From Poseidonibacter lekithochrous (GTDB lineage Bacteria; Campylobacterota; Campylobacteria; Campylobacterales; Arcobacteraceae): 64,000 nucleotides of DNA. The position numbers and the translations under genes are program-made. Of the stretch, positions 1 through 64,000 are shown piece after piece. The DNA lies in assembly GCF_013283835.1 (NCBI RefSeq), contig NZ_CP054052.1:1736001-1800000 (forward strand), in the 5' to 3' direction. The notes below the pieces were generated by a model. The model did not search any database and was not told where the DNA came from. It saw only the letters and a list, made by a program, of their open reading frames with translations. Each line of letters starts with the position of its first letter. Within the stretch, counting starts at the first letter, position 1.

Positions 1-2924
1 ACAATTTGTTTAGAATTGATCTTATTTTCTTTAATAAGGTATGTTTTGATGTTTTTTATTCTATTTTTAGCCATTTTCTCTAATTGAGCTTTTGTAACTT
101 TTTCATTAGAAATAAGTTTGTTTTCTAATGATAATGAATAACTATTCACATTTAGTTTATTATTTTTTAAATGTGATTTTTTTACATCTTTTATATCTTT
201 TTTGATTTTAGAATATGAACTTTCTAATAATGCTAAGTATTTAGCTTTGTAATCTTTGATTAAAGGATTTGGTAGATTCTTTTCAACCATAGCATCAAAT
301 CTAGCTTTTTTCATAGCTTTTAAGTCTTTGCTTGATTCATAAGAACTTTCAAGTTTTAGAGCTAGTTGTGGTCTTTTATTTAGGATTTTTGTTACCTTAT
401 CTAAAGTCTCTTTTTGATGTGGAGTTATATCACTCTGACCGTGGTCGAAGTTTACACTTTTGATTTCACTTTCATCAAATCCAAATAAAGCACCTAATAA
501 TTTAAATGGAGCAGTAATTGCTTTTGTGATTAAGTTTGTAAATGCTTTCCAAATGATTGGTCCTACTGAGAACTTAGGATCGTCAATATTTCCAGATACT
601 GGGATATTTAAGTCAATTACACCTTTTGAGTCTTCCATAAGTGCTATTGCTAATCCTAGAGGTAATGATACAGCATCTTTACTCTCTACATTTTTACCTA
701 ATTTGATTTTTGTAATGATAATACTATTTGTTGCATCTAAATCAGATCTTTTGATATTGTATTTTAAATCTAGGCTTAGTTTTCCACTATCTAATTCTTG
801 CCCAATAAATTTACTTGTATATGGTGAGAAGTTATTCATAGAAATATTTTTAAATCTCATTTGAATATCTGTAAGTATTTTAATATCATTAGGATCTACA
901 ATACCTGTAATATTAGTAGTACCATATTTATCAACTACACCATCAACTGAAAGTTTTGTTTTTGATGCTTGATTTGTATTGTACTCCGAAATCTTCCCGT
1001 TTAGTTTAGTGATTGTTGTTTTAAATGGTAACGGTAAGTTTTTGTCTTGGAATGTTAAAACTCCATTATTTATATTTACTGGACCAATATCAATAGCTGA
1101 AGCTCGTTTGATATGTTTCTTTCTTTTAGCAACTTCTTTTACTTTTTTTGTCTCTTTTGTAGATTCTTTTTTTGGTAGAGTTACTGTAATGTTTGGTTTG
1201 TTAACATCAACCTTTGTTACTTTTAAAAGCTTTTCATTTCTTATGATATTTTGTACATTTACATTGATATTTTTTACATCAATATTTGTTTTCTCTTTTG
1301 TATTATAAACATTTAAAAATGGCTCTTTTAATAGAATTGATTGAATCTTAATTCCATTTGCATTTTGCGCTAGTTTATTAATAGTAAGATTTAATTTTTG
1401 TGTATTTATCAAGTTATTTGATTTTAAATCAGATACTTTAATTTGGTGTTTGTGGATTTTGATTTTGTTGATGTTTGTATTACCCTTAGAATTTTGTAAT
1501 CCACTTACATTAATATTTCCATTTTTAATATCAATTTTTGTTTTATTTGTTTTATCGTTTATAGATACTTTTTTACTTTGTAATAAAACACTATTAATAT
1601 TCACCTTACTATCTTTCATAGCAATCTTATCTACACTAATAGAAGAGTTTGCAAGAATATCTAGTTTTGCTTTATTATCATTGATAGATAAAGCAGGGTT
1701 GTTAATATAGAATTTATTTACATTGATATCTGAATCATTTACTTTTATTTTACCTACTTTGATTCCGAAGTTTTTATTAGATACTTTTAGATTTGCAACT
1801 CTATCATCGTATGTAAGTTTTGAATTGTTGATCTTAAAATCTGTTACATCAATAATCCATGGTTTCTTAGTTTCTGATTCTTTTGTTTTAACTTCTTCTT
1901 TTTTCTCATCACTTTTTACAGCAGGAGTTTTTACAAGTTTTGAGAAGTTAATTCCTGATTTATTATTGATTGCTAAAATCTGTGGTTTATTGATATTTGT
2001 AGTATTTACAAAAACAGACTGTTTTGCTAAATCTACGTATAAATTAGCTACATCTAATGAAGCTAGTTTGAAAATATCTTGTTTATTATGATTGATATTT
2101 ATATCTGTTAACAGAAGTTTTTGAGTATTGATAAATAAATCAAACTTCTCTTTTGTCTCAATATCATAATCAAGATTTAGATTTAAAGCAGCTTTTCTAT
2201 CTAAAGTGAAGTTAAACATCTCTTTTTTATAATCTAATAGTTCTGCTAATTGTAAGTCTTTGATATTTACTTTTCCATACATTGTAAATGGTTTTAATCT
2301 AAAGGCACCTACAATTTCTACTTTTGATTTGTCATTGATATTTAAATTAAAAGTATTTGATGAAAGAATGTTTTCATGTGTACCAAAATCATATAATGAA
2401 TAATTGATATTTTTTAATGCTAATTTATAATCTTCATCTTTTTTCTTTTTTGTGAAGTTGATATTTGCATTTATTAACTGTAATTTTGAAACTAAGAAAT
2501 CAATAGTTGAATCTGATTTTGGCTCTTCTTTTTTCTTTTCTTCTTTTGTAGGTTTTAAAAGAGAGGCTAGATTGTAATTACCATTTTCATCTTCTATTAA
2601 ATCAATAGTTGTATCTACTAGTTTTATCTCTTGTACATTGATACTTAGTTTATCAATCGATGGCCATAAACCAAAGTTTAGTGAAAACTCACCAAATGAT
2701 AATACAGGTTTATCTTTATCACCTAGTTTATATCCAAATATTTTAGCTTCTAAAGTATATGGATTGAATGTCACTTTTTCTATTGTAGATTTGTGAGTTA
2801 GGGCTTTGTCTAGGTTTTTTATAGCTTGGTCTTGGATAATTGAAGGAACAAGTCTAAATCCTACAATCGTATAAAGGACAAGAACTATACTAAACCATAA
2901 AAGGTACTTTTCATTTTTAGTCAT
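1..2924 (-). CDS. DUF748 / AsmA-like envelope protein, 3' end outside window
   Basis: The reading frame starts at ATG 2924 and stays open to the window edge, so about 974 codons are visible and the C-terminus is missing. The start has an AAAGGA site that overlaps the stop of the FHA gene upstream. One N-terminal membrane segment (about residues 9-27) is followed by long beta-rich repeats typical of DUF748/AsmA-like proteins, which are thought to span the periplasm and take part in lipid transport or outer-membrane upkeep. Near the end of the visible part (positions about 490-360) is the family's closing block, ALFGF-type loop then VNFDHGQSDITPHQKETLD and NKRPQLAL, which resembles an OmpA-like peptidoglycan-binding helix pair. 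The exact function is inferred from family only; the family call is strong. Confidence 0.85.
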   Translation of the reverse strand, partial: MTKNEKYLLWFSIVLVLYTIVGFRLVPSIIQDQAIKNLDKALTHKSTIEKVTFNPYTLEAKIFGYKLGDKDKPVLSFGEFSLNFGLWPSIDKLSINVQEIKLVDTTIDLIEDENGNYNLASLLKPTKEEKKKEEPKSDSTIDFLVSKLQLINANINFTKKKKDEDYKLALKNINYSLYDFGTHENILSSNTFNLNINDKSKVEIVGAFRLKPFTMYGKVNIKDLQLAELLDYKKEMFNFTLDRKAALNLNLDYDIETKEKFDLFINTQKLLLTDININHNKQDIFKLASLDVANLYVDLAKQSVFVNTTNINKPQILAINNKSGINFSKLVKTPAVKSDEKKEEVKTKESETKKPWIIDVTDFKINNSKLTYDDRVANLKVSNKNFGIKVGKIKVNDSDINVNKFYINNPALSINDNKAKLDILANSSISVDKIAMKDSKVNINSVLLQSKKVSINDKTNKTKIDIKNGNINVSGLQNSKGNTNINKIKIHKHQIKVSDLKSNNLINTQKLNLTINKLAQNANGIKIQSILLKEPFLNVYNTKEKTNIDVKNINVNVQNIIRNEKLLKVTKVDVNKPNITVTLPKKESTKETKKVKEVAKRKKHIKRASAIDIGPVNINNGVLTFQDKNLPLPFKTTITKLNGKISEYNTNQASKTKLSVDGVVDKYGTTNITGIVDPNDIKILTDIQMRFKNISMNNFSPYTSKFIGQELDSGKLSLDLKYNIKRSDLDATNSIIITKIKLGKNVESKDAVSLPLGLAIALMEDSKGVIDLNIPVSGNIDDPKFSVGPIIWKAFTNLITKAITAPFKLLGALFGFDESEIKSVNFDHGQSDITPHQKETLDKVTKILNKRPQLALKLESSYESSKDLKAMKKARFDAMVEKNLPNPLIKDYKAKYLALLESSYSKIKKDIKDVKKSHLKNNKLNVNSYSLSLENKLISNEKVTKAQLEKMAKNRIKNIKTYLIKENKINSKQI

Positions 2925-2934
2925 AATAATTCCT

Positions 2935-3402
2935 TTAATCTTCTTTTAACACTAAGAACTGAAACTTATATTCAGAGTCTGATGAACCAACTTTGATAAT
3001 ATCTCCATCATTTAAAACTTGTTCAATATCACTTTCACTACCACCGTATGTAATGTCATTGATTGTTGTACCAGTTTTACTACCTCTGTCTTTTAATAAA
3101 AAGAAATTGTTTGTTTTCTCTATTTGAAAGTGTTCTTTTGCAATTTGTGTATTTCTACTATTGTCAATTAGATAAATATCATTGTTTGAATTTACTTCTG
3201 ATTTTCTAAATCTAAGTTTGATAAAAAAACCTCGTTCATTTTCACCAACTCTTAGCTCTCTTCCAAGCTTAAATGGAAATTCTGCAATTTGAATAATTCC
3301 TTTTTGGCATTGTGCTACTGAGTTCGTTGCTTCTTTTGTTAGTGGTACTAGTATTGCCTCTGGAGTAAGGCTTTTGATGATGTCTCGTTTAGATTTCAAC
3401 AT
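2935..3402 (-). CDS. FHA domain protein
   Basis: This 155-residue cytoplasmic protein has a single forkhead-associated fold, a module that reads phosphothreonine on a partner. The fold spans about residues 45-152: FKLGRE at its first strand, IAKEHFQIE in the place of the usual S-x-x-H turn, LKDRGSKTGTTIND carrying the conserved Asn, and LNDGDIIKVGSS as the last strands. The Arg of GR, the His and the Asn needed for ligand binding are all present, although the Ser of SxxH is replaced by Ala. The first 40 residues are unassigned. It lies 10 bases upstream of the DUF748 gene, in an operon with it, and is divergent from dapE. The start has an AGGA site. No kinase gene is seen nearby. Confidence 0.85.
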   Translation of the reverse strand: MLKSKRDIIKSLTPEAILVPLTKEATNSVAQCQKGIIQIAEFPFKLGRELRVGENERGFFIKLRFRKSEVNSNNDIYLIDNSRNTQIAKEHFQIEKTNNFFLLKDRGSKTGTTINDITYGGSESDIEQVLNDGDIIKVGSSDSEYKFQFLVLKED

Positions 3403-3467
3403 GTAAATTCCTATGCATAATTATCTTGTGTTTTTAATTATTATAGCAAAATAAAAGTCAGTTTTGC

Positions 3468-3473
3468 TATAAT
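3468..3473 (+). promoter_or_regulatory. extended -10 box for dapE
   Basis: TGCTATAAT ends at 3473, 22 bases before the dapE ATG, in an AT-rich stretch without a clear -35 box, as is usual in Campylobacterota. The same GCTATAATCGCG core is found ahead of the ABC-F gene at 59178-59189. The call is from sequence alone. Confidence 0.6.
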
Positions 3474-3495
3474 CGCGAATATATAAAGGATTTAG

Positions 3496-4596
3496 ATGAC
3501 TGTTATAGAATTATTTCAAAAATTATTAAGATTTAAATCAGTAACTCCAGATGATGATGGAGCATTTGATTTTATAGAAGAGTATTTGGGCGATACTTGG
3601 GAATGCATTAGTGTTGATATGGAAGGCGTAAAAAATAGATTTTATTATAAAAAATTCAACGACAATCCACAACATTTATGTTTTGCAGGACACATTGATG
3701 TAGTACCTCCAGGGGAAGGATGGGCAGTAGATCCATTTGCAGCTGATATTATCGATGGTGTTATTACAGCGCGTGGAACACAAGATATGAAAAGTGGTGA
3801 TGCTGCATTTTTATACGCTTGTAAGCATGCGCAAAACTTTGATGGAACATTATCAATCCTAATGACTTCTGATGAAGAGGGTGAGGGTACATACGGAACT
3901 ATCAAAATGTTAGAGCACTTAAAAGAGATAGATTTCATTCCTCAATACGCAGTAGTTGCAGAGCCAACATGTGAAGATGTATTTGGTGATGCAATCAAAG
4001 TAGGAAGAAGAGGAAGTATCAACGGATACATCACTATCAAAGGAAAGCAAGGTCATGCTGCATATCCAGAGAAGTGTATAAATCCAGTGCATAACTTCGC
4101 GCATGTATTGCCTCAAATTGCAGGATACAATCTAGATAATGGAGATGAATACTTCTCACCTTCAAAGATGGTAATAACAGATATTAGAGGTGGTATGCAA
4201 GTAACAAACGTAACTCCTCCAAACTTAAACTTGATGTTTAATGTAAGAAACTCTACAAATACTACAAGAGAATCTGTAGAAGCTTTCATACACGAAAAAC
4301 TAGATGGTTTAGAATATGATTTTAGAACTACACAAGGTTCTTTTCCTTTTGTTACAAACAAAGAATCAAAAGTAGTAAAAGCTATGGAAAACTCTATTAA
4401 AGAAATCACAGGAGTAAGTACAAAACACTCAACAGCTGGTGGAACATCAGATGCTAGATATTTTGGAGCATTTGGAATAGAAGCTATCGAGTTTGGTGTA
4501 ATCAATGATACTATTCACTCAGTTGGTGAGAGAACTACTGTAAAAGAAGTAGAAGATTTAACTGATGTTTATGTGGATTTGATTAAGAAGTTTTAA
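3496..4596 (+). CDS. dapE: succinyl-diaminopimelate desuccinylase
   Basis: DapE hydrolyses N-succinyl-LL-2,6-diaminopimelate to LL-diaminopimelate in lysine and peptidoglycan precursor synthesis. The 366 residues match the family length. M20 peptidase motifs are intact: GHIDVVPPG with metal ligand H66 and D68, DMKSG with bridging D97, SDEEGEG with catalytic E127 and metal ligand E128, AEPT with E156, and the C-terminal NDTIHSVGE with the last His ligand. The dimerisation lid lies at about 175-290 and contains GKQGHAAYPE. It begins 22 bases after a TATAAT box, with AAAGGA before the ATG, and ends ahead of a strong hairpin terminator. It is single-gene transcribed and divergent from the FHA operon. 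Identification is firm. Confidence 0.96.
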   Translation: MTVIELFQKLLRFKSVTPDDDGAFDFIEEYLGDTWECISVDMEGVKNRFYYKKFNDNPQHLCFAGHIDVVPPGEGWAVDPFAADIIDGVITARGTQDMKSGDAAFLYACKHAQNFDGTLSILMTSDEEGEGTYGTIKMLEHLKEIDFIPQYAVVAEPTCEDVFGDAIKVGRRGSINGYITIKGKQGHAAYPEKCINPVHNFAHVLPQIAGYNLDNGDEYFSPSKMVITDIRGGMQVTNVTPPNLNLMFNVRNSTNTTRESVEAFIHEKLDGLEYDFRTTQGSFPFVTNKESKVVKAMENSIKEITGVSTKHSTAGGTSDARYFGAFGIEAIEFGVINDTIHSVGERTTVKEVEDLTDVYVDLIKKF

Positions 4597-4617
4597 TTTC
4601 TTCACTTAGAAACTACT

Positions 4618-4650
4618 AAAAGGTAAGAAATTAAATTCTTACCTTTTTTT
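4618..4650 (+). terminator. rho-independent terminator after dapE
   Basis: A perfect 12-base-pair stem (4618-4629 with 4636-4647) with a 6-base loop is followed by a T run. It begins 21 bases after the dapE stop and separates dapE from the operator-controlled ATPase operon. Confidence 0.9.
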
Positions 4651-4666
4651 AAAACTAAAAATTTCT

Positions 4667-4738
4667 AACAACAAAAAAGTTGTCAAAACTATTGACAACA
4701 AAAAAATTGTCAGATATAATAACAACAAAAAAGTTGTC
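4667..4738 (+). repeat. three inverted-repeat operators at exact 27-base spacing
   Basis: Three 18-base imperfect palindromes of the form (A/G)ACAAC-A6-(G/A)TTGTC lie at 4667-4684, 4694-4711 and 4721-4738, each starting 27 bases after the one before. The first lies upstream of the -35 box, the second overlaps the -35 box and spacer, and the third lies between the -10 box and the ribosome binding site. This arrangement is what one expects of operators for a dimeric repressor. The binding protein is not identified; both downstream ATPases carry a winged-helix-like region and are candidates for self-regulation. Confidence 0.85.
4692..4720 (+). promoter_or_regulatory. perfect sigma-70 promoter of the two-ATPase operon
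   Basis: TTGACA at 4692-4697 and TATAAT at 4715-4720 are both full consensus with a 17-base spacer. Such a promoter is unusual here, since the other promoters of the window lack a clear -35 box. It sits inside the three-operator array, so it would be strong unless repressed. Confidence 0.85.
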
Positions 4739-4750
4739 AAAGGAGAATTC

Positions 4751-5917
4751 ATGAAAAATTGTGTTGGTCAGGCAGTAAGAGGAAATGATTTCTGGGATAG
4801 AAATAGAGAAATATCAATTATCTGGAATAAAATTGATAGTGGTAGTCATATATTACTAGCTGCTCCAAGAAGGGTTGGTAAGACATCAATTATGTTTAAT
4901 TTACTTGACAATCCAAAAGATGATTATATTGTTATGTATATTGATACTGAATCAGCAGATAATGAAAATGAATTTTGGCAAAAACTTTTTAATGCTTTAC
5001 AAGAAGAAGATTTTGTAAATAAATTAAAATCATATTCAAATACATTATTTGAAAAAATAAAAAATATAAGAATTGATAAAATATCAGCATCAGGAGTTAC
5101 TTTTGGTGATGGTGAAACTTTAGATTATTCAGAAGCATTTGAAAAAATGATTAAAGATTTAGATATTGATAAAAAGCTAATTATTATGATTGATGAATTT
5201 GCTCAAACTGTAGAAAATATAATTAAATATGAAGATATACCTAGTGCTATAAAATTTATTAAAAGACATAGAGAACTAAGACAAAATCAAAAAATATCAA
5301 GAAAAGTATCATTTATTTACGCAGGTTCTATTGGATTAGAAAGTGTAGTATCAAAGTTAAATGGAATGAAACATATTAATGACCTAAATAGTATAAAAGT
5401 TAATCCTCTTAGTGTTATTGAGAGTAAGCAGTTTATTAAAGTATTAGTATCTAATCTTGAATTAAAATTAGATGATACCGTAATAAATGAGTTTCTAATA
5501 AGAGTTGAGTGGTATATACCTTTTTATATACAACTAATCATTCAAGAAATTAAAACAATAACAATCGAAGATAATGTTAATGAGGTAACATCTGAAATAC
5601 TTGATAAAGCTATTAATAATGCATTAAATCATAGAAATCATTTTGAGCACTGGAGAAGTAAATTAAAAGAAGCATTAGGTATAAATGAATTTAAATTTAC
5701 AAAAGAAATATTAAATTATATATCAGAAAATAATACAATGGAATTGCTAGATATTATTAATATTGGTGTTAAGTATGATTTGGATGATGATGAAGTAAAA
5801 GAGATTATTCATTCGCTTATTCATGATGGTTACATTAACAATAATGATAATCCAAAAGAATATAGATTTAATTCTCCTATTTTAAAAATGTGGTGGTACA
5901 AAAATGTTGCAAACTAA
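4751..5917 (+). CDS. AAA ATPase with C-terminal winged helix, first gene of a two-ATPase operon
   Basis: This 388-residue ATPase begins with the signature GQAVRGNDFWDRNREI, then Walker A APRRVGKTS (residues 38-46) and Walker B LIIMIDEF (143-150), followed by a sensor strand FIYAGSIGLESVV (188-200). The family resembles the archaeal-type ATPase_2 / STAND-like group, which act as switches in signalling or defence. Residues about 315-388 look like a winged helix (KEILNYISENN, then DLDDDEVKEIIHSLIHDGYI). The start has AGGAG six bases upstream. It overlaps the next gene by 14 bases, so the two products are probably made together. No nuclease, protease or membrane domain is seen. Codon use is more A/T-biased than in dapE. 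The biological role is unknown; a defence role is only a possibility. Confidence 0.8.
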   Translation: MKNCVGQAVRGNDFWDRNREISIIWNKIDSGSHILLAAPRRVGKTSIMFNLLDNPKDDYIVMYIDTESADNENEFWQKLFNALQEEDFVNKLKSYSNTLFEKIKNIRIDKISASGVTFGDGETLDYSEAFEKMIKDLDIDKKLIIMIDEFAQTVENIIKYEDIPSAIKFIKRHRELRQNQKISRKVSFIYAGSIGLESVVSKLNGMKHINDLNSIKVNPLSVIESKQFIKVLVSNLELKLDDTVINEFLIRVEWYIPFYIQLIIQEIKTITIEDNVNEVTSEILDKAINNALNHRNHFEHWRSKLKEALGINEFKFTKEILNYISENNTMELLDIINIGVKYDLDDDEVKEIIHSLIHDGYINNNDNPKEYRFNSPILKMWWYKNVAN

Positions 5918-7868
5918 TAATTCAAGATATAAATATACTCCAGATGAAATGCCTGAAGATGAGTTTTTAAAAAGATTTGTAGTTAGAGAAAAAGTATTTG
6001 AAGAGATATTCAAAGATATTAAAGCTTCTGATTATGAGGTGTCAAATCAGCATTTTATTATAGTAGGGCAAAGGGGTCAGGGTAAAACTACACTCTTAAG
6101 AAAAATTTTAATAGAAACAAAAAAAGATAAAAACTTATCTAAATTTTTAATTCCCGTAAAATTTGCAGAAGAACAGTATCAAATTAGGTCTTTATCAAGG
6201 TTATGGGAAGAAGTAGCTGACTATCTTCAATCTATATATGAAGATATATTTCCAAATATTTTAGATGATATGGAAGAATTCTTTGATGATGAAGATTATG
6301 AACTAAAAGCATTTTCATATTTTGAAAAACATATTAAAAAACAAAATAAAAAACTATTAATTCTTGTAGATAATATAGATGAGTTAATAGGAAAGTTTTC
6401 AGAAAAAGAGCAAAGACGATTTAGAGAGATACTTTTAACTTCTTCCTCTTTTAGAATAATCGGTGGCTCAACTAAAATGCTTGAGCAACATTATGACTAT
6501 AGTAAACCTTTCTATGAGTTTTTTAAAATAGTTAAACTTAAAGGTTTTAATTCAGAAGAAAGTAAAAAGTTTTTATTATCTTATGCAAATACAGAAGAAA
6601 AGAAAAAAATAAAAGAAGTTATAGAAAATACACCAGAGAGATTAGAAGTAATTAGACAGTTAACAGGTGGTGTTCCTCGAACTTTAGTTATGTTATTTGA
6701 TATATTCTTAGATGAAGAAGGAACTGCTTTTGATGATTTACTTAAAATTCTTGATGAAGTTACACCTTTATACAAACATAGGATGGATGATTTACCAGCG
6801 CAATTACAAGAATTAGTCCATACAATAGCAATAAATTGGGATGGTATGTACACAAAAAATATTGCTAGAAAAACTAGGATGGAAAGCAAAGCTATTTCTT
6901 CACAGCTTAAAAAGCTAGAGAAATTTGAGATAATAGAATCAGAATCTGTTGGAAAAAATAAAATATATAAAATAAAAGAGAGATTTTTTAATATTTGGTA
7001 TCTTATGCGATTTGGTAGAAAAAAAGATAGACAAAGAGTAGAATGGCTAATTGCCTTTTTAAACTCTTGGTGTAGTAAAGATGAATTGGAAAATAAAGCA
7101 ATAGATTTTATGAATAAATTAAAAATGGGAGAGATTAAAGAATCTTATGCTTTTCATATGTGTGAAGCCTTATCATATGCTGGAATTAAACTAGAAACAG
7201 AAAATGAATTAAAATGTGTAACAAATAAGTATCTTGGAAGTATTAATTCAAGTTTAAAATGCGATCTCTCAAAAAGTGATAAACAAGTATTTGAAGAAGC
7301 AAAAGTTTTTATTGATAACAAAGATTATCATACAGCAATTGAAATACTTGAAAATTCTAATAAATCAAGTGAATTTATTACTCAGTCATTATCTATACTT
7401 TATAATTTAGCAAAAGATTATAGTAAAACTGTTAAATATACTAAGCTATTTGTAAGTTATAATAATAATTATTCACCAGAAGAAGTGTCTTTTATGTCTT
7501 CACGAATATTAATAGCAACAAATAATTTTGAGTATAGTTTCAAGTTACTTATTGAGTCATTAGAACAGTATTCAAAAAATAAGGAAAATGAATATGTCAT
7601 AAATTATTTAATTAGGCAGTATTTTATTGAATTAATTTCTAGAAAACAATATTTCAAAGCCAAAGAGTTACTTGAATTAAAAGCATACAATTTAAAAGAA
7701 AAATTTAAGCCAATCTGGTTTGCTCTTATGAAACTTATGGAAGATGAATATCCTAACGAATTTAAGAAAATGGGTTCTGAATTAGAGAGTAGTGTTAATG
7801 AGGTAATAATAAAGATTGAAAAGTTAAGAAATGAAAATAATAAATTACAATCAAACTTATACAAATAA
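5904..7868 (+). CDS. second ATPase, MarR-like winged helix plus TPR-like C-terminus
   Basis: This 654-residue protein starts with MPEDEFLKRFVVREKVFEEI, then Walker A GQRGQGKTT (55-63), Walker B LLILVDNIDEL (151-161) and a sensor region RIIGGSTKML (184-193). A winged helix lies at about 305-365 (KNIARKTRMESKAISSQLKK, then EIIESES). From about 400 to 640 paired helices look like tetratricopeptide repeats, and the last 25 residues form a short coiled coil. This STAND-like layout (sensor repeats, NTPase, DNA-binding-like helix) suits a switch that responds to a ligand or partner. It overlaps the preceding ATPase gene by 14 bases and the GNAT gene by 38 bases. The start has no good ribosome site, so translation is probably coupled. 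The function is not known. Confidence 0.8.
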   Translation: MLQTNNSRYKYTPDEMPEDEFLKRFVVREKVFEEIFKDIKASDYEVSNQHFIIVGQRGQGKTTLLRKILIETKKDKNLSKFLIPVKFAEEQYQIRSLSRLWEEVADYLQSIYEDIFPNILDDMEEFFDDEDYELKAFSYFEKHIKKQNKKLLILVDNIDELIGKFSEKEQRRFREILLTSSSFRIIGGSTKMLEQHYDYSKPFYEFFKIVKLKGFNSEESKKFLLSYANTEEKKKIKEVIENTPERLEVIRQLTGGVPRTLVMLFDIFLDEEGTAFDDLLKILDEVTPLYKHRMDDLPAQLQELVHTIAINWDGMYTKNIARKTRMESKAISSQLKKLEKFEIIESESVGKNKIYKIKERFFNIWYLMRFGRKKDRQRVEWLIAFLNSWCSKDELENKAIDFMNKLKMGEIKESYAFHMCEALSYAGIKLETENELKCVTNKYLGSINSSLKCDLSKSDKQVFEEAKVFIDNKDYHTAIEILENSNKSSEFITQSLSILYNLAKDYSKTVKYTKLFVSYNNNYSPEEVSFMSSRILIATNNFEYSFKLLIESLEQYSKNKENEYVINYLIRQYFIELISRKQYFKAKELLELKAYNLKEKFKPIWFALMKLMEDEYPNEFKKMGSELESSVNEVIIKIEKLRNENNKLQSNLYK

Positions 7869-8289
7869 AATTCCTAATCTTTTCACAAACACAATCCATA
7901 AAACATGTAACAAAAACTATACTAAAGAGCAGTTAAATGCTTGGGCTAACCCAAATATAGATTATAAAGTATGGGAAAAAAGACTAAATAAAACAAAACC
8001 TTTTTTAGCTGTGATTGATGATACTATTGTTGGTTTTACTGAGTTTTATGATGATTATATTGATTGTTTTTATGTTCATCATGAATATCAAGGGCAGGGA
8101 GTTGGAAAGGCTCTTATGAATCATATTCTTGATATTGCTTCTGAAAATGGTATTAAAAAACTAAGAGTTGATGCTAGTATCACTTCAAAGGCTTTTTTTG
8201 AGAGTTTTGGATTTATAGAAGTATCGAAGAATGAAGTAAAAAGAGATAATCAAGTACTTGTTAACTACTCACTTGAATTAAAACTTTAA
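7831..8289 (+). CDS. GNAT family N-acetyltransferase
   Basis: This 152-residue GNAT enzyme would transfer an acetyl group from acetyl-CoA to an unknown amine. The acetyl-CoA loop YQGQGVGKAL is at residues 91-100, preceded by the beta-4 strand CFYVHHE and followed by the beta-5/alpha-4 part KLRVDASITSKAFFESFGF. The N-terminal block with YTKEQLNAWA is typical of YafP-like members, which supports the ATG at 7831, even though this places 38 bases of the gene inside the end of the second ATPase gene in another frame. There is only a weak ribosome site. The overlap may mark the right junction of an inserted operon. The substrate cannot be told. Confidence 0.88.
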   Translation: MKIINYNQTYTNKIPNLFTNTIHKTCNKNYTKEQLNAWANPNIDYKVWEKRLNKTKPFLAVIDDTIVGFTEFYDDYIDCFYVHHEYQGQGVGKALMNHILDIASENGIKKLRVDASITSKAFFESFGFIEVSKNEVKRDNQVLVNYSLELKL

Positions 8290-8306
8290 TATTTCAGATA
8301 TTTAAC

Positions 8307-8645
8307 TTAGTTAGTTATTCCTCTTTGATTCCCAAATAGTATTACACAAATTCCAGCAAAGATTATAAGAGATCCTATAATATCCCATTTGTTAAACATT
8401 TGTTTTTCTACAAAAAATAGCCATGCAAGAGATGAAACAATATAAACTCCTCCATAAATAGCATAAGCCCTTCCTGCAAACTCTAGATTTACTTTTGTAA
8501 GAGTATATGCAAAAATAATAAGTGAAACAAACCCTATAACTAGCCAAAAAGAAGGCTTTTGTAGTTTGAAATAAAGCCAAAAACTATAACATCCAAGTAT
8601 TTCAAAAAAAGCTGCAAAAAAATATATTCCAAATTCTTTTATCAT
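8307..8645 (-). CDS. ynfA: YnfA family (UPF0060) small membrane protein
   Basis: The 112 residues form four membrane helices (about 4-26, 32-52, 61-80, 88-107). The family mark GRAYAIYGGVYIVSSLAWL is present at 59-76, followed by WDIIGSLIIFAGICVILFG. YnfA proteins resemble small multidrug resistance transporters and have been linked to efflux of dyes and disinfectants in some bacteria; here that function is inferred. It is a single gene, convergent with the GNAT gene with an 18-base gap, and is followed upstream by a 145-base region that also feeds the divergent SMC-like ATPase gene. Confidence 0.9.
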   Translation of the reverse strand: MIKEFGIYFFAAFFEILGCYSFWLYFKLQKPSFWLVIGFVSLIIFAYTLTKVNLEFAGRAYAIYGGVYIVSSLAWLFFVEKQMFNKWDIIGSLIIFAGICVILFGNQRGITN

Positions 8646-8790
8646 TTAAATGCTCCATATAATTAAGAATGTGACTTTATAGAAAACATTATTAAATTAA
8701 CCTTTCATATATTAATTTACATTTATCATGAAAAACCTTATAATGTCAAGAAAATTTAAAATGACCCATATAGAAAACAAGGAAGTATAA

Positions 8791-9885
8791 ATGAAAATAT
8801 CAAAGTTGTATGCAAACAATGATGATTTTAAAACCATAGTATTTGATAAAGGTATAAATTTTATCTTAGCTGACAACAATGGTGTAGGAAAAAGTAGTCT
8901 TTTTAAATTAATAGATTTTTGTTTATTAGGTGACAAACACTTTTTAGGTCAAGAATACTTCAAAGATTATATATTTTATATAGAATTACAAATAGCTTCA
9001 AATAGATATATGACGATTAAAAGACCTACAAAAAGTGGTAAAAATATAGAGTTAAAAATCACAAAAGGTAAATCATATCTTACAGATGAAAAAGATTTTA
9101 ATAAAAAAGGTAGTTTAGGTATTGCTAAATCTTTTTTTGAAAATAAAGTTAATTATTCTATAAATAAATTCAGAACATATATAACTTATTTTTTAAGAGA
9201 TGAATCTAACCAAAGTGATGCATTTATATTAAACAAACACGCGTCAACACATGCAATAGAGTACAAAACACTTGTATCAAATCTAGTAGGTATTGACGGA
9301 CGAAAAATAAGAAAAAAATATGAATTAGATGAGATAATAAAAAAAGAAGATATAGACGAAAATACTTTAAAAACTGCTCAAGATGATTTATCGAAAGTTA
9401 TTGAAGAGAACAAAATATTAATAAACAGTCGTTTAATAGATAGATTGAAAGATTGTGTCTCAAAATATGGAAATATAATATTAAATAAAGAAGTGATTTT
9501 TTCAATTGATTTCAATACTTCAAATGATATAGAATTTAGTATCAAAATAGAAAAAGATGAAGAATCTAGTGATAAATTGAATGATGATGTCACTATAAAA
9601 AAACTACTATGTTTAATCTTCTCATCGGCATTAGCTGAAATATATGCACAAAAAAGATTTATCAAGTTTGTTGCTTTTGATAGTCCTTTTGATGGAGAAA
9701 ACAATACTTATGAAAATGGCATTTATACTGCTATATATGAGTTACATAGAAAAGGTATTCAGACTATTATCACATCAAATGAAGATGTTATAAAAAATAA
9801 AGAAAATTTATTAGAAATAAAAGATGAATATATGATTGGATATTTAAGTAACGAAGATAAATTAATGGGTGAGTTTAAAATATGA
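8791..9885 (+). CDS. compact SMC/DUF2326-like ATPase
   Basis: The 364-residue protein has the ends of an SMC/Rad50-type ATPase: FILADNNGVGKSSL (Walker A, K34) at 25-38 and KFVAFDSPFDGEN (Walker B) at about 288-300, followed by GIQTIITSNED. The pattern of a nearby DFCLLG and an LRDESNQSDAF block resembles DUF2326 ATPases, which are normally longer because of a coiled-coil arm; here only a short helical part (about 170-215) joins the two halves. DUF2326 ATPases occur in multi-gene conflict systems, so a DNA-related role is plausible but unproven. It has GGAAG before the ATG and a 4-base ATGA overlap with the next gene, showing tight coupling to the 210-residue partner. Confidence 0.7.
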   Translation: MKISKLYANNDDFKTIVFDKGINFILADNNGVGKSSLFKLIDFCLLGDKHFLGQEYFKDYIFYIELQIASNRYMTIKRPTKSGKNIELKITKGKSYLTDEKDFNKKGSLGIAKSFFENKVNYSINKFRTYITYFLRDESNQSDAFILNKHASTHAIEYKTLVSNLVGIDGRKIRKKYELDEIIKKEDIDENTLKTAQDDLSKVIEENKILINSRLIDRLKDCVSKYGNIILNKEVIFSIDFNTSNDIEFSIKIEKDEESSDKLNDDVTIKKLLCLIFSSALAEIYAQKRFIKFVAFDSPFDGENNTYENGIYTAIYELHRKGIQTIITSNEDVIKNKENLLEIKDEYMIGYLSNEDKLMGEFKI

Positions 9886-10514
9886 ATATAGAAAAACTAA
9901 AAGACTATGAAGCAGAATTTTTATCTCAATACCCAGAAGGTTTTGATGATAAAAACTTCTTTGCTACTATGAAAAGCTTCAATCCTTTGAAATTAGAAGC
10001 ATTTGCAAAAGAGGCTTTAAAAAAAGAGAATTTCCAAAACCCAAGTCTTGTTGTTGAGGGTTTTTTCAAAGTGGTTCAAAAGTCAGTATTTGTATCACTA
10101 TTTGATAAGCTAAAATTAAAAGACATGATTGCCACACTTAATTCTTATGAAAAAGATATGTTAAGTATAGAGCTTTACGAGCTTTTATATGGAAATAAAA
10201 AGAATGGTTTTGAAGGACTAGTAGAATTTCTAGCAGAATATAAACTAGCAAAATGGACGATAATATCTGTAGTTCCTTATACTATTAATAGAGATGGTGA
10301 TTATTTTATCAAGCCTACTACTACGAAAAATATTATCAAAAATTTTGATTTAGAAGATTTGATATACAAACCAAGACCTAGTTATGAGTTTTATAACAAA
10401 TACTCAAAAGCATTAAATAAGATGAAAAAAAGTGTTCATAAATCACTAAGCCCAGACAATGTAGGATTTACAGCCTTTCTAAAAGTAGCTATGGATTCTT
10501 ACGAAGAAAACTAA
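9882..10514 (+). CDS. unknown protein coupled to the SMC-like ATPase
   Basis: I do not recognise this 210-residue protein. It is predicted soluble and largely helical, with no signal peptide or membrane segment. The N-terminal part (YEAEFLSQYPEGFDDKNFF, then KSFNPLKLEAFAKEAL) and a central LEFLAEYKLAKWTIISVVPY-like core look well ordered and suggest a conserved family. It overlaps the ATPase gene by ATGA (9882-9885), so the two are probably translated as a unit and may form a complex. The AraC-type gene begins 10 bases downstream. No catalytic motif is evident. Confidence 0.7.
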   Translation: MNIEKLKDYEAEFLSQYPEGFDDKNFFATMKSFNPLKLEAFAKEALKKENFQNPSLVVEGFFKVVQKSVFVSLFDKLKLKDMIATLNSYEKDMLSIELYELLYGNKKNGFEGLVEFLAEYKLAKWTIISVVPYTINRDGDYFIKPTTTKNIIKNFDLEDLIYKPRPSYEFYNKYSKALNKMKKSVHKSLSPDNVGFTAFLKVAMDSYEEN

Positions 10515-10523
10515 AGGTAAATT

Positions 10524-11369
10524 ATGGATGCACTAGAGTATGTAAAACTAAATCTAAAAGATGAATCAATTATTACAAATGAAGTAGTATTAGCTAGATT
10601 TTTTACTGTAGAGAGTAATTATAAACATAGCTCTTATGTATCTAGTAACCTTTTGAATATTGTCTACAAGGGCAAAAAAATCCTACATACAAAAGATGGC
10701 AACATTGAGATAAAAGCTGGGGAAGCATTTTTTATTACCAAAGGAGAATATGTAGTAAGTGAAGTAACTAGTGATAGTGATTATGAGTGTTTACTAATCT
10801 TTTTTGACCATGATAAAGCTAGAAAACTAATATCAGATTTACCTTTCAAACTGAATAATAAAACTTCAAAACAAACACAAAATGTATTCAAATTTGATGT
10901 TGGAGATTCTATTCAAAATACTATTGATACTTTGAAAAACTATTTGGATGAAAAACCAAAATTCAGTGATGAGTTGATAACGCTAAAACTAAAAGAATTT
11001 ATATTTCTAATTTTAGGAAGTGACTCAAAAGATAAGTTTATTAACTTCTGTCAAAACCTTACTTTAGATAAAACAGACCTAAAAAGTTTTATGGAAAATA
11101 ACTTCGAAAAAAACCTAACACTTGAAGAATACGCCAACTTAAGCGGTCGTAGCCTTAGTGGTTTTAAAAATGAATTTAAAAATATTTCAAATGACACACC
11201 AATGCAATGGATTCAAAAAAAGAGATTAGAAAAAGCAGACTTTTTAATAAATGAACTTTCATATGATGTTGGAGTTGCTGCTTTAGAAGTAGGATTCAAA
11301 ACTCACGCTCATTTTACTAGAGTTTATAAAAAACACTACAATAAAACACCTAGCTTTACAGATAAATAG
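10524..11369 (+). CDS. AraC family transcriptional regulator
   Basis: This 281-residue regulator has an N-terminal cupin-like sensing part (about 25-150, with KGKKILHTKDGNIEIKAGEA) and a C-terminal pair of helix-turn-helix units (about 185-278, LTLEEYANLSGRSLSGFKNE and VGVAALEVGFKTHAHFTRVYK). It closely resembles the regulator at 17155-17994 in length and layout, including KKRLEKA before the second helix pair, so the two are paralogues. It lies 10 bases after the unknown 210-residue gene with AAAGG before the ATG, which places it in the ATPase operon. Its targets are not known. Confidence 0.9.
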   Translation: MDALEYVKLNLKDESIITNEVVLARFFTVESNYKHSSYVSSNLLNIVYKGKKILHTKDGNIEIKAGEAFFITKGEYVVSEVTSDSDYECLLIFFDHDKARKLISDLPFKLNNKTSKQTQNVFKFDVGDSIQNTIDTLKNYLDEKPKFSDELITLKLKEFIFLILGSDSKDKFINFCQNLTLDKTDLKSFMENNFEKNLTLEEYANLSGRSLSGFKNEFKNISNDTPMQWIQKKRLEKADFLINELSYDVGVAALEVGFKTHAHFTRVYKKHYNKTPSFTDK

Positions 11370-11439
11370 TTAGACCTCACAGACAAACATAAAAACTTTT
11401 TAATAGATATAATTTCTCTATAATTAAAAAGGATTTTAT

Positions 11440-12291
11440 ATGAAAAAAGTATTTTTATGCTTATCAGTATGTTTAATATTTGGATTTGCTGACACAAAAG
11501 TTATATCGGGTTTCTCTTCCCCCGAGAGTGTAATAATCACAAAAGAAAATGTATATGTATCAAATGTCGGTGTAAAGCTAGAAGCAACTACAAAAGACAA
11601 AGATGGCTTTATCTCAAAACTATCAAAAGATGGAAAGATATTAGAACTACAGTTTTTACAAGGGCTAAATGCCCCAAAGGGAATGGGAATAACTAACAAT
11701 ATACTTTATATAGCTGATATTGATGAGATAAAAGGTTTTGATTTAGGTAGTAAAAAACAAGTATTTTCTTTAGTTTTTAAAAATACAATGTTTCTAAATG
11801 ATATTACTATAAAAGATAAGAATACTTTGTTTGTAAGCTCAACTGATACAAATAGTATTTTTGAAGTAGATTTAAAAGCTGGAATATATAAGAAGTTAAT
11901 AGATTTCTCTGCGGCAAACGGATTGCATTATGAAAAAGGTTTTTTATATGCTGTTGAGCTTGGAAGTTCAGCAAAAACAATGCTTGATGGAAAAGGTAAA
12001 CTATATAAAATCAATCTAAAAAACCATAAAAAAACTTTATTATCATCTTACGAAGGTGTATTAGATGGAGTTCAAAAAGTAGGAAATAAAATCTATGTTA
12101 GCGATTGGATAAACTTCAAAAACTCTGGAATAGTTAGAGTTTATGATTTAAAAACAAAAAAAGAGAGTGTTTTAGGAATTATGAGTTTACATGGTGCTGC
12201 TGATTTTATGATTGATGAGAAATCAAATAAATTATATATTCCTCAGATGATAGCTGGAAAGTTAAGTATTATAGATTTGAATAATATCTAA
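11440..12291 (+). CDS. secreted SMP-30/NHL-like beta-propeller protein
   Basis: The 283-residue protein has a signal peptide (residues 1-18, KKVFLCLSVCLIFGFA) and then repeated four-stranded units with motifs such as APKGMGITNNILYIADIDEI, NDITIKDKNTLFVSSTDTN and VQKVGNKIYVSDW. This is the pattern of SMP-30/gluconolactonase or NHL-type propellers acting in the periplasm. The metal ligands of true gluconolactonases cannot be confirmed, so a binding role is as likely as an enzymatic one. The gene has AAAGGA before the ATG and stands alone between the AraC gene and yjdM. Confidence 0.75.
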   Translation: MKKVFLCLSVCLIFGFADTKVISGFSSPESVIITKENVYVSNVGVKLEATTKDKDGFISKLSKDGKILELQFLQGLNAPKGMGITNNILYIADIDEIKGFDLGSKKQVFSLVFKNTMFLNDITIKDKNTLFVSSTDTNSIFEVDLKAGIYKKLIDFSAANGLHYEKGFLYAVELGSSAKTMLDGKGKLYKINLKNHKKTLLSSYEGVLDGVQKVGNKIYVSDWINFKNSGIVRVYDLKTKKESVLGIMSLHGAADFMIDEKSNKLYIPQMIAGKLSIIDLNNI

Positions 12292-12357
12292 GCCGTATTA
12301 CCAAAGCCTAACTAGAGTTTAGATATGATACGAAATACATAATACAAAAGGAAATAA

Positions 12358-12702
12358 ATGGAACAACTACCAAATTGCCCTAAATGTCAAGGCGAATATA
12401 CTTATGAAGACGGAAGCTTATTAATCTGTCCTGAGTGTGCTCACGAATGGACAGCAGGTGAATCTGCTGCAGAAGATGAAGAATTTACGGTAAAAGACGC
12501 AAATGGAGCAACTTTAAGAAGTGGTGACGATGTTACTATTATTAAAGATTTAAAAGTAAAGGGTAGTTCTTCTGTTGTTAAAGTTGGTACAAAAATCAAG
12601 AATATTAGATTAGTTGAAAGTGCAATTGATCACAATATTGACTGTAAAATACCTGGGGTTGGTGCTTTAAAAATCACTCCTATGTATGTAAAAAAGTCTT
12701 AA
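12358..12702 (+). CDS. yjdM: zinc ribbon protein YjdM (PhnA)
   Basis: The 114-residue cytoplasmic protein has an N-terminal zinc ribbon with C7-x2-C10 and C24-x2-C27 (CPKC and CPEC) and the C-terminal PhnA domain with [20 protein letters not shown] and KIKNIRLVE. The family was once named for alkylphosphonate use, but no phn genes are here and its real role is unclear. It has AAAGGAAA before the ATG and may be co-transcribed with the aldo/keto reductase gene 27 bases downstream. Confidence 0.93.
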
Positions 12703-12729
12703 TACTTATTAAGCAATAAAGGGTTATTT

Positions 12730-13545
12730 ATGCCAAACATGATATATGGTACGGCTTGGAAAAAAGAAAATACAACTAGATTAGTAGAAGAGGCTTTAAG
12801 TTCAGGCTTTAGAGCTATTGATACTGCTTGTCAACCACGACATTATAGAGAAGATTTAGTAGGACTTGCTTTGCAAAATGCTTATGAAAATCTTGATCTT
12901 AAAAGAGAAGATGTATTTATCCAAACTAAGTTTACACCAATATCAGGTCAAGATGAGAATAATATGCCGTACTTTTCAAGTGACGATATATTAACTCAGC
13001 TTGAAAAATCTTTTATTAAATCAAAACAAAATCTAAAAACAGATTATATTGATTCTTATATTATTCATTCACCTTTTGGTCCTGTAGAGGATTTGGTGAG
13101 TGTTTATAAAACTATTGAAGAGTTCGTTCAATGCGGACAAGTAGGGCAAATAGGAATATCAAACTGTTATGATTTAGATCTATTTTTATATCTTTATGAA
13201 AGTGCTATAATCAAACCAAAAGTATTACAAAATAGATTTTATTCTAACTCAGGTTATGATGTAAATCTTAGAAATTTCTGTAAGAGAAAAGATATAACTT
13301 ATCAAAGTTTCTGGTCACTTACTGCAAACCCTCAAATTCTAGCTAGTAGAAAAATTGAAGAATTAACAAAAAAATATCAAAAAACAATACCTCAAATATT
13401 CTATAAATTCTTAAATCAAATAGATATAACTCCTCTAAATGGAACTACATCAAAAGAACATATGCTTTTAGATATGGATATTGATAGTTTTACTCTAGAT
13501 GAAAACGAAGTAGAAAGTCTAAATACTCTTTTATTAAACACTTAA
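12730..13545 (+). CDS. aldo/keto reductase
   Basis: This 271-residue NADPH-dependent carbonyl reductase has the family's barrel marks: FRAIDTACQPRHYREDLVG with catalytic Asp and Tyr, VFIQTKFTP with the Lys, DSYIIHSPFG with the His, and GQVGQIGISNCYDL. The spacing between DTA and the Tyr is longer than in most members (CQPRHY instead of the usual short turn), so the assignment of the catalytic Tyr is less sure. The cofactor region near 225-262 is shorter than in canonical members but ends with an LNGTTSKEHM block. It follows yjdM by 27 bases with a GGG site. The substrate is unknown. Confidence 0.85.
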   Translation: MPNMIYGTAWKKENTTRLVEEALSSGFRAIDTACQPRHYREDLVGLALQNAYENLDLKREDVFIQTKFTPISGQDENNMPYFSSDDILTQLEKSFIKSKQNLKTDYIDSYIIHSPFGPVEDLVSVYKTIEEFVQCGQVGQIGISNCYDLDLFLYLYESAIIKPKVLQNRFYSNSGYDVNLRNFCKRKDITYQSFWSLTANPQILASRKIEELTKKYQKTIPQIFYKFLNQIDITPLNGTTSKEHMLLDMDIDSFTLDENEVESLNTLLLNT

Positions 13546-13548
13546 TAT

Positions 13549-14337
13549 TTATCCTATTTCTTCTACAAAATATCGTCCATTTTTCTCATTGATATGAAGT
13601 TTAGTATCGAATATTTCTGATAAATTCTCACTAGTTAATATCTCTTTTTTATCACCACTTTTATATATAGTATTTTTATGTATTAATGCAATATTGCCTA
13701 TCTCTTCGAAGATTTCTTCTAAATGATGAGTTACTAATATAATTGAACAATTCTTTGATAGCTTTTTTAGCATAGCTATAAAATTTATTTGAGCTTTTAT
13801 ATCTAATCCAACAGTTGGCTCATCTAAAATAAAGGCTTTAGGATTATGTATTAAAGCCCTTGCTACAATACATTTACGAAGTTCTCCTGTAGACATAGCT
13901 GCTACTTTTTTCTCTTTTAAATGCTCAATACTTAAGTATTTTATTACTTCTTCTGCTTTGTCATGTTGTTCTTCTGTGAAGTCTTGATGAGCAAATATCC
14001 CAATAGAGCTATAATACCCGCTTAGTGTTACTTCATATCCGTTCAGATATGAACCAGATTGAGAAAAGAAATTATGTAAATCATTTGTGATAATTCCTAA
14101 CTCTTTTTTTAATTCAAAAATAGAATAATTACTCTTTCCTAAAATCTCTTTTTTGAACTCATTTGTTCTTCTTGGATGTAGTTCTGATTGAATGATTTTC
14201 ATTAAAGTTGATTTTCCAGAACCATTGGCACCAAGTATTGCCCAATGCTCATTTTGTTTAATTTTTAATGTTACGTCTTTAAGTATTATTTTTTCGTTAT
14301 AACCAACATTAATATTTTCAAAATCAATAATATCCAT
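13549..14337 (-). CDS. ABC transporter ATP-binding protein
   Basis: The 262-residue nucleotide-binding protein carries Walker A GANGSGKST (35-43), a signature loop MSTGELRKCIVARAL in which SGG is replaced by STG, Walker B AFILDEPTVGLD and the switch His in LVTHHLEEIF. It resembles the YlmA/ModF-like group, which often lacks a partner permease; none is coded beside it. It is 28 bases downstream of the SLC13 permease gene and the two may be co-transcribed, but that permease is a secondary carrier and would not need it. The role is unassigned. Confidence 0.88.
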   Translation of the reverse strand: MDIIDFENINVGYNEKIILKDVTLKIKQNEHWAILGANGSGKSTLMKIIQSELHPRRTNEFKKEILGKSNYSIFELKKELGIITNDLHNFFSQSGSYLNGYEVTLSGYYSSIGIFAHQDFTEEQHDKAEEVIKYLSIEHLKEKKVAAMSTGELRKCIVARALIHNPKAFILDEPTVGLDIKAQINFIAMLKKLSKNCSIILVTHHLEEIFEEIGNIALIHKNTIYKSGDKKEILTSENLSEIFDTKLHINEKNGRYFVEEIG

Positions 14338-14365
14338 AAGTCTCCAAATTTTTTAATATTTTATT

Positions 14366-15712
14366 CTATCTTAACAGTGTTAACCATAAATACTCTAAAG
14401 GATATAAAAATACAATACTTACAAGTGCTAAAAAAAGTATTATTTTTAACATATATTTTTGTTTTATTTGAGATAGCGCAAGCCCTACAATCAAAGGTGG
14501 TGCTTGAAAAGGAAAAAATACATTAGAAAACGCTGCAACTTGCATCATAAATATCTCATCAAGACTAAATCCGCTAATCTGGCTTAATTGCTCTGCAAGA
14601 GGCGTAAATATAGCAGGAATTGTAGGTTGTGTTATCACTATTCCTGAAAAGGACATAATAGAAGTTAATGCCATATAATTAAAAAGCTCATACTCAAAAG
14701 GCTCAAATTGATTTATAGCTTCAAATAAAGTAGTTTTTATATAAGAATTACTAGCTACTAAACTTCCTAGACTAATAATCGCAGCAACATAAATCAAGGA
14801 AGAGAAGTTTATAGTATCTATATCTTTTGATTTTATGATATTAATACTTGGATAAGCTAAAAATAACACTCCAACTATTGCAATAATATTAGGTGAAATT
14901 TTGTGCATAAAATCACTCATCCAAAAAGTAAGCATTACTAAGATTACCGCTAAAACTATTTTTTCATCTTTTGAATAAGCTTTTGATTTCTCAATAGTAA
15001 TTTGTTTTTTAGGAGTGTCATTAAAAAAGTAATAAATTAGCGAAACTATCACTATATTTTTTAGTAAACCTAAAACTAAAAAGTTAGATATAAAGTACTG
15101 CGAAAATAGGATTTCATAATCAAATACTTCTTTTGTAAGTCCTGCTAATATCATATTTGGTACATTTGCTGTAAGCACAGTAAATGCTGGCAAAGTACTT
15201 GACAGTATAAAGGTTAACATTATTCCAATATAACCTTTGTCATTCTCACTAAAGCCTAAATTTGTAGCTACAACAACTGCAAGTGGTACCAGTAATACGA
15301 TTCTAACTACACTTGAAGGCATAATAAAACTAAATAAAATAGAAAATATTGATATATAAATTAGTAGTTTTAAATAAGTAAGATTACGAATATTTGCAAA
15401 TATTAATGAGAATCTATCATTAAGCTGTACGTTCTTAACTGCCGTTGCTATAAGCATTCCTGCAAACACCAACCAAAAAGCACTGGATGAAAAACCAGAG
15501 AATATAACTTCTTTAGAAGAAATAGAAAATACAATAGGAACAAATAAAAATATTAAAGAGGAGAAATACAAAGGCACAACATTTGTAGCCCAATAGATTA
15601 TAGTTGATAGAATTAAAGTAATTAGTATTAAATCCTGATTGTTTTCAATAAAGCTTGATAATACTAGATAAATAAAAATAGGAGTAAAAATAAATAATAC
15701 ATTTTTTATCAT
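14366..15712 (-). CDS. SLC13/DASS family sodium-coupled anion permease
   Basis: The 448-residue integral membrane protein has about eleven to twelve hydrophobic segments and family marks near IYWATNVVPLYFSSL and a C-terminal ITQPTIPAIFTPLAEQ, with VAAFSNVFFPFQAPPLIVG close to the end. DASS carriers move dicarboxylates, citrate or sulfate with sodium. The substrate cannot be read from sequence. It is divergent from nothing: the AraC gene behind it reads in the same direction, 69 bases upstream, and could control it. Confidence 0.85.
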   Translation of the reverse strand: MIKNVLFIFTPIFIYLVLSSFIENNQDLILITLILSTIIYWATNVVPLYFSSLIFLFVPIVFSISSKEVIFSGFSSSAFWLVFAGMLIATAVKNVQLNDRFSLIFANIRNLTYLKLLIYISIFSILFSFIMPSSVVRIVLLVPLAVVVATNLGFSENDKGYIGIMLTFILSSTLPAFTVLTANVPNMILAGLTKEVFDYEILFSQYFISNFLVLGLLKNIVIVSLIYYFFNDTPKKQITIEKSKAYSKDEKIVLAVILVMLTFWMSDFMHKISPNIIAIVGVLFLAYPSINIIKSKDIDTINFSSLIYVAAIISLGSLVASNSYIKTTLFEAINQFEPFEYELFNYMALTSIMSFSGIVITQPTIPAIFTPLAEQLSQISGFSLDEIFMMQVAAFSNVFFPFQAPPLIVGLALSQIKQKYMLKIILFLALVSIVFLYPLEYLWLTLLR

Positions 15713-15781
15713 GATTTTCCTTTGATGTTTTTATGTATATTAACACTTTGGGAAAAATCTGTATTGTATTATTTTGAACAA

Positions 15782-16594
15782 TTAGAAAATATTTTTATAC
15801 CTTGTTGGTGTTATTCCATGATATTTTTTGAACTCTTTAGTAAAATGTGCTTGGTCATAAAATCCACACTCCAAAGCAACATCAGCTAAACTATCATAGT
15901 TTTGTAAGAGTTTTGTAGCTTTTGAAACTCGTAGAAAGTTTATAAATGTTTGGGGAGTAAGCCCAATACTTTTAGAGAATATTCTATGAAAATAGTATGG
16001 ATTCATATTCATAACTTTTGCCATATCATAAAAACTAAGCTCTTTTAGATTGTATTGTTCTTCTTTCAAATAAGTAAATAAAGCTTCAAATTTTTCATTT
16101 TTAAAGGTTTTGATTTTATTTTCAAAAGATATATACTTTTCACAAAAAAGAGTAATAAAACTTATAATTTCATCATCGAATACTTTTTCTGAATTTAGAG
16201 TTGATTTAATAATCTGTTCCAAGTATTCTGATAACTTAGTATCTTCAATAAAATACTTCTTGAAAGAATAATCATCATTACTTTCATAAATAGATGAAAC
16301 AATAGTATTAAAAAACTCTTTTGGTATAAAACAAGTTAGGTATTGCCATTTCCCCGCAACTTCAAAGGATTTACAAGAATGAACAGTATTTGCAGGAATA
16401 AGACATATCATTCCTTTTGTCATTTTATACTCTTGATTATCCATTGTAAAATAACTCTCCCCATGTAAACAAACACCTATCATATATTTATCTTCATGTA
16501 TATGTTTTGCGAAGTTATGTTTTTTATGGATGAACTTAAATATTAGTTTTTGTTCTTCAAAAGTTATTTCTTTCATGATTGAGTTTTTTAGCAT
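15782..16594 (-). CDS. AraC family transcriptional regulator
   Basis: This 270-residue regulator has an N-terminal cupin-type domain (HIHEDKYMIGVCLHGESYF, then GMICLIPANTVHSC) and a C-terminal double helix-turn-helix (NLKELSFYDMAKVMNMNPYY, then ADVALECGFYDQAHFTKEFKK ending GITPTRYK). I keep the ATG at 16594 because GGGAA lies just before it; a Met seven codons inward lacks a site. It reads toward the SLC13 permease gene and may regulate it, and is divergent from the GyrI-like gene. Confidence 0.9.
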   Translation of the reverse strand: MLKNSIMKEITFEEQKLIFKFIHKKHNFAKHIHEDKYMIGVCLHGESYFTMDNQEYKMTKGMICLIPANTVHSCKSFEVAGKWQYLTCFIPKEFFNTIVSSIYESNDDYSFKKYFIEDTKLSEYLEQIIKSTLNSEKVFDDEIISFITLFCEKYISFENKIKTFKNEKFEALFTYLKEEQYNLKELSFYDMAKVMNMNPYYFHRIFSKSIGLTPQTFINFLRVSKATKLLQNYDSLADVALECGFYDQAHFTKEFKKYHGITPTRYKNIF

Positions 16595-16707
16595 TTATTT
16601 CCCGATTAATTATTTTGCTTATTTTTTCCAAAAAATGCTTAAAGTTAATATTGTTAATTTTTTCTTTTGCTACAATACCGTATTCAAAAGTATAAATAGG
16701 ATGTTCT

Positions 16708-17151
16708 ATGAAAGTAACAAAAGTAAAAAAATTAATGATCAGTGGTATTAGTATCACAACAAACAATGAAACAGAATTAAGCGAAGAGGGTGGTAAAATA
16801 CCTGTATTATGGGATGAGTACTTTCAAAAAGAAGTATTTAAAACTACTTTCAATAAAGCACATGATGGGTATATGTATGGTGTATATACAAATTACAAAT
16901 CAGATGATACTGCAAACTACGATGTAACTGTAGGTGTAGAAGTAACAAAACCAAAAAAAGCAATTGTTATTGAAGACAAAAGATATTTAGTTTTCTCTAA
17001 TAAAGGTGAACTTCCTCTAATCGTTACAGATACTTGGCAACAAATTTGGGATTACTTTGATGGTGAGCCTAAATATGAAAGATCATTTACAGTTGATTTC
17101 GAGAAATACATTAGCGAAGATGAAATAGAAATTTATATTGCAATTAACTAA
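16708..17151 (+). CDS. GyrI-like effector-binding domain protein
   Basis: The 147-residue protein is a free-standing effector-binding (GyrI/Rob-type) domain, normally fused to AraC or MerR regulators or acting as SbmC-type protection. Marks are GKIPVLWDEYFQK near 30-42, YMYGVYTNYKSDD, the DVTVGVEV strand, a TDTWQQIWDYF helix at about 108-118, and the end strand IEIYIAI. It lies three bases before an AraC gene that has no such domain, so the pair may work as a split regulator. AGGA precedes the ATG. Confidence 0.85.
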   Translation: MKVTKVKKLMISGISITTNNETELSEEGGKIPVLWDEYFQKEVFKTTFNKAHDGYMYGVYTNYKSDDTANYDVTVGVEVTKPKKAIVIEDKRYLVFSNKGELPLIVTDTWQQIWDYFDGEPKYERSFTVDFEKYISEDEIEIYIAIN

Positions 17152-17154
17152 GTC

Positions 17155-17994
17155 ATGAAAATAGAATTACCAACATTCTTAGAACCAAATATAAACAAAC
17201 TTACAAATATATCTTTTTGTAATTATGTACAAAAACAACCGCAACACAAAAATGAAGTTTATATAAAAAACAACATTTTAATTTTTGTACGAAAAGGTAT
17301 AAAACAACTACATCTAAAAGATGAAACTATAGAAGTAGATGAAAACAGTATTTTGTTCTTAAGAAGTGGTAATTATATAATGACTGAAGTTCTAGATGAA
17401 TATTACGAAGCAATGCTATTTTTATATGAAGATAGTTTGCTTCTTGATTTTATTAATAAATACAATTTAGAACCAAAAAAAATAAAAGATGATGAGTCTT
17501 ATATTCTAAAAATAGATAATACTAGTGAGCTAAAATCTCTTATTGATACTACTTGTAATTATTTTGCAAATGACATATCCAATAAAGAAGAGATTATAAA
17601 ACTTAAACTAGAAGAAGCTTTTTTGAATATTCTAAATAGTTCTTCAAAAACTTGTTTTGAGAATTTATTAGCTTCTATTTATGAATCAAACTACTTTAAA
17701 ATCCAAGTTGAAAAAGAGTTTTCTTACGAAAATAATATATTGGATTTAGCTTCAAAATTTAAACTACCAGCTCTAACTTTTAGAGAAAAATTCAAAGATG
17801 TATTTAATGAAACACCAAAAAAATGGCAAAATAAAAAAAGACTAGAAAAAGCAAAAATATTACTAGAAACTACAGATAAAAATGTAAGTGAAGTATGTAT
17901 GTCTTGTGGCTTTGATAATCTATCTTGGTTTATCCAAGTTTTCAAAAAACAATACAATCTAACTCCAAAACAAATAAAAAACAACAAAAATTAA
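17155..17994 (+). CDS. AraC family transcriptional regulator
   Basis: The 279-residue regulator has an N-terminal sensing half with KGIKQLHLKDETIEVDENS and a C-terminal double helix-turn-helix from about 190 (ILDLASKFKLPALTFREKF, then VSEVCMSCGFDNLSWFIQVF, ending NLTPKQIKN). Length and motifs match the paralogue at 10524-11369. It starts three bases after the GyrI-like gene and has no ribosome site of its own, so translation is likely coupled. A YbhB-type gene follows. Confidence 0.88.
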   Translation: MKIELPTFLEPNINKLTNISFCNYVQKQPQHKNEVYIKNNILIFVRKGIKQLHLKDETIEVDENSILFLRSGNYIMTEVLDEYYEAMLFLYEDSLLLDFINKYNLEPKKIKDDESYILKIDNTSELKSLIDTTCNYFANDISNKEEIIKLKLEEAFLNILNSSSKTCFENLLASIYESNYFKIQVEKEFSYENNILDLASKFKLPALTFREKFKDVFNETPKKWQNKKRLEKAKILLETTDKNVSEVCMSCGFDNLSWFIQVFKKQYNLTPKQIKNNKN

Positions 17995-18059
17995 ATCTTT
18001 TCCAATAGACATAACTTTTTTATTATTATAAACTTTACATACAAATAAAGGAGATTAAA

Positions 18060-18584
18060 ATGAAAAAAATATTAGCAATTTTAAGTATGTGTTCATCACT
18101 ATTACTTGCAGAAGGTTTGACTTTAAAAAGCCCAAGTATTGGTGGACAATTAGGATTAAAACAAGAATTTAATGGTTTTGGATGTAAGGGTGAAAACATC
18201 TCACCAAAATTAATATGGGAAAATGCACCAAAAGGTACAAAGTCTTTTGCAATAACTGTATATGATCCAGATGCACCTACTGGTTCTGGATGGTGGCATT
18301 GGCTTGCTTTTGATATTAATAAAGATACTAGATCAATAGAAGAGGGTTTTGGTAATAAAGAAACAACAAAAGCTATTCAAAGTATGACAAACTATGGAAC
18401 TACAGGTTTTGGTGGAGCTTGTCCTCCAAAAGGTGATAAAGCACATAAATATGAGTTTACTATTTATGCTTTAAATGTGGAGACTTTAGGACTTAAAAAA
18501 GAGACTAATCCTGCAATTGTTGGTTACTACATTAACAATCATACAATTGAAAAATCAACAATTACATCATATTATAAAAGATAA
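18060..18584 (+). CDS. YbhB/YbcL (PEBP) family secreted protein
   Basis: The 174-residue protein has a signal peptide (1-17) and the phosphatidylethanolamine-binding fold: FGCKGENISPKLIWENAPKG, then VYDPDAPTGSGWWHWLAFDI (DPDxP box) and FGGACPPKGDKAHKYEFTIYAL (GxxPP-H box). Members are known as Raf-kinase-inhibitor-like proteins, but the bacterial role is unclear. AAGGAG lies before the ATG. It is separate from the AraC gene and ends about 125 bases ahead of a hairpin. Confidence 0.93.
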   Translation: MKKILAILSMCSSLLLAEGLTLKSPSIGGQLGLKQEFNGFGCKGENISPKLIWENAPKGTKSFAITVYDPDAPTGSGWWHWLAFDINKDTRSIEEGFGNKETTKAIQSMTNYGTTGFGGACPPKGDKAHKYEFTIYALNVETLGLKKETNPAIVGYYINNHTIEKSTITSYYKR

Positions 18585-18710
18585 TATAAGTAATAGAAAA
18601 AGTATAGTTTCTATTTAGTTTGTTTTTTATTATTTTTTAATGTATAATTTAATTATCTATAAAAATAAAGAATGATAATTTATCATTAAAAGATACAACT
18701 TATATTTAAT

Positions 18711-18738
18711 AAAGAGGAGAATTAAATCTCTCCTTTTT
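18711..18738 (+). terminator. hairpin with T run downstream of YbhB gene
   Basis: A 10-base-pair stem with one G-T pair (18711-18720 with 18729-18738), an 8-base loop and a T run end it. It lies 125 bases after the YbhB stop and 22 bases before the next ATG. It could be a terminator or a leader attenuator of the next gene. Confidence 0.65.
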
Positions 18739-18759
18739 ATAATATCAATAAGGAAAAAA

Positions 18760-19506
18760 ATGCAAGTATCAAATAATATTTATACAAATTATAATCAAAT
18801 AGCAAATACAACAAAACCTCAAAAAACTGAAGAGAGTACTTTTGCTTCAATGTTAAATAGTTCAGAAAATATAAAAGAGGAAGAATCTGGACTTTTTCTA
18901 AAATTTATGGATCAATACAATGCTTTTGATTCTTTATCAGAAAAAGACAGAAAACATTTTAAAGAGATACTCAAAGATGACAAGATTACTATGGCTGAGA
19001 TGGATAGTTTATCTTATGAACAAGCAGAAAAATTTGAATACTATGCTTATCCTCCATCAACTCTCCCTACACATGAACTTAATAAAGCTCCTATTGTAAT
19101 GAAACCAAACCAAGTAAGTACTATGTTATTCGCAACAAGAACTACAAATGATAGAGCTTTTAATGAAGCTTTATACAAAACAGCAAGAGAAATTAATAAT
19201 GATGATCATAGAAGCACTCTTTTCTCAGAAGTTCAAACTAATTTATCACAAGTTCATTTTGGTTTTGAAGTATTATCATCATTTAATGCTGGAGCTAAGC
19301 AAAAAGACTTATGGAATGAAGATGTACAAATAATGAATATTAATTTTGATAATTTTTTGAATGATGTAATTTCTTTACATGAAAAAGCATTGTCCAATCC
19401 AAAAACACATCCAGCAGTTATTAAGCAACATGAAGAAAGGCTTGATGGATATAATATTATTTTGAAACATTTTAATAATATAAAAAGTGAGCCTAAATAT
19501 GTTTGA
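18760..19506 (+). CDS. hypothetical protein, 248 residues
   Basis: I do not recognise this soluble protein. The first 35 residues are polar and likely disordered (IYTNYNQIANTTKPQKTEES), like the start of flagellar or exported non-signal-peptide proteins. Residues 55-85 hold LSEKDRKHFKEILKDDKITM and AEMDSLSYEQAEKFEYYAY, a helix pair that could mark a calcium-free EF-hand-like turn (DDKITMAEMD). The rest is helical. There is a clear ribosome site (AAGGA) and a hairpin before it. No link to neighbours is evident. Confidence 0.7.
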   Translation: MQVSNNIYTNYNQIANTTKPQKTEESTFASMLNSSENIKEEESGLFLKFMDQYNAFDSLSEKDRKHFKEILKDDKITMAEMDSLSYEQAEKFEYYAYPPSTLPTHELNKAPIVMKPNQVSTMLFATRTTNDRAFNEALYKTAREINNDDHRSTLFSEVQTNLSQVHFGFEVLSSFNAGAKQKDLWNEDVQIMNINFDNFLNDVISLHEKALSNPKTHPAVIKQHEERLDGYNIILKHFNNIKSEPKYV

Positions 19507-19558
19507 CTATTTCTATATATAGTATAAAAGATAATACTAAAGAAAGAGTTCTCTTCCT

Positions 19559-19990
19559 TTAGATATATAAAGTGTATAAATAAAAATATGAAATACTAAG
19601 ACTTAAGCATAGTGGTGCATAAAACTTTTTGTTGTATTCTAAGAAAATAGGTGTTGCATTTTTTGCTAAAAAAGATACAAACATTGTAGCTCCTCTTAAA
19701 AAGAAAATAATTGCAAATACCAAAAATACGTACTGTTTATACATTGATATAATTCCTAAATCAATATTATAATAAACAGCTAGTGGAAATATAGCCATAA
19801 TAACAAATGTTAAAATCACAAATATATATGCAACTAATCCTGGTACTTCATTTCCATTTCCAAGAACTTTATCAATAAAATCTTGTTTGTCTTTTCCTGG
19901 CCATAGACCACCTTGTAACCAATAAATATGGAATTTTGTAATTATACTCATGATTATAAATATATAAAAACTAAAAACTGCACTTAGCAT
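19559..19990 (-). CDS. DUF3995 membrane protein
   Basis: The 143-residue protein has four hydrophobic segments and the family mark FHIYWLQGGLWPGK near 21-34, with EVPGLVAYIFVILTF after it. DUF3995 proteins are of unknown function. Its start overlaps the end of the TetR gene by 7 bases, so it belongs to the same transcript and is likely controlled by that repressor. Confidence 0.85.
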   Translation of the reverse strand: MLSAVFSFYIFIIMSIITKFHIYWLQGGLWPGKDKQDFIDKVLGNGNEVPGLVAYIFVILTFVIMAIFPLAVYYNIDLGIISMYKQYVFLVFAIIFFLRGATMFVSFLAKNATPIFLEYNKKFYAPLCLSLSISYFYLYTLYI

Positions 19991-20532
19991 TTTGTATCCT
20001 TTTGTAGTATTAAATTTAAGAAAAAATTATCAAGTTCTTTTTGTTTTTCTCGTGATAATTTAGGTTGAATAAATAGTGAACCAATAAATTGACAATAAAT
20101 ATAGATTGCCATATTTTCATTTGTTTTTTTATCTGAATTTGGATTTAATTTTTCTTGAATATTTTTTATTACTAATATTCTTTCTTTATCTATTTTTTCC
20201 ATATATGGCAAAACAGATTTATTTCTAAGGCCCCAAGCTCTGAACTCAATCTCAATATTTAAATCTTTTGAATAAATGATTTCATCTAATAGTTCTATTT
20301 GTTTAATTGGATTATCTTGATGTTCTTTGATTTGATTAATAATATCAAGAGTAAAAGTTTTGTACCAATACTCTAAAATCTCAGCAATAAATATCTTGTG
20401 ACTTTTAAAATGATGATAAAATGAACCTTTTGTTACTTTGAGTTTCTTACACAAAACATCAATTTTTAGGGTATCTGCACCATATTTTGAAACTAGTTTA
20501 AGTGATGAATCAATCCAATCTTGTTTTGTCAT
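19984..20532 (-). CDS. TetR/AcrR family repressor
   Basis: The regulator has the usual N-terminal helix-turn-helix (about residues 4-50: WIDSSLKLVSKYGADTLKID, then KLKVTKGSFYHHFKSHKIF) and a helical ligand domain. A longer open frame begins at 20559, but that ATG lies inside a palindromic operator; ATG 20532 has AAAGGAAAA before it and gives 182 residues, so I take it as the start. It is transcribed with the DUF3995 gene and probably represses itself through the palindrome upstream. Its ligand is unknown. Confidence 0.9.
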   Translation of the reverse strand: MTKQDWIDSSLKLVSKYGADTLKIDVLCKKLKVTKGSFYHHFKSHKIFIAEILEYWYKTFTLDIINQIKEHQDNPIKQIELLDEIIYSKDLNIEIEFRAWGLRNKSVLPYMEKIDKERILVIKNIQEKLNPNSDKKTNENMAIYIYCQFIGSLFIQPKLSREKQKELDNFFLNLILQKDTKC

Positions 20533-20549
20533 ATTTTTCCTTTGGAAGA

Positions 20550-20579
20550 ATAATACCATACTGTATGGTATGTTGTCAA
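20550..20579 (-). promoter_or_regulatory. TetR promoter with palindromic operator
   Basis: On the minus strand TTGACA (20579-20574) and TATTAT (20555-20550) are 18 bases apart. A perfect palindrome with 9-base arms ATACCATAC/GTATGGTAT (20553-20571) fills the spacer and overlaps the -10 box, a classic layout for auto-repression by the TetR gene that follows. Confidence 0.85.
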
Positions 20580-20595
20580 TACAAAAAATTTTGAT

Positions 20596-22440
20596 TTATT
20601 TTTTAATTGAATTAATACTTGAAATAAACTCTTCTTTAATTAATGGTTTTCTAATTTCTAAAATAGAAATATTTTTTATATTCTCTTGGATATTATCATC
20701 TTCACTACTTACAAGTATTAGTTTATTTTCCATTTCATTTAAAGAATTATCTAAATCATTTTGTGATAATTTACTAATATCAATAATAATTAATGAGTAT
20801 GTATTAGTTTTAATTTTCTCTTGAAGAGCTTCTATTGAAGATACTTGTATTATTTCATAACTCTTTTTTAGTTCAATTACCAATGCCATAAATGAAAGAG
20901 GGTCATTATTAAGTAATATGATTTTCTCTTTTGCTTCTTCTTTACTTTCTCTGTTCGTATCTAGTTTTTCACTAAGTTGGATATTATCAATCATACTATT
21001 TAAATCATTTTCAACTTCAATAGTTTTTTGTGGTGTTTTATCCACTTTGTTACTATTCTTTGGCAGTGTTAAAGTAAAAGTAGTACCTACATTTATTTCA
21101 CTTTGAACATCAATACTTCCATTTAATAAAGTTGATAGTTCTTTACAAATAGCAAGCCCTAATCCAGTACCACCATATTTTCTTGTAGTACTTGTGTCAG
21201 CTTGTTTAAATCTATCAAATATATTTTCTAGTTTTTTCTTTTCAATTCCAATACCATTATCTTTAACTGTAATACTAAATTTATCATCTAGGTCTTTTAT
21301 GATTAATTCTATAGTGCCTTCTTTTACAAATTTAAGAGAGTTACTTAAAAGATTTTTTACAATTTGTTTGATTCTTTGTTTGTCAGAATAAATAAATTGG
21401 ATATTCTCTTCATACTCAAATACAAACTGAATATTTTTATCTTTTGCTTGAGGCTTAATCATATTTTTTATATCTAACATTAATTTATTTAAATTAAATG
21501 TAGTGTTATCCAAGGTAATTTCACCAGCTTCTAGTTTTGATAAATCTAATACATCATTAATCAAGAATAATAAATCATTTCCACAATGATTGATAATAGA
21601 TAGGTTTTGCACTTGCTTATCACTTAATGAACTATCTTTATTTTTCATCATTACAGAAGAGATTACATTGATAGAATTAAGAGGCGTTTTAAGCTCATGA
21701 CTCATATTTGCTAAGAAATCATCTTTTGATTTATTTGCTTCTATTAATTCTATTTTTTGCTGCTCTTGTATGAGGTTTAGTCTCTTTAAATTTGAGTGAG
21801 ATTCATCAATATTTTTAGTCATGGTATTAATACTATGAGATAGTTCTTCAAACTCATCTTTTGTATTAATATCAAGGGTTTTATGGTATTTCCCCTCACC
21901 AATTAGTTTAGTATGGACTTTTAGTTTTTCTATGTATGTTAATAAGTAGTGTTTGATTATATATAAAAGCATAATAAATAAAAGTATTGAAATTACAAGA
22001 GTTGAGATAAGAAATTGTTCAATTCTTTTATTGATAATTTTATCATTTTCAGCAGTAGTTAGTCCCAGTTTTACATTTCCTAAAATATCACCATCAATTG
22101 TAATGTTTGAGCTGAATATTTCTAATACTTTATTTGATTCATTAGAATCAGGATTTTTAATAGAAGATACAACTTTTTCTTCTTTAATGATTTCAATAAA
22201 ATCAATACTTTTATAGTTTGTAGAAATATTTAATAAATAAGAGTCTAATACAGGATAATCTTCTACTAGCATAATCTCTACACTTGCAGCAGATACGGTT
22301 TTTGCTAATAATTCTCCTTGTTGAGTAAGTAAAGATGAAAGAGTTTCTTTTTCATCTTTAATTACTATGTATGAGAATATTGATAAGAGTAAAATTAATG
22401 TAGATAATACAAAAAGAGTAATCTTAGTTAACAGTTTCAT
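20596..22440 (-). CDS. membrane histidine kinase with degenerate receiver, paired to PhnD-like protein
   Basis: The 614-residue kinase has two membrane segments (about 7-27 and 142-165) around a periplasmic domain, a HAMP-like linker (165-215), a HisKA domain with phospho-acceptor H248 in ANMSHELKTPLNS, and an ATPase domain with N, G1 (VKDNGIGIE) and G2 (GGTGLGLAI) boxes to about 465. Residues about 505-614 look like a receiver fold (KIILLNNDP, LIIIDIS, EIRKPL), but the acidic pair is degenerate, so phosphotransfer is uncertain. The start shares one base with the stop of the PhnD-like gene. A very similar pair stands at 61647-64000. Confidence 0.9.
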   Translation of the reverse strand: MKLLTKITLFVLSTLILLLSIFSYIVIKDEKETLSSLLTQQGELLAKTVSAASVEIMLVEDYPVLDSYLLNISTNYKSIDFIEIIKEEKVVSSIKNPDSNESNKVLEIFSSNITIDGDILGNVKLGLTTAENDKIINKRIEQFLISTLVISILLFIMLLYIIKHYLLTYIEKLKVHTKLIGEGKYHKTLDINTKDEFEELSHSINTMTKNIDESHSNLKRLNLIQEQQKIELIEANKSKDDFLANMSHELKTPLNSINVISSVMMKNKDSSLSDKQVQNLSIINHCGNDLLFLINDVLDLSKLEAGEITLDNTTFNLNKLMLDIKNMIKPQAKDKNIQFVFEYEENIQFIYSDKQRIKQIVKNLLSNSLKFVKEGTIELIIKDLDDKFSITVKDNGIGIEKKKLENIFDRFKQADTSTTRKYGGTGLGLAICKELSTLLNGSIDVQSEINVGTTFTLTLPKNSNKVDKTPQKTIEVENDLNSMIDNIQLSEKLDTNRESKEEAKEKIILLNNDPLSFMALVIELKKSYEIIQVSSIEALQEKIKTNTYSLIIIDISKLSQNDLDNSLNEMENKLILVSSEDDNIQENIKNISILEIRKPLIKEEFISSINSIKK

Positions 22441-23267
22441 TAGAACCTCTTAGATAAATTCATACCTTCTCTTACAAAGTTATATTCTTGATCGTTTGTT
22501 TCAACAAAACCATCACCTTTAAATACTTTTAAAACTTTTTTGTCTTTTAATCCAAGCATAGAAGCTTTTAATGCTTCATAAACATTTTCAGACATATTTT
22601 CTTTAACTACCCAAGGTTTAGTAACATTATCAAATGTTTTAATCATTTTCAATGACTTATTTGGATATTTGTTTTTATATTTTTTGAATGTTTTTTCTTT
22701 TACTACACCCGCATCAAAATCTTCATTTAAAACTGCTAGTGCAACTTTATCATGTCTTCCAAGATATTTAAATGACTTTAGCTCTTCTGAGCCAATACCA
22801 TGTTTTAGTAATTCAGATTGAGATAAATATCTTCCGATTGTTGACTTACTATTTCCAAAAGCAAATGTTTTTCCTTCTAATTGTTCTAGTTTTGTAATAC
22901 CACTTTTATCGTGAGTAATAAAAACTCCATTAAAAATCTTTTTACCTTTGTTTATTTCCATAACAAGTAATTTGATATTTTCATTTTTTTGTTTTGCAAT
23001 AATATAACTAGCTGGACCAAATCTAGCAAAATCATATTCACCTTTTGTAAGACCATCAATAGCAGCATCATAAGTTGGATAGATTTTTAGACTAATTTTT
23101 GAATCAATACCTTTAGCTTTTAAATCTTTTTCAAGATAATTAATAACTGTTTTAAATTTTTTATACATATCTGATGGTTTATCAGAAGTGTAAATCCCAA
23201 ATTTAATATTCTCACTTGCAAATAATGTAGATAAAAATAGAGTAAAAATAAGTAGTAGCTTTTTCAT
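22440..23267 (-). CDS. PhnD-like periplasmic binding protein
   Basis: The 275-residue protein has a signal peptide (1-17) and the PhnD/phosphonate-type binding fold: FGIYTSDKPSDMYKKFKTVI, then LTKGEYDFARFGPASYIIAK, and KTFAFGNSKSTIGRYL in the hinge region. No permease or ATPase follows; the next gene, overlapping by one base, is a membrane kinase. It therefore probably serves as a ligand sensor for that kinase and not for import. The ligand (an oxyanion or other small anion) is not known. Confidence 0.88.
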   Translation of the reverse strand: MKKLLLIFTLFLSTLFASENIKFGIYTSDKPSDMYKKFKTVINYLEKDLKAKGIDSKISLKIYPTYDAAIDGLTKGEYDFARFGPASYIIAKQKNENIKLLVMEINKGKKIFNGVFITHDKSGITKLEQLEGKTFAFGNSKSTIGRYLSQSELLKHGIGSEELKSFKYLGRHDKVALAVLNEDFDAGVVKEKTFKKYKNKYPNKSLKMIKTFDNVTKPWVVKENMSENVYEALKASMLGLKDKKVLKVFKGDGFVETNDQEYNFVREGMNLSKRF

Positions 23268-23393
23268 AATATTCCCCTTGAGAGTAATAATTAATTGCTT
23301 TATAAATTATTCTATAATAATAAAGTTAAATACAACTTGAAAAAAAAATCTAAATATTGTATAACTACGCTATTAAAAAAAAGGACAATATAG

Positions 23394-24089
23394 ATGAAAA
23401 CAATAGGTTTACTAGGTGGAATGAGCTGGGAAAGTACCGCACTTTATTATAAACAAATTAATGAAGAGATTAAAAAAAGATTAGGTTCTTTACATTCTGC
23501 AAAAGTAGTCATCTATAGTGTCGATTTTGACGAGATTGAAAAGCTACAACATAGTGGTGACTGGGATAAAACAGCAGAAATTTTAAGTGAAGCTTCAAAA
23601 AATATACAAAATGCTAATGCTGATTTCTTACTTATATGTACGAACACAATGCATAAAGTAGCTCCTATTATTCAAGAGAAAATTGATATTCCAATAGTTC
23701 ACATAGCAGATGCAACTGCAAAGGTTTTACAAAATGATGGAATATCAAAAGTAGGGCTATTAGGTACTGCTTTTACTATGGAAGAGGATTTTTATAAAAA
23801 TAGAATCACTGATAACTTTGGAATAGATGTAATAACACCAAATAAAGAAGATATTAAAATCATTCATAAAATAATCTATGAAGAGTTATGTTTAGGAGTT
23901 ATAAATGATAATTCAAGAAAAGAGTATTTAAGAATCATAGAAGATCTAAACTCTAAAGGTGCCCAAGGTATTATCTTAGGTTGTACAGAAATTTGTATGT
24001 TAATCAAAGACGAACATACAAATACAAAACTTTATGACACAACTACAATTCATGCTAATGAAGCAGTAAACAAAGCTTTAGAGCTTTAA
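23394..24089 (+). CDS. aspartate/glutamate racemase family amino-acid racemase
   Basis: This 231-residue enzyme carries the two catalytic cysteines, C82 in ICTNTMH and C197 in LGCTEI, and the typical start GLLGGMSWEST. The family interconverts L- and D-aspartate, glutamate or broader amino acids without a cofactor; the substrate cannot be fixed. AAGGA is before the ATG. Its last four bases overlap the stop of the convergent LysR gene. Confidence 0.93.
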   Translation: MKTIGLLGGMSWESTALYYKQINEEIKKRLGSLHSAKVVIYSVDFDEIEKLQHSGDWDKTAEILSEASKNIQNANADFLLICTNTMHKVAPIIQEKIDIPIVHIADATAKVLQNDGISKVGLLGTAFTMEEDFYKNRITDNFGIDVITPNKEDIKIIHKIIYEELCLGVINDNSRKEYLRIIEDLNSKGAQGIILGCTEICMLIKDEHTNTKLYDTTTIHANEAVNKALEL

Positions 24090-24952
24090 AACTTAGACTT
24101 TAAAAAATCTACAAAGGTTTGAAAAAGAAGACTTTTTGATTTATTTTTATGATAAACCAGATGGAATTCTCTTTTAAACTCTAGGTTTTTTAATTTTATT
24201 TCAAATAACTTTTTTTCTTTTAATTCTTTTTGAACTGCTAGTTTTGAAATAGCAGTAATAGTGTCTTTATTATCTAATAGAACAGTTTTAATCTCTTCAA
24301 AGTCTTGTAACTCCATAAAGATATTAATATCTTTTGAGTACTCACCTAGATTATTAATAAATATATCTCTAGTTCCTGAGCCTGTCTCTCTTAATATCCA
24401 TTTTTTATTTATAGTATCAATAAACTGGTTTGATTGAATACTTTTATCAGATGTTACAATTATTAGTTCATCATCACATAATTTTTCTTTTATAAGATTT
24501 GAGTTTGTTGTATTGGATTCTATTAACCCAATATCTAAAGTTGAATTTAGTATTGCTTCAATAATTTTGGTGGTATTAATAGTTGATATATCAAATCTTA
24601 CATCTTTATATTCTGATAAAAAATTATAATAAATATCTGGCATTATATAATTTGATATGGTCTTACTTGAAGCTACTTTTATATTACCTGCTAATTTGTT
24701 TGATTGAAAAATGCTTTCTGAGTCTTTTAGAGCTAGATAATGAGATATTGTCTTTTCTTTGAAATATCTTCCTCTTTCATTTAATATCAGTTTTTTACCA
24801 ACTCTATCAAATAATTGTTCATTAAGTTTTGACTCTAGAGATTTTACTGCTAGAGAAATTGCTGATTGACTAATCGAGAGTTCTTGGGCTACTTGGGTAA
24901 CTTGTGGGTTGTCACATAGTTTATAAAAAAAGTTTAATTCTTTTAGTGTCAT
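24086..24952 (-). CDS. LysR family regulator, divergent to yeiH
   Basis: The 288-residue regulator has the N-terminal winged helix (QVTQVAQELSISQSAISLAV at about 17-36) and an effector domain ending near residue 285. It is divergent from the YeiH gene with a 98-base gap, as is usual for YeiE-type regulators of YeiH transporters, so it probably activates that gene. The 3' end is convergent with the racemase gene, overlapping by four bases. Confidence 0.92.
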   Translation of the reverse strand: MTLKELNFFYKLCDNPQVTQVAQELSISQSAISLAVKSLESKLNEQLFDRVGKKLILNERGRYFKEKTISHYLALKDSESIFQSNKLAGNIKVASSKTISNYIMPDIYYNFLSEYKDVRFDISTINTTKIIEAILNSTLDIGLIESNTTNSNLIKEKLCDDELIIVTSDKSIQSNQFIDTINKKWILRETGSGTRDIFINNLGEYSKDINIFMELQDFEEIKTVLLDNKDTITAISKLAVQKELKEKKLFEIKLKNLEFKREFHLVYHKNKSKSLLFQTFVDFLKSKF

Positions 24953-25050
24953 AAAAAGCCTTATTAATTAAATATATCATTATATTAAAATTAATATATT
25001 TTACAAATTAAAAATATAGGACTATACTGTGAAAATAAAAAGGAGAAATT

Positions 25051-26046
25051 ATGATTGGATTTATATTTGTATTACTTTTAGCTATTTTTTCAACAATCCT
25101 TTCAGAATTCTTTTTTTTTAAAGACTTAGGTATTAGTGCTATGATTATCGGAATTTTATTAGGTATGTTATATGCAAATACTATTAAACAGTATTTTCCT
25201 ACATATTTACAAAGTGGAATAATATTTTGTACAAAAACTATATTAAGAATAGGAATTGTTTTATATGGATTTAGATTAACTTTTCAGAACTTACAAGATG
25301 TTGGAATATACGGAGTTTTAGTAGCTTTTTTAATGTTAGCTAGTACTTTCTTGATTGGTTATATCTTTGGTATAAAAGTTCTAAAACTAGATAGAGAAAT
25401 CACTATTTTAACAAGTGCTGGTTCTGCAATATGTGGAGCAGCAGCAGTATTGGCTAGTGAGAGTGTTTTAAAATGTGAAGCTTATAAAAGTGCAATAGCT
25501 GTATCTTCTGTAGTTGTATTTGGAACAATTGCTATGTTTTTATATCCATTTTTATATAAATTAGGATTAATTGATTTGAGTGTTCAAAATATGGGAATTT
25601 ATATAGGAGCAACACTTCATGAAGTAGCTCATGTGGTTGGTTCATCTAATGTATTAGGTGAAGAGGCCTCTTCAAATGCGGTAATTGTAAAAATGATTAG
25701 AGTTATGATGTTAGCACCTTTTTTGATTCTTTTATCTATTTGGATTTTAAAAACATCTATTTCAAAAACAAATAGTGAGAAATCAAAAATTACAATCCCT
25801 TGGTTTGCAGTATTTTTTATATTTGTTGTAGCTTTTAACTCTTTTGATTTATTAGCTAGTGAGATTGTTGTTTCTATAAACTATCTAGATAATTTTGCTT
25901 TAACAATGGCTATGACAGCTTTAGGAATGGAAACATCTTTTTCAAAGTTTAAAAATGTTGGTTTAAAACCAATTTATTTATCACTAGTTTTATTTACTTG
26001 GTTGATATTTGGGGGATATTTTATAGTGCAGTTTTTATTTGTTTAA
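25051..26046 (+). CDS. yeiH: YeiH family (UPF0324) putative sulfate/sulfite exporter
   Basis: This 331-residue membrane protein has about ten helices and the family motifs LGMLYAN, GIVLYGFRLTF, TSAGSAICGAAAVLA and GATLHEVAHVVGSS. UPF0324 members have been proposed to export sulfite-type anions, often next to a LysR gene as here. AAGGAG lies before the ATG. A perfect hairpin follows the stop. Confidence 0.93.
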   Translation: MIGFIFVLLLAIFSTILSEFFFFKDLGISAMIIGILLGMLYANTIKQYFPTYLQSGIIFCTKTILRIGIVLYGFRLTFQNLQDVGIYGVLVAFLMLASTFLIGYIFGIKVLKLDREITILTSAGSAICGAAAVLASESVLKCEAYKSAIAVSSVVVFGTIAMFLYPFLYKLGLIDLSVQNMGIYIGATLHEVAHVVGSSNVLGEEASSNAVIVKMIRVMMLAPFLILLSIWILKTSISKTNSEKSKITIPWFAVFFIFVVAFNSFDLLASEIVVSINYLDNFALTMAMTALGMETSFSKFKNVGLKPIYLSLVLFTWLIFGGYFIVQFLFV

Positions 26047-26073
26047 ATAAGTATGCAAAGATGCATACTTATT
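26046..26073. terminator. bidirectional hairpin between yeiH and dsbC-like gene
   Basis: A perfect 12-base-pair stem (26046-26057 with 26062-26073) has a 4-base loop and begins at the last base of the yeiH stop. The T run is weak on both strands, but the position between convergent genes fits a shared terminator. Confidence 0.7.
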
Positions 26074-26080
26074 AATGAAA

Positions 26081-26806
26081 TTAGTTTACTTGAATTCCAT
26101 ATTTAGCTAGCATTTCTACCCAGCTTGCTTTATTACCATCTTTATCAAATACAGCAGGAGTACCAGCTACGCCTAACTCTCTACCTAATTCAATTTGTTC
26201 ATCTAATTTAACAGTTAAATTCTTTAATGTTGTAGAATCAATTTTTCTGTTTTTATACTCAGGAGTATCTTTTGTTGTATGCATTGCTGCAATTTTACCA
26301 TCATTAGTTTTTTTGCTCATAATATATAATGAAATATCTTTAGCATTTTTGTGGAAATCTAATGGGAAGTAGAAAACTTTGATTTTTACTTTATCCGCTA
26401 TTTGAGGGAAATAAGATTCGAATTTTTTACAATATGGACATTCTGGATCTGTAAATAAAATATATTCATCTTTTCCAGTACCATAAGTAAAGGCTTCTTT
26501 TCCTTCTAATGCACTTAAGTCAGCAGGAACAGTAAGTTTAGCACCGCTTGTTGTATCAATAACATCACCAGCAATTAAAAACTTTTTATCTTTAGTTAAA
26601 TAAATTTCATCACTTCTTCCATTTACTTTAACTTTTAATAAATATAAACTTCCAGTATCAAAAGCGTTTGTTACTTTGATTTGAACTTTATTAAATAGTT
26701 CTAATTTCTCGATTGATTTTACTTCTTTTTCTGATAGTTTATCAGCCGCATTAGCAGTACTTGCAAGAGCTAAAGCTAATAACATATTTCTAGCGATTTT
26801 TAACAT
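26081..26806 (-). CDS. DsbC/DsbG-like periplasmic thiol-disulfide protein
   Basis: The 241-residue protein has a signal peptide ending at about residue 20 (STANA), an N-terminal linker domain (about 21-105) and a thioredoxin fold with C123-P-Y-C126 and cis-Pro in AGTPAVF (P217). The layout matches DsbC-type isomerases or related oxidases of Campylobacterota. It is a single gene 76 bases downstream of the AEC gene. Confidence 0.9.
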   Translation of the reverse strand: MLKIARNMLLALALASTANAADKLSEKEVKSIEKLELFNKVQIKVTNAFDTGSLYLLKVKVNGRSDEIYLTKDKKFLIAGDVIDTTSGAKLTVPADLSALEGKEAFTYGTGKDEYILFTDPECPYCKKFESYFPQIADKVKIKVFYFPLDFHKNAKDISLYIMSKKTNDGKIAAMHTTKDTPEYKNRKIDSTTLKNLTVKLDEQIELGRELGVAGTPAVFDKDGNKASWVEMLAKYGIQVN

Positions 26807-26882
26807 AAGTTATCCTAATTATAAATTGTTTTAATATAATACTACTTTTATGTTTAGTATTTATATATATGAACGTATTTTA

Positions 26883-27782
26883 CTATACAATGATTAACGA
26901 TAAAATATAAGTTGTTAAAAAAGAGAAAATAATTCCATATCCAACAATTGCAACACTTAATCTTGGAGCAAGTCCAGCCATTGATGCCATTGCACCCGCT
27001 GTAATCATAGGAGCCATACCTGCTTCAAAAATAGATGCTTTTCCTGCAAGATTATTCCATCCAAATAAATAACAAATTCCAATAGCAATTAATGGAGCTA
27101 AAATTAGTTTGATTAACAAGGCAATACTAAGAGGTTTTAAATCATCTTTTGGAAGTTTAAACTGTAATTGTAATCCAACAGATACAAGTGCAACAGGTAC
27201 TAAAGTAGCTGCAAATTGACCTAATACACCAGTAATAAGTGGATTAAACTCTTGTCCTAATAGTAATAATGCAAATATTAATGCAATAAAAGAAGGGAAA
27301 GTTATGATTTTTTGTACGATTACTTTAGCATGAATATTACCACTAGCACTATAATAAGCAGTAACAAAAGTACCATAAGCCGCAAGTGCTAAAAAGGTAC
27401 CTAATTGATCATAAATTAGTACATAAGGTAGGGATTCTTCCCCTAGATATAATTCGATTATAGGAATACCCATAATTGAACTGTTTGTAAGAATAGATAC
27501 TAATAATAAACTACCAGTAATCTCTTTTGACCAAGAGTAAATTCTTGCGAAAAATAAAACAATAAGAGCTGTAAATGCCATTACAAGCCAAGCAATAATA
27601 GTTGGAATTAATACATCAAAAGAGAATGTTAATTTTGGAACTTGTAATAATATGATCGCGGGTAGGGGAATGTATATTATATATTTGTTTAATATTATAG
27701 ATGTTTCTTCTGGAAATATCTTAAATTTTTGTAATACATATCCTACTAATATTGCTATTGCAATTAATGCAAAATTTTCCAC
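26883..27782 (-). CDS. AEC family transporter
   Basis: This 299-residue membrane protein has ten hydrophobic segments in the 5+5 AEC layout, with SIMGIPIIELYLGE in the first half and GMAPMITAGAMASMAGLAPR in the second. Members carry organic acids or auxin-like compounds; the substrate is unknown. Its start is 11 bases after the HxlR gene, in one transcript. Confidence 0.9.
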   Translation of the reverse strand: MENFALIAIAILVGYVLQKFKIFPEETSIILNKYIIYIPLPAIILLQVPKLTFSFDVLIPTIIAWLVMAFTALIVLFFARIYSWSKEITGSLLLVSILTNSSIMGIPIIELYLGEESLPYVLIYDQLGTFLALAAYGTFVTAYYSASGNIHAKVIVQKIITFPSFIALIFALLLLGQEFNPLITGVLGQFAATLVPVALVSVGLQLQFKLPKDDLKPLSIALLIKLILAPLIAIGICYLFGWNNLAGKASIFEAGMAPMITAGAMASMAGLAPRLSVAIVGYGIIFSFLTTYILSLIIV

Positions 27783-27793
27783 AACTTAAATCT

Positions 27794-28177
27794 TTAGAAA
27801 TTGTTTTTCAAGCAAGCTTCCGCTTCACAAGATTCTTGTTCTGTAACAACACCAAAATCTTCAACATAGTTAATTCCCCATTTGTACATCTCTTTTAGTA
27901 CTGGTTTTAATTTATCACCAATAGGAGTCAGACTATATTCTACTTTTGGAGGAACTTCTGCAAATACTTCTCTATTAATTATGTTTTTTTCTTCTAATTC
28001 TTTTAATTTTACTGTCAAAGTTTTTTGTGTAATTTCATTAATATCTTCATGTAAATCTTTGAATCTTTTAGGATTTTCTAATAAGTGCCAGATTATTGCT
28101 AACTTCCATCTATCATTGAAAATATCAAGTGTTACTGCAACTGAACATTTATATTCTTTATCATTTATTAAATACAT
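27794..28177 (-). CDS. HxlR family winged-helix regulator
   Basis: The 127-residue protein has the HxlR fold with KCSVAVTLDIFNDRWKLAII, LTVKLKELEEKNIINRE and VEYSLTPIGDKL. The N-terminal Cys (C11) typical of redox- or aldehyde-sensing members is present, and two more Cys lie near the C-terminus. It leads the AEC gene and is divergent from the mdaB-ygiN-nitroreductase operon across a 374-base gap, so it may sense quinones or electrophiles and control both sides. Confidence 0.9.
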   Translation of the reverse strand: MYLINDKEYKCSVAVTLDIFNDRWKLAIIWHLLENPKRFKDLHEDINEITQKTLTVKLKELEEKNIINREVFAEVPPKVEYSLTPIGDKLKPVLKEMYKWGINYVEDFGVVTEQESCEAEACLKNNF

Positions 28178-28551
28178 TTTTATCCTTTATATGATGAAAG
28201 TATATCATAAAGTTAATTAAATTCTATTACTTACCTAAAGTAAAGTAAGCAGAATTTAAGTTCATTAGGAATATAATTTTCATATCGAAACAAAAAAGAA
28301 CTCTTAAACGACTCTTCCAGAACTCGTTTCTCTCTGGAATTAGGATTTCTTTTATAGTTAGATAAACAATAGTTAGTAAATCTTTTTGTATTAATTAATT
28401 TTTTATAAATAGATGTAGATAAAAATTTGAAAAATTAGAATATGATATTAAATATCACATCTATTTAATTGTAGTTCCTCCATCAATACTTAAAAGGAAT
28501 TTACAACTATTGTTATTTTCTAGAATACAAATAATATAGATAAGGCTTAAA
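28178..28551. other. 374-base intergenic region between HxlR gene and mdaB
   Basis: No gene is supported here. A perfect 7-base-pair hairpin (28315-28321 with 28333-28339, 11-base loop) is flanked by A-rich and T-rich arms (AAAAGAA near 28293 and TTTCTTTT near 28346) that could extend it. ACTC is repeated three times at the left side. It could be a leader structure, a small RNA or an HxlR-controlled region. Confidence 0.5.
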
Positions 28552-29148
28552 ATGAAAAATATTTTAATTATTAATGGACACCAAAAATACGATGGTTTTG
28601 CTGAAGGTAAATTAACACAACATTTTATTGATAATGCGGAAGAGTTTTTCCAATCAAATGACATGACTGTTAAACATACACATATTGATGCTGGTTATGA
28701 AGTATCTGAGGAAATGAAAAAGTTTGAATGGGCTGATTATATTTTATTTCAATATCCAGTTTATTGGATGAGTGTTCCTTGGATTACAAAAAAATACATA
28801 GATGAAATATTTTCAGCTGGTGTTGGGACTGTAACATATAATAATGATGGAAGAAGTAGAAGTGATTCTTCAAAAAAATATGGTTCAGGTGGAATTATGA
28901 CTGATAAAAAATATATGTTAAGCCTTACATATAATTGTCCAGAATCTGAATTTGATAATAAAGATGGATTCTTTGATGGATTATCACTTGATGAAGCAAA
29001 TTATGCTGTACATAAAGTATTCCAATTTTGTGGTGCAGAAGCTGTAAAGACTTATGCAATACATGATATTTTTAAAAGTGATTTAGATATTATTTCTGAA
29101 ACTAATAAATTTAAAAATATCTTAGAATCTAATTTTAAGGATAAATAA
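28552..29148 (+). CDS. mdaB: NADPH quinone reductase MdaB
   Basis: The 198-residue flavodoxin-like enzyme reduces quinones by two electrons and protects against oxidative stress. It has the start IINGHQKYDGFAEGKL, the flavin-site strand YILFQYPVYWMSVPWITKKY and the SLTYNCPESEF region known from Helicobacter MdaB. AAGG precedes the ATG. The stop overlaps the next start by one base, and the mdaB-ygiN order is the same as in Escherichia coli. Confidence 0.95.
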   Translation: MKNILIINGHQKYDGFAEGKLTQHFIDNAEEFFQSNDMTVKHTHIDAGYEVSEEMKKFEWADYILFQYPVYWMSVPWITKKYIDEIFSAGVGTVTYNNDGRSRSDSSKKYGSGGIMTDKKYMLSLTYNCPESEFDNKDGFFDGLSLDEANYAVHKVFQFCGAEAVKTYAIHDIFKSDLDIISETNKFKNILESNFKDK

Positions 29149-29444
29149 TGAATGAAGTAGTAGTTGTAGCAAAGTTTAGAGTTAAAGAGAACTTTTTAGA
29201 TGAAGTATATGCTGATGTAGTTGAGTTACATAAAAAAACTCATGCAAATGATGAGGGTTGTATTCAATATGACTTTCATAAAGACCTAAATGACAAGTAC
29301 TCTTTTACATTTGTAGAGACTTGGGCAAGTATGGATGCTTTATCTAAACATGAACAAAAAGAACACTTTCTAACTTGTATTCAAAATATTCAAGATAAAT
29401 TAGAGAGTATTACAATTGATAAATTAGAAAAAATTAAAATTTAA
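29148..29444 (+). CDS. ygiN: YgiN-like quinol monooxygenase (ABM domain)
   Basis: The 98-residue antibiotic-biosynthesis-monooxygenase fold has VVAKFRVKENFLDEV, HANDEGCIQYDFHKDLN and FVETWASMDALSKHEQKEHF. Together with MdaB it may form a quinone redox cycle, as proposed in Escherichia coli. It overlaps mdaB by one base and precedes the nitroreductase gene by nine bases. Confidence 0.93.
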   Translation: MNEVVVVAKFRVKENFLDEVYADVVELHKKTHANDEGCIQYDFHKDLNDKYSFTFVETWASMDALSKHEQKEHFLTCIQNIQDKLESITIDKLEKIKI

Positions 29445-29453
29445 GGAATAAAA

Positions 29454-30083
29454 ATGAATAAAGAATTTATGGAAGCAATGGACTATAGACATGCTTGTAA
29501 AGTATTTGATGATACTAAAAAAATATCAAGAGAAGATTTTAATTTTATCTTAGAAGCTGGTAGAAAATCTCCTTCATCTTTTGGAATGGAACCTTGGAAG
29601 TTTTTAGTTGTTAATAATGAAGAGTTAAGAAAACAAATCAGACCTGTATGTTGGGATCAACCACAAATTACAACTTGTAGTGATTTAGTAATTATTTTAG
29701 CTGCTATTGAAGATGTAAAAGTTGAAAGTGGAGTTCCAATGAGAAAATTCTCTAGAAGAGAAATGCCTCAAGAGAAAAAAGATTTCTATATAGGTTTATA
29801 TGCGAATCATTTAAAAGATACACTAAGTTCTGATGAAAATATTTATGCTTGGACTGCAAGACAGACTTATATTGCTGCTGGTAATATGATGACGGCAGCT
29901 GCTATTAAAGGTGTAGATTCTTGTCCTATTGAAGGATTTGAAAAAGAAAACTTAGAAAAAGTATTAAAATTAGATACTACAAAATATCAAGTAGCTATGG
30001 TTTTACCATTTGGTTATAGAATCAACGAACAATCTTCTCAATTAAGAGAAGGACAAACTGATGTAGTTGAGTTCATCGACTAA
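29454..30083 (+). CDS. nitroreductase family NAD(P)H oxidoreductase
   Basis: This 209-residue FMN enzyme has the NfsB-type frame: MDYRHACKVFDDTKKISRED, then EAGRKSPSSFGMEPWKFLVV, and the C-terminal VAMVLPFGYRINEQ. It reduces nitro-compounds or quinones. It follows ygiN by nine bases with AAGGA and ends the redox operon. An inverted repeat terminator begins 14 bases after the stop. Confidence 0.93.
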   Translation: MNKEFMEAMDYRHACKVFDDTKKISREDFNFILEAGRKSPSSFGMEPWKFLVVNNEELRKQIRPVCWDQPQITTCSDLVIILAAIEDVKVESGVPMRKFSRREMPQEKKDFYIGLYANHLKDTLSSDENIYAWTARQTYIAAGNMMTAAAIKGVDSCPIEGFEKENLEKVLKLDTTKYQVAMVLPFGYRINEQSSQLREGQTDVVEFID

Positions 30084-30096
30084 TTCTTTATTCTCT

Positions 30097-30132
30097 ATAT
30101 TTGGATTACTTTTCTAAGGTAATCTCAAATAT
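30097..30132. terminator. hairpin between nitroreductase and convergent kinase gene
   Basis: A 13-base-pair stem with one bulged base (30097-30109 with 30119-30132) and a 9-base loop begins 14 bases after the nitroreductase stop. Its right part lies within the last codons of the convergent kinase gene, so both transcripts could end here. Confidence 0.65.
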
Positions 30133-31152
30133 AGCACCATCTTTTGTATTACTTACTTTTATTTTTCCATTTGAATGTTTTTCTATAATAGTTTTTGTAA
30201 TGTGAAGTCCTAATCCTGTACCATTTTTCTTATCTTTAGTAGAAAAATATGGTTCAAAAATTTTATGAATTATCTCTTCTTTTATTCCACCTGCATTATC
30301 TTCAATAAATATATACTGTAATTTATCATCTTCTTTGAATTTAATACTAACTTTTGGGCTTTTAATATTATTTTCTAATAAAGCATCTTTTGCATTATTT
30401 AGAAGATTTAATATTACTTGACTTAATTCATTTTTATATAAATATTGTCTTGATAGTTTTTGATCTTCAATTTCTAGTTCTATACCTTTTAATTCAAAAG
30501 TTTTTTCAATTATGTGTTGAGTATTACTTACAATTTCATTTAATGATACTAACTCTTTACTTTTTGTAGGAGTAAAAAAGTTTCTAAAATCATCAATAGT
30601 TTTAGACATATATTGTAAATATTTATTTATTTCATTTGCTTTTTCTATTAGTAATTCAGGACTTAATGATTTCATATTTGTTTTCATAATCAATCTTGTA
30701 ACAATAGAAGAGATTGAACTAAGTGGCTGACGCCATTGATGAGCAATAACAGATATCATTTCACCCATTTCTGCAAGTTTTGCTGATTCAATTAATAATG
30801 TTTCTTTCTCTTTAATTTCTGTCATATCTAAAATAGAAACCATTTTATACTCTTGATTATTTAGTGTTATGTCTTTGATTTTTATAATTGCTGGAATAAT
30901 TGTTCCTTCTTTAGTAAGCAAAGATACTTCTTGAAATAAAACAGTATTAAATTCTATGAACTTTTTTGTAAGTGTTGGCATTAAAACACCAACAGCTAAG
31001 TTTCCTATTAAATCAGATTTATTAGTGTATTGAAGTATTTCTAATAAAGACTTATTTACGTCTTTAATAAATCCATCTTCAATAATCATAATACCCTCAA
31101 TTGTATTATCTAAAATTTGAGTTGTATCCCATGAAATTGATTGATTTTCCAT
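30106..31152 (-). CDS. PAS-domain cytoplasmic histidine kinase
   Basis: The 348-residue kinase has one PAS domain (about 10-115, with GIMIIEDGFIKDVNKSLLE and MVSILDMTEIKEKE) and no membrane segment. The H-box is SVIAHQWRQPLSS (H138), the HQWRQPL subtype common in Campylobacterota, followed by N (NNAKDAL), G1 (IEDNAGGI) and G2 (GTGLGLHITK) boxes. It is divergent from the response regulator at 31225 with a 72-base gap, and the two are probable partners. The signal is probably cytoplasmic. Confidence 0.92.
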   Translation of the reverse strand: MENQSISWDTTQILDNTIEGIMIIEDGFIKDVNKSLLEILQYTNKSDLIGNLAVGVLMPTLTKKFIEFNTVLFQEVSLLTKEGTIIPAIIKIKDITLNNQEYKMVSILDMTEIKEKETLLIESAKLAEMGEMISVIAHQWRQPLSSISSIVTRLIMKTNMKSLSPELLIEKANEINKYLQYMSKTIDDFRNFFTPTKSKELVSLNEIVSNTQHIIEKTFELKGIELEIEDQKLSRQYLYKNELSQVILNLLNNAKDALLENNIKSPKVSIKFKEDDKLQYIFIEDNAGGIKEEIIHKIFEPYFSTKDKKNGTGLGLHITKTIIEKHSNGKIKVSNTKDGAIFEITLEK

Positions 31153-31224
31153 ATATATTATTCCTATGTGTTTATAAAGCTTATTATAGTAAAATTTTCC
31201 ATTGGTTTAACGTAAGGAATAATA

Positions 31225-31977
31225 ATGATTGACTATATACTCTTAGAAAAATATTCAAAAGATATAAATGTACTTTTTGTAGAAGATGATGAAGATATTA
31301 GAAAAGAAACTAGCGAGTTATTAGAAGATATTTTTCAAAAGAATATTACTATTGCTGTTGATGGACAGGACGGTTTTACTAAGTATATGAAATACCACGA
31401 AGAGAATAATAAGTATTTTGATTTAGTGATTACTGATATTTGTATGCCAAAAATAGATGGGGTAGAGTTAACAAAATTAATCAAAAAAGAAAACATTGAA
31501 CAAAAATTAATAATATTATCTGCTCATAATGAATCTGAGTATTTAATGGAGTTGGTTAATGTAGGAATTTCACAGTTTATATTAAAACCTATAGAGTTTA
31601 ATAGTTTCATTGATATTATTTATAAAATTTCAAAAGAGATATATCATATAAATAGTGAAGAATCAGAAGAGTTATCTTCAACTGTTAATTTAAGCTCAAA
31701 TCTATATTGGGATAAAGACAACAGTCAATTAGTTCAAGATAGTGCAAAAATTAAACTTACAAAAAAAGAATTCTTGCTAATTGCTTTACTTCTTAAAAGT
31801 CCTGAAAAGACCTATAGTAATGACGAAATTGTTATTCATTTATGGAAAGATGATTTGGATAAATCTCCAGATATTTCCAATCTAAAGAATGTAATATCAA
31901 GACTTAGAAAGAAAGTTCCTTTATTAAATATAGAAAATATTTATAGCTTTGGATATAGAATAAATGTTATAAATTAG
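31225..31977 (+). CDS. response regulator, receiver plus winged helix
   Basis: The 250-residue regulator has a receiver with acidic pocket E20-D21-D22, phospho-acceptor D71 (LVITDICMP) and Lys in FILKPI, then an OmpR-type winged helix (about 170-250: IKLTKKEFLLIALLLKSPEK, NVISRLRKKVP). It is divergent from the PAS kinase and probably its partner. AAGGAATAATA lies before the ATG. Confidence 0.93.
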   Translation: MIDYILLEKYSKDINVLFVEDDEDIRKETSELLEDIFQKNITIAVDGQDGFTKYMKYHEENNKYFDLVITDICMPKIDGVELTKLIKKENIEQKLIILSAHNESEYLMELVNVGISQFILKPIEFNSFIDIIYKISKEIYHINSEESEELSSTVNLSSNLYWDKDNSQLVQDSAKIKLTKKEFLLIALLLKSPEKTYSNDEIVIHLWKDDLDKSPDISNLKNVISRLRKKVPLLNIENIYSFGYRINVIN

Positions 31978-32056
31978 TATTATTTATAATAATATTGACA
32001 CTATTGTGGTACTTTTTCCTAGTATAGTAATATATTGGTGAAAAGGAGATACTATT

Positions 32057-32239
32057 ATGAAATCTTTAACATTTTTCTTATTTGTAGTTTTCGCTTTTAG
32101 TGGATGTACACAAGATATTAAAAGCCTAGGTAAACAAGAGTGTCGAAATCTTGGTTATAAATATATTCTTAAAAAAAGACTAAACTACAGAACTGGTAAA
32201 TACGAATTAAGTTCAGTATGTCTAAGTACTGCTAAATAA
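32057..32239 (+). CDS. small lipoprotein, 60 residues
   Basis: A signal peptide ends in the lipobox FSGC (C17), so the mature product is a lipid-anchored peptide of about 44 residues with two further Cys (QECRNLGYKYILKKRLNYR and SSVCLSTAK), possibly forming one disulfide. AAGGAG precedes the ATG. A hairpin follows the stop. Function unknown. Confidence 0.8.
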   Translation: MKSLTFFLFVVFAFSGCTQDIKSLGKQECRNLGYKYILKKRLNYRTGKYELSSVCLSTAK

Positions 32240-32262
32240 ACTTTCTTATTTAACAAGTCCAC

Positions 32263-32712
32263 TTATGCTAAAGACTCGTCGCTCTTTAGCTTTTGTGTAT
32301 ATTGCTTATATAATTTTCTACAACTCTTATTAATTGATTTTGCAACAGAAGCTACATTTAGTGGTCTTACTATATAACTTAAGATATTTAATTTAATTGC
32401 TTTTAAAACTGTAGTATGATTATTGTCAGTTGTTAGGAAGATAAATGGTATATCATCTACTGTACGAATTTTCTCAAGCATTTCTATACCATTAATTTTA
32501 GGAATATTTATTTCGCTGATAATAAGGTCAAAACACTTTTCTTCATCATTTTTGTATTTTAAAAACTTCATATAACCATCAAGACCATTTTCGGCTATGG
32601 TTACATTATCAAAGTTTTCTTCTAATACTTTTATTGATATGTTTCTTGAGTAAGAATTAGATTTTACAAAAAGTACTTTTAGGCTTTTTCTATAATGATC
32701 ATAACTTCTCAT
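32263..32712 (-). CDS. degenerate receiver-domain protein
   Basis: The 149-residue protein has the receiver fold (VLFVKSNSYSRNISIKVL, FDLIISEINIPKINGIEML, FIFLTTDNN, SYIVRPLNVAS), but the acidic pair at the start is K17-S18, the acceptor Asp is replaced by E67, and the conserved Lys by R116. It therefore cannot work as a normal phospho-receiver; Glu could mimic the phosphorylated state. It is a single gene upstream of nothing else on its strand and convergent with the small lipoprotein gene. It reads in the same direction as the receiver-PAS gene 79 bases upstream. Confidence 0.85.
   Translation of the reverse strand: MRSYDHYRKSLKVLFVKSNSYSRNISIKVLEENFDNVTIAENGLDGYMKFLKYKNDEEKCFDLIISEINIPKINGIEMLEKIRTVDDIPFIFLTTDNNHTTVLKAIKLNILSYIVRPLNVASVAKSINKSCRKLYKQYTQKLKSDESLA
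32267..32294 (+). terminator. terminator of the small lipoprotein gene within a convergent gene
   Basis: A perfect 8-base-pair stem (32267-32274 with 32283-32290) and TTTT after it lie 28 bases past the lipoprotein stop, inside the last codons of the degenerate receiver gene. Confidence 0.7.
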
Positions 32713-32790
32713 TGCTCTTTCCTTATTACTAATATAAATTATAATAAAGAAAAGTATGATAATAGTATCAAAAAGTGTTATTTTATATAA

Positions 32791-34113
32791 TTAGATCTTT
32801 ATAAATTTATCAAAAAGCGAAGCTCTATCCTTGTTTTCATGGTCTTCATCTATATTTTTAATAGTATCTCTTAATCCTTTAATGATATTTCTTTGGTCAA
32901 TAATTTCACTATTTAGTTTTAGTATTTCTTGTTTTTTAGTTTCATTATCTTCTTGTAAATCCCTTGTCATTTCTTTTCTTTTTGACAAGTCTTTATTTAG
33001 ATCTTTAATTCTCTCTGTAACTTCATTTACATTTTTACTATGAAACTCAAACTTCTTTTCTTGTTGAACTTCAATCTCATGAATTCTCTTTTCATAATAT
33101 TCAATTTGTGAAGCAGCTTTTGCAAGACGAATTTTAAATCCATTTATTAAATCATTTTGAAGGTGATCATTTTTCATTTTATTAGTTAATTGTTCTTTTA
33201 GTAATGCTATTTGCTGATTCGCTTCTTGGTTGCTCTTCTTGTACTCTTGGTAACTTGTTCTAACTTTTCTTTTAAACTCACGTTTTTCCATCTCTTCTTT
33301 TGTTGTAAGAAATCGGATGCCAATATATTCAGCAAGTTTGTTTTTATCATCAAAAATTGGGAAGATTGTGGCATGAACAAAATATGGCTCTCCATTTTTA
33401 GTTTTATTTTTTAGTGTACCTTCCCAAACATCGCCATTTTGTATAGTTTTCCATAGTTCAACATAAACTGTTTTAACCATATCTTCATGTCTTACAATAC
33501 TGTGAGTTTTTCCTATAACTTCTTCTTGTGTATAACCACTTACATCACAGAAAAAATCATTTGCATATATGATTTTTCCTCTTAAGTCTGTTTTTGAAAC
33601 AATAGCTACTTTATCAATTACATCAGTGTACTGACGTAATAAAAGATTTTTTTGACGAATATGATCCATTAAGAATTTTTGTTGTTCTTCATTAATATCA
33701 TTTTCATAGGAGTTTTTGATTTTTAGGGAAAGTTTATATAATATGCTATTCATTTCAGCATATTTAGTAGGTTTGATAATATATCCATCAACACCAAGTC
33801 TTATTGAGGTTACAAATTTTTCCACGTCTGAATATGCGGATATAATAATTATATTTTGTTTATTATTTATTTCTTTTATTTGAGTTGCCATTTCTAGACC
33901 TGACATCTCTGGCATATTTATATCAGTTATTACAATATCATATTGAGCTTCTTTATATAACTCTAATCCTTCTTTTCCATTAGCTGCATATACAACTTCT
34001 TTGAAAAGCTTAGATAAATAACTTATGATAGTTTTTGCAATATCTTCATCATCTTCAACATATAGTATATTTAGCGATGAAGCAACTTTTTGTAGTTCTT
34101 TTATATCTCCCAT
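32791..34113 (-). CDS. receiver-PAS-coiled-coil response regulator
   Basis: The 440-residue protein has an intact receiver (E20-D21-D22, D64 in VITDINMP, Lys in YIIKPT), a PAS domain (about 165-270, RGKIIYANDFFCDVSGYTQE, then GEPYFVHATIFPIFDD), and a long coiled coil from about 275 to 430 with no output enzyme or DNA-binding domain. It may act as a signal relay or scaffold. Its partner kinase is not adjacent: the PAS kinase at 30106 and the membrane kinase at 35230 are both near. Confidence 0.88.
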   Translation of the reverse strand: MGDIKELQKVASSLNILYVEDDEDIAKTIISYLSKLFKEVVYAANGKEGLELYKEAQYDIVITDINMPEMSGLEMATQIKEINNKQNIIIISAYSDVEKFVTSIRLGVDGYIIKPTKYAEMNSILYKLSLKIKNSYENDINEEQQKFLMDHIRQKNLLLRQYTDVIDKVAIVSKTDLRGKIIYANDFFCDVSGYTQEEVIGKTHSIVRHEDMVKTVYVELWKTIQNGDVWEGTLKNKTKNGEPYFVHATIFPIFDDKNKLAEYIGIRFLTTKEEMEKREFKRKVRTSYQEYKKSNQEANQQIALLKEQLTNKMKNDHLQNDLINGFKIRLAKAASQIEYYEKRIHEIEVQQEKKFEFHSKNVNEVTERIKDLNKDLSKRKEMTRDLQEDNETKKQEILKLNSEIIDQRNIIKGLRDTIKNIDEDHENKDRASLFDKFIKI

Positions 34114-34330
34114 AACATAACCTTAACACAAAAATATATATTGTCAGTATACAAGAAAATGATTAAAAGATACTGCTTTTATTTATCAATTAGTGATAAT
34201 ATAATTAATTTATTTATACAATATTTATATGAAATGAAAAAAAAGTATTTAATATTATTCAGTACACAACTCTATCTTAGTGCTCATTACATCATTTGTT
34301 ACATTAGTACTTTTATTTTCTGAGTATAGA

Positions 34331-34361
34331 AAAAACTTATTAATTGAAGCTACAAATTAAT
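34331..34361 (-). terminator. weak terminator at the end of modC
   Basis: An AT-only 7-base-pair stem (34339-34345 with 34355-34361) with a 9-base loop overlaps the modC stop and is followed on the minus strand by a six-T run. The rest of the 243-base gap to the receiver-PAS gene holds no supported gene. Confidence 0.5.
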
Positions 34362-35208
34362 ATGAGATTGTTGGTGCAAAAGCTTTTGTTCCAACTCTTA
34401 TTTTCATTCCTATTTCAAGTTCATTTGCTTCTTCTTCACATAAAACTACCTCAACAAGTTGTTGACCAATAGATATAATAGCTATATAAATCACATCAGT
34501 TTTTACTATATCTAATAACTCCCCTTCAAAAGAGAATTTTTGTGAGCCTTGTGTTTTTAGTAATACATCTTTTGCAAATCCATCATTTATGATTTTTCCT
34601 TGCTCTAAAACTACTACACGATTAGATAATCTATAAATCTCACTTGGATCATGACTTACCATAATAGTTGTAGTTCCAAACTCTTTATGTAAAGTAAGAA
34701 TTTCATTTTGTAGTTTTGTTCTCATACTTGGATCTAGTGCTGAGAGTGGTTCATCTAGTAGTAAAAGCTTTGGATTATTCATCATAGCTCGGCATAAACT
34801 AACTCTTTGTTTTTGTCCACCACTTAGTGTATTTGGCATTCTTTTTGCTAGTTCTTTTAGTTCAGTTAGTTCTAGTAGTTTATTAGCTAGTTTTTTGTCT
34901 TTGTTTACAAATAAAAGATTTTGTTCAATACTCATATTATCAAATAAAGCATAGTCTTGAAATACAAAACCAATCTGTCTTTTTTGTACAGGAAGTATAT
35001 CTTTTTTATCAAGCCATGTCTCACCCTCTATTGTGATATTTCCACTTGCTTGCTCAAGTCCTGCAATTATACGAAGTAGGGTAGTTTTTCCACTTCCACT
35101 AAGTCCAGATAGGGCTACAAAATCACCTTTTTGGATTTGTAGGTTTACATCTAGATTCATAGTTCCATTTGAGCCGTGTAGTTCTTTGTTTATATTTATA
35201 TCTATCAT
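34357..35208 (-). CDS. modC: molybdate ABC transporter ATP-binding protein
   Basis: The 283-residue ATPase powers molybdate uptake by ModB. It carries Walker A GLSGSGKTT (35-43), the Q-loop FVFQDYALF, signature LSGGQKQRVSLCRA, Walker B LLLLDEPLSALD and switch His in MVSHDPSEI, with a C-terminal TOBE-like regulatory part (from about 215). ModC normally follows modB; here it is separated from it by 4.6 kb holding three foreign-looking genes. It begins 22 bases after the membrane kinase gene and is likely co-transcribed with it. Confidence 0.92.
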   Translation of the reverse strand: MIDININKELHGSNGTMNLDVNLQIQKGDFVALSGLSGSGKTTLLRIIAGLEQASGNITIEGETWLDKKDILPVQKRQIGFVFQDYALFDNMSIEQNLLFVNKDKKLANKLLELTELKELAKRMPNTLSGGQKQRVSLCRAMMNNPKLLLLDEPLSALDPSMRTKLQNEILTLHKEFGTTTIMVSHDPSEIYRLSNRVVVLEQGKIINDGFAKDVLLKTQGSQKFSFEGELLDIVKTDVIYIAIISIGQQLVEVVLCEEEANELEIGMKIRVGTKAFAPTISY

Positions 35209-35229
35209 TTTATTCTTTATAATTTCAAA

Positions 35230-37458
35230 TTAAATTGTTTTAAAAATAATTTGGAAATTGGCTCCTGTAAATTCTTGGTTATTGTATTTATATGTTTTAT
35301 TTGTAACTCTAATTACTGCATCATGGTGTTTTGTAATAATCTGATGAGTAATACTCAATCCAATACCTGTACCAATGCTTTGATGTTTTGTTGTGAAGTA
35401 TGGTTCAAAGATTTTGTCAATAATATTCTCAGGAATACCACCTGCATTATCTCTAATAGATAAAACTAATGTATCTTTATCTTTTTTAGTTTCCATAAAT
35501 ATATATCTATCTTCACTAATCTCAGCTAAAGCATCTTTTGCATTATTGATTATATTAATTATTGCTTGAATTAGTTGGTTTTCATATCCATCAATTATTC
35601 CATCATCTTCAAAACAAGTAATAAGAGTAATATCATTGTTTACAATAGATGAGTTTACAATAGATTGTGTTTTATCTAATACACTTAGTACACTTTGTTT
35701 TTCTTTGTTATTTGTATTTTTTATGAAGTTTCTAAAGTCATCAATAGTTTTAGATAGGTATTTAGATTGTTTTATAATACTTTCCATATCTTCTAGTACT
35801 GATGGTAATTCTAGTTTTCCAAATTCACTTTTTACTGTAATACCACTAGCAATTGTCGATATTACACTAAGCGGTTGTCTCCATTGATGTGCAATATTTC
35901 CAATCATTTCTCCCATTGAAGCCAGTTTTGCTTGGGATTCAAGTATTTTACGTTGTGTTAAGTCTTTTGCAATACCTATATAACCTTGAGTTTGATTGTT
36001 TTTATCTTTTAGTGTTGTAATTGCTAATAGAATAGGAATTTCTTTTCCTGCTTTAGTAATATATGTCCATTCATATTCATTTTCTAAATTTAAATCAGAT
36101 TTAATACTAAGTGTTTTAAACCCAATTTTAATCTCTTTATTTAACTCTTGTGAGAATAGTTTATTTCTTTTTTCTATTTCTTGCTCTTGATGTAAAACTA
36201 TTGGAGTATGTATATCAATAAGTTCATCTGCTTGATATCCTAGAAGTTTCTCTACTTCTTTATTGATTTGTTTGATAACACCATCTTTATCAGTTCTAAT
36301 CATTAAATAACCAGAGTTATCAAATATAGCTGTTTGTAGGTTTAGAGCTTCAAATAGTTTTAGTTCATTCTCTTTATCTTCTGTAACATTATAAAACCAA
36401 CCAATAATACACTCTTCATTCTCATATTGAATATTCATATATGAGGCTAATGCCCATACTACTTTGTTGTCAATATTTAGTTTTACTAATTTATTATAGA
36501 TATCTTTTTTATTGTTAAGTGATTCTATTATGTTTTCATAAACTTTTTTGTCTTCATAGTTATCTTTTGGATTTCTAAATAAAGCTTCATTATCATTTTT
36601 TTTGATTAGTTTGCTATAGGCATAGTTAGAGAATATTACATTTTCTCCTTGGTCTTTAGTAATTCTTACAGCAATAGGGCTCATTTCTAAAAGATGATTA
36701 AGTCTATTTTCACTTGCTTTTAAGACCTCTCTAGAGCTTTTAACTGAATTAATCATATCGTTAATAGTATTTGATAACTTATTAATTTCTTTAGAGTTAT
36801 TGTTTTTTAATAGTTTCAAGGGAATACCATCACTATCTTTATTAGAAATAATCTCAATAATATCTGATATTGGTTTTAAAATAAAAAGTCTAATACTAAT
36901 AAATAAAAACAATATTAATAAAACAGAAATAATTATAGTATCAATAATACTCTCTTCAATAATGTTGTTTAACTCTTTATTCATAGTTGTATCTGATATA
37001 TAAACACTTAAAACACCTATTGTTTCGTTTTCTGTATTTACAATATCAAAAGTATCCATGTAGAAACTTTCTTTTAATATATCATTTTGACTTTTGTTAT
37101 TTACATCATAATCATATACTTTTTTATTAAGAGCTTTTACTTTTCCTGTTGTATAAGACCTTTCACCAATTAATTTACCCATATTATAATCTTCAATGAT
37201 AATGGCAGAAATATTTTTGTTTTTTACTTCATTTGATATTAGATTGTCATATTCATTTACAGCATAAGCTGCTAATAAATTAGTAATATTACTTTTTAGA
37301 GAAACGATAGTTTCTCTTGAATCTTCTTTTATTTCATTAATTATTCTATTTTTAGTATTTATATAATTATAGGTAGCATGAAATGCCATAGTAATAGTAA
37401 CTGTAAAGATAATAATAATTACAAGTTTTGTATATAAAGATTGTTTTGTATTTTTCAT
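35230..37458 (-). CDS. membrane histidine kinase with two PAS domains, paired to a periplasmic binding protein
   Basis: The 742-residue kinase has two membrane segments (about 12-30 and 172-195), a periplasmic region of about 140 residues, a HAMP-like linker (195-245), PAS domains at about 250-365 and 370-505, then the HQWRQPL H-box (H524), NIINNAKDAL, SIRDNAGGIPE and the GTGIGLSI box. It starts five bases after the stop of the binding-protein gene, so the two are a sensing pair of the TorT/TorS or LuxP/LuxQ kind. It has no cognate regulator next to it. Confidence 0.92.
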   Translation of the reverse strand: MKNTKQSLYTKLVIIIIFTVTITMAFHATYNYINTKNRIINEIKEDSRETIVSLKSNITNLLAAYAVNEYDNLISNEVKNKNISAIIIEDYNMGKLIGERSYTTGKVKALNKKVYDYDVNNKSQNDILKESFYMDTFDIVNTENETIGVLSVYISDTTMNKELNNIIEESIIDTIIISVLLILFLFISIRLFILKPISDIIEIISNKDSDGIPLKLLKNNNSKEINKLSNTINDMINSVKSSREVLKASENRLNHLLEMSPIAVRITKDQGENVIFSNYAYSKLIKKNDNEALFRNPKDNYEDKKVYENIIESLNNKKDIYNKLVKLNIDNKVVWALASYMNIQYENEECIIGWFYNVTEDKENELKLFEALNLQTAIFDNSGYLMIRTDKDGVIKQINKEVEKLLGYQADELIDIHTPIVLHQEQEIEKRNKLFSQELNKEIKIGFKTLSIKSDLNLENEYEWTYITKAGKEIPILLAITTLKDKNNQTQGYIGIAKDLTQRKILESQAKLASMGEMIGNIAHQWRQPLSVISTIASGITVKSEFGKLELPSVLEDMESIIKQSKYLSKTIDDFRNFIKNTNNKEKQSVLSVLDKTQSIVNSSIVNNDITLITCFEDDGIIDGYENQLIQAIINIINNAKDALAEISEDRYIFMETKKDKDTLVLSIRDNAGGIPENIIDKIFEPYFTTKHQSIGTGIGLSITHQIITKHHDAVIRVTNKTYKYNNQEFTGANFQIIFKTI

Positions 37459-37462
37459 GTTA

Positions 37463-38419
37463 TTACTTATTTTCTATTCCTAATACGTTTCTTTTGATTG
37501 TAGATAACTCTGCTTCAATATTCTCTTTTGAGATACTTAAAATTGGTAATTGTATATGTTTTGCTACTTTTTCATTTTTTAGATGTTTATCTAGTGCTAT
37601 TACAGCTTCTTGTCCCATTAGATATGGTTGTTGCATAGCAGCTCCAATAATATCTCCTTTTGGAATAAGGTCTAAAAATACAGGTTCTGCATCAAATGAG
37701 ATTAGTAATACTTCATTACTCTTACCTGAATCGTTTATTGCATTTATTGCCGCTTTGTAGAAGTTTGATGTTTGAAGCCAAATAGCTTTTAGATTTGGAT
37801 ATTTCTCTATCATATCTTTTACATAGTTATATGTCTCTTCTTGTGTCCATTTACTTAGCTGTTTAATATCTGCACTTTTGATTTTTTCTTCATCTAAAGC
37901 TTTCATAAATCCTGCTGTTCGCTCTTGTCCATTTAGTCTTTTTTGTGGAATTGCTATGATTCCTACAGTACCTTTATCATAAGATAAGGCTTTCATCTGT
38001 TTTGCAAGAAGTTTCCCAATATTGTATGCACCATTTTTATTATTAGAAGATACATAAGATACATACTCACCTGAATCTGTACCAATATCAGCTATTACTA
38101 CTGGGATATTAGCTTTTTTAGCTAGTTTTAGGATTGTTACACAAGCAGAAGAGTTTGTAGGAGATACTATAATTCCTGCTACTTTGTTTCTAATAGCTTT
38201 AATTGTATTTGCTAATTCTTGTTTAGCACTATTATCTGCACTATAGATTTCGAAGTCGTAACCTAGAGAATTACTAGTACTATTTATACCCTTGCTCATT
38301 ATTTGCCAAAAAGGAATATTTATGTCAGATGTCATATAAATAAGCTTTTTATTTGTTGTTGATGCTTGTATCATCGTAGTGATTAAACATAAAGAAATAA
38401 AGATAAGTTTTAATGGCAT
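37463..38419 (-). CDS. sugar-type periplasmic binding protein (Peripla_BP_4)
   Basis: The 318-residue protein has a signal peptide (1-19) and the RbsB/TorT-like two-lobe fold: YMTSDINIPFWQIMSKGI, AGIIVSPTNSSACVTIL, SSNNKNGAYNIGKLLAKQM and PQKRLNGQERTAGFMKAL. There is no sugar permease or ATPase nearby; the next gene is a membrane kinase five bases away, so it probably presents a ligand to that kinase. The ligand is unknown. A 128-base gap upstream may hold its promoter. Confidence 0.9.
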   Translation of the reverse strand: MPLKLIFISLCLITTMIQASTTNKKLIYMTSDINIPFWQIMSKGINSTSNSLGYDFEIYSADNSAKQELANTIKAIRNKVAGIIVSPTNSSACVTILKLAKKANIPVVIADIGTDSGEYVSYVSSNNKNGAYNIGKLLAKQMKALSYDKGTVGIIAIPQKRLNGQERTAGFMKALDEEKIKSADIKQLSKWTQEETYNYVKDMIEKYPNLKAIWLQTSNFYKAAINAINDSGKSNEVLLISFDAEPVFLDLIPKGDIIGAAMQQPYLMGQEAVIALDKHLKNEKVAKHIQLPILSISKENIEAELSTIKRNVLGIENK

Positions 38420-38547
38420 AATATAATTCTCCCTGAGTCGATATAATAATTATAATTAGTAATAATAATACTAAATTAATGGTTTGAAATATATAAATTA
38501 CTACATATTTATAGGCTATTATTTTTTATAAAATAAAAGTCATATTT

Positions 38548-39765
38548 TTATTGTTTGAATTTTGCTATGTAATTATTTACTTCTGATGAAATTTTATTTA
38601 ATTTATCTTCAAATTTCTGACTATCAAAAATTTCATAAGACAAATCTTTAGAATTGTTCTTCCCGTAAAAATTTATTTGAGTATCTGTTTCTTTATATCT
38701 AGCATTTTTATTTACTCCAGTTATAGAGATTTTTTTTGATATATCAATAACTAAACTTGATTCAATAATATCATCGCCAATTTGAAAACTTAGTAAACTA
38801 GAATTATATAAGTATAGATAGCAATTAAAATGCTCACCATTTCTATTCAATTTATAACGTATTCCAAATTCAATATTTTTTGCTGATCTTTTTTCATTTA
38901 CTTTTTGAGTTAATTCTTCTTGAGAAGTATAGTTAATTTCTATTACATCTTTTTCAAAAAAATATATAGATGAATCTAATATTATGTCTGTATTAACTTT
39001 TGAAGTTCTATTTTTTACTTCATCCCAAAATATAGCTTCTTTTTTTGCCCAAATAAGTCCAATATTTTCTGATAAAATAGTTGCGCTTTCTATTAAATCA
39101 GGAGTATTAATCATTTTTAATACTTCCATTTCAATTTCCTTCGTATGTTTATTTGTAAGTTTTTCTATTAATATTTTATATTGAGTAAGGCTTTCTCTGA
39201 TAATAGGCAAATCAAAACTTTTTTCAATTGATTTGTTAATCCAGTTTAATATATGAAATGAAAAAGAAATTCTTTCATAACTAATACCCTTAGTACTTAA
39301 TTCACTTGCATCATTCCCATTTAATGTTAAATAATAACATCTAGTTCTTTTCTTTTTTTTATCTGCAAATTTTTTATAATCGGATAATTGATTAATTTGA
39401 TCTTTTGCATCAATTTTCATTTCAATTACAATAAAATTGTTATTATCCTCAATTGTAAAATCTATTCTTCTATTAGTATCTGTTAGATGTTCTCTATTGA
39501 CTTTAGCACTATTAAAATCAAAGTCTTTAATGTTTAAAATGTCTGCAATAAAAATTTCTAAATATTTTTTACTTTGATTATGGCTTCCTTTTGGATTAAT
39601 AAGTTCATATATTAATGCAGAATGAGTTTTAACTTCAAATCTTTCTATATTTAAGATACTAAAAATATTAAAATTTTCACCCTTATATTTTTTTAGTTCT
39701 TTAACTGTTTCAATCTTCCCCTGAAGTTTGATGAGTCTTTTTTCTAATTCATAAAAATCTATCAT
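38548..39765 (-). CDS. PD-(D/E)XK nuclease superfamily protein
   Basis: The 405-residue protein has the marks of the PDDEXK_4 type: NIFSILNIERFEVKTHSAL and LINPKGSHNQSKKYLEIFI, then the catalytic core RRIDFTIED...FIVIEMKI with D102, E115 and K117, and DQINQLSDYKKFA after it. All three metal or catalytic residues are present, so nuclease activity is plausible, but many members are of unknown function and are found in accessory islands. It lies 14 bases after modB, in the mod operon's direction. No methylase or other restriction component is near. Confidence 0.85.
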   Translation of the reverse strand: MIDFYELEKRLIKLQGKIETVKELKKYKGENFNIFSILNIERFEVKTHSALIYELINPKGSHNQSKKYLEIFIADILNIKDFDFNSAKVNREHLTDTNRRIDFTIEDNNNFIVIEMKIDAKDQINQLSDYKKFADKKKKRTRCYYLTLNGNDASELSTKGISYERISFSFHILNWINKSIEKSFDLPIIRESLTQYKILIEKLTNKHTKEIEMEVLKMINTPDLIESATILSENIGLIWAKKEAIFWDEVKNRTSKVNTDIILDSSIYFFEKDVIEINYTSQEELTQKVNEKRSAKNIEFGIRYKLNRNGEHFNCYLYLYNSSLLSFQIGDDIIESSLVIDISKKISITGVNKNARYKETDTQINFYGKNNSKDLSYEIFDSQKFEDKLNKISSEVNNYIAKFKQ

Positions 39766-39779
39766 AATTTGTTTTATCC

Positions 39780-40475
39780 CTATATAAAAGTCTTCTTCTG
39801 TTTAGCATTAAACACATAAACCCCAAACAACACTATAAAACTAAGTATTACCATAATTCCACTATAGATATGAGCACTTTCATAGTCTAGTATTTCTACA
39901 AACTCATAGATAGCTACAGAAGCTACTTTTGTCTCTTCTGGAATACTTCCACCAACCATAAGAACAACTCCAAACTCTCCAACAGTATGAGCAAATGTAA
40001 CGATGATGGCAGTAAGAAGTGCTGGTTTGATATTTGGCAGCGCTACGTAAAGTAGGGTAGTAAACTTAGATTTTCCACTTATGTAGCTAGCTTCAAGCAT
40101 ATTTTTATTCAGAGTTTCAAAACCACTTTGTAATGGTTGAACCATAAAAGGCAGACTATAAAAACAACTTGCAATTACTAAACCTGTGAAGTTAAACACT
40201 AGTTTGATTCCAAAGTACTCATCAAAAAATGCTCCAATAGGAGAATTCAAAGACAAAGTATAAAGTATATAAAATCCAAGAACCGAAGGAGGCAATACAA
40301 TAGGAAGAGCAGTTATTGCTTCTAAGATTGGTTTTGCTTTTGATTTAGTTTGAGATAACCACCAAGCTAAAGGTAGGGCAATAATAAACAAAATCAAAGT
40401 AGTAGTAAATGCTAACTTGAAAGATAATACAAAAGGTTCAAGTTCTAGGTTACTTAGAGTATCAAAAAAGTTCAT
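39780..40475 (-). CDS. modB: molybdate ABC transporter permease
   Basis: The 231-residue inner-membrane protein has five to six helices and the permease motif EASYISGKSKFTTLLYVALP with FAHTVGEFGVVLMVGGSIPE, typical of ModB. It overlaps the mop gene by one base. In a normal layout modC would follow at once; here the nuclease-like gene does. Confidence 0.94.
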   Translation of the reverse strand: MNFFDTLSNLELEPFVLSFKLAFTTTLILFIIALPLAWWLSQTKSKAKPILEAITALPIVLPPSVLGFYILYTLSLNSPIGAFFDEYFGIKLVFNFTGLVIASCFYSLPFMVQPLQSGFETLNKNMLEASYISGKSKFTTLLYVALPNIKPALLTAIIVTFAHTVGEFGVVLMVGGSIPEETKVASVAIYEFVEILDYESAHIYSGIMVILSFIVLFGVYVFNAKQKKTFI

Positions 40476-40870
40476 TACGATATAACCTCTTTTATTGATA
40501 TTTCACTAGCTTTTACCAAAGCTTGTACCTCATCACCCACATTAAGATTTAGTCGATTAACCGATGAGGTAGTTATGATACTGCTTAGAGAATCGTCATT
40601 TATAGATAGTTTTAGTGAGCTTAATAATTTCCCCTTATCAAGGGCTTTTATTACACAATCAAATCTATTTGATAAAGATATATCTCCCTTTAAGTCTTTA
40701 CCAATAGCTATATGAGAGGCATTAATACTAAGAATTACTTGGCTTCCTACTTTTACGTCTTTTAGACCTAAACTCATCATAGAAAGAGTTGTTCCTTCAT
40801 AATCAAACTTTACAATAGTTAGATTATCCATAGAGTCTATTTGTGTTACTTGTGCTTTTAGTGTATTCAT
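40475..40870 (-). CDS. molybdenum-binding protein with two Mop/TOBE domains
   Basis: The 131-residue protein contains two tandem molybdate-binding (TOBE/Mop) folds, at about 1-62 and 65-131 (VGSQVILSINASHIAIG and VGDEVQALVKASEISI). It may store molybdate or help ModBC. It is joined by a 4-base overlap to modA and a 1-base overlap to modB. Confidence 0.88.
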   Translation of the reverse strand: MNTLKAQVTQIDSMDNLTIVKFDYEGTTLSMMSLGLKDVKVGSQVILSINASHIAIGKDLKGDISLSNRFDCVIKALDKGKLLSSLKLSINDDSLSSIITTSSVNRLNLNVGDEVQALVKASEISIKEVIS

Positions 40871-41616
40871 GGTAGTTGGTATCCGTATGTTTTAAAAATC
40901 TCTTTTGCTTTAGGCGATAATACAAAATCATAAAAAGCTTTTACTTCTTTATTCTCTTTTCCTTGTTTTAGTATTACAAGACCTTGATCGATTGGAGTAT
41001 ACAAAGATGAATCAACTTCTTTCCAGTTAATATTCTCTTTAAAATGGCTCATTTTAGGTGAGAATAGTGAGGACTTAGCAATAAGACCAATATCAGTTGC
41101 AGTTACAGTATAAGAAACTGTTTGTGCGATTGATTCTCCATAGATTAGTTTTGCTTTTATGTTTTTGTATATCTTCGCATTTTTAAGTGCTTCTACACTT
41201 GCTATTCCATAAGGTGCAGTTTTAGGATTGGCAATAGCTATTTTTCTTATGCTTTTATCTTCTAGAAGATTAATACCTTTTGAGAAGTCTTTTGGCTTAT
41301 TACTTAAGTATGCAAGTGAGCCTTTTGCATAAATTATAGGCTTAGTTATTGCTATGTTGTTTTTATATAAAGTGTTTGGATATTTCATATTTGCAGACAT
41401 GAATAAATCGTATGGAGCACCATGGCTTATTTGAGCAGTTAGTTTTCCACTACTACCTAGTGTTACTCGCACCTTTGTATTTGGATGAAGTTTATTAAAC
41501 TCTTTTTTCAAATCATTTATTGCATAAGATACATTTGCAGCAACTGCAATCTTGATTGTACCAGCGTTAGCACTTAATCCCAATAATACTAATCCAATAA
41601 GGCTTTTGTTTAACAT
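40867..41616 (-). CDS. modA: molybdate-binding periplasmic protein
   Basis: The 249-residue protein has a signal peptide (1-18) and ModA motifs KIAVAANVSYAINDLKKEF, TLGSSGKLTAQISHGAPYDL and IANPKTAPYGIASVEAL. It binds molybdate or tungstate and delivers it to ModBC. It is 22 bases downstream of modE. Confidence 0.95.
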   Translation of the reverse strand: MLNKSLIGLVLLGLSANAGTIKIAVAANVSYAINDLKKEFNKLHPNTKVRVTLGSSGKLTAQISHGAPYDLFMSANMKYPNTLYKNNIAITKPIIYAKGSLAYLSNKPKDFSKGINLLEDKSIRKIAIANPKTAPYGIASVEALKNAKIYKNIKAKLIYGESIAQTVSYTVTATDIGLIAKSSLFSPKMSHFKENINWKEVDSSLYTPIDQGLVILKQGKENKEVKAFYDFVLSPKAKEIFKTYGYQLP

Positions 41617-41638
41617 ATATTATCCTTTAGACTTAACA

Positions 41639-42421
41639 CTATTTACCAATCATAATGTCAGAAGATTTAATAAAAGCGAAAACTTCCTTGCCAATTTCAA
41701 GTTCTAATCTCTTAACAGCACCAGTTGTAATAATAGAAGCAATACTTTCATTTTCACCAATATCTAGAACTACTTCACTGTTTGTACTATCTTTTGTGAT
41801 AGATGTGATTGTTCCTTTTATTTTGTTTCTTGCACTAATTGCGATGTTTTCATCTGTTGATAAAAGTACATTATTTGATTTAAATATTGCGATTACTTCA
41901 TCTTCGTTTTTTATGTCCAAAGACTCTAAAGCTTCTTTTGAAATATTGGCAAAAAGTTCATGTCCACTTTTGGGAACTATTACGATATTTGCATTTACAT
42001 CATTTGAGACAATCTTGTCTACTTTTCCTATGATTTGATTTCTTGCACTAATTTGCATAGCAAGCCTTCCTATTGTTTTAAAAGTTCCAGTATCAATATC
42101 TGTTAATTCTTGTAGTGTTTGCATAAATCTTGTTTGTTCTTGTTTTAATACTTTGTATGTTTTTAGAAGATTTAATCCATATTCAGTAAGAGCAGTTCCT
42201 CCACCACCTTTTCCTCCTGTCTCTTTTGAGACTATTGGAGTATGTGAGAGGTTATTCATTGCGTCAACTGCATCCCAAGCTGTTTTATAACTCATTGGTA
42301 CTGCTTTTGCTGCTTTGCTAATTGAACCGTGTTCTTCTATTGCCAAAAGAAGCTCGATTCTCTTTTCTAATAAAAAAGGCTGATCAAACAGCTCTAGAGT
42401 TAGGTTAGATGATATATTCAC
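41639..42421 (-). CDS. modE: molybdate-responsive regulator ModE
   Basis: The 260-residue regulator has an N-terminal winged helix (EEHGSISKAAKAVPMSYKTA and the TGGKGGGGTALTEYG wing) and two C-terminal molybdate-binding domains (about 125-190 and 195-260, with ISARNQIIGKV and ISARNKIKGTI). It senses molybdate and controls the mod operon that it leads. A palindromic site lies upstream. Confidence 0.95.
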   Translation of the reverse strand: MNISSNLTLELFDQPFLLEKRIELLLAIEEHGSISKAAKAVPMSYKTAWDAVDAMNNLSHTPIVSKETGGKGGGGTALTEYGLNLLKTYKVLKQEQTRFMQTLQELTDIDTGTFKTIGRLAMQISARNQIIGKVDKIVSNDVNANIVIVPKSGHELFANISKEALESLDIKNEDEVIAIFKSNNVLLSTDENIAISARNKIKGTITSITKDSTNSEVVLDIGENESIASIITTGAVKRLELEIGKEVFAFIKSSDIMIGK

Positions 42422-42469
42422 ATAAGTCCTTATATATTCAAGTATATAACGTATATTAAAATCATATCG

Positions 42470-42489
42470 TTGTATATCTTAATATACAA
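42470..42489. promoter_or_regulatory. candidate ModE operator
   Basis: Perfect 8-base arms TTGTATAT/ATATACAA around a 4-base spacer, with CG before TTGTATAT, resemble the ModE consensus CGTTATATA. It is about 50 bases upstream of modE, and a TATATAACGTATAT half-site-like stretch lies just closer to the gene (about 42445-42456). Confidence 0.55.
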
Positions 42490-42520
42490 TGAAAAGATAT
42501 ATTACATATAGCAATATTCT

Positions 42521-42561
42521 ATCTCTATACGGCATTTGTTAAATTGTAAGTAGGATAAAAC
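42521..42561 (+). repeat. imperfect direct repeat, copy 1
   Basis: Matches the stretch at 42678-42718 with about a dozen mismatches over 41 bases; shared blocks are ATCT-TATA, TTTGTTAAA and TAAGT-GG. Just inside its right end TAACAAAGAGCC at 42565-42576 mirrors GGCATTTGTTA, making a short inverted pair. Confidence 0.6.
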
Positions 42562-42569
42562 GTATAACA

Positions 42570-42599
42570 AAGAGCCAAAAGAGCCTATTTTGGGCTTTT
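42570..42599. terminator. hairpin with terminator shape in the intergenic region
   Basis: Stem 42570-42580 with 42588-42599 (one bulged G, one G-T pair) around a 7-base loop, with a TTTT arm on the plus strand. It might end a transcript from either side or belong to a leader. Confidence 0.4.
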
Positions 42600-42677
42600 A
42601 TTCACCAATCAAGTATTATCTTTGATAAATTTTATTTACAAAATGCAATATTTCACTGTTTTATACTGTAATGTTTT

Positions 42678-42718
42678 ATCTTTATATGGGCTTTGTTAAA
42701 TAATAAGTGGGGTATACA
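42678..42718 (+). repeat. imperfect direct repeat, copy 2
   Basis: Second copy of the 41-base repeat; it reads GGGCTTTGTTAAATAAT, close to IS903-type ends, and stands 130 bases before the start of the gene at 42848. It may be a solo remnant of an insertion element or a duplicated promoter part. Confidence 0.55.
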
Positions 42719-42847
42719 ATAATACAATGTTTAAAATTAGATAAAATAGACAAATTCTCAAAATGAATAAAATTTCATTTTTACTTCACTTGCCATTCAT
42801 TTTAGTCCTTTAAACTTACCCTATCAAAACAAACGAAGGATTTAAAA

Positions 42848-43252
42848 ATGAAAACAACACACAAAGTAATATTAGCAAGTTTAGTATGTGCAATACCTCT
42901 TGGATTATTAGCTCATGATAAATATGAAGATAAAAACCAAAAAAATGAAAACTATAAAGAGAGTTTTAAGTCACACTTTTTTGAAGATGACAAAGGTGAT
43001 CATGAAGATTACAAATACGAAAGAGAGTTTTATGAGAAAAAAGGTGTAAACTATATCTTCGAAGGTAAGTTAGAAGAAAAACCAAAAACAGGTTTTACAG
43101 GTGTATGGAAAATTTCTGGAAACAAAATCTTAGTTGATGATACAACTATAATTATTCAAGAAGATAAAGCATTAAAAGTTGGTGATGAATTATACATTGC
43201 AGCAAAAAGACAAAACGGTCAAATCAAAGCGGTTGAGATAGAACAAGACTAA
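42848..43252 (+). CDS. secreted acidic protein with OB-fold-like end
   Basis: The 134-residue protein has a signal peptide (1-22) and a charged, Asp/Glu/His/Lys-rich middle (DDKGDHEDYKYEREFYEKKG), followed by an OB-fold-like end (TGFTGVWKISGNKILVDDTT, then VGDELYIAAKRQNGQIKAVEI), as seen in DUF5666-type proteins. The acidic and His residues could bind metal. It starts a four-gene set with a DUF4405 protein and a two-component system, which it may help to sense. GAAGGA is before the ATG. Function inferred only. Confidence 0.75.
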   Translation: MKTTHKVILASLVCAIPLGLLAHDKYEDKNQKNENYKESFKSHFFEDDKGDHEDYKYEREFYEKKGVNYIFEGKLEEKPKTGFTGVWKISGNKILVDDTTIIIQEDKALKVGDELYIAAKRQNGQIKAVEIEQD

Positions 43253-43860
43253 TGAATAAGAAGTTTAATAAAAGAGCGTTTATATCCCTGATAACATTCT
43301 TTTTAAGTATTATGGCACTAATCACTGGTATTGTCCTTCTAGTGATGCCTGATGCTACTATGGCTTATTGGAATAGTTGGAGTTTATTAGGTTTACAAAA
43401 GAACCAATGGGAGCACTTCCATGCTGTTATCTCTATTTATCTTACGGTAATTGTGATATTTCATATTGTTCAAAATTGGAAAGCAATGCTTAGTTATATG
43501 AAGAGTAAAGCAGGAGAAAAATTCAAAAATAAAAAAGAGTTGTTATTTGCAAGTATTGTAAGTATAGTTCTAATAGCAGGAAGTAGTGTAGAAACGCCAA
43601 TTTCATCAATCACAGCAGTATTTGAACCAGCGCAAGAATCTTGGTATGACACAAAGGATGAACCACCCTTTGAAGACGCACAGGGCTTACCTCTTGAAAT
43701 GCTAGCTAATATTCAAAGTTTTGACAAAAGTAAAATTGAAACTATTTTTAGAATTAATAAAATAAAGTTTGATTCCTTTGAAGAAACACTTGAAGATATA
43801 GCAGAACAAAATGATACTAGTTCTAAAAGATTATATACGATGATAAAATCTAATAGCTAA
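43252..43860 (+). CDS. DUF4405 membrane protein
   Basis: The 202-residue protein has three to four helices and the DUF4405 features LKKNQWEHFHAVISIYLTV-type H-box and FHIVQNWKAMLSYM, with histidines that could bind heme as in related cytochrome-b-like domains. The C-terminal tail (135-202) is cytoplasmic or periplasmic and acidic. It overlaps the previous gene by one base. Confidence 0.82.
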   Translation: MNKKFNKRAFISLITFFLSIMALITGIVLLVMPDATMAYWNSWSLLGLQKNQWEHFHAVISIYLTVIVIFHIVQNWKAMLSYMKSKAGEKFKNKKELLFASIVSIVLIAGSSVETPISSITAVFEPAQESWYDTKDEPPFEDAQGLPLEMLANIQSFDKSKIETIFRINKIKFDSFEETLEDIAEQNDTSSKRLYTMIKSNS

Positions 43861-43930
43861 ATATTTTGTATATATTGTTCACTAATGATTTTTTGGGCAA
43901 TATATACGAATATCAAAAGAAGAAAAGAAT

Positions 43931-44593
43931 ATGAAAATACTAATAGTAGAAGACAATCCACAAATTACAGACTTTTTATCAAAGGGTCTAAAAGAGCAAG
44001 GTTATGCAGTTGACATCGGTAGTGATGGAAAAGAGGGCTTTTATCTAGCTACAACAAACACTTATGATTTAATCATACTTGATATTATGCTTCCATTTAT
44101 GAGTGGCTTAGAAGTTTGTAAAGAGTTAAGAGCCTATAAGATAGATACACCAGTTCTTATGCTTACAGCAAAAGATGATAGTGACGATATTATAGAAGGC
44201 CTTGATAATGGGGCTGATGACTATATGACTAAACCTTTTGTACTAAAAGAACTATTAGCACGTATTCGAGCAATGCTTAGACGTAAAACCTCAACTACAA
44301 ATGAATTAGTTTTCAAAGATTTAAAACTAGACATTATAAAAAAGACAGTATCACGAGCTAATAATAAGATAGAACTAACTGCAAAAGAGTTTTCTATTTT
44401 AGAATTATTAGTAAAGAATCAAAACCAAGTAGTTAGTGATTCTATGATTATTGAATCAGTATGGGATATGAACTACTCTAATGCTTCTAATTTAGTAAAG
44501 GTATATATCTATAGACTTAGAAACAAAATCGACAAAACTTATGATGAGGCATATATAAACAATATCAAAAACATTGGATATACACTAAAATGA
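43931..44593 (+). CDS. OmpR-type response regulator
   Basis: The 220-residue regulator has an intact receiver (E7-D8, D51 in LIILDIMLP, Lys in YMTKPF) and a winged-helix DNA-binding domain (NKIELTAKEFSILELLVKNQ, NLVKVYIYRLRNKID). Its last four bases overlap the start of the kinase gene, an obvious pair. It probably controls the two genes upstream. Confidence 0.95.
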   Translation: MKILIVEDNPQITDFLSKGLKEQGYAVDIGSDGKEGFYLATTNTYDLIILDIMLPFMSGLEVCKELRAYKIDTPVLMLTAKDDSDDIIEGLDNGADDYMTKPFVLKELLARIRAMLRRKTSTTNELVFKDLKLDIIKKTVSRANNKIELTAKEFSILELLVKNQNQVVSDSMIIESVWDMNYSNASNLVKVYIYRLRNKIDKTYDEAYINNIKNIGYTLK

Positions 44594-45996
44594 AATCAGT
44601 AAAATCAAAACTATTCATATCTTTTACTTCTACTATCTTTGTAATACTTCTATTTTTATCAATTATCTCTATCTATTTTTTTAATCTAAATAAAGAAACA
44701 CGTACTTTAGAACTACTAGATGCTACATATACACAAATGGAAGATATTCTAGAAGATGATGAAAGCTTAAAAATAAAAGACCTAGATAAATATATAGATT
44801 TACGAAATCAGTTTTTAATTATCTTCAAAGAAGACTCAATTGCCTTTACAAATCAATCTAGATTTAAAACCCAAGAGATATTAGAGCAGATTAAATATGA
44901 AGATGAACACGAAGATGATTCTAAAAAATATGAAGATAGAAAAGAACAATTAGATAAAAAATATGAAGACTATTATGATGAGGGCTTTATAGAGATTGAT
45001 GATTATGTTTTGACTATCAACTCTTTTGAAAAAGATGGAGAGTATTATGAGGCTTATTTAGGAATAGATGAGAAATACTTAGAACAATCACTTGATGATA
45101 TATACGGAACGATTATTGTTTTAAATATAGTTATATTCTTTCTTCTTACTTTTTTAGGTTATTTACTTATAAATAAGACTATTAATCCTTTGAAGTTAAT
45201 ACTAAATGAATTAGAGCATTTACAAAGTAGTGATGATTTATCAAAAAGACTAAAAGAGAATAAAACAAAAGATGAGTTTGAAGAATTGATTATCTCTTTT
45301 AATAAGATGTTAGAAAATGTAGAAAACAGTGTAGAAAATATAAAACAGTTTTCTTCAGATGCTTCCCATGAATTAAAAACTCCACTTACAATAATACAAG
45401 GGGAAATAGAGCTTATTAAAAACAAAGAAGCTAGTAAGGAAGAGTTAAAAGCTGTTATAAACAAAGTAGATAAAGAACAAAAGAAACTACAAGAGATTAT
45501 AAAAAACTTCTTATTATTATCAAGATTAGAAAAAGAAGTACAAAGTAACAAAAGAGCTTCTTTAGATAAGGTTCTTTTTGAAGCAGTAGAATTAAACCTA
45601 GATTTTATAGAAAAGAAGAATCTAGAGCTAATCTTAGAAATAGAAGAAGACTTAAATGTAAACTTTGATGAGAAGTATTTAAGTATAGTAGTTAATAACC
45701 TGCTTACAAATGCTGTTAAGTATACACAAGAAGGTCATATAAAAATTCTTGCTAAAAAACAAAATAAAAATATACTCTTAGAAATAAATGATTCAGGTAT
45801 AGGAATAAGTAAAGAAGATCAAAATAAAATTTACGAGAGATTCTATAGAGTAGATAAGGCTAGAACTTCTATGAAAGATGGAATTGGTCTAGGACTAGCA
45901 ATTGTTAAAAAGATTTGTGAAAGATTTGAATCGTCTATAAAAGTTAAAAGTGAAATAAACAAAGGAAGTACATTTTCAATAAAGTTTAAAGCTTAA
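44590..45996 (+). CDS. sensor histidine kinase of OmpR-type pair
   Basis: The 468-residue kinase has two membrane segments (about 10-30 and 175-197), a periplasmic loop very rich in Glu/Asp/Lys (EDEHEDDSKKYEDRKEQLDK at about 104-123), a HAMP linker, a HisKA domain with SDASHELKTPL, and ATPase boxes NLLTNAVKY, INDSGIGIS and GIGLGLAIVK. The acidic loop resembles the acidic secreted protein in the same set and might bind cations. Confidence 0.94.
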   Translation: MKSVKSKLFISFTSTIFVILLFLSIISIYFFNLNKETRTLELLDATYTQMEDILEDDESLKIKDLDKYIDLRNQFLIIFKEDSIAFTNQSRFKTQEILEQIKYEDEHEDDSKKYEDRKEQLDKKYEDYYDEGFIEIDDYVLTINSFEKDGEYYEAYLGIDEKYLEQSLDDIYGTIIVLNIVIFFLLTFLGYLLINKTINPLKLILNELEHLQSSDDLSKRLKENKTKDEFEELIISFNKMLENVENSVENIKQFSSDASHELKTPLTIIQGEIELIKNKEASKEELKAVINKVDKEQKKLQEIIKNFLLLSRLEKEVQSNKRASLDKVLFEAVELNLDFIEKKNLELILEIEEDLNVNFDEKYLSIVVNNLLTNAVKYTQEGHIKILAKKQNKNILLEINDSGIGISKEDQNKIYERFYRVDKARTSMKDGIGLGLAIVKKICERFESSIKVKSEINKGSTFSIKFKA

Positions 45997-46083
45997 AATT
46001 TTTTTCGTAATTTAATTATTTACTTGATTAAAAGGCTAAATAGTGCTAACATATCTATTATATCTTTTGTACAAGGAGTAAAT

Positions 46084-47091
46084 ATGCTAGTTTTACAAAT
46101 AGACGACATTAAAAAAATAATAGAAAAAATAGGTTTTAAACAATACTTCCTAAAACTTATAGATACCATTGAAGAAGATTATAAAACATGGCATGACTTT
46201 GATAAAATGCCTCGTATTGCTACCCATGTAGATGGGGGAGTAATTGAACTTATGCCTATCTCAAATAAAAGCCAATATAGTTTCAAATATGTAAATGGAC
46301 ATCCAAAAAATCCAAAAGCAAGTAATAAACTAACAGTTATGGCAACAGGACAGTTATCAGTAGTAGAAACTGGTGAGCCTCTCATGTTTTCAGAAATGAC
46401 TGTATTAACAGCTTTTAGAACTGCGGCAACTTCTGCATTAGCTGCTAAATATCTAGCACCTAAAGATTCACAAGTTTTAGCAATCATTGGAAATGGAGCA
46501 CAAAGTGAATTTCAATACCTAGCCTTTTCATATATCTTTGATATTAAAGAACTTAGATACTTTGATGTAGATTGTCTTGCAATGGAAAAAATGGCAGAGA
46601 ATCTAAAACAGTATGATGTTAAATTAACACCTTGTAAAGATGCTAAGCAGTGTGTAGAAGGTGCGGATATTATTACAACTGTAACAGCTGATAAAAAATA
46701 CCAAACAATTCTATCAAAAGAGATGATTAAGAAAGATGTGTTTATAAATGCACTTGGTGGAGATTGTCCAGGTAAGACTGAATTATCATCTGAATTAGTT
46801 AAAGATTCACATGTAGTCGTAGAGTTTTTAGAACAATCAAAAATAGAAGGGGAGATTCAACACCTAGGTGATGATTATGTATGTCCTGAACTTCATGAGA
46901 TCGTAAATAAAGAAGTAAATTTAAATGTAAGCAAAGATGGAACTATTATTTTTGATTCCGTTGGATTTGCTTTACAAGACTATTCTGTTCTAAGACTTAC
47001 TTATGAGTTAGCTAAAGAGCATGATATTGGAGTTGAATTAAATCTTATTCCAGAAATGAGTGATGTTAAAGATTTATACTCATTAGTATAA
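46084..47091 (+). CDS. ornithine cyclodeaminase family protein
   Basis: The enzyme converts ornithine to proline and ammonia with NAD. I use ATG 46084, after AAGGAG, giving 335 residues, since an in-frame start 60 bases earlier has no site. Motifs are TGEPLMFSEMTVLTAFRTAA, the Rossmann loop AIIGNGAQSEFQ and the ALGGDCPGKTEL region with the catalytic Asp. It is followed by an arginase gene 10 bases on. Confidence 0.93.
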   Translation: MLVLQIDDIKKIIEKIGFKQYFLKLIDTIEEDYKTWHDFDKMPRIATHVDGGVIELMPISNKSQYSFKYVNGHPKNPKASNKLTVMATGQLSVVETGEPLMFSEMTVLTAFRTAATSALAAKYLAPKDSQVLAIIGNGAQSEFQYLAFSYIFDIKELRYFDVDCLAMEKMAENLKQYDVKLTPCKDAKQCVEGADIITTVTADKKYQTILSKEMIKKDVFINALGGDCPGKTELSSELVKDSHVVVEFLEQSKIEGEIQHLGDDYVCPELHEIVNKEVNLNVSKDGTIIFDSVGFALQDYSVLRLTYELAKEHDIGVELNLIPEMSDVKDLYSLV

Positions 47092-47101
47092 AGGAGTCAT
47101 T

Positions 47102-48064
47102 ATGAAAGATTCATCAAGATTTATAAAAATTGTTGAGGTCTATTCTGATATAGCAGGAAGAAAAAAAGGTGCAGGGCTTGGAATAGATGCACTTATGAAA
47201 TCAAGCCAAAGCCTAAATTCAAGATATTTTAAAAAATACCCTGCTGAGGTAATCCTAGATGAGAACTCAAGCTTTAATGAAGTGTCAGCATATTCAAATG
47301 CAAAATATATAGACAAAATATATCTAGTTACAAAACGATTAGCCGATCGAATAAAAAGTCTAAGGGATGAAAAACTTTTCCCAATAGTACTTGCAGGAGA
47401 TCATTCAAGTTGTGCAGGAACAATGCACGGACTTAAAATGGCTCATCCAAATGATGAAATAGGTGTAGTTTATATAGATGCTCATGCTGATATTCATTCT
47501 CCATATACTTCACCATCTGGAAATATTCATGGAATGCCTTTATCAGTTGTAACAAATTTGGATAATAAAGAATCTCAAATCAATCAATTAGATGAAGAAG
47601 AGATTAAATATTGGGAAAAATTAAAAGATATTGCAGGAGAGAAACCTTCAATAAAACCTGAAAATATAATCTTTTGTGCTTTAAGAGATTTTGAGCGAGC
47701 AGAAGAGACTTTGATTCATAAACACAATATTAAAAAATACAATGCTAAAGATATTACATACTTAGGTATAAAAACTGTAGTTGATGAAATATTTAAAAAA
47801 TTAGAGCATTGTAAATATATTTATGTCTCTTTTGATGTGGATAGTATTGATCCTTTATATTTACCCGGAACTGGAACACCTAGTGAAAATGGCCTAAGTT
47901 TTGAGCAAGCAATGCAATTAAATATGCAGCTTATAAAAAATGAAAAAGTTTGTTGTTGGGAAATTGCGGAGATAAATCCAAAATATGATGATGCAAACAG
48001 GGGAACAACTGCTATATTTAAAATATTAGAGCAGGTTACGAAGATGTTGATTAAAAACTATTGA
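47102..48064 (+). CDS. arginase/ureohydrolase family protein
   Basis: The 320-residue protein carries the binuclear manganese site: H101 in AGDHSS, D126-A-H128-A-D130 in YIDAHADIHS, and FDVDSIDPLYLPGTGTP near residues 250-266. Arginase yields ornithine and urea from arginine; with the ornithine cyclodeaminase upstream this gives a two-step arginine to proline route. No urease is coded here. Confidence 0.92.
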   Translation: MKDSSRFIKIVEVYSDIAGRKKGAGLGIDALMKSSQSLNSRYFKKYPAEVILDENSSFNEVSAYSNAKYIDKIYLVTKRLADRIKSLRDEKLFPIVLAGDHSSCAGTMHGLKMAHPNDEIGVVYIDAHADIHSPYTSPSGNIHGMPLSVVTNLDNKESQINQLDEEEIKYWEKLKDIAGEKPSIKPENIIFCALRDFERAEETLIHKHNIKKYNAKDITYLGIKTVVDEIFKKLEHCKYIYVSFDVDSIDPLYLPGTGTPSENGLSFEQAMQLNMQLIKNEKVCCWEIAEINPKYDDANRGTTAIFKILEQVTKMLIKNY

Positions 48065-48068
48065 CTAA

Positions 48069-48671
48069 TCAAGAGGCTTTGTTTTTAAAAGATTCTATTA
48101 ACTTATCAGCCATCGTAATTAGTCTGTCTTCGTATGAAAGTATTAAGTCTTCTTTAGGAGTGAAGGCTAACCAATCTAAAACCTTAGCACCAATTGAGTG
48201 TGAGGTTTGTTCCATATACAATCTAGAAGTATAAAAACTATGATTCATAAAATACTGGGTTGTGTTGTAGTTGATTAGAATTGAGCTTTTTTCTAGACTT
48301 TGTTTTCTAGGAGTTGATTGTCTTTGTCCAAAAGGCCAATAATGATAAGCAACAAATCTCTCAGATACTTTCTCATGAACCTTGTTTTTTGTAAAGAGAT
48401 TATTTCTATCTGCTAAAATCACATAAGCATCAGCTTCTTCTATTTGTTTTAGGGTTTTATTCATATCGTCTTTGATTACACAATCAATTGGATATTCACC
48501 TTTCTTTTGAGTACAAGCCCTACATTGGGAACACTTAACAATTTGCATCTCTGAGTATTTTAATCTTACTGTTTGAATATTTAGTGAGTTAAAATAGTCA
48601 TTTAAGTACGTAATTACTTTATCCATATCATTATGATTGGATTCAGTACAATCTATAAAATTTATTATCAT
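48069..48671 (-). CDS. flavodoxin-like NAD(P)H oxidoreductase with Cys-rich motif
   Basis: The protein is a flavodoxin-type FMN enzyme; the start is set at ATG 48671 because GAGGTG precedes it and the longer frame (48683) has no site. This gives 200 residues. A CSQCRAC stretch and a downstream Cys in PIDCVIKDDM form the C-x2-C-x2-C-x12-C arrangement found in iron-sulfur flavoproteins. It is a single gene, convergent with the arginase gene with a 4-base gap. The substrate is unknown. Confidence 0.8.
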   Translation of the reverse strand: MIINFIDCTESNHNDMDKVITYLNDYFNSLNIQTVRLKYSEMQIVKCSQCRACTQKKGEYPIDCVIKDDMNKTLKQIEEADAYVILADRNNLFTKNKVHEKVSERFVAYHYWPFGQRQSTPRKQSLEKSSILINYNTTQYFMNHSFYTSRLYMEQTSHSIGAKVLDWLAFTPKEDLILSYEDRLITMADKLIESFKNKAS

Positions 48672-49008
48672 ATAACACCTCATTGAAAATTATCAATTTA
48701 CACTGAAATTATATTATATTTTATTTTGTGAAAAAATAAAACTACACTTTATTTGAAACTTTTTTGTTTATTTGTGAAATAAATATGCAAAAAAGATATA
48801 TTTATATTCTATACCCTTTGTATTACATTCGTATAACAAAATGAGAAAAAATAGAGAAAAAGATAATTTTTTTATTATCTTAAGAAGAGAGGTTTTGCTA
48901 AGTTTTAGTCAAATTTATAGTTTATTTTACTCATGAATTATTTAATCTTCCAACCTTAAATATCTTATGATATAATTCCGTTTATAAAACAAATAAGGTC
49001 CTCGTAAA
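48672..49008. other. about 335-base intergenic region upstream of thiI
   Basis: No gene is supported. The region is very AT-rich, with an 8-base-pair hairpin with a six-T loop (48860-48867 with 48874-48881), and the thiI -10 box at 48971-48976. It carries the divergent promoters of the flavodoxin-like gene and thiI. Confidence 0.55.
48971..48976 (+). promoter_or_regulatory. -10 box of thiI
   Basis: TATAAT stands 32 bases before the thiI ATG in an AT-rich stretch without clear -35 box; AAGG lies between them. Assigned from sequence only. Confidence 0.55.
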
Positions 49009-50472
49009 ATGGAAATGTCACAAATAAAGACACAAAAATTCATAATTAAATTTTTCCCTGAAATCATGATCAAGGGTACTTCTGCTAAAAGACAAATGGT
49101 AGCCCAATTACATGGAAATATTCAAAAACTAACTAGAAAAATCTCTGAAGAAATTACTTCAAGAAAATTCTTTGATAAAATAGAAGTTGTATGTCCAATA
49201 GATGTAGTTACAGAAACTAGACAAGTATTATTAGAAACGCCAGGTGTTGAGCAAGTACTTGAAGCATTACAATTTGATAAAATCACTACAATTGACGAAA
49301 TTAAAGTTATTGTAAATGAACAAATGGCAAAAGAGATTCAAGGTAAGGCTTTTGTAGTAAGAGCTAAAAGATCTGGAACACACTCTTTTAAATCAACACA
49401 AATTGAACAAACTGTTGGTGGATATATGTTAAGTAGAAACAGCGATTCTACTGTTGATTTACATAACCCAGAAGTAACAATTAGAATTGAGCTTGTTGAT
49501 AACCAGTTAAATATTATTACTCTTAAACATAAAGGTTTAGGTGGATTCCCATTAGGTACTCAAGGTGATATTTTATCATTAATGTCTGGTGGATTTGACT
49601 CAACAGTAGCTTCATACTTAACAATGAAAAGAGGTGTTAAAACACACTTTATTTTCTTTAACTTAGGTGGTGTTGCTCATGAGATTGGTGTTAAACAAGT
49701 AGCATTCTACTTATGGAATAAATTTGGTTCTTCTCATAAAGTATCATTTATTTCTGTACCTTTTGATGATGTAGTTACTGAAATCTTCAGATCTACTAGT
49801 GAATCATACATGGGTGTTACACTAAAAAGACTTATGTTAAAAGCAGCAGAAAAAATTGCTGATGAAATGAAAATTGATGCAGTTATGACAGGGGAGAGTG
49901 TTGCTCAAGTATCTTCTCAAACATTAAGAAACTTAGCATTAATCGACCAAGCTACAAATAAATTAGTTTTAAGACCTTTATCTACTATGAATAAACCTGA
50001 AATCATGGATATTGCTAATCAAATCGGAACTAGAAGATTTGCTGAGACTATGCCTGAGTATTGTGGTGTAATTTCTAAAAATCCTGTAACTCATGGCTCT
50101 TATGACAGAATGGAAAAAGAAGCTAAGAAATTTGATTATTCAGTACTTGATACAGCTGTTGAAAATGCAATTAAAACAGATGTAAATGATATTGTAAATG
50201 ATATTGAAGAAATTGGACAAATGGAAGTTGTAAGTGATCTTTCTAGTGGAAATTACACTGTAATTGATATTAGACAAAGTGATGATTGTATTGAAACTTC
50301 TTGTGAAACATTAAAAATTCCTTTCTATAAATTAAAAAATGAATTTAAAAAACTACCTCAAAATAAAGAATACTTATTCTATTGTGAAAAAGGTATTCTA
50401 AGTCAATTGCATGCACAGTATTTAAGAGATGCTGAAAATTGCAAAAATATTAAAGTTTACAGACCATTATAA
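49009..50472 (+). CDS. thiI: tRNA 4-thiouridine synthase ThiI
   Basis: The 487-residue enzyme adenylates U8 of tRNA and moves sulfur to it, and can supply sulfur to thiazole synthesis. It has an N-terminal ferredoxin-like/THUMP part (about 60-170, with KAFVVRAKRSGTHSFKSTQ), the PP-loop SLMSGGFDSTVASYL (about 196-210) and a C-terminal rhodanese domain (395-487) with the active cysteine in FYCEKGILSQL. The rhodanese end means it has the full enterobacterial form. A strong hairpin terminator follows the stop. Confidence 0.96.
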   Translation: MEMSQIKTQKFIIKFFPEIMIKGTSAKRQMVAQLHGNIQKLTRKISEEITSRKFFDKIEVVCPIDVVTETRQVLLETPGVEQVLEALQFDKITTIDEIKVIVNEQMAKEIQGKAFVVRAKRSGTHSFKSTQIEQTVGGYMLSRNSDSTVDLHNPEVTIRIELVDNQLNIITLKHKGLGGFPLGTQGDILSLMSGGFDSTVASYLTMKRGVKTHFIFFNLGGVAHEIGVKQVAFYLWNKFGSSHKVSFISVPFDDVVTEIFRSTSESYMGVTLKRLMLKAAEKIADEMKIDAVMTGESVAQVSSQTLRNLALIDQATNKLVLRPLSTMNKPEIMDIANQIGTRRFAETMPEYCGVISKNPVTHGSYDRMEKEAKKFDYSVLDTAVENAIKTDVNDIVNDIEEIGQMEVVSDLSSGNYTVIDIRQSDDCIETSCETLKIPFYKLKNEFKKLPQNKEYLFYCEKGILSQLHAQYLRDAENCKNIKVYRPL

Positions 50473-50484
50473 AATGAATATTTC

Positions 50485-50520
50485 AGCCAAAGATAATTTT
50501 ATATATCTTTGGTTGTTTAT
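50485..50520 (+). terminator. terminator after thiI
   Basis: A perfect 9-base-pair stem (50487-50495 with 50504-50512), extendable by two pairs, with an 8-base loop, is followed by TTGTTTAT. It starts 13 bases after the thiI stop. Confidence 0.85.
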
Positions 50521-50649
50521 GTAATAAATACTCACATATCTATTAGTATCACGTAAATAACATTGAATGTTAGCTTAAATTATCAAAAAATAATTAGTTC
50601 TAAAGCTAATAAAAACTAAAATTTAAATACATAGAAATAAAGGCAAAGA

Positions 50650-52143
50650 ATGAAGAGCTTTTCAGCGATTGAAAAATGGTTAGATGGACACTCAATTGAC
50701 AATTATGTCATTACAGATGATTTTAATATTATTGTTCATGGAAGTGTAAATTTAAATGGAAAACTTAATGATAAAAAACTGCCTGTAAATTTTAGACAAG
50801 TAAATGGTTATTTTGATATAAGCAATAATAATCTTGAAACACTTGATGGATGTCCTGATTCTGTTGGAAAAGATTTTAATTGTGCAAATAATGATTTAGA
50901 TTCTCTAATGGGAGCACCTACTAAAGTTGGAGATTTTGATTGTTCTGGAAACAAACTAACAACTCTATCTTACTGCCCAAAAGAGGTAGTAGGATTCTTC
51001 AATTGTTCAAATAATAGATTAACATCAATTAAAGGAAGTCCTAGATCTGTTAAGGGTTACTTTAAATGCTCAAACAATAGAATTGAGTCTTTAAAAGGTG
51101 GACCTAAATATATTACTTCTTATTTTGATTGCTCTAACAACTACATCAAAGAATTAAATGGTGGACCAATTACAGTTGAACAAGATTATATTTGTAATGG
51201 AAATTCAGTTAAAGACTTAGATGGAATAGCTGATAATATTGGTTGGGATTTAATAACAGATGTTAGATTAAATAAACTAGCAAACTCTTTTAATGAAGAT
51301 GATAAGTCATGGAAATATAAGGGTAAAGAAGTAATTGCTCACGTTTATAAACCAGTAGTTGCCTTATCTTCAAAAGATGAAATTAACAGATGGTTATCAA
51401 AACATGAAATTAAAGGGACTACAATCCTTAGTGATAACTCTGTAAATGTAAAAGGTAGTGTAAAATTATCTGATAAGCTTGCAAACTTCTCTAAACTACC
51501 TCTTAACTTCAATGAAGTTGATGGAGACTTTGATATTAGTAATAATGAATTAGTTTCTCTTGAAGGTTGTCCAAAAGTAGTAACAGGGGATTTCTTAGCT
51601 TTTAAAAATGAATTAGTATCATTAAAAGGTGGTCCAAAAGAAGTAGGGGGAAGTTTTATTATTCTAAAAAATAACATCTCTTCTTTAAAACACTCACCAT
51701 CTGTGGTAAAAGAAGATTTTATTTGCTCTCACAATCAATTAAAAGATTTAGATGGATTAAATACTGTACAAGGTGCAATTTTCACTAGTGTATTTATTCC
51801 ACGAATTAGATCTCAAAAATATGTATATAACTCTGTTACAACATATAAGTATCCTGGAGATACTATCTCTGAGTATTTAGATAAGATTTATGTAACATTA
51901 ACTGATGAAGAGAAAATCTTTGAGAAAACAAAAGAAAATCTAAAAAATGCTATTACAAGACTAATTGATACAAGTAGTCTAAAAAAAGAGATGATTAATG
52001 ATACATTGATTAAGAATCTTGATAAGTATCACTTAGATGAGCTAAAACAAAAAGTAATGCAACTTAAAAATCCTAAACCTAGAAGTAAGGATGAATTAAC
52101 TGAAAGTGATGTTCTAAAACTAGCTTTTGAGGTTGAACTGTAA
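50650..52143 (+). CDS. duplicated leucine-rich-type repeat protein
   Basis: The 497-residue protein consists of about 21-residue repeats of the form GGPKxVxGxFxCSNNxLxSLxG (such as RSVKGYFKCSNNRIESLKG), a solenoid motif known from phage and bacterial proteins. A first block (1-235) and a second (235-400) both begin with a similar 40-residue cap (KWLDGHSIDNYVITDD and RWLSKHEIKGTTILSD, then VKGSVKLSDKL), so the gene arose by internal duplication. The last 100 residues are helical (SKDELTESDVLKLAFEVEL). No signal peptide is seen; function is probably protein binding. Confidence 0.85.
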   Translation: MKSFSAIEKWLDGHSIDNYVITDDFNIIVHGSVNLNGKLNDKKLPVNFRQVNGYFDISNNNLETLDGCPDSVGKDFNCANNDLDSLMGAPTKVGDFDCSGNKLTTLSYCPKEVVGFFNCSNNRLTSIKGSPRSVKGYFKCSNNRIESLKGGPKYITSYFDCSNNYIKELNGGPITVEQDYICNGNSVKDLDGIADNIGWDLITDVRLNKLANSFNEDDKSWKYKGKEVIAHVYKPVVALSSKDEINRWLSKHEIKGTTILSDNSVNVKGSVKLSDKLANFSKLPLNFNEVDGDFDISNNELVSLEGCPKVVTGDFLAFKNELVSLKGGPKEVGGSFIILKNNISSLKHSPSVVKEDFICSHNQLKDLDGLNTVQGAIFTSVFIPRIRSQKYVYNSVTTYKYPGDTISEYLDKIYVTLTDEEKIFEKTKENLKNAITRLIDTSSLKKEMINDTLIKNLDKYHLDELKQKVMQLKNPKPRSKDELTESDVLKLAFEVEL

Positions 52144-52149
52144 GTTTTT

Positions 52150-52185
52150 AATATAAAAGAAGTTAATTCTTCTTTTATATTTCTT
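52150..52185. terminator. hairpin between LRR gene and convergent kinase gene
   Basis: A perfect 13-base-pair stem (52150-52162 with 52169-52181) with a 6-base loop begins 6 bases after the plus-strand stop, with T-rich sequence after it. It overlaps the stop codon region of the convergent kinase gene. Confidence 0.8.
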
Positions 52186-53371
52186 TTGGAAGGGTAATTA
52201 CAAATTTTGCACCCTCATAGCTTTCTTCATTAAATTTAAATCTACTGTTTTTAGCTTTTATATTTCCTAACATAGAATCATTAATTATTTTATAAACAAT
52301 ATTTAATCCAAGTCCTATACCATGAGATTTATGTTTTGTTGTAAAGTATGGTTCAAATATTTTATGAATATTCTCTGTTTTAATTCCACCTGCATTATCT
52401 TTGATAGTTAATACAATGTTATCATGTTCATCTTTTTTTGTACAAATGAAAACATACTTTTTACCTTCTATTTTATTTAAGGCTTCAATTGCATTATGAA
52501 TGATATTTATCATAGCTTGGAATAGGCTATTTGCAAGGTTTGTTACCTCAATATCATCATCTAAGCTTGTAATTATTAGTATGTCATTCTTTGATAAAAT
52601 ATAGTCTTCAGTGTTAATACATTTATTAATAAGTTCTGATAGATTAAAAGGTTTGATTTTATCTTTATATGTAAAATCTCTGAAGTTATCTATAGTATTT
52701 GATAACTCATTTGTTGTTTTCATTATCATATCTATATTTGTTTCTAACTCTTCTGCTTTAATTAAATCTAATTTGATATTTAAATGCATTCCTGAGGCAC
52801 ATGTAGAGATTACTGATAAAGGTTGTCTCCATTGGTGAGCTATGTTCCCAATCATCTCTCCTAATGCTGCCATTTTACTTTGTTCAACAATTTCTAGTTG
52901 TTGTGTTTGAACTTTTTCTTTTAATTGTATTTCATTTTGTAATGCAGTATATAGGTTATCATTTACAGCTTTTAATTCTTTGTTTTTTAGAATAATTTCT
53001 TTATATAATTTTAGCTTATTAGTAAATTGGTGATTATCTATAGGTTTTGTTAAATAATCAATTGCACCAATTTCAAAACCTTTTTGTTGAAACTCTTCTT
53101 CTTTAAATGCAGCAGTTAAAAATATTACTGGAATATCTTGAGTTTTAGGATTACTCTTTAAGTATTTTGCAGTTGCAAAACCATCAAGGCCTGGCATTTG
53201 AATATCTAATATAATTATATCAACGTCATTTGTGTATGTAATTTTTAAGGCATCTTCACCACTTGAGGCTAAAAGAAGTTCAACATTATCAATATACTCA
53301 TCTATTAAGTACTGTAAGGATATTCTATTTGCTTCTATATCATCAACAGCAAGTACAGTTATATTTTTCAT
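52175..53371 (-). CDS. receiver-histidine kinase
   Basis: The 398-residue protein places an intact receiver (D10-D11, D56 in IIILDIQMP, K109 in YLTKP) ahead of a coiled linker and a HQWRQPL-type kinase core (H179, NIIHNAIEAL, IKDNAGGIKTE, GIGLGLNIVY). It has no membrane segment, so it acts in the cytoplasm, where phosphorylation of its receiver may set its kinase activity. Its start overlaps the CheB-CheR stop by four bases (ATGA). Confidence 0.93.
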   Translation of the reverse strand: MKNITVLAVDDIEANRISLQYLIDEYIDNVELLLASSGEDALKITYTNDVDIIILDIQMPGLDGFATAKYLKSNPKTQDIPVIFLTAAFKEEEFQQKGFEIGAIDYLTKPIDNHQFTNKLKLYKEIILKNKELKAVNDNLYTALQNEIQLKEKVQTQQLEIVEQSKMAALGEMIGNIAHQWRQPLSVISTCASGMHLNIKLDLIKAEELETNIDMIMKTTNELSNTIDNFRDFTYKDKIKPFNLSELINKCINTEDYILSKNDILIITSLDDDIEVTNLANSLFQAMINIIHNAIEALNKIEGKKYVFICTKKDEHDNIVLTIKDNAGGIKTENIHKIFEPYFTTKHKSHGIGLGLNIVYKIINDSMLGNIKAKNSRFKFNEESYEGAKFVITLPKEI

Positions 53372-55020
53372 TTTTTCCTCTTATAAATCTTATTTTTTTC
53401 ATCTATTGTTAAATATTTTTCATTTTTATTTAATGATTCACTTTCCCCTAAAACTAAAAACCCATAGGAATCAAGGGACTCTTTGAATAAATCAAAGATT
53501 TTATTTTTTAAATCTTTATCAAAATAAATCAATACGTTTCTACAAAATATTAATTGAAATTCATTTAGTTTTGCATCTAATGCTAAGTTGTGCCTAAAAA
53601 ACAATATTTTGTCTTTTATCTCTTCATTTATTTCTACAAAATTATCATGATCAATAAAGTATTTGCTAAAGCTTTCATCTCCGCCTGCTTGGTAATAATG
53701 TTTTAAAAATCTATTATAACTATCCTTTGAATATAGTCCATTTTCTGCATTTTTTAAAATAACATCATTTAAATCTGTTGCATATATTAAACTTCTATCT
53801 AATAATCCAAGTTCTTTTAAGAATATAGCTATAGAGTAGGGCTCTTCACCACTACTACATCCAGCACACCAAACTTTGATATCTAAATAACTATCAAGCT
53901 TAGGTAATATTTCATTTCTTAGTAACTTAAATACTTTCGGATTTCTATAAAATGTCGTAATATTAACAGAAATATTCAAAAACAAATCTTTAAATATACT
54001 TTTATTATTTAAAATAATATTTTCAAAATCATGAAAACTATTTGGTTTTAATGCTGTATAAAAAAGATGTATTCTTCTTTTAATATGTTTAATACTATAT
54101 CCACTATAGTCATATCCATATTTATCATTAATTTTAATTAAAAAACTTTCAATTTGCTCTTGTGTGAAAAAATCATCATTTATATTAAATTTTATATATT
54201 TTATAATATCGTCTATTGATAAGACATCTGTAAAATACTTTGTATTTATAGCATTTTCAAGCATTGCTTTTGCTTCACATTGACTAGGATCTTCAATAAT
54301 AACAGAAGTATTATTCTGATGTAACAATTTTAGACTATCACTTCCATCTGCTCCATAACCACAAACTAAAACACACAATAATCTATTCTTATAATCATTA
54401 GATAATGACTCAAATGAGGTACTAATAGATGGTTTTGAAAAGTTTCTTTTCTCTTCATCTGTTAAGAAAATATATCCAGATACAGTAACTAAATGTTTTC
54501 CAGGAGGTGCAACATAAATAGTAGAAGGTTCAATTTTCATATCAGATTTTGCTTCTACTACTTTATACTTATTAGTATACTTCTGTAGTATTTCACTTAG
54601 GGTACTTTTTTTATCTGCTTTTTGATGCATGATAATAAAAACTGAAATATCAGATTCTGGTAAGTCTTGTATTATCTTAATAAAACGAGAAAGACTTCCT
54701 GCGCTTCCTGCTAATGCTAAGTATTCTAAATTTAGTAGTTTGAATTTATCTTCATAGTTGTTATGATATTTTAGGTCAAAACCTAAATTCATTAAATAAC
54801 TTTTTAGTGTTGATTCATTTGTAAATATAGTAACGTTCTCTTTAATCTCTTGAAGTTTTAATACAATACTTCTAGGAATAATTTGAATATTTAGAAAATT
54901 GATTTCAATTTTAGTATCTACTGTAAGGTAAGATAATAGATCTTTGATTGAGGATTTTTTATCTAAATCCTGCACAATGATCTTTCTTATACCTTCTTGT
55001 TCATGAGCAATTATATTCAT
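53368..55020 (-). CDS. CheB-CheR fusion protein with N-terminal STAS-like region
   Basis: The 550-residue protein fuses a methylesterase (about 95-275) with catalytic S106 (LAGSAGSLSRF), H132 (FIIMHQ) and D225 (GYGADGSDS) to a CheR methyltransferase (about 285-550) with VWCAGCSSGEEPYS and FCRNVLIYFDKDL. The first 90 residues lack a receiver and look STAS-like (VTIFTNESTLKSYLMNLGF). It probably adds and removes methyl groups on a sensor, perhaps the adjacent hybrid kinase. Both neighbours overlap it by four bases. Confidence 0.92.
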   Translation of the reverse strand: MNIIAHEQEGIRKIIVQDLDKKSSIKDLLSYLTVDTKIEINFLNIQIIPRSIVLKLQEIKENVTIFTNESTLKSYLMNLGFDLKYHNNYEDKFKLLNLEYLALAGSAGSLSRFIKIIQDLPESDISVFIIMHQKADKKSTLSEILQKYTNKYKVVEAKSDMKIEPSTIYVAPPGKHLVTVSGYIFLTDEEKRNFSKPSISTSFESLSNDYKNRLLCVLVCGYGADGSDSLKLLHQNNTSVIIEDPSQCEAKAMLENAINTKYFTDVLSIDDIIKYIKFNINDDFFTQEQIESFLIKINDKYGYDYSGYSIKHIKRRIHLFYTALKPNSFHDFENIILNNKSIFKDLFLNISVNITTFYRNPKVFKLLRNEILPKLDSYLDIKVWCAGCSSGEEPYSIAIFLKELGLLDRSLIYATDLNDVILKNAENGLYSKDSYNRFLKHYYQAGGDESFSKYFIDHDNFVEINEEIKDKILFFRHNLALDAKLNEFQLIFCRNVLIYFDKDLKNKIFDLFKESLDSYGFLVLGESESLNKNEKYLTIDEKNKIYKRKK

Positions 55021-58000
55021 TTATGTTTTTTACTACTCCACACTTTTATTAAATTCCCTAAAATGTTTAAATCAATTGGTTTTGACATATAATCATCAGC
55101 ACCTAAACTAATACATTTTTCTCTATCATCTTTCATTGCTTTTGCTGTTACTGCAATAATTGGAATATGTTGAAGATTCTTGTCTTCTCTTATTTTTTCC
55201 ATAGCTTCATAACCATTCATAACAGGCATCATAATATCCATTAGAATTAAATCAATGTTATTGTTCTTCTCTAATAACTCTAAAGCTTCTTTTCCATTAA
55301 AGGCTGTAAAAGTATTAGCATCAAACTCTTTTAATGCAGCATCTAATACAAAGATGTTTTTTATATCATCATCTACAATTAAAATATTTGTTTCACTTAA
55401 ATCAATTAACTCAAAGATTTCATTATTTGTTTCTTCTTCATGGTTATCTCTATGTAAGAAAAGATTAATTTCATTTAAGATTCTTTCATTAGAATTAGCT
55501 GTTTTTATAATAATACTATTACTATATTCTTGTAATTTGATTTTATCTTCATTTGTAATATCTTTACCCGTATAGATAATAATTGGTAGGTTAGGGTGTA
55601 CATTTTTAATATACTCACATACTTCATAACCACTACTTCCCATTAAACCTAAATCAACTACAACTGTGTCATATAACTCTTTTTTTACTTCTTCAATAGC
55701 TTCACTAGCACTTTTAACACCAGTAATATTAACACCAACACCAACTAGTTCTATTAGTGCTTCTCTATGTACTTCATTGTCTTCGACAATTAGTAAATCT
55801 TTGATCTTTTTCTTTTGGAAAGAATCAATAGAAGTAATTACTTCATTAATATCACCATCAAAAACTGGTTTTTGTAAGTATCCAATAGCTCCAAGTTCTA
55901 GTGTCTCATGATTTTTATCTTTTGAAGAAATTACATGAACTGGAATATGTCTAGTTTTTGTATTTGATTTTAATTCTTTTAATACATCAACCCCATCCAT
56001 ATCAGGAAGAGTTAAATCAAGCATAATACCTTTGATATTATAGTTGTTTACTAATTCAAGTCCAGATGTTCCATCAAATGCCATTAAAGCTAATGAATCA
56101 TCTTTTTTGATTTCATCATAAACTACTTCTGCAAAGATTTCATCATCATCTATTATTAAATAAGCTTCGTCATTTTCACTGATTATATTTCTATCATCAT
56201 TTGGTGTTTTTGATCTTGTATGAACTAAAGGAGTAAACTCTTTTTTACTTTCAATAGTTTTAGTGCTTTCTATGTTTTGAGCATGAACACTTACATTTTC
56301 AACATCGCTAGATTTTAGGTTTGGTAAATCAATACTAAAAATACTTCCTATATTAACTTCTGATGATAAAGATATATATCCACCTAATAATTTAGAGAAT
56401 TCTTTTGAAATTGATAATCCAAGACCAGTTCCACCGTATTCTCTACTTGTTCCACCATCTGCTTGTGTAAAGGCTTTGAATATTAAGTCTTGTTTCTCTT
56501 TAGGAATTCCTATTCCTGTATCAATAACGCTGATTCTAAAGTCTTTGCTAGCATCATTTGATTTCTCAATTTTAAGTGTGATAGAACCTTCTTTTGTGAA
56601 CTTAAAGGCATTTGATACTAAATTTCTAATGATTTGTGCAATTCTATCTCTATCATTATGAATTATATTTTTATATTCATCAATGATTTTAAACTCTAGT
56701 CCCATATCTTGTGCTGTAAAATCAAATGTATTTTTCATTTGTCTTAATAATTCTGAACTATCAAAGTTATCAATAATAACTTGCATTTTCCCAGATTCAA
56801 CTTTTGATAAGTCTAAAATATCATTAATAAGCCTTAATAAATCATTTCCAGATTCAAAAATTGTTTGTGCTTTTTTAATATCATCATTATTTAATGTTTT
56901 CTTACTATTTTTTTCAAGAAGTGAAGATAATAGAATAATTGAGTTAAGAGGTGTTCTAAGCTCATGACTCATGTTTGCTAAGAATTCTGATTTGTATTTA
57001 CCTGATTGAGTTAGTTCATCAGCTTTTCTTTCAATATCAATTTTTGTCTCTTCTAATTGTTGATTTTGAAGTTTTAAGTTTTGCTCAGAAATTTTAAGTT
57101 GTTGCTGTTGCTCTTCCATATTCGCATTAGCTTCTTCAAGCTGTTGCTGTTGTTCTTCCATATTTGAGTTAGCTTCTTCTAGTTGAACTTGTTGTTCTTC
57201 CATTTGAGCATTAGCTTCTTGTAATTCAAACTGTTTTCTCTCTAATTCAGAATTAGCAATTTTTGTATTATCTAATAACTCTTGAACTTTATTTGCTTGA
57301 AGTGCAGTTGATAGGGCAATACAAATTGTTTTGTTAATTGCATCTAAGAAATCAATACTATTTTTATCAAACTCATCAAATGAACCTAATTCAACAACAC
57401 CAAATAATTCATCATTATAAATTAATGGGAATGTATATGTATTGTAAGAAGATTGAGTTACAGTTCCTGTTGTGATTAAATTCTCATCTTTTTTAATATT
57501 TCGCAATAAGATAGCTTGTTTTTGGAATGCAACTTGACCAACAATTCCTTCACCCATTCTAAATGAAGAAGAAAGTTCATCTCTAACTACATGGGCAAAA
57601 CTTGAGTATTGCTCTAATTTATCGTTGTTTTTATTGTAGATATATAAAACTCCAACCCCAGCAGTAATGTAATTACTAACAAAATTAATTGATTGAGTAC
57701 TTACTTCATTTAAAGATTTTATATTAATAAGAATTTGATTTAATTTATTAACACCATCCTTAATCCATGTTTCATCATCATTTTTCTGAATTGTATTTCT
57801 AACTTTTTCAATACCAGTATTTACAGCCTTACTCATAGTACCAATTTCATCTTTTGTTGAATCATCTAACATTTCAACATCATTAGCTTCTCTATTAAGA
57901 TATTTGAAAAAACTATTTAATCCATGATGGAATCTATTTAATGAATTGATAATATATTTTTCAATAACAATATATAATAAAAGCATTACAAAGATAATGG

Positions 58001-59009
58001 CAATTAATGTAATTATTAATATTGTATCTCTTAGCTGATTTGGTTTTTCAAGAATTTCATTTAAATCAATTTCAGAAATTACTGCCCATCTTAACTCTTC
58101 ATCAAAATCAAAATTAGTATAAGAACTTAATACTTTATGGCCTTGATAATCTGTAATGATTTGAGTATCACTCATAGCTCTTAATGCATTTTTAGTTGCA
58201 ACTGTATCAACTTTACCAGATTGTGGGTATTTAAAAGAGTTTTTTAAAGAGTGAGTTTTTGGAGCTAGGAAACTATCACTTCTCATTAATAGGTCATTAC
58301 CAACTAGATAATCTTCTTGTGTATCACCATACCCACTTCTAAATTGCATAATATCTTGGATATAAGAGTTCTCAATTTTGAAAACTAATACAGATTTGAA
58401 TTCTCTATTAATATAAACAGGAACTGCTAGGAACATAGAAGCTTCACCAGCTCTTGGCTCATAAGCTTGCATATCAAAGAAAACTACTCTTTTGTATTTT
58501 TTTGCTTTATGCCAAACTTTTGCTAATGCACTTTTTCTATACTCGCCATTTGATAAGTTTGAACCATAATCATTTTTCTTTGCATAAGAATATAATACAT
58601 GACCATATTGGGCAGAAATTACATAAACATCATCAAAAGGGTAAGTATCAGTATACTTTTTATAAAAAGAATCCCATTTTGGAAGTGCTGCTTTTACTTC
58701 TTTATTATTAGTAGGAAATTTACCATAAGGATCAATACCAATTTCTTTATGAATATCTTCAAATTCAACTGTTAAATCTTTTACATAACTTGTAACGGCT
58801 AAAAGGTTGATTTGTTTTTTATAAAGTTTAAAAATATTGTTAAGTTGCTCAATTTTTGAATCTCTTGCTGCAGTTAAACTTTTATATTGGGAGTCAATCA
58901 AGGTATCTTTCATCTTGTTAATAGATACAATTCCTAGCGTTGATGCTAGTACTAATAACGACAAACTAATTAAGATTATTAGTTTAAGTTTGATAGAAAT
59001 GTTTTTCAT
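55017..59009 (-). CDS. giant hybrid histidine kinase with three receivers
   Basis: The 1330-residue protein has membrane segments at about 9-30 and 328-350 flanking a double-Cache sensor domain, a HAMP linker (350-405), a GAF domain (about 430-575), a coiled coil of repeated QQLEEANANMEEQ units (about 595-665), a HisKA with H682 (ANMSHELRTPLNS), an ATPase domain to about 905, and three receivers (about 960-1075, 1085-1195 and 1210-1325, with YLIIDDDE, LLIVEDNE and ILIVDDDI). It leads the CheB-CheR/receiver-kinase operon, overlapping it by four bases, and is probably the sensor of that system. Confidence 0.94.
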   Translation of the reverse strand: MKNISIKLKLIILISLSLLVLASTLGIVSINKMKDTLIDSQYKSLTAARDSKIEQLNNIFKLYKKQINLLAVTSYVKDLTVEFEDIHKEIGIDPYGKFPTNNKEVKAALPKWDSFYKKYTDTYPFDDVYVISAQYGHVLYSYAKKNDYGSNLSNGEYRKSALAKVWHKAKKYKRVVFFDMQAYEPRAGEASMFLAVPVYINREFKSVLVFKIENSYIQDIMQFRSGYGDTQEDYLVGNDLLMRSDSFLAPKTHSLKNSFKYPQSGKVDTVATKNALRAMSDTQIITDYQGHKVLSSYTNFDFDEELRWAVISEIDLNEILEKPNQLRDTILIITLIAIIFVMLLLYIVIEKYIINSLNRFHHGLNSFFKYLNREANDVEMLDDSTKDEIGTMSKAVNTGIEKVRNTIQKNDDETWIKDGVNKLNQILINIKSLNEVSTQSINFVSNYITAGVGVLYIYNKNNDKLEQYSSFAHVVRDELSSSFRMGEGIVGQVAFQKQAILLRNIKKDENLITTGTVTQSSYNTYTFPLIYNDELFGVVELGSFDEFDKNSIDFLDAINKTICIALSTALQANKVQELLDNTKIANSELERKQFELQEANAQMEEQQVQLEEANSNMEEQQQQLEEANANMEEQQQQLKISEQNLKLQNQQLEETKIDIERKADELTQSGKYKSEFLANMSHELRTPLNSIILLSSLLEKNSKKTLNNDDIKKAQTIFESGNDLLRLINDILDLSKVESGKMQVIIDNFDSSELLRQMKNTFDFTAQDMGLEFKIIDEYKNIIHNDRDRIAQIIRNLVSNAFKFTKEGSITLKIEKSNDASKDFRISVIDTGIGIPKEKQDLIFKAFTQADGGTSREYGGTGLGLSISKEFSKLLGGYISLSSEVNIGSIFSIDLPNLKSSDVENVSVHAQNIESTKTIESKKEFTPLVHTRSKTPNDDRNIISENDEAYLIIDDDEIFAEVVYDEIKKDDSLALMAFDGTSGLELVNNYNIKGIMLDLTLPDMDGVDVLKELKSNTKTRHIPVHVISSKDKNHETLELGAIGYLQKPVFDGDINEVITSIDSFQKKKIKDLLIVEDNEVHREALIELVGVGVNITGVKSASEAIEEVKKELYDTVVVDLGLMGSSGYEVCEYIKNVHPNLPIIIYTGKDITNEDKIKLQEYSNSIIIKTANSNERILNEINLFLHRDNHEEETNNEIFELIDLSETNILIVDDDIKNIFVLDAALKEFDANTFTAFNGKEALELLEKNNNIDLILMDIMMPVMNGYEAMEKIREDKNLQHIPIIAVTAKAMKDDREKCISLGADDYMSKPIDLNILGNLIKVWSSKKHK

Positions 59010-59179
59010 TCAGAATCTCTTTATGCATAATTATTATTTATTTTAACATAATATAGATAATACTATGTAATTAAAGTATTATGAGCTTTGTTTATACATT
59101 TTTAAATTATTTATTGTACTGATTAAATTACTTTTTAAAAAAAATAAACATTCTTAATATTAAAATAGTTTTTTTTCGC

Positions 59180-59185
59180 TATAAT
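59180..59185 (+). promoter_or_regulatory. -10 box of the ABC-F gene
   Basis: CGCTATAATCGCG repeats the dapE promoter core (3466-3477) and lies 46 bases before the ATG. No -35 is clear; a T-run precedes it. Confidence 0.55.
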
Positions 59186-59231
59186 CGCGGAATAATTATA
59201 AAAGAATATCAACAATGGAGAATACAATAAT

Positions 59232-60818
59232 ATGGTTCAAACTGTAAACCTTAAAAAAGCTTTTGGTTCAAGAGTTTTATTTCAAGAGATTAACGTTAAA
59301 CTAGATACTGGAAAAAGATATGGACTTATTGGTGCTAATGGTGCTGGTAAAACAACTTTCTTAAAAATCTTATCTGGAATAGAAGATGCAACTGAGGGTG
59401 AAGTTCAAGTTCAAAACGGTAAAAAAGTTGGAACTTTAGGACAAAATCAATTTGCATACGAAGATTACTCAATCTTTGATACAGTACTTTTAGGAAACAA
59501 AAGACTATATGATGCAATTAAGCAAAAAGAAGAATTATACTTAGAAGAGTACACTGATGAAGTTGGTGATAAACTAGGTGAATTAGAAATCATTTGTTGT
59601 GAAGAAGATCCAACTTATGAGTATGATGTAAAGATTACTAAAATCTTAGAAGATTTAGGTTTCCCTGCAGCACAACAAAGTGATTTAATGTCAACTATTA
59701 CTGGTGGAGATAAATTCAAGGTTTTACTTGCACAGGTTTTATATCCAAAACCAGATGTATTATTCCTAGATGAGCCTACGAATAACCTTGATATTGAAAC
59801 AATTGGTTGGTTAGAAAATCAATTACAACATCATGATGGTACTATGGTAGTTATCTCTCACGATAGACACTTCTTAAATGCTGTTTGTACTAATATCTTA
59901 GATGTTGACTTCAAACAAATTAGAGAATTCTCTGGTAACTATGATGATTGGTATATTGCATCTACTGTAATTGCTAAGCAAAATGAAAAAGATATGAGTA
60001 AGAAGTTAAAAGAGAAAGAAGAACTTGAAGCATTTGTTCGAAGATTCTCAGCTAATGCTTCTAAAGCAAAACAAGCAACTTCTAGACAAAAACAACTTGA
60101 TAAATTAGATGTTGGTTCTATTCAAGTTTCTTCAAGAAGAGATCCTTCTATTATCTTTAAACAAAAAAGAGAAGTAGGAAAAGAACTATTATCACTTAAA
60201 AATATTTCTAAATCTTTTGATGGAGAAGTTGTTTTAAATGATATCTCTTTTAATGTTGAAAAAGATGATAAAATTGCATTAATTGGACCAAATGGTGCAG
60301 GTAAAACTACTTTATGTGAAATTATGGTAGAAAACTTAAGTCCTGATACTGGTAATGTTCACTGGGGTGCTACTATTCAAAATGGTTACTTCCCACAAAA
60401 TGCTACAGATTTAATTTCTGGAGATATTACACTTTACGATTGGTTAAGAAACTTCGATAGAGATGCTGATATTGCTGAAATTAGAAACTGTTTAGGTAGA
60501 ATGTTATTTAATGGTACTGAGCAAGAAAAACAAGTTAAGTCTTGTTCTGGTGGGGAAAAACACAGAATGTTCTTATCAAAAATCATGTTAGAACAACCAA
60601 ACTTTATGGTTCTTGATGAGCCTACAAACCACCTTGACTTAGAAGCAATTATTGCATTAGGTGAAGGATTACTTGCATATCAAGGTTCTGTTATTTGTGT
60701 TTCTCACGATAGGGAATTACTTGACGCTTACGCAAATAGAATTATTGAGATTCAAGAAGATGGAACAATCATTGATTTCAAAGGATCTTACGAAGAATTT
60801 ATTGAGTCTAAGGCTTAA
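59232..60818 (+). CDS. ABC-F family ATPase, YbiT-like
   Basis: The 528-residue protein has two ATPase domains joined by a linker, with Walker A motifs GANGAGKTT (34-42) and GPNGAGKTT (about 357), signatures ITGGDKFKVLLA and CSGGEKHRMFLS, Walker B VLFLDEPTNNLD and FMVLDEPTNHLD. ABC-F proteins bind ribosomes and adjust translation; this one matches YbiT better than EttA or Uup in length and linker, but the subtype is inferred. GGAG lies before the ATG at a wide distance. A perfect hairpin terminator follows. Confidence 0.92.
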   Translation: MVQTVNLKKAFGSRVLFQEINVKLDTGKRYGLIGANGAGKTTFLKILSGIEDATEGEVQVQNGKKVGTLGQNQFAYEDYSIFDTVLLGNKRLYDAIKQKEELYLEEYTDEVGDKLGELEIICCEEDPTYEYDVKITKILEDLGFPAAQQSDLMSTITGGDKFKVLLAQVLYPKPDVLFLDEPTNNLDIETIGWLENQLQHHDGTMVVISHDRHFLNAVCTNILDVDFKQIREFSGNYDDWYIASTVIAKQNEKDMSKKLKEKEELEAFVRRFSANASKAKQATSRQKQLDKLDVGSIQVSSRRDPSIIFKQKREVGKELLSLKNISKSFDGEVVLNDISFNVEKDDKIALIGPNGAGKTTLCEIMVENLSPDTGNVHWGATIQNGYFPQNATDLISGDITLYDWLRNFDRDADIAEIRNCLGRMLFNGTEQEKQVKSCSGGEKHRMFLSKIMLEQPNFMVLDEPTNHLDLEAIIALGEGLLAYQGSVICVSHDRELLDAYANRIIEIQEDGTIIDFKGSYEEFIESKA

Positions 60819-60846
60819 TAAACTCTTCTTGAGTTTTATCTATATA

Positions 60847-60883
60847 AAAAAAGGGAAAGATGAATTTCATCTTTCCCTTTTTT
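60847..60883. terminator. bidirectional terminator of ABC-F and thioesterase genes
   Basis: A perfect 17-base-pair stem (60847-60863 with 60867-60883) with a 3-base loop has A and T runs at its feet. It lies 28 bases after the ABC-F stop and 24 bases from the thioesterase stop, and serves both. Confidence 0.92.
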
Positions 60884-60907
60884 AGTAATACTAAAAATAA
60901 ATATTAA

Positions 60908-61381
60908 TTATTTAGAGTGTCTTGATGCCATTCTGCTTTCTCTTCTAGTGATAGCATCGTTATATCTTCTTTTATCATCTTCAGATTGTAAGTCTAATTT
61001 TGGAACTGGACTTGGTTTACCGTCTTCATCAACAGCAATCATTGTAAAGTAACATACATTTGTATTTTTAATTGTATGATCTTTAATATCTTCAGAAATT
61101 ACTTTAATACCAATTTCCATTGATGTTCTACCAGTATAGTTAACTGAAGCATGGAAAGTAACAAGAGAACCAATCTTAATAGGATTTTTGAATAATACCA
61201 TATCTACTGATAATGTTACTGCATACATTCCCGTATATCTCGCTGCACACGCATATGCAACATGGTCTAGCATTTTTAAAATTTCACCACCGTGAACATT
61301 TTTCCCAGAAAAGTTTGCTTTATCTGGAGTCATTAACATTGTCATAGTAAGAGATTTTTCTCTTTTTACTTCTTCGCTCAT
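60908..61381 (-). CDS. acyl-CoA thioesterase, hotdog fold
   Basis: The enzyme hydrolyses acyl-CoA. The frame can start at 61420, but ATG 61381 with AAGG 8 bases before it gives the 157-residue form typical of YciA-like thioesterases. Motifs are TMLMTPDKANFSGKNVHGGE with the catalytic Asp at the DKANFSG turn, VTLSVDMVLFKNPIKIGSLV and GRTSMEIGIKV. It stands alone and converges on the ABC-F gene. Confidence 0.9.
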   Translation of the reverse strand: MSEEVKREKSLTMTMLMTPDKANFSGKNVHGGEILKMLDHVAYACAARYTGMYAVTLSVDMVLFKNPIKIGSLVTFHASVNYTGRTSMEIGIKVISEDIKDHTIKNTNVCYFTMIAVDEDGKPSPVPKLDLQSEDDKRRYNDAITRRESRMASRHSK

Positions 61382-61617
61382 TTTTTGTAACCTTATATAA
61401 TTATTGATAAATTTCAACAATTATAGACTAAAAGAGTAGTATAAACGTAGCAATTTAATTAAATCTTGACTGAGTTTGTCAAAGTATAGAAAAAAGTAAC
61501 ATTTTTACTCTATTTATTTTTTAATTATTTAAATATACTTAAAAATAAGTCATTAAATAATAAAGAAAATAATATATAAAAAATTATTCTTTATATATTT
61601 TTATAACCTAATTCTGT

Positions 61618-61623
61618 TATAAT
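61618..61623 (+). promoter_or_regulatory. -10 box of second PhnD-like operon
   Basis: TATAAT stands 23 bases before the ATG of the gene at 61647, with AAGGA between. Assigned from sequence only. Confidence 0.5.
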
Positions 61624-61646
61624 AATCCTAAAAACAAGGATTTGAT

Positions 61647-62432
61647 ATGAAAAAGTTAATATTATTAATGTTATTAGTTGTGTATGGTTATTCAGCACAA
61701 TTAGTATTAGGTGTTGTTCCTCAACAAAGCCCATTGAAACTTGCAAAAAAGTGGTTAAAGGTCACTAAATACCTAGAAGAACAAACAGGTATTAAAGTTG
61801 TATTTAAAACTGAAACTTCAATACCAAAATTTGAGAAAATGTTATATGCTGGTAAATATGATATTGCTTATATGAATCCTTATCATTTTATTGTTGCTAA
61901 GAAAACTCAAAACTTTGAAGCTTTCACAAGAGCTGATAAAAATATCGTTGGAATTGTTTTATCAAAAGAAAAAGAAGTTGATTTTTCAAAAGATAATTTA
62001 GCTGGTAAAACTTTTTTATTCCCAGCACCTAATGCATTTGCAGCAACTTTATTACCTAAATTTGAATTAAGAGAAAAGTTTGGCATAGATATTGATAAAG
62101 AAGCAAAAGTTTTATATGTAAATTCACATGATTCTGTTTATAAAGGTATCTCAAGAGGTATTGGATATTTAGGTGGTGGAATTGTAAGAACATTTAATAA
62201 TTTTGTTGATAAAAATGATAAAGATAAGTTAAATATTGTTTACAAAACTGATGCATATCCAAGTCACCCAATTGCTGCTCATCCAAGAGTAAAAAATGAT
62301 GATATTATGAAAATTCAAAAAGCATTTTTAGCTATGCCAAAAGAGATAAAAAAATCATTAAGTATCAAAAACTTTATTGTTACAAATTCTGCTGAGTATG
62401 ATGTAATAAAAGAAGTTAAAAAAGCTGATTAG
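61647..62432 (+). CDS. PhnD-like periplasmic binding protein (second copy type)
   Basis: The 261-residue protein has a signal peptide (1-17) and PhnD-type marks: LGVVPQQSPLKLAKKWLKV, then LYAGKYDIAYMNPYHFIVAK and KTFLFPAPNAFAATLLPKF. It is the counterpart of the 275-residue protein at 22440 but differs much in sequence, so the ligand may differ. The next gene is again a membrane kinase, nine bases downstream. There is no permease or ATPase. Confidence 0.9.
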   Translation: MKKLILLMLLVVYGYSAQLVLGVVPQQSPLKLAKKWLKVTKYLEEQTGIKVVFKTETSIPKFEKMLYAGKYDIAYMNPYHFIVAKKTQNFEAFTRADKNIVGIVLSKEKEVDFSKDNLAGKTFLFPAPNAFAATLLPKFELREKFGIDIDKEAKVLYVNSHDSVYKGISRGIGYLGGGIVRTFNNFVDKNDKDKLNIVYKTDAYPSHPIAAHPRVKNDDIMKIQKAFLAMPKEIKKSLSIKNFIVTNSAEYDVIKEVKKAD

Positions 62433-62441
62433 TAGGTAGTT

Positions 62442-64000
62442 ATGTCATTTAAATATCGGTTTATCGTATCCTTTGTACTTTTAGAAGCATTTTTTATTAT
62501 TCTGATTGTAACAATGAACTTTATTGCTATAAATAATTCATCAGATAAACTAATTAAAGATAAAATTAATTCAAATGTATCTTTCTTAGAGGAACTTCTA
62601 AAAGTTCCTTTAAGTATCTATGATTTAGCAACTATTGATAACTTACTAGTAAAAACACAAGAATTAGATTATGTTAATTCAATCATATTATTAGATAGTC
62701 AAAATAGAGTTTTATCTGAAAAATTTAATTTTAAAGATATAAAAATTGAAGATATAATTAAAGTAAAAGATGATTTTGTTTATTCATTTGAAAATGAATT
62801 TTATAAACTAAAATATAAAGAACTTCTTGTTGATGATTCATACTTAGGTGCCATGTATATCATATTTGATTTAAGTGAGAACCAACAATTTATTCAAAAC
62901 AATAAAGAAACCACTTTAATAATTATTGCTATTGAGATTCTAATTTCTACTATACTTTCATATATAATTGGTTCTAAGTTAACTGTAATGCTTACAAGAT
63001 TATCAGAGGTTTCTCAAGAAATTGGTGAAGGGAAAAATCCTGATATTCCATACCAAAATAAAACCAACGAAATGGGTATCCTTGCCAACTCCTTACATCA
63101 AATGAAACTAGATTTACAAGAGAGGCGATCAAAACTAAAAACCCTTGCATTAGAATTAAATAATCAAAAAAATGAATTATTAGAAGCTAATAAATCAAAA
63201 GATGACTTTTTAGCAAATATGAGTCATGAGCTAAAAACACCTCTAAATTCTATAAATGTTATTTCTTCAATTATGATGAAAAATAAAAAGAATAGATTTG
63301 ATGAAAATGAAGTGAAAAATCTAAGTATTATAAATAGTTGTGGTAATGATTTATTGTTTTTAATAAATGATGTTTTAGATATTTCTAAACTTGAAGCAGG
63401 GGAAATACACCTAGATTGTACTACTTTAGATATTTATGCTTTAATGAGTGATATTAACAATATGTTTTTACCTCAAGTTGAACAGAAAAAATTAGATTTT
63501 ATTTTTGAATGTGATAAAAATATTGGTTATTTTTATTGCGATGGAAATAGGGTAAAACAGATAATCAAAAACTTATTAAGTAACTCATTAAAGTTTGTAA
63601 AAGATGGAAGTATCAAACTGTTAGTAAAAAAATTAGATAATAATATTGAGATTATGGTTAAAGATGATGGAATTGGTATTCCTGAAGATAAATTAGAACA
63701 TATTTTTGATAGATTTAAACAAGTGGATGGAAGTACAACTAGAAAATTTGGTGGAACTGGTCTTGGACTTGCTATATGTAAAGAACTAACAACATTAATG
63801 GATGGAGAAATAGAAGTAAAAAGTAAAGTTAATGTTGGCACAATTTTTAGAATAGTATTACCTATTAATGAAGATAAAGTTGATATGAAAAATGTAAATT
63901 ACAATGAAACAGCTGTGCTAGATGAAAATACTGAAGCTGCGCAAAAACGTATTCTTTTATTCAATAATGATCCTTTAGTATTTTTTAGTGTTGTTGTAGA
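62442..64000 (+). CDS. membrane histidine kinase paired to PhnD-like protein, cut by window end
   Basis: The frame begins at ATG 62442, nine bases after the binding-protein stop, and runs off the window with 519 codons visible. Membrane segments lie at about 7-30 and 158-178 around a small periplasmic domain, then a HAMP-like linker, H262 in ANMSHELKTPLNS, NLLSNSLKF, VKDDGIGIPE and GGTGLGLAI boxes. From about 505 the frame reads KRILLFNNDPLVFF, matching the start of the degenerate receiver in the kinase at 20596. The two kinases are paralogues. Confidence 0.93.
   Translation, partial: MSFKYRFIVSFVLLEAFFIILIVTMNFIAINNSSDKLIKDKINSNVSFLEELLKVPLSIYDLATIDNLLVKTQELDYVNSIILLDSQNRVLSEKFNFKDIKIEDIIKVKDDFVYSFENEFYKLKYKELLVDDSYLGAMYIIFDLSENQQFIQNNKETTLIIIAIEILISTILSYIIGSKLTVMLTRLSEVSQEIGEGKNPDIPYQNKTNEMGILANSLHQMKLDLQERRSKLKTLALELNNQKNELLEANKSKDDFLANMSHELKTPLNSINVISSIMMKNKKNRFDENEVKNLSIINSCGNDLLFLINDVLDISKLEAGEIHLDCTTLDIYALMSDINNMFLPQVEQKKLDFIFECDKNIGYFYCDGNRVKQIIKNLLSNSLKFVKDGSIKLLVKKLDNNIEIMVKDDGIGIPEDKLEHIFDRFKQVDGSTTRKFGGTGLGLAICKELTTLMDGEIEVKSKVNVGTIFRIVLPINEDKVDMKNVNYNETAVLDENTEAAQKRILLFNNDPLVFFSVVV

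Follow-up and report, generated by a model that had tools for sequence, protein, structure and literature searches.

What do two overlapping ATPase genes do when their promoter, a perfect consensus, lies inside a row of putative operators? The pair, here called A and B, stands after dapE within the window, i.e., the whole 64-kb stretch of DNA that was analysed. A preliminary description had proposed a tightly repressed defence or stress switch made of two STAND-like ATPases, and we followed up the proposal by analysing the proteins, the operators, the relatives of the pair and its surroundings.

Layout of the locus

The features that the argument needs are as follows.

4618..4647, no strand assigned: inverted repeat with T-run, after dapE and ahead of the pair, probable terminator of dapE (from the sequence)
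4666..4685, no strand assigned: putative operator 1, palindrome TRACAA-N8-TTGTCA (motif scan)
4692..4720, + strand: promoter TTGACA-N17-TATAAT, perfect consensus (−35 at 4692-4697, −10 at 4715-4720)
4693..4712, no strand assigned: putative operator 2, overlapping the −35 hexamer (motif scan)
4720..4739, no strand assigned: putative operator 3, from the last −10 base across the expected transcription start (motif scan)
4740..4745, + strand: Shine-Dalgarno sequence AAGGAG (upstream sequence)
4751..5917, + strand: gene A, 388 aa, bare NOD-like ATPase (P-loop PRRVGKTS) in which neither an effector nor a sensor arm was recognised
5904..5917, + strand: 14-nt overlap of the A stop and the B start (ORF calls)
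5904..7868, + strand: gene B, 654 aa, STAND/NACHT-like ATPase carrying a winged helix and an arm of helical repeats
6810..6980, + strand: ArsR/MarR-like winged helix, B residues 303-359, likely operator reader (TIGR01884, HTH_metalloreg)
7101..7610, + strand: hypervariable helical-repeat region, B residues about 400-569, probable sensor (homologue comparison, model)
7611..7838, + strand: conserved C-terminal tail, B residues about 570-645 (homologue comparison)

The three putative operators are 20-bp palindromes with an exact spacing of 27 bp, and the A-B promoter is embedded in them; both the triple operators at a consensus promoter and the coupling overlap had been described correctly. The inverted repeat with its T-run probably isolates the pair from dapE. 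The putatively repressed strong promoter suggests that the product may be harmful. The claim of more AT-rich codons holds weakly, with a GC content of 24.3% for A and 25.6% for B against 27.0% for the whole window and 34.9% for dapE. The idea that the genome holds further copies of A-B was rejected.

Both proteins have a predicted NLR-type core

Both proteins match P-loop NTPases, with the P-loop starting near residue 39 in A and residue 55 in B, and are of the STAND/NACHT type. Specifically, B matches NACHT (E 1.4e-9, 38.4 bits, cut-off 26.7) and nSTAND1 (28.1 bits, cut-off 27.1), while for A solely the generic AAA_22 lies above its cut-off (29.1, cut-off 27). The predicted structures (pLDDT 90.6 for A and 86.5 for B) contain nucleotide-binding, helical and winged-helix modules in the order found in NLRs, and the matches to CED-4 and to resistosomes span residues 8-388 of A and 14-380 of B. 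The model of A gives Z 19.7 to the G10 resistosome and 18.5 to CED-4, that of B 19.2 and 19.4, and the C-terminal part of B is modelled as helical repeats. The computation thus shows, at the level of predicted models, an NLR-type ATPase core in both proteins, and it bears out the expectation of two STAND-like ATPases of unequal size, both with winged-helix-like parts and one with a repeat region.

Neither A nor B showed a recognisable nuclease, TIR or protease domain, or the N-terminal effector domain typical of bNACHT/Avs. No effector family appeared among 52 A homologues (Pfam, E 0.001, all 10 families, with one single weak Csx12 match), nor in 48 B homologues among the 25 Pfam families listed out of 41 (E 0.001). 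A profile of the 48 B homologues gave no result against PDB sequences.

The helical-repeat arm of B is hypervariable. Between the B protein of the window and that of genome G011, identity is 95% at the N-terminus, 22% in the middle and 69% in the tail. Among locus pairs with an N-terminal identity of at least 0.90, the middle falls to 0.30 or below in 7 of 17, in a comparison that excluded pairs with N-terminal identity >0.995 and includes some shortened or contig-end-cut B proteins (L037, L074). The middle of the arm is exchanged between otherwise near-identical copies, and residues about 400-569 probably serve as the sensor.

The nearest solved folds are two archaeal STAND-type ATPases, SSO1545 (2fna) and PABY2304 (2qen), which resemble the whole of A (Z 25.5 over 324 aligned residues, rmsd 3.8, and Z 27.1 over 330 residues, rmsd 3.4, respectively) and residues 6-368 of B (Z 19.6 and 20.1). 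These are single solved chains with 15-18% identity to A and B, whereas A and B occur together as a conserved pair behind an operator array, and B is extended by a long repeat arm. The NLR-type core of both proteins and the repeat arm of B are shared with CED-4, Apaf-1, plant resistosomes and bacterial NACHT/Avs proteins; of 48 B homologues 37 match NACHT, and the model of B reaches Z 13.0 (rmsd 11.2) to EfAvs5. Unlike these, A-B has two cores in one operon, an ArsR-like winged helix and an operator of its own, but no recognised N-terminal effector.

Three further systems share features with A-B. IniR, the regulator of an envelope-stress operon, combines an SSO1545-like ATPase with a repeat arm and a DNA-binding domain (PMC5760070); that domain is C-terminal and LuxR-like, whereas the one in B follows the ATPase and has A-B as the sole target seen. 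LypABC, a CARD-NLR-like lysis system, has an Orc1-like AAA+ ATPase with TPR-like repeats, is toxic when overproduced and has a tightly repressed promoter (PMC13236601). It consists of three genes with peptidase domains and has a separate repressor, CdxB, whereas no peptidase is seen in A-B and B itself probably acts as repressor. The plant NLR Rx1 has a DNA-binding NB-ARC core (PMC4599002) and binds nuclear DNA upon activation, in contrast to the putative specific operators at the promoter of A-B itself.

The operator array

Allowing up to 3 mismatches, the operator pattern matches 3 times in the 64-kb window, always at the A-B promoter, where 0.27 matches are expected; none of 100 shuffled windows reached 3. 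Genome-wide, the single strict palindrome occurs at 4 places, 3 of them at A-B, compared with 6 and 8 for reversed-pattern controls. We note that the single strict palindrome alone is not rare. The two-palindrome pattern with 27-bp spacing has the A-B promoter as its sole place in the genome at zero mismatches, and one extra place at up to 2 mismatches (controls 2 and 2).

The array recurs among relatives. Palindromes lie exactly 27 bp apart in 48 of 67 upstream regions of family loci, and the spacing between neighbouring operators is 27 in 63 of 74 cases; the motif weights were derived from the same loci that were scored, and locus L107, which is the same locus as L022, was excluded. In the one motif-free count, with L107 included, 35 of 68 upstreams have palindromes paired at 27 bp, where shuffling gives a mean of 0.13. 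Partial A genes were excluded from all upstream counts. Once start codons or flanks were corrected, operator sites were also seen upstream of L048, L057, L067, L079, L084 and L095. The two half-sites change together: symmetric changes number 126 of 133 at position 5 (102.6 expected) and 97 at position 7 (52.8 expected), but merely 110 at position 3 (101.6 expected). The variants are symmetric and clade-specific, and track the A-B pair across many phyla. Among 30 carrier genomes, picked for having A-B, the strict pattern was detected in 18, 14 of them outside Campylobacterota, and was absent in 12; every time it stood at the A-B promoter, as placed from contig ranges and gene positions.

Arrays also occur elsewhere. 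Of 9 Campylobacterota genomes that bear arrays, 4 have them at other accessory genes, namely those for TPR membrane proteins, a KAP NTPase and higBA, and just beyond a Bro-N gene, and one of these four, G367, lacks both A and B. Self-regulation of A-B does not account for these arrays.

Which protein would read the operators? A winged helix in B matches TIGR01884 (residues 303-359, 6.8e-6) and HTH_metalloreg (residues 315-359, 1.8e-5), both far under the curated cut-offs, and the B-only loci L101 and L053 retain operator sites. Because of this ArsR/MarR-like winged helix and the sites kept at B-only loci, B is a likelier repressor than A. A covariation test of operator letters against A and B residues was dominated by kinship and singled out neither protein. 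No target of the B winged helix beyond its own promoter was seen in this genome or in the 18 array-positive carriers.

Family, transfer and genomic context

We detected 146 relatives of B and analysed the best 80 of these, from many phyla. A usually precedes B, with an exact 14-nt overlap and an in-frame start in 46 of 74 loci (excluding L107 and a broken pair, L024, in G012), and B is retained at loci that lack A or carry an internal deletion in it. Gene order, overlap and the 27-bp array are kept across phyla, as the computation shows. Between genomes G000 and G011, A is identical at 85 of 90 four-fold sites, compared with 20/43, 19/31, 41/67 and 45/103 in flanking genes; dapE is 94% identical to the G011 copy and 81-85% to those of eight of the nine genomes from the same genus, the last one giving a weak match. 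Judged by these sequence comparisons, the pair moves horizontally. It is also carried on plasmids, and on three Moraxella plasmids (A being interrupted on one) defence genes come next. With B as single query, scans of genome contigs and of viral contigs gave no result; neither viral contigs, scanned with an alignment too, nor phage records yielded the pair.

Among 17 family loci viewed, 2 have A-B after dapE (0.7-1.5 kb away in each), as the view of the pair as accessory rather than housekeeping had anticipated; a fixed site in all strains joined to a housekeeping role, looked for as counter-evidence, was not found. In sister genomes the site holds PDC-S05, PDC-S09 with PDC-S49, HipA or an OLD/GajA-like gene: it is variable and occupied by defence or toxin-antitoxin genes. 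Neighbours differ between loci and none is conserved, so dapE and the GNAT gene were rejected as functional partners; in G011 an extra ORF lies between B and GNAT. A fixed third gene was likewise rejected: the large co-directional downstream ORFs at L038, L055 and L071 match UvrD/AddA-type helicases and SMC, and the one at L103 had no match.

Defence genes showed no enrichment around the relatives of the pair. PADLOC matches were not more frequent near them (148 of 245 proteins, 41 families) than among genes at least 5.5 kb away (150 of 201 proteins, 49 families), where the unit is the family with a match at 1e-15 rather than the protein, 25 of 41 and 25 of 49 families are those listed, and the far genes may share islands with A-B. 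A and B themselves give weak PADLOC matches. The pair does not qualify as MADS (mad8 E 7.6e-5 for A and 1.4e-3 for B), and its neighbours in the window (8791-9885 and 9882-10514) gave one weak mad3 match (7.6e-5) and nothing else.

Weighing the explanations

We favour, at a probability of roughly 0.55, the reading that A and B form a self-contained, mobile, two-protein and self-repressing STAND (NLR-like) conflict receptor, most likely anti-phage. The proposed defence role, which we infer, is strengthened by the exchange of the sensor, by horizontal transfer and by the variability of the site that follows dapE; the lack of both defence-gene enrichment and a recognised effector speaks against it. 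A transcription switch of the MalT/IniR kind, in which the arm of B senses a cell signal and B controls transcription with A as its partner and no immunity involved, would suit the winged helix and operators, and IniR has an SSO1545-like ATPase, a MalT-like arm and a DNA-binding domain (PMC5760070). We nevertheless consider it unlikely: no regulon is seen, the strict array being confined to A-B in this genome and the 18 carriers, the pair lacks a conserved neighbour gene, and a sensor swapped wholesale between near-identical copies is unusual for a fixed ligand.

Alternatively, a host regulator might read the array as a shared switch of several accessory genes, A and B not regulating themselves. 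The Campylobacterota arrays before TPR, KAP and higBA genes and in G367 speak for this reading, but it would require native targets, the 18 carriers (chosen for carrying the pair) show the array at A-B only, and in many phyla A-B is accompanied by arrays whose symmetric variants are specific to the clade; we regard it as rather improbable. Improbable indeed is an addiction element, toxin-antitoxin-like and kept for itself, despite the overlap, the tandem operators with their putative autorepression, the mobility and the plasmid carriage. Both proteins are large STAND ATPases (388 and 654 aa) rather than the small toxin and small DNA-binding antitoxin of a type II system, B survives the loss or internal deletion of A, and it is hard to see what a variable sensor arm would do for a simple addiction module.

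Proposed mechanism and implications

If A-B is a conflict receptor, B, perhaps with A, would at rest line the array with dimers, bound by way of its winged helix, and block RNA polymerase, since the sites cover the −35, the edge of the −10 and the start. A phage or stress ligand bound by the arm of B could then cause ADP/ATP exchange and assembly, upon which B would leave the operators and the strong promoter would fire. The A-B assembly would then act; because no nuclease, TIR or protease domain is recognised, the favoured output is growth arrest by the assembled ATPases themselves.

More tentatively, and we would sooner bet against it than for it, A-B may be a new kind of NLR system in prokaryotes: one operon would encode both the sensor NLR, B, and its bare NLR partner, A, with the receptor acting as its own repressor in several dimers on a 27-bp-periodic operator, sensing coupled directly to DNA release and amplification, and immunity without a dedicated effector domain. 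Among the matches listed from the open-access literature we recognised no description of the pair. Used as a search signature, the 27-bp array locates the system with no need of protein annotation, and the natural swaps of the B arm provide matched receptor sets for discovering triggers. If the reading is true, an NLR-like receptor would double as its own repressor, a simple answer to how a dangerous receptor is kept silent yet ready.

The A-B promoter and its operators

A perfect TTGACA-17-TATAAT promoter, interwoven with three palindromes, precedes the two overlapping genes A and B; between the pair and the housekeeping gene dapE upstream lies an inverted repeat that resembles a terminator.

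Features of the pair locus in the window
4666-4685, palindrome 1
4693-4712, palindrome 2, covering the -35 box
4720-4739, palindrome 3, starting at the edge of the -10 box
4751-5917, A, 388 aa, overlapping B by 14 nt
5904-7868, B, 654 aa, overlapping A by 14 nt

Because palindrome 2 covers the -35 box and palindrome 3 starts at the -10 box edge, a protein bound there should exclude RNA polymerase. The operator pattern is found three times in the 64-kb window against 0.27 expected, far above chance. Single strict palindromes are not unusual across the 3.57-Mb genome, with 4 occurrences where the reversed control gave 6 and 8; the sole place with the mismatch-free double form, two palindromes 27 bp apart, is the A-B promoter.

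The same spacing recurs among relatives. With no motif assumed, 35 of 68 upstream regions hold two palindromes at spacing 27, vs 2 and 1 at spacings 26 and 28, and a shuffle control at 27 gave 0.13 on average and never more than 1 over 30 rounds. For the operator motif TRACAA-N8-TTGTYA, at least two sites are present in 52/67 upstream regions and a 27-spaced pair in 48/67, and 63 of the 74 spacings between neighbouring sites are exactly 27. The half-sites of clade variants tend to vary together, with agreement, in counts inflated by related sequences, in 126 of 133 cases at position 5 (102.6 expected), 97 at position 7 (52.8 expected) and 110 at position 3 (101.6 expected). Of 30 pair-carrying genomes, 18 contain the strict double pattern and 12 gave no match to it (reversed control: 0 in all 30); every occurrence in the 18, placed via the contig ranges of B relatives, lies at the pair promoter.

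Conservation and exchange

Searching genome contigs with an alignment of B N-termini gave 146 relatives of B, and the 80 best were studied; judged by their record titles, these 80 come from Campylobacterota, Gammaproteobacteria, Desulfobacteraceae, Bacteroidota, Clostridium, KSB1, Cloacimonadota, Fusobacteriaceae and others. A-B is a conserved unit. Of 74 loci with an upstream A, 46 keep an overlap of exactly 14 nt and an in-frame start codon, and in only three of the 80 loci (L053, L092, L101) was no sign of A seen over about 1.7 kb of available sequence; at L055 and L087 B begins at the contig end. The more alike two loci are in A, the more alike they tend to be in the B N-terminus (Spearman 0.77 across 1711 pairs drawn from 59 loci, the pairs not being independent). 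The only families seen to recur beside the pair belong to close kin or are common transporter or helicase families.

Among 59 other kin genomes, only five have any B match: full-length copies in G011 and G043, a broken copy in G012, the conserved C-terminal tail only in G014 and a weak P-loop match in G005. In G011, a different genus, the pair occupies the same site. Four-fold degenerate sites of the window genome and G011 agree at 85/90 in A, 69/95 in the B N-terminus and 87/135 in dapE, and at 20/43, 19/31, 41/67 and 45/103 in flanking genes. The window dapE is 94% identical to that of G011 and 81-85% to those of eight of nine same-genus genomes, the ninth giving a weak match only. The high four-fold site agreement and dapE identity with G011 point to a recent transfer of the A region.

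The helical-repeat arm of B, its probable sensor, is exchanged between relatives. Between the B proteins of the window and G011, identity is 95% over the N-terminus but 22% over the middle and 69% over the tail, and L031/L033, L058/L062, L062/L066 and L028/L029 have the same pattern. Where N-terminal identity is at least 0.90, the middle is at most 0.30 in 7 of 17 locus pairs and is kept above 0.9 in two (L015/L016, L089/L096).

The site after dapE

In family genomes dapE is conserved and the genes downstream are variable. The comparison covered 10 further family genomes whose dapE is ≥81% identical; the scan took in 10 proteins, drawn from eight of these genomes (all but G017 and G005) and, for one GGDEF protein, from G012, which is more distant.

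Genes after dapE in related genomes
G016, ORF6N protein (PDC-S05, E 2.5e-68)
G007, nucleotidyltransferase and KAP NTPase (PDC-S09, PDC-S49)
G003, HipA
G001, HipB-like HTH gene
G004, OLD/GajA-like nuclease
G002, weak PDC-M62A match
G006, SatD (not of the defence or toxin-antitoxin sort)
G008, histidine phosphatase (not of the defence or toxin-antitoxin sort)

In this family the site (L167-L176) looks like a hotspot at which defence and toxin-antitoxin genes integrate. G001, which lacks the pair, has at 574 nt from dapE the N-terminal 67 residues of a homologue (67% identity) of the GNAT gene that follows the pair in the window, so the order dapE-GNAT also occurs where A-B is missing. The gene divergent from dapE (2935-3402) looks FHA-like by eye, and its homologues adjoin dapE in several relatives. 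Further on, 8791-10514 holds a 364-aa ATPase (best PADLOC matches PDC-M68B, 1.3e-17, and LmuB, 4.1e-13) followed, with a 4-nt overlap, by a 210-aa gene with weak Cas2-like matches. The two may be a second conflict pair. In G005 the ATPase has a homologue (70% identity) shortly after dapE.

On three Moraxella osloensis plasmids defence genes lie downstream of B. Two have PRTase-CE, ORC-CDC6-like, CARF-type and methylase genes there, and the third has a gene whose N-terminus is Avs4-like. However, PADLOC matches are not commoner adjacent to the pair (41 families) than at least 5.5 kb off (49 families). On one of the three Moraxella plasmids, p4 (L015:6951-8987), an IS5-family transposase gene interrupts A, with B and the downstream defence genes still present.

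Which protein reads the array

We think that the array is probably read by B, because loci with B only and loci with a deleted or reduced A keep their sites. L101, where no A was found, has an exact site 55 nt before B; L053, likewise without a detected A, has a site with one mismatch; and L043, L037 and L099 retain sites though A is internally deleted or reduced.

Arrays at other Campylobacterota genes, however, do not fit this reading. The strict pattern occurs in 9 of 397 Campylobacterota genomes (control 0). In five (G000, which is the window genome, G011, G372, G267 and G377) it is at the pair. In the rest it stands before TPR membrane proteins in G014 and G367, before a KAP NTPase and also before a higBA pair in G416 (L126:5002-6588 and L127:5587-5970), and just beyond where a Bro-N gene ends in G388. 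A and B are both absent from G367, and A/B matches in G014, G416 and G388 are weak or partial only (best 1.5e-17, for A in G014). The array-preceded TPR protein of G014 has a B-like tail, that of G367 none. Either promoter capture by recombination or a second array-reading protein may account for the arrays away from the pair.

Coiled-coil TPR proteins, membrane-bound by eye, stand under the same 27-bp array (L025:9255-10871, minus strand; L125:4796-5875, plus strand). The L025 protein shares the C-terminal tail of B, which suggests that promoter and sensor modules have been exchanged between unlike proteins.

Folds and a model of a proposed switch

By family scan the core of B is NACHT/ATPase_2, and A is a bare core. 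Residues 303-359 of B form an ArsR/MarR-like winged helix (TIGR01884, 6.8e-6; HTH_metalloreg, 1.8e-5); neither match comes near its curated cut-off. The AlphaFold models (pLDDT 90.6 for A, 86.5 for B), in which B has the helical-repeat arm, best match the archaeal ATPases 2qen and 2fna (Z 27.1 and 25.5 for A, 20.1 and 19.6 for B), followed by CED-4, resistosomes and Orc/Cdc6. In Pfam scans of 48 B homologues NACHT matched 37 and a MarR model 8; no effector family was found among the best 25 of 41 Pfam families for B, or among the 10 families of 52 A homologues.

An A-B that works as a MalT/IniR-like regulator seems to us unlikely. We give still less credit to the array being a switch read by the host, and slightly less again to A-B being an addiction element.

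Somewhat better than even, at about 55%, is the reading of A-B as a self-repressed switch, of which the conserved pair, the array at its promoter, the NLR-like cores and the exchanged arm are the computed steps. B bound to the array would repress the A-B promoter; a ligand on its arm would switch nucleotide and assembly; B would leave the array and the promoter fire; and the A-B assembly may then arrest growth or block phage.
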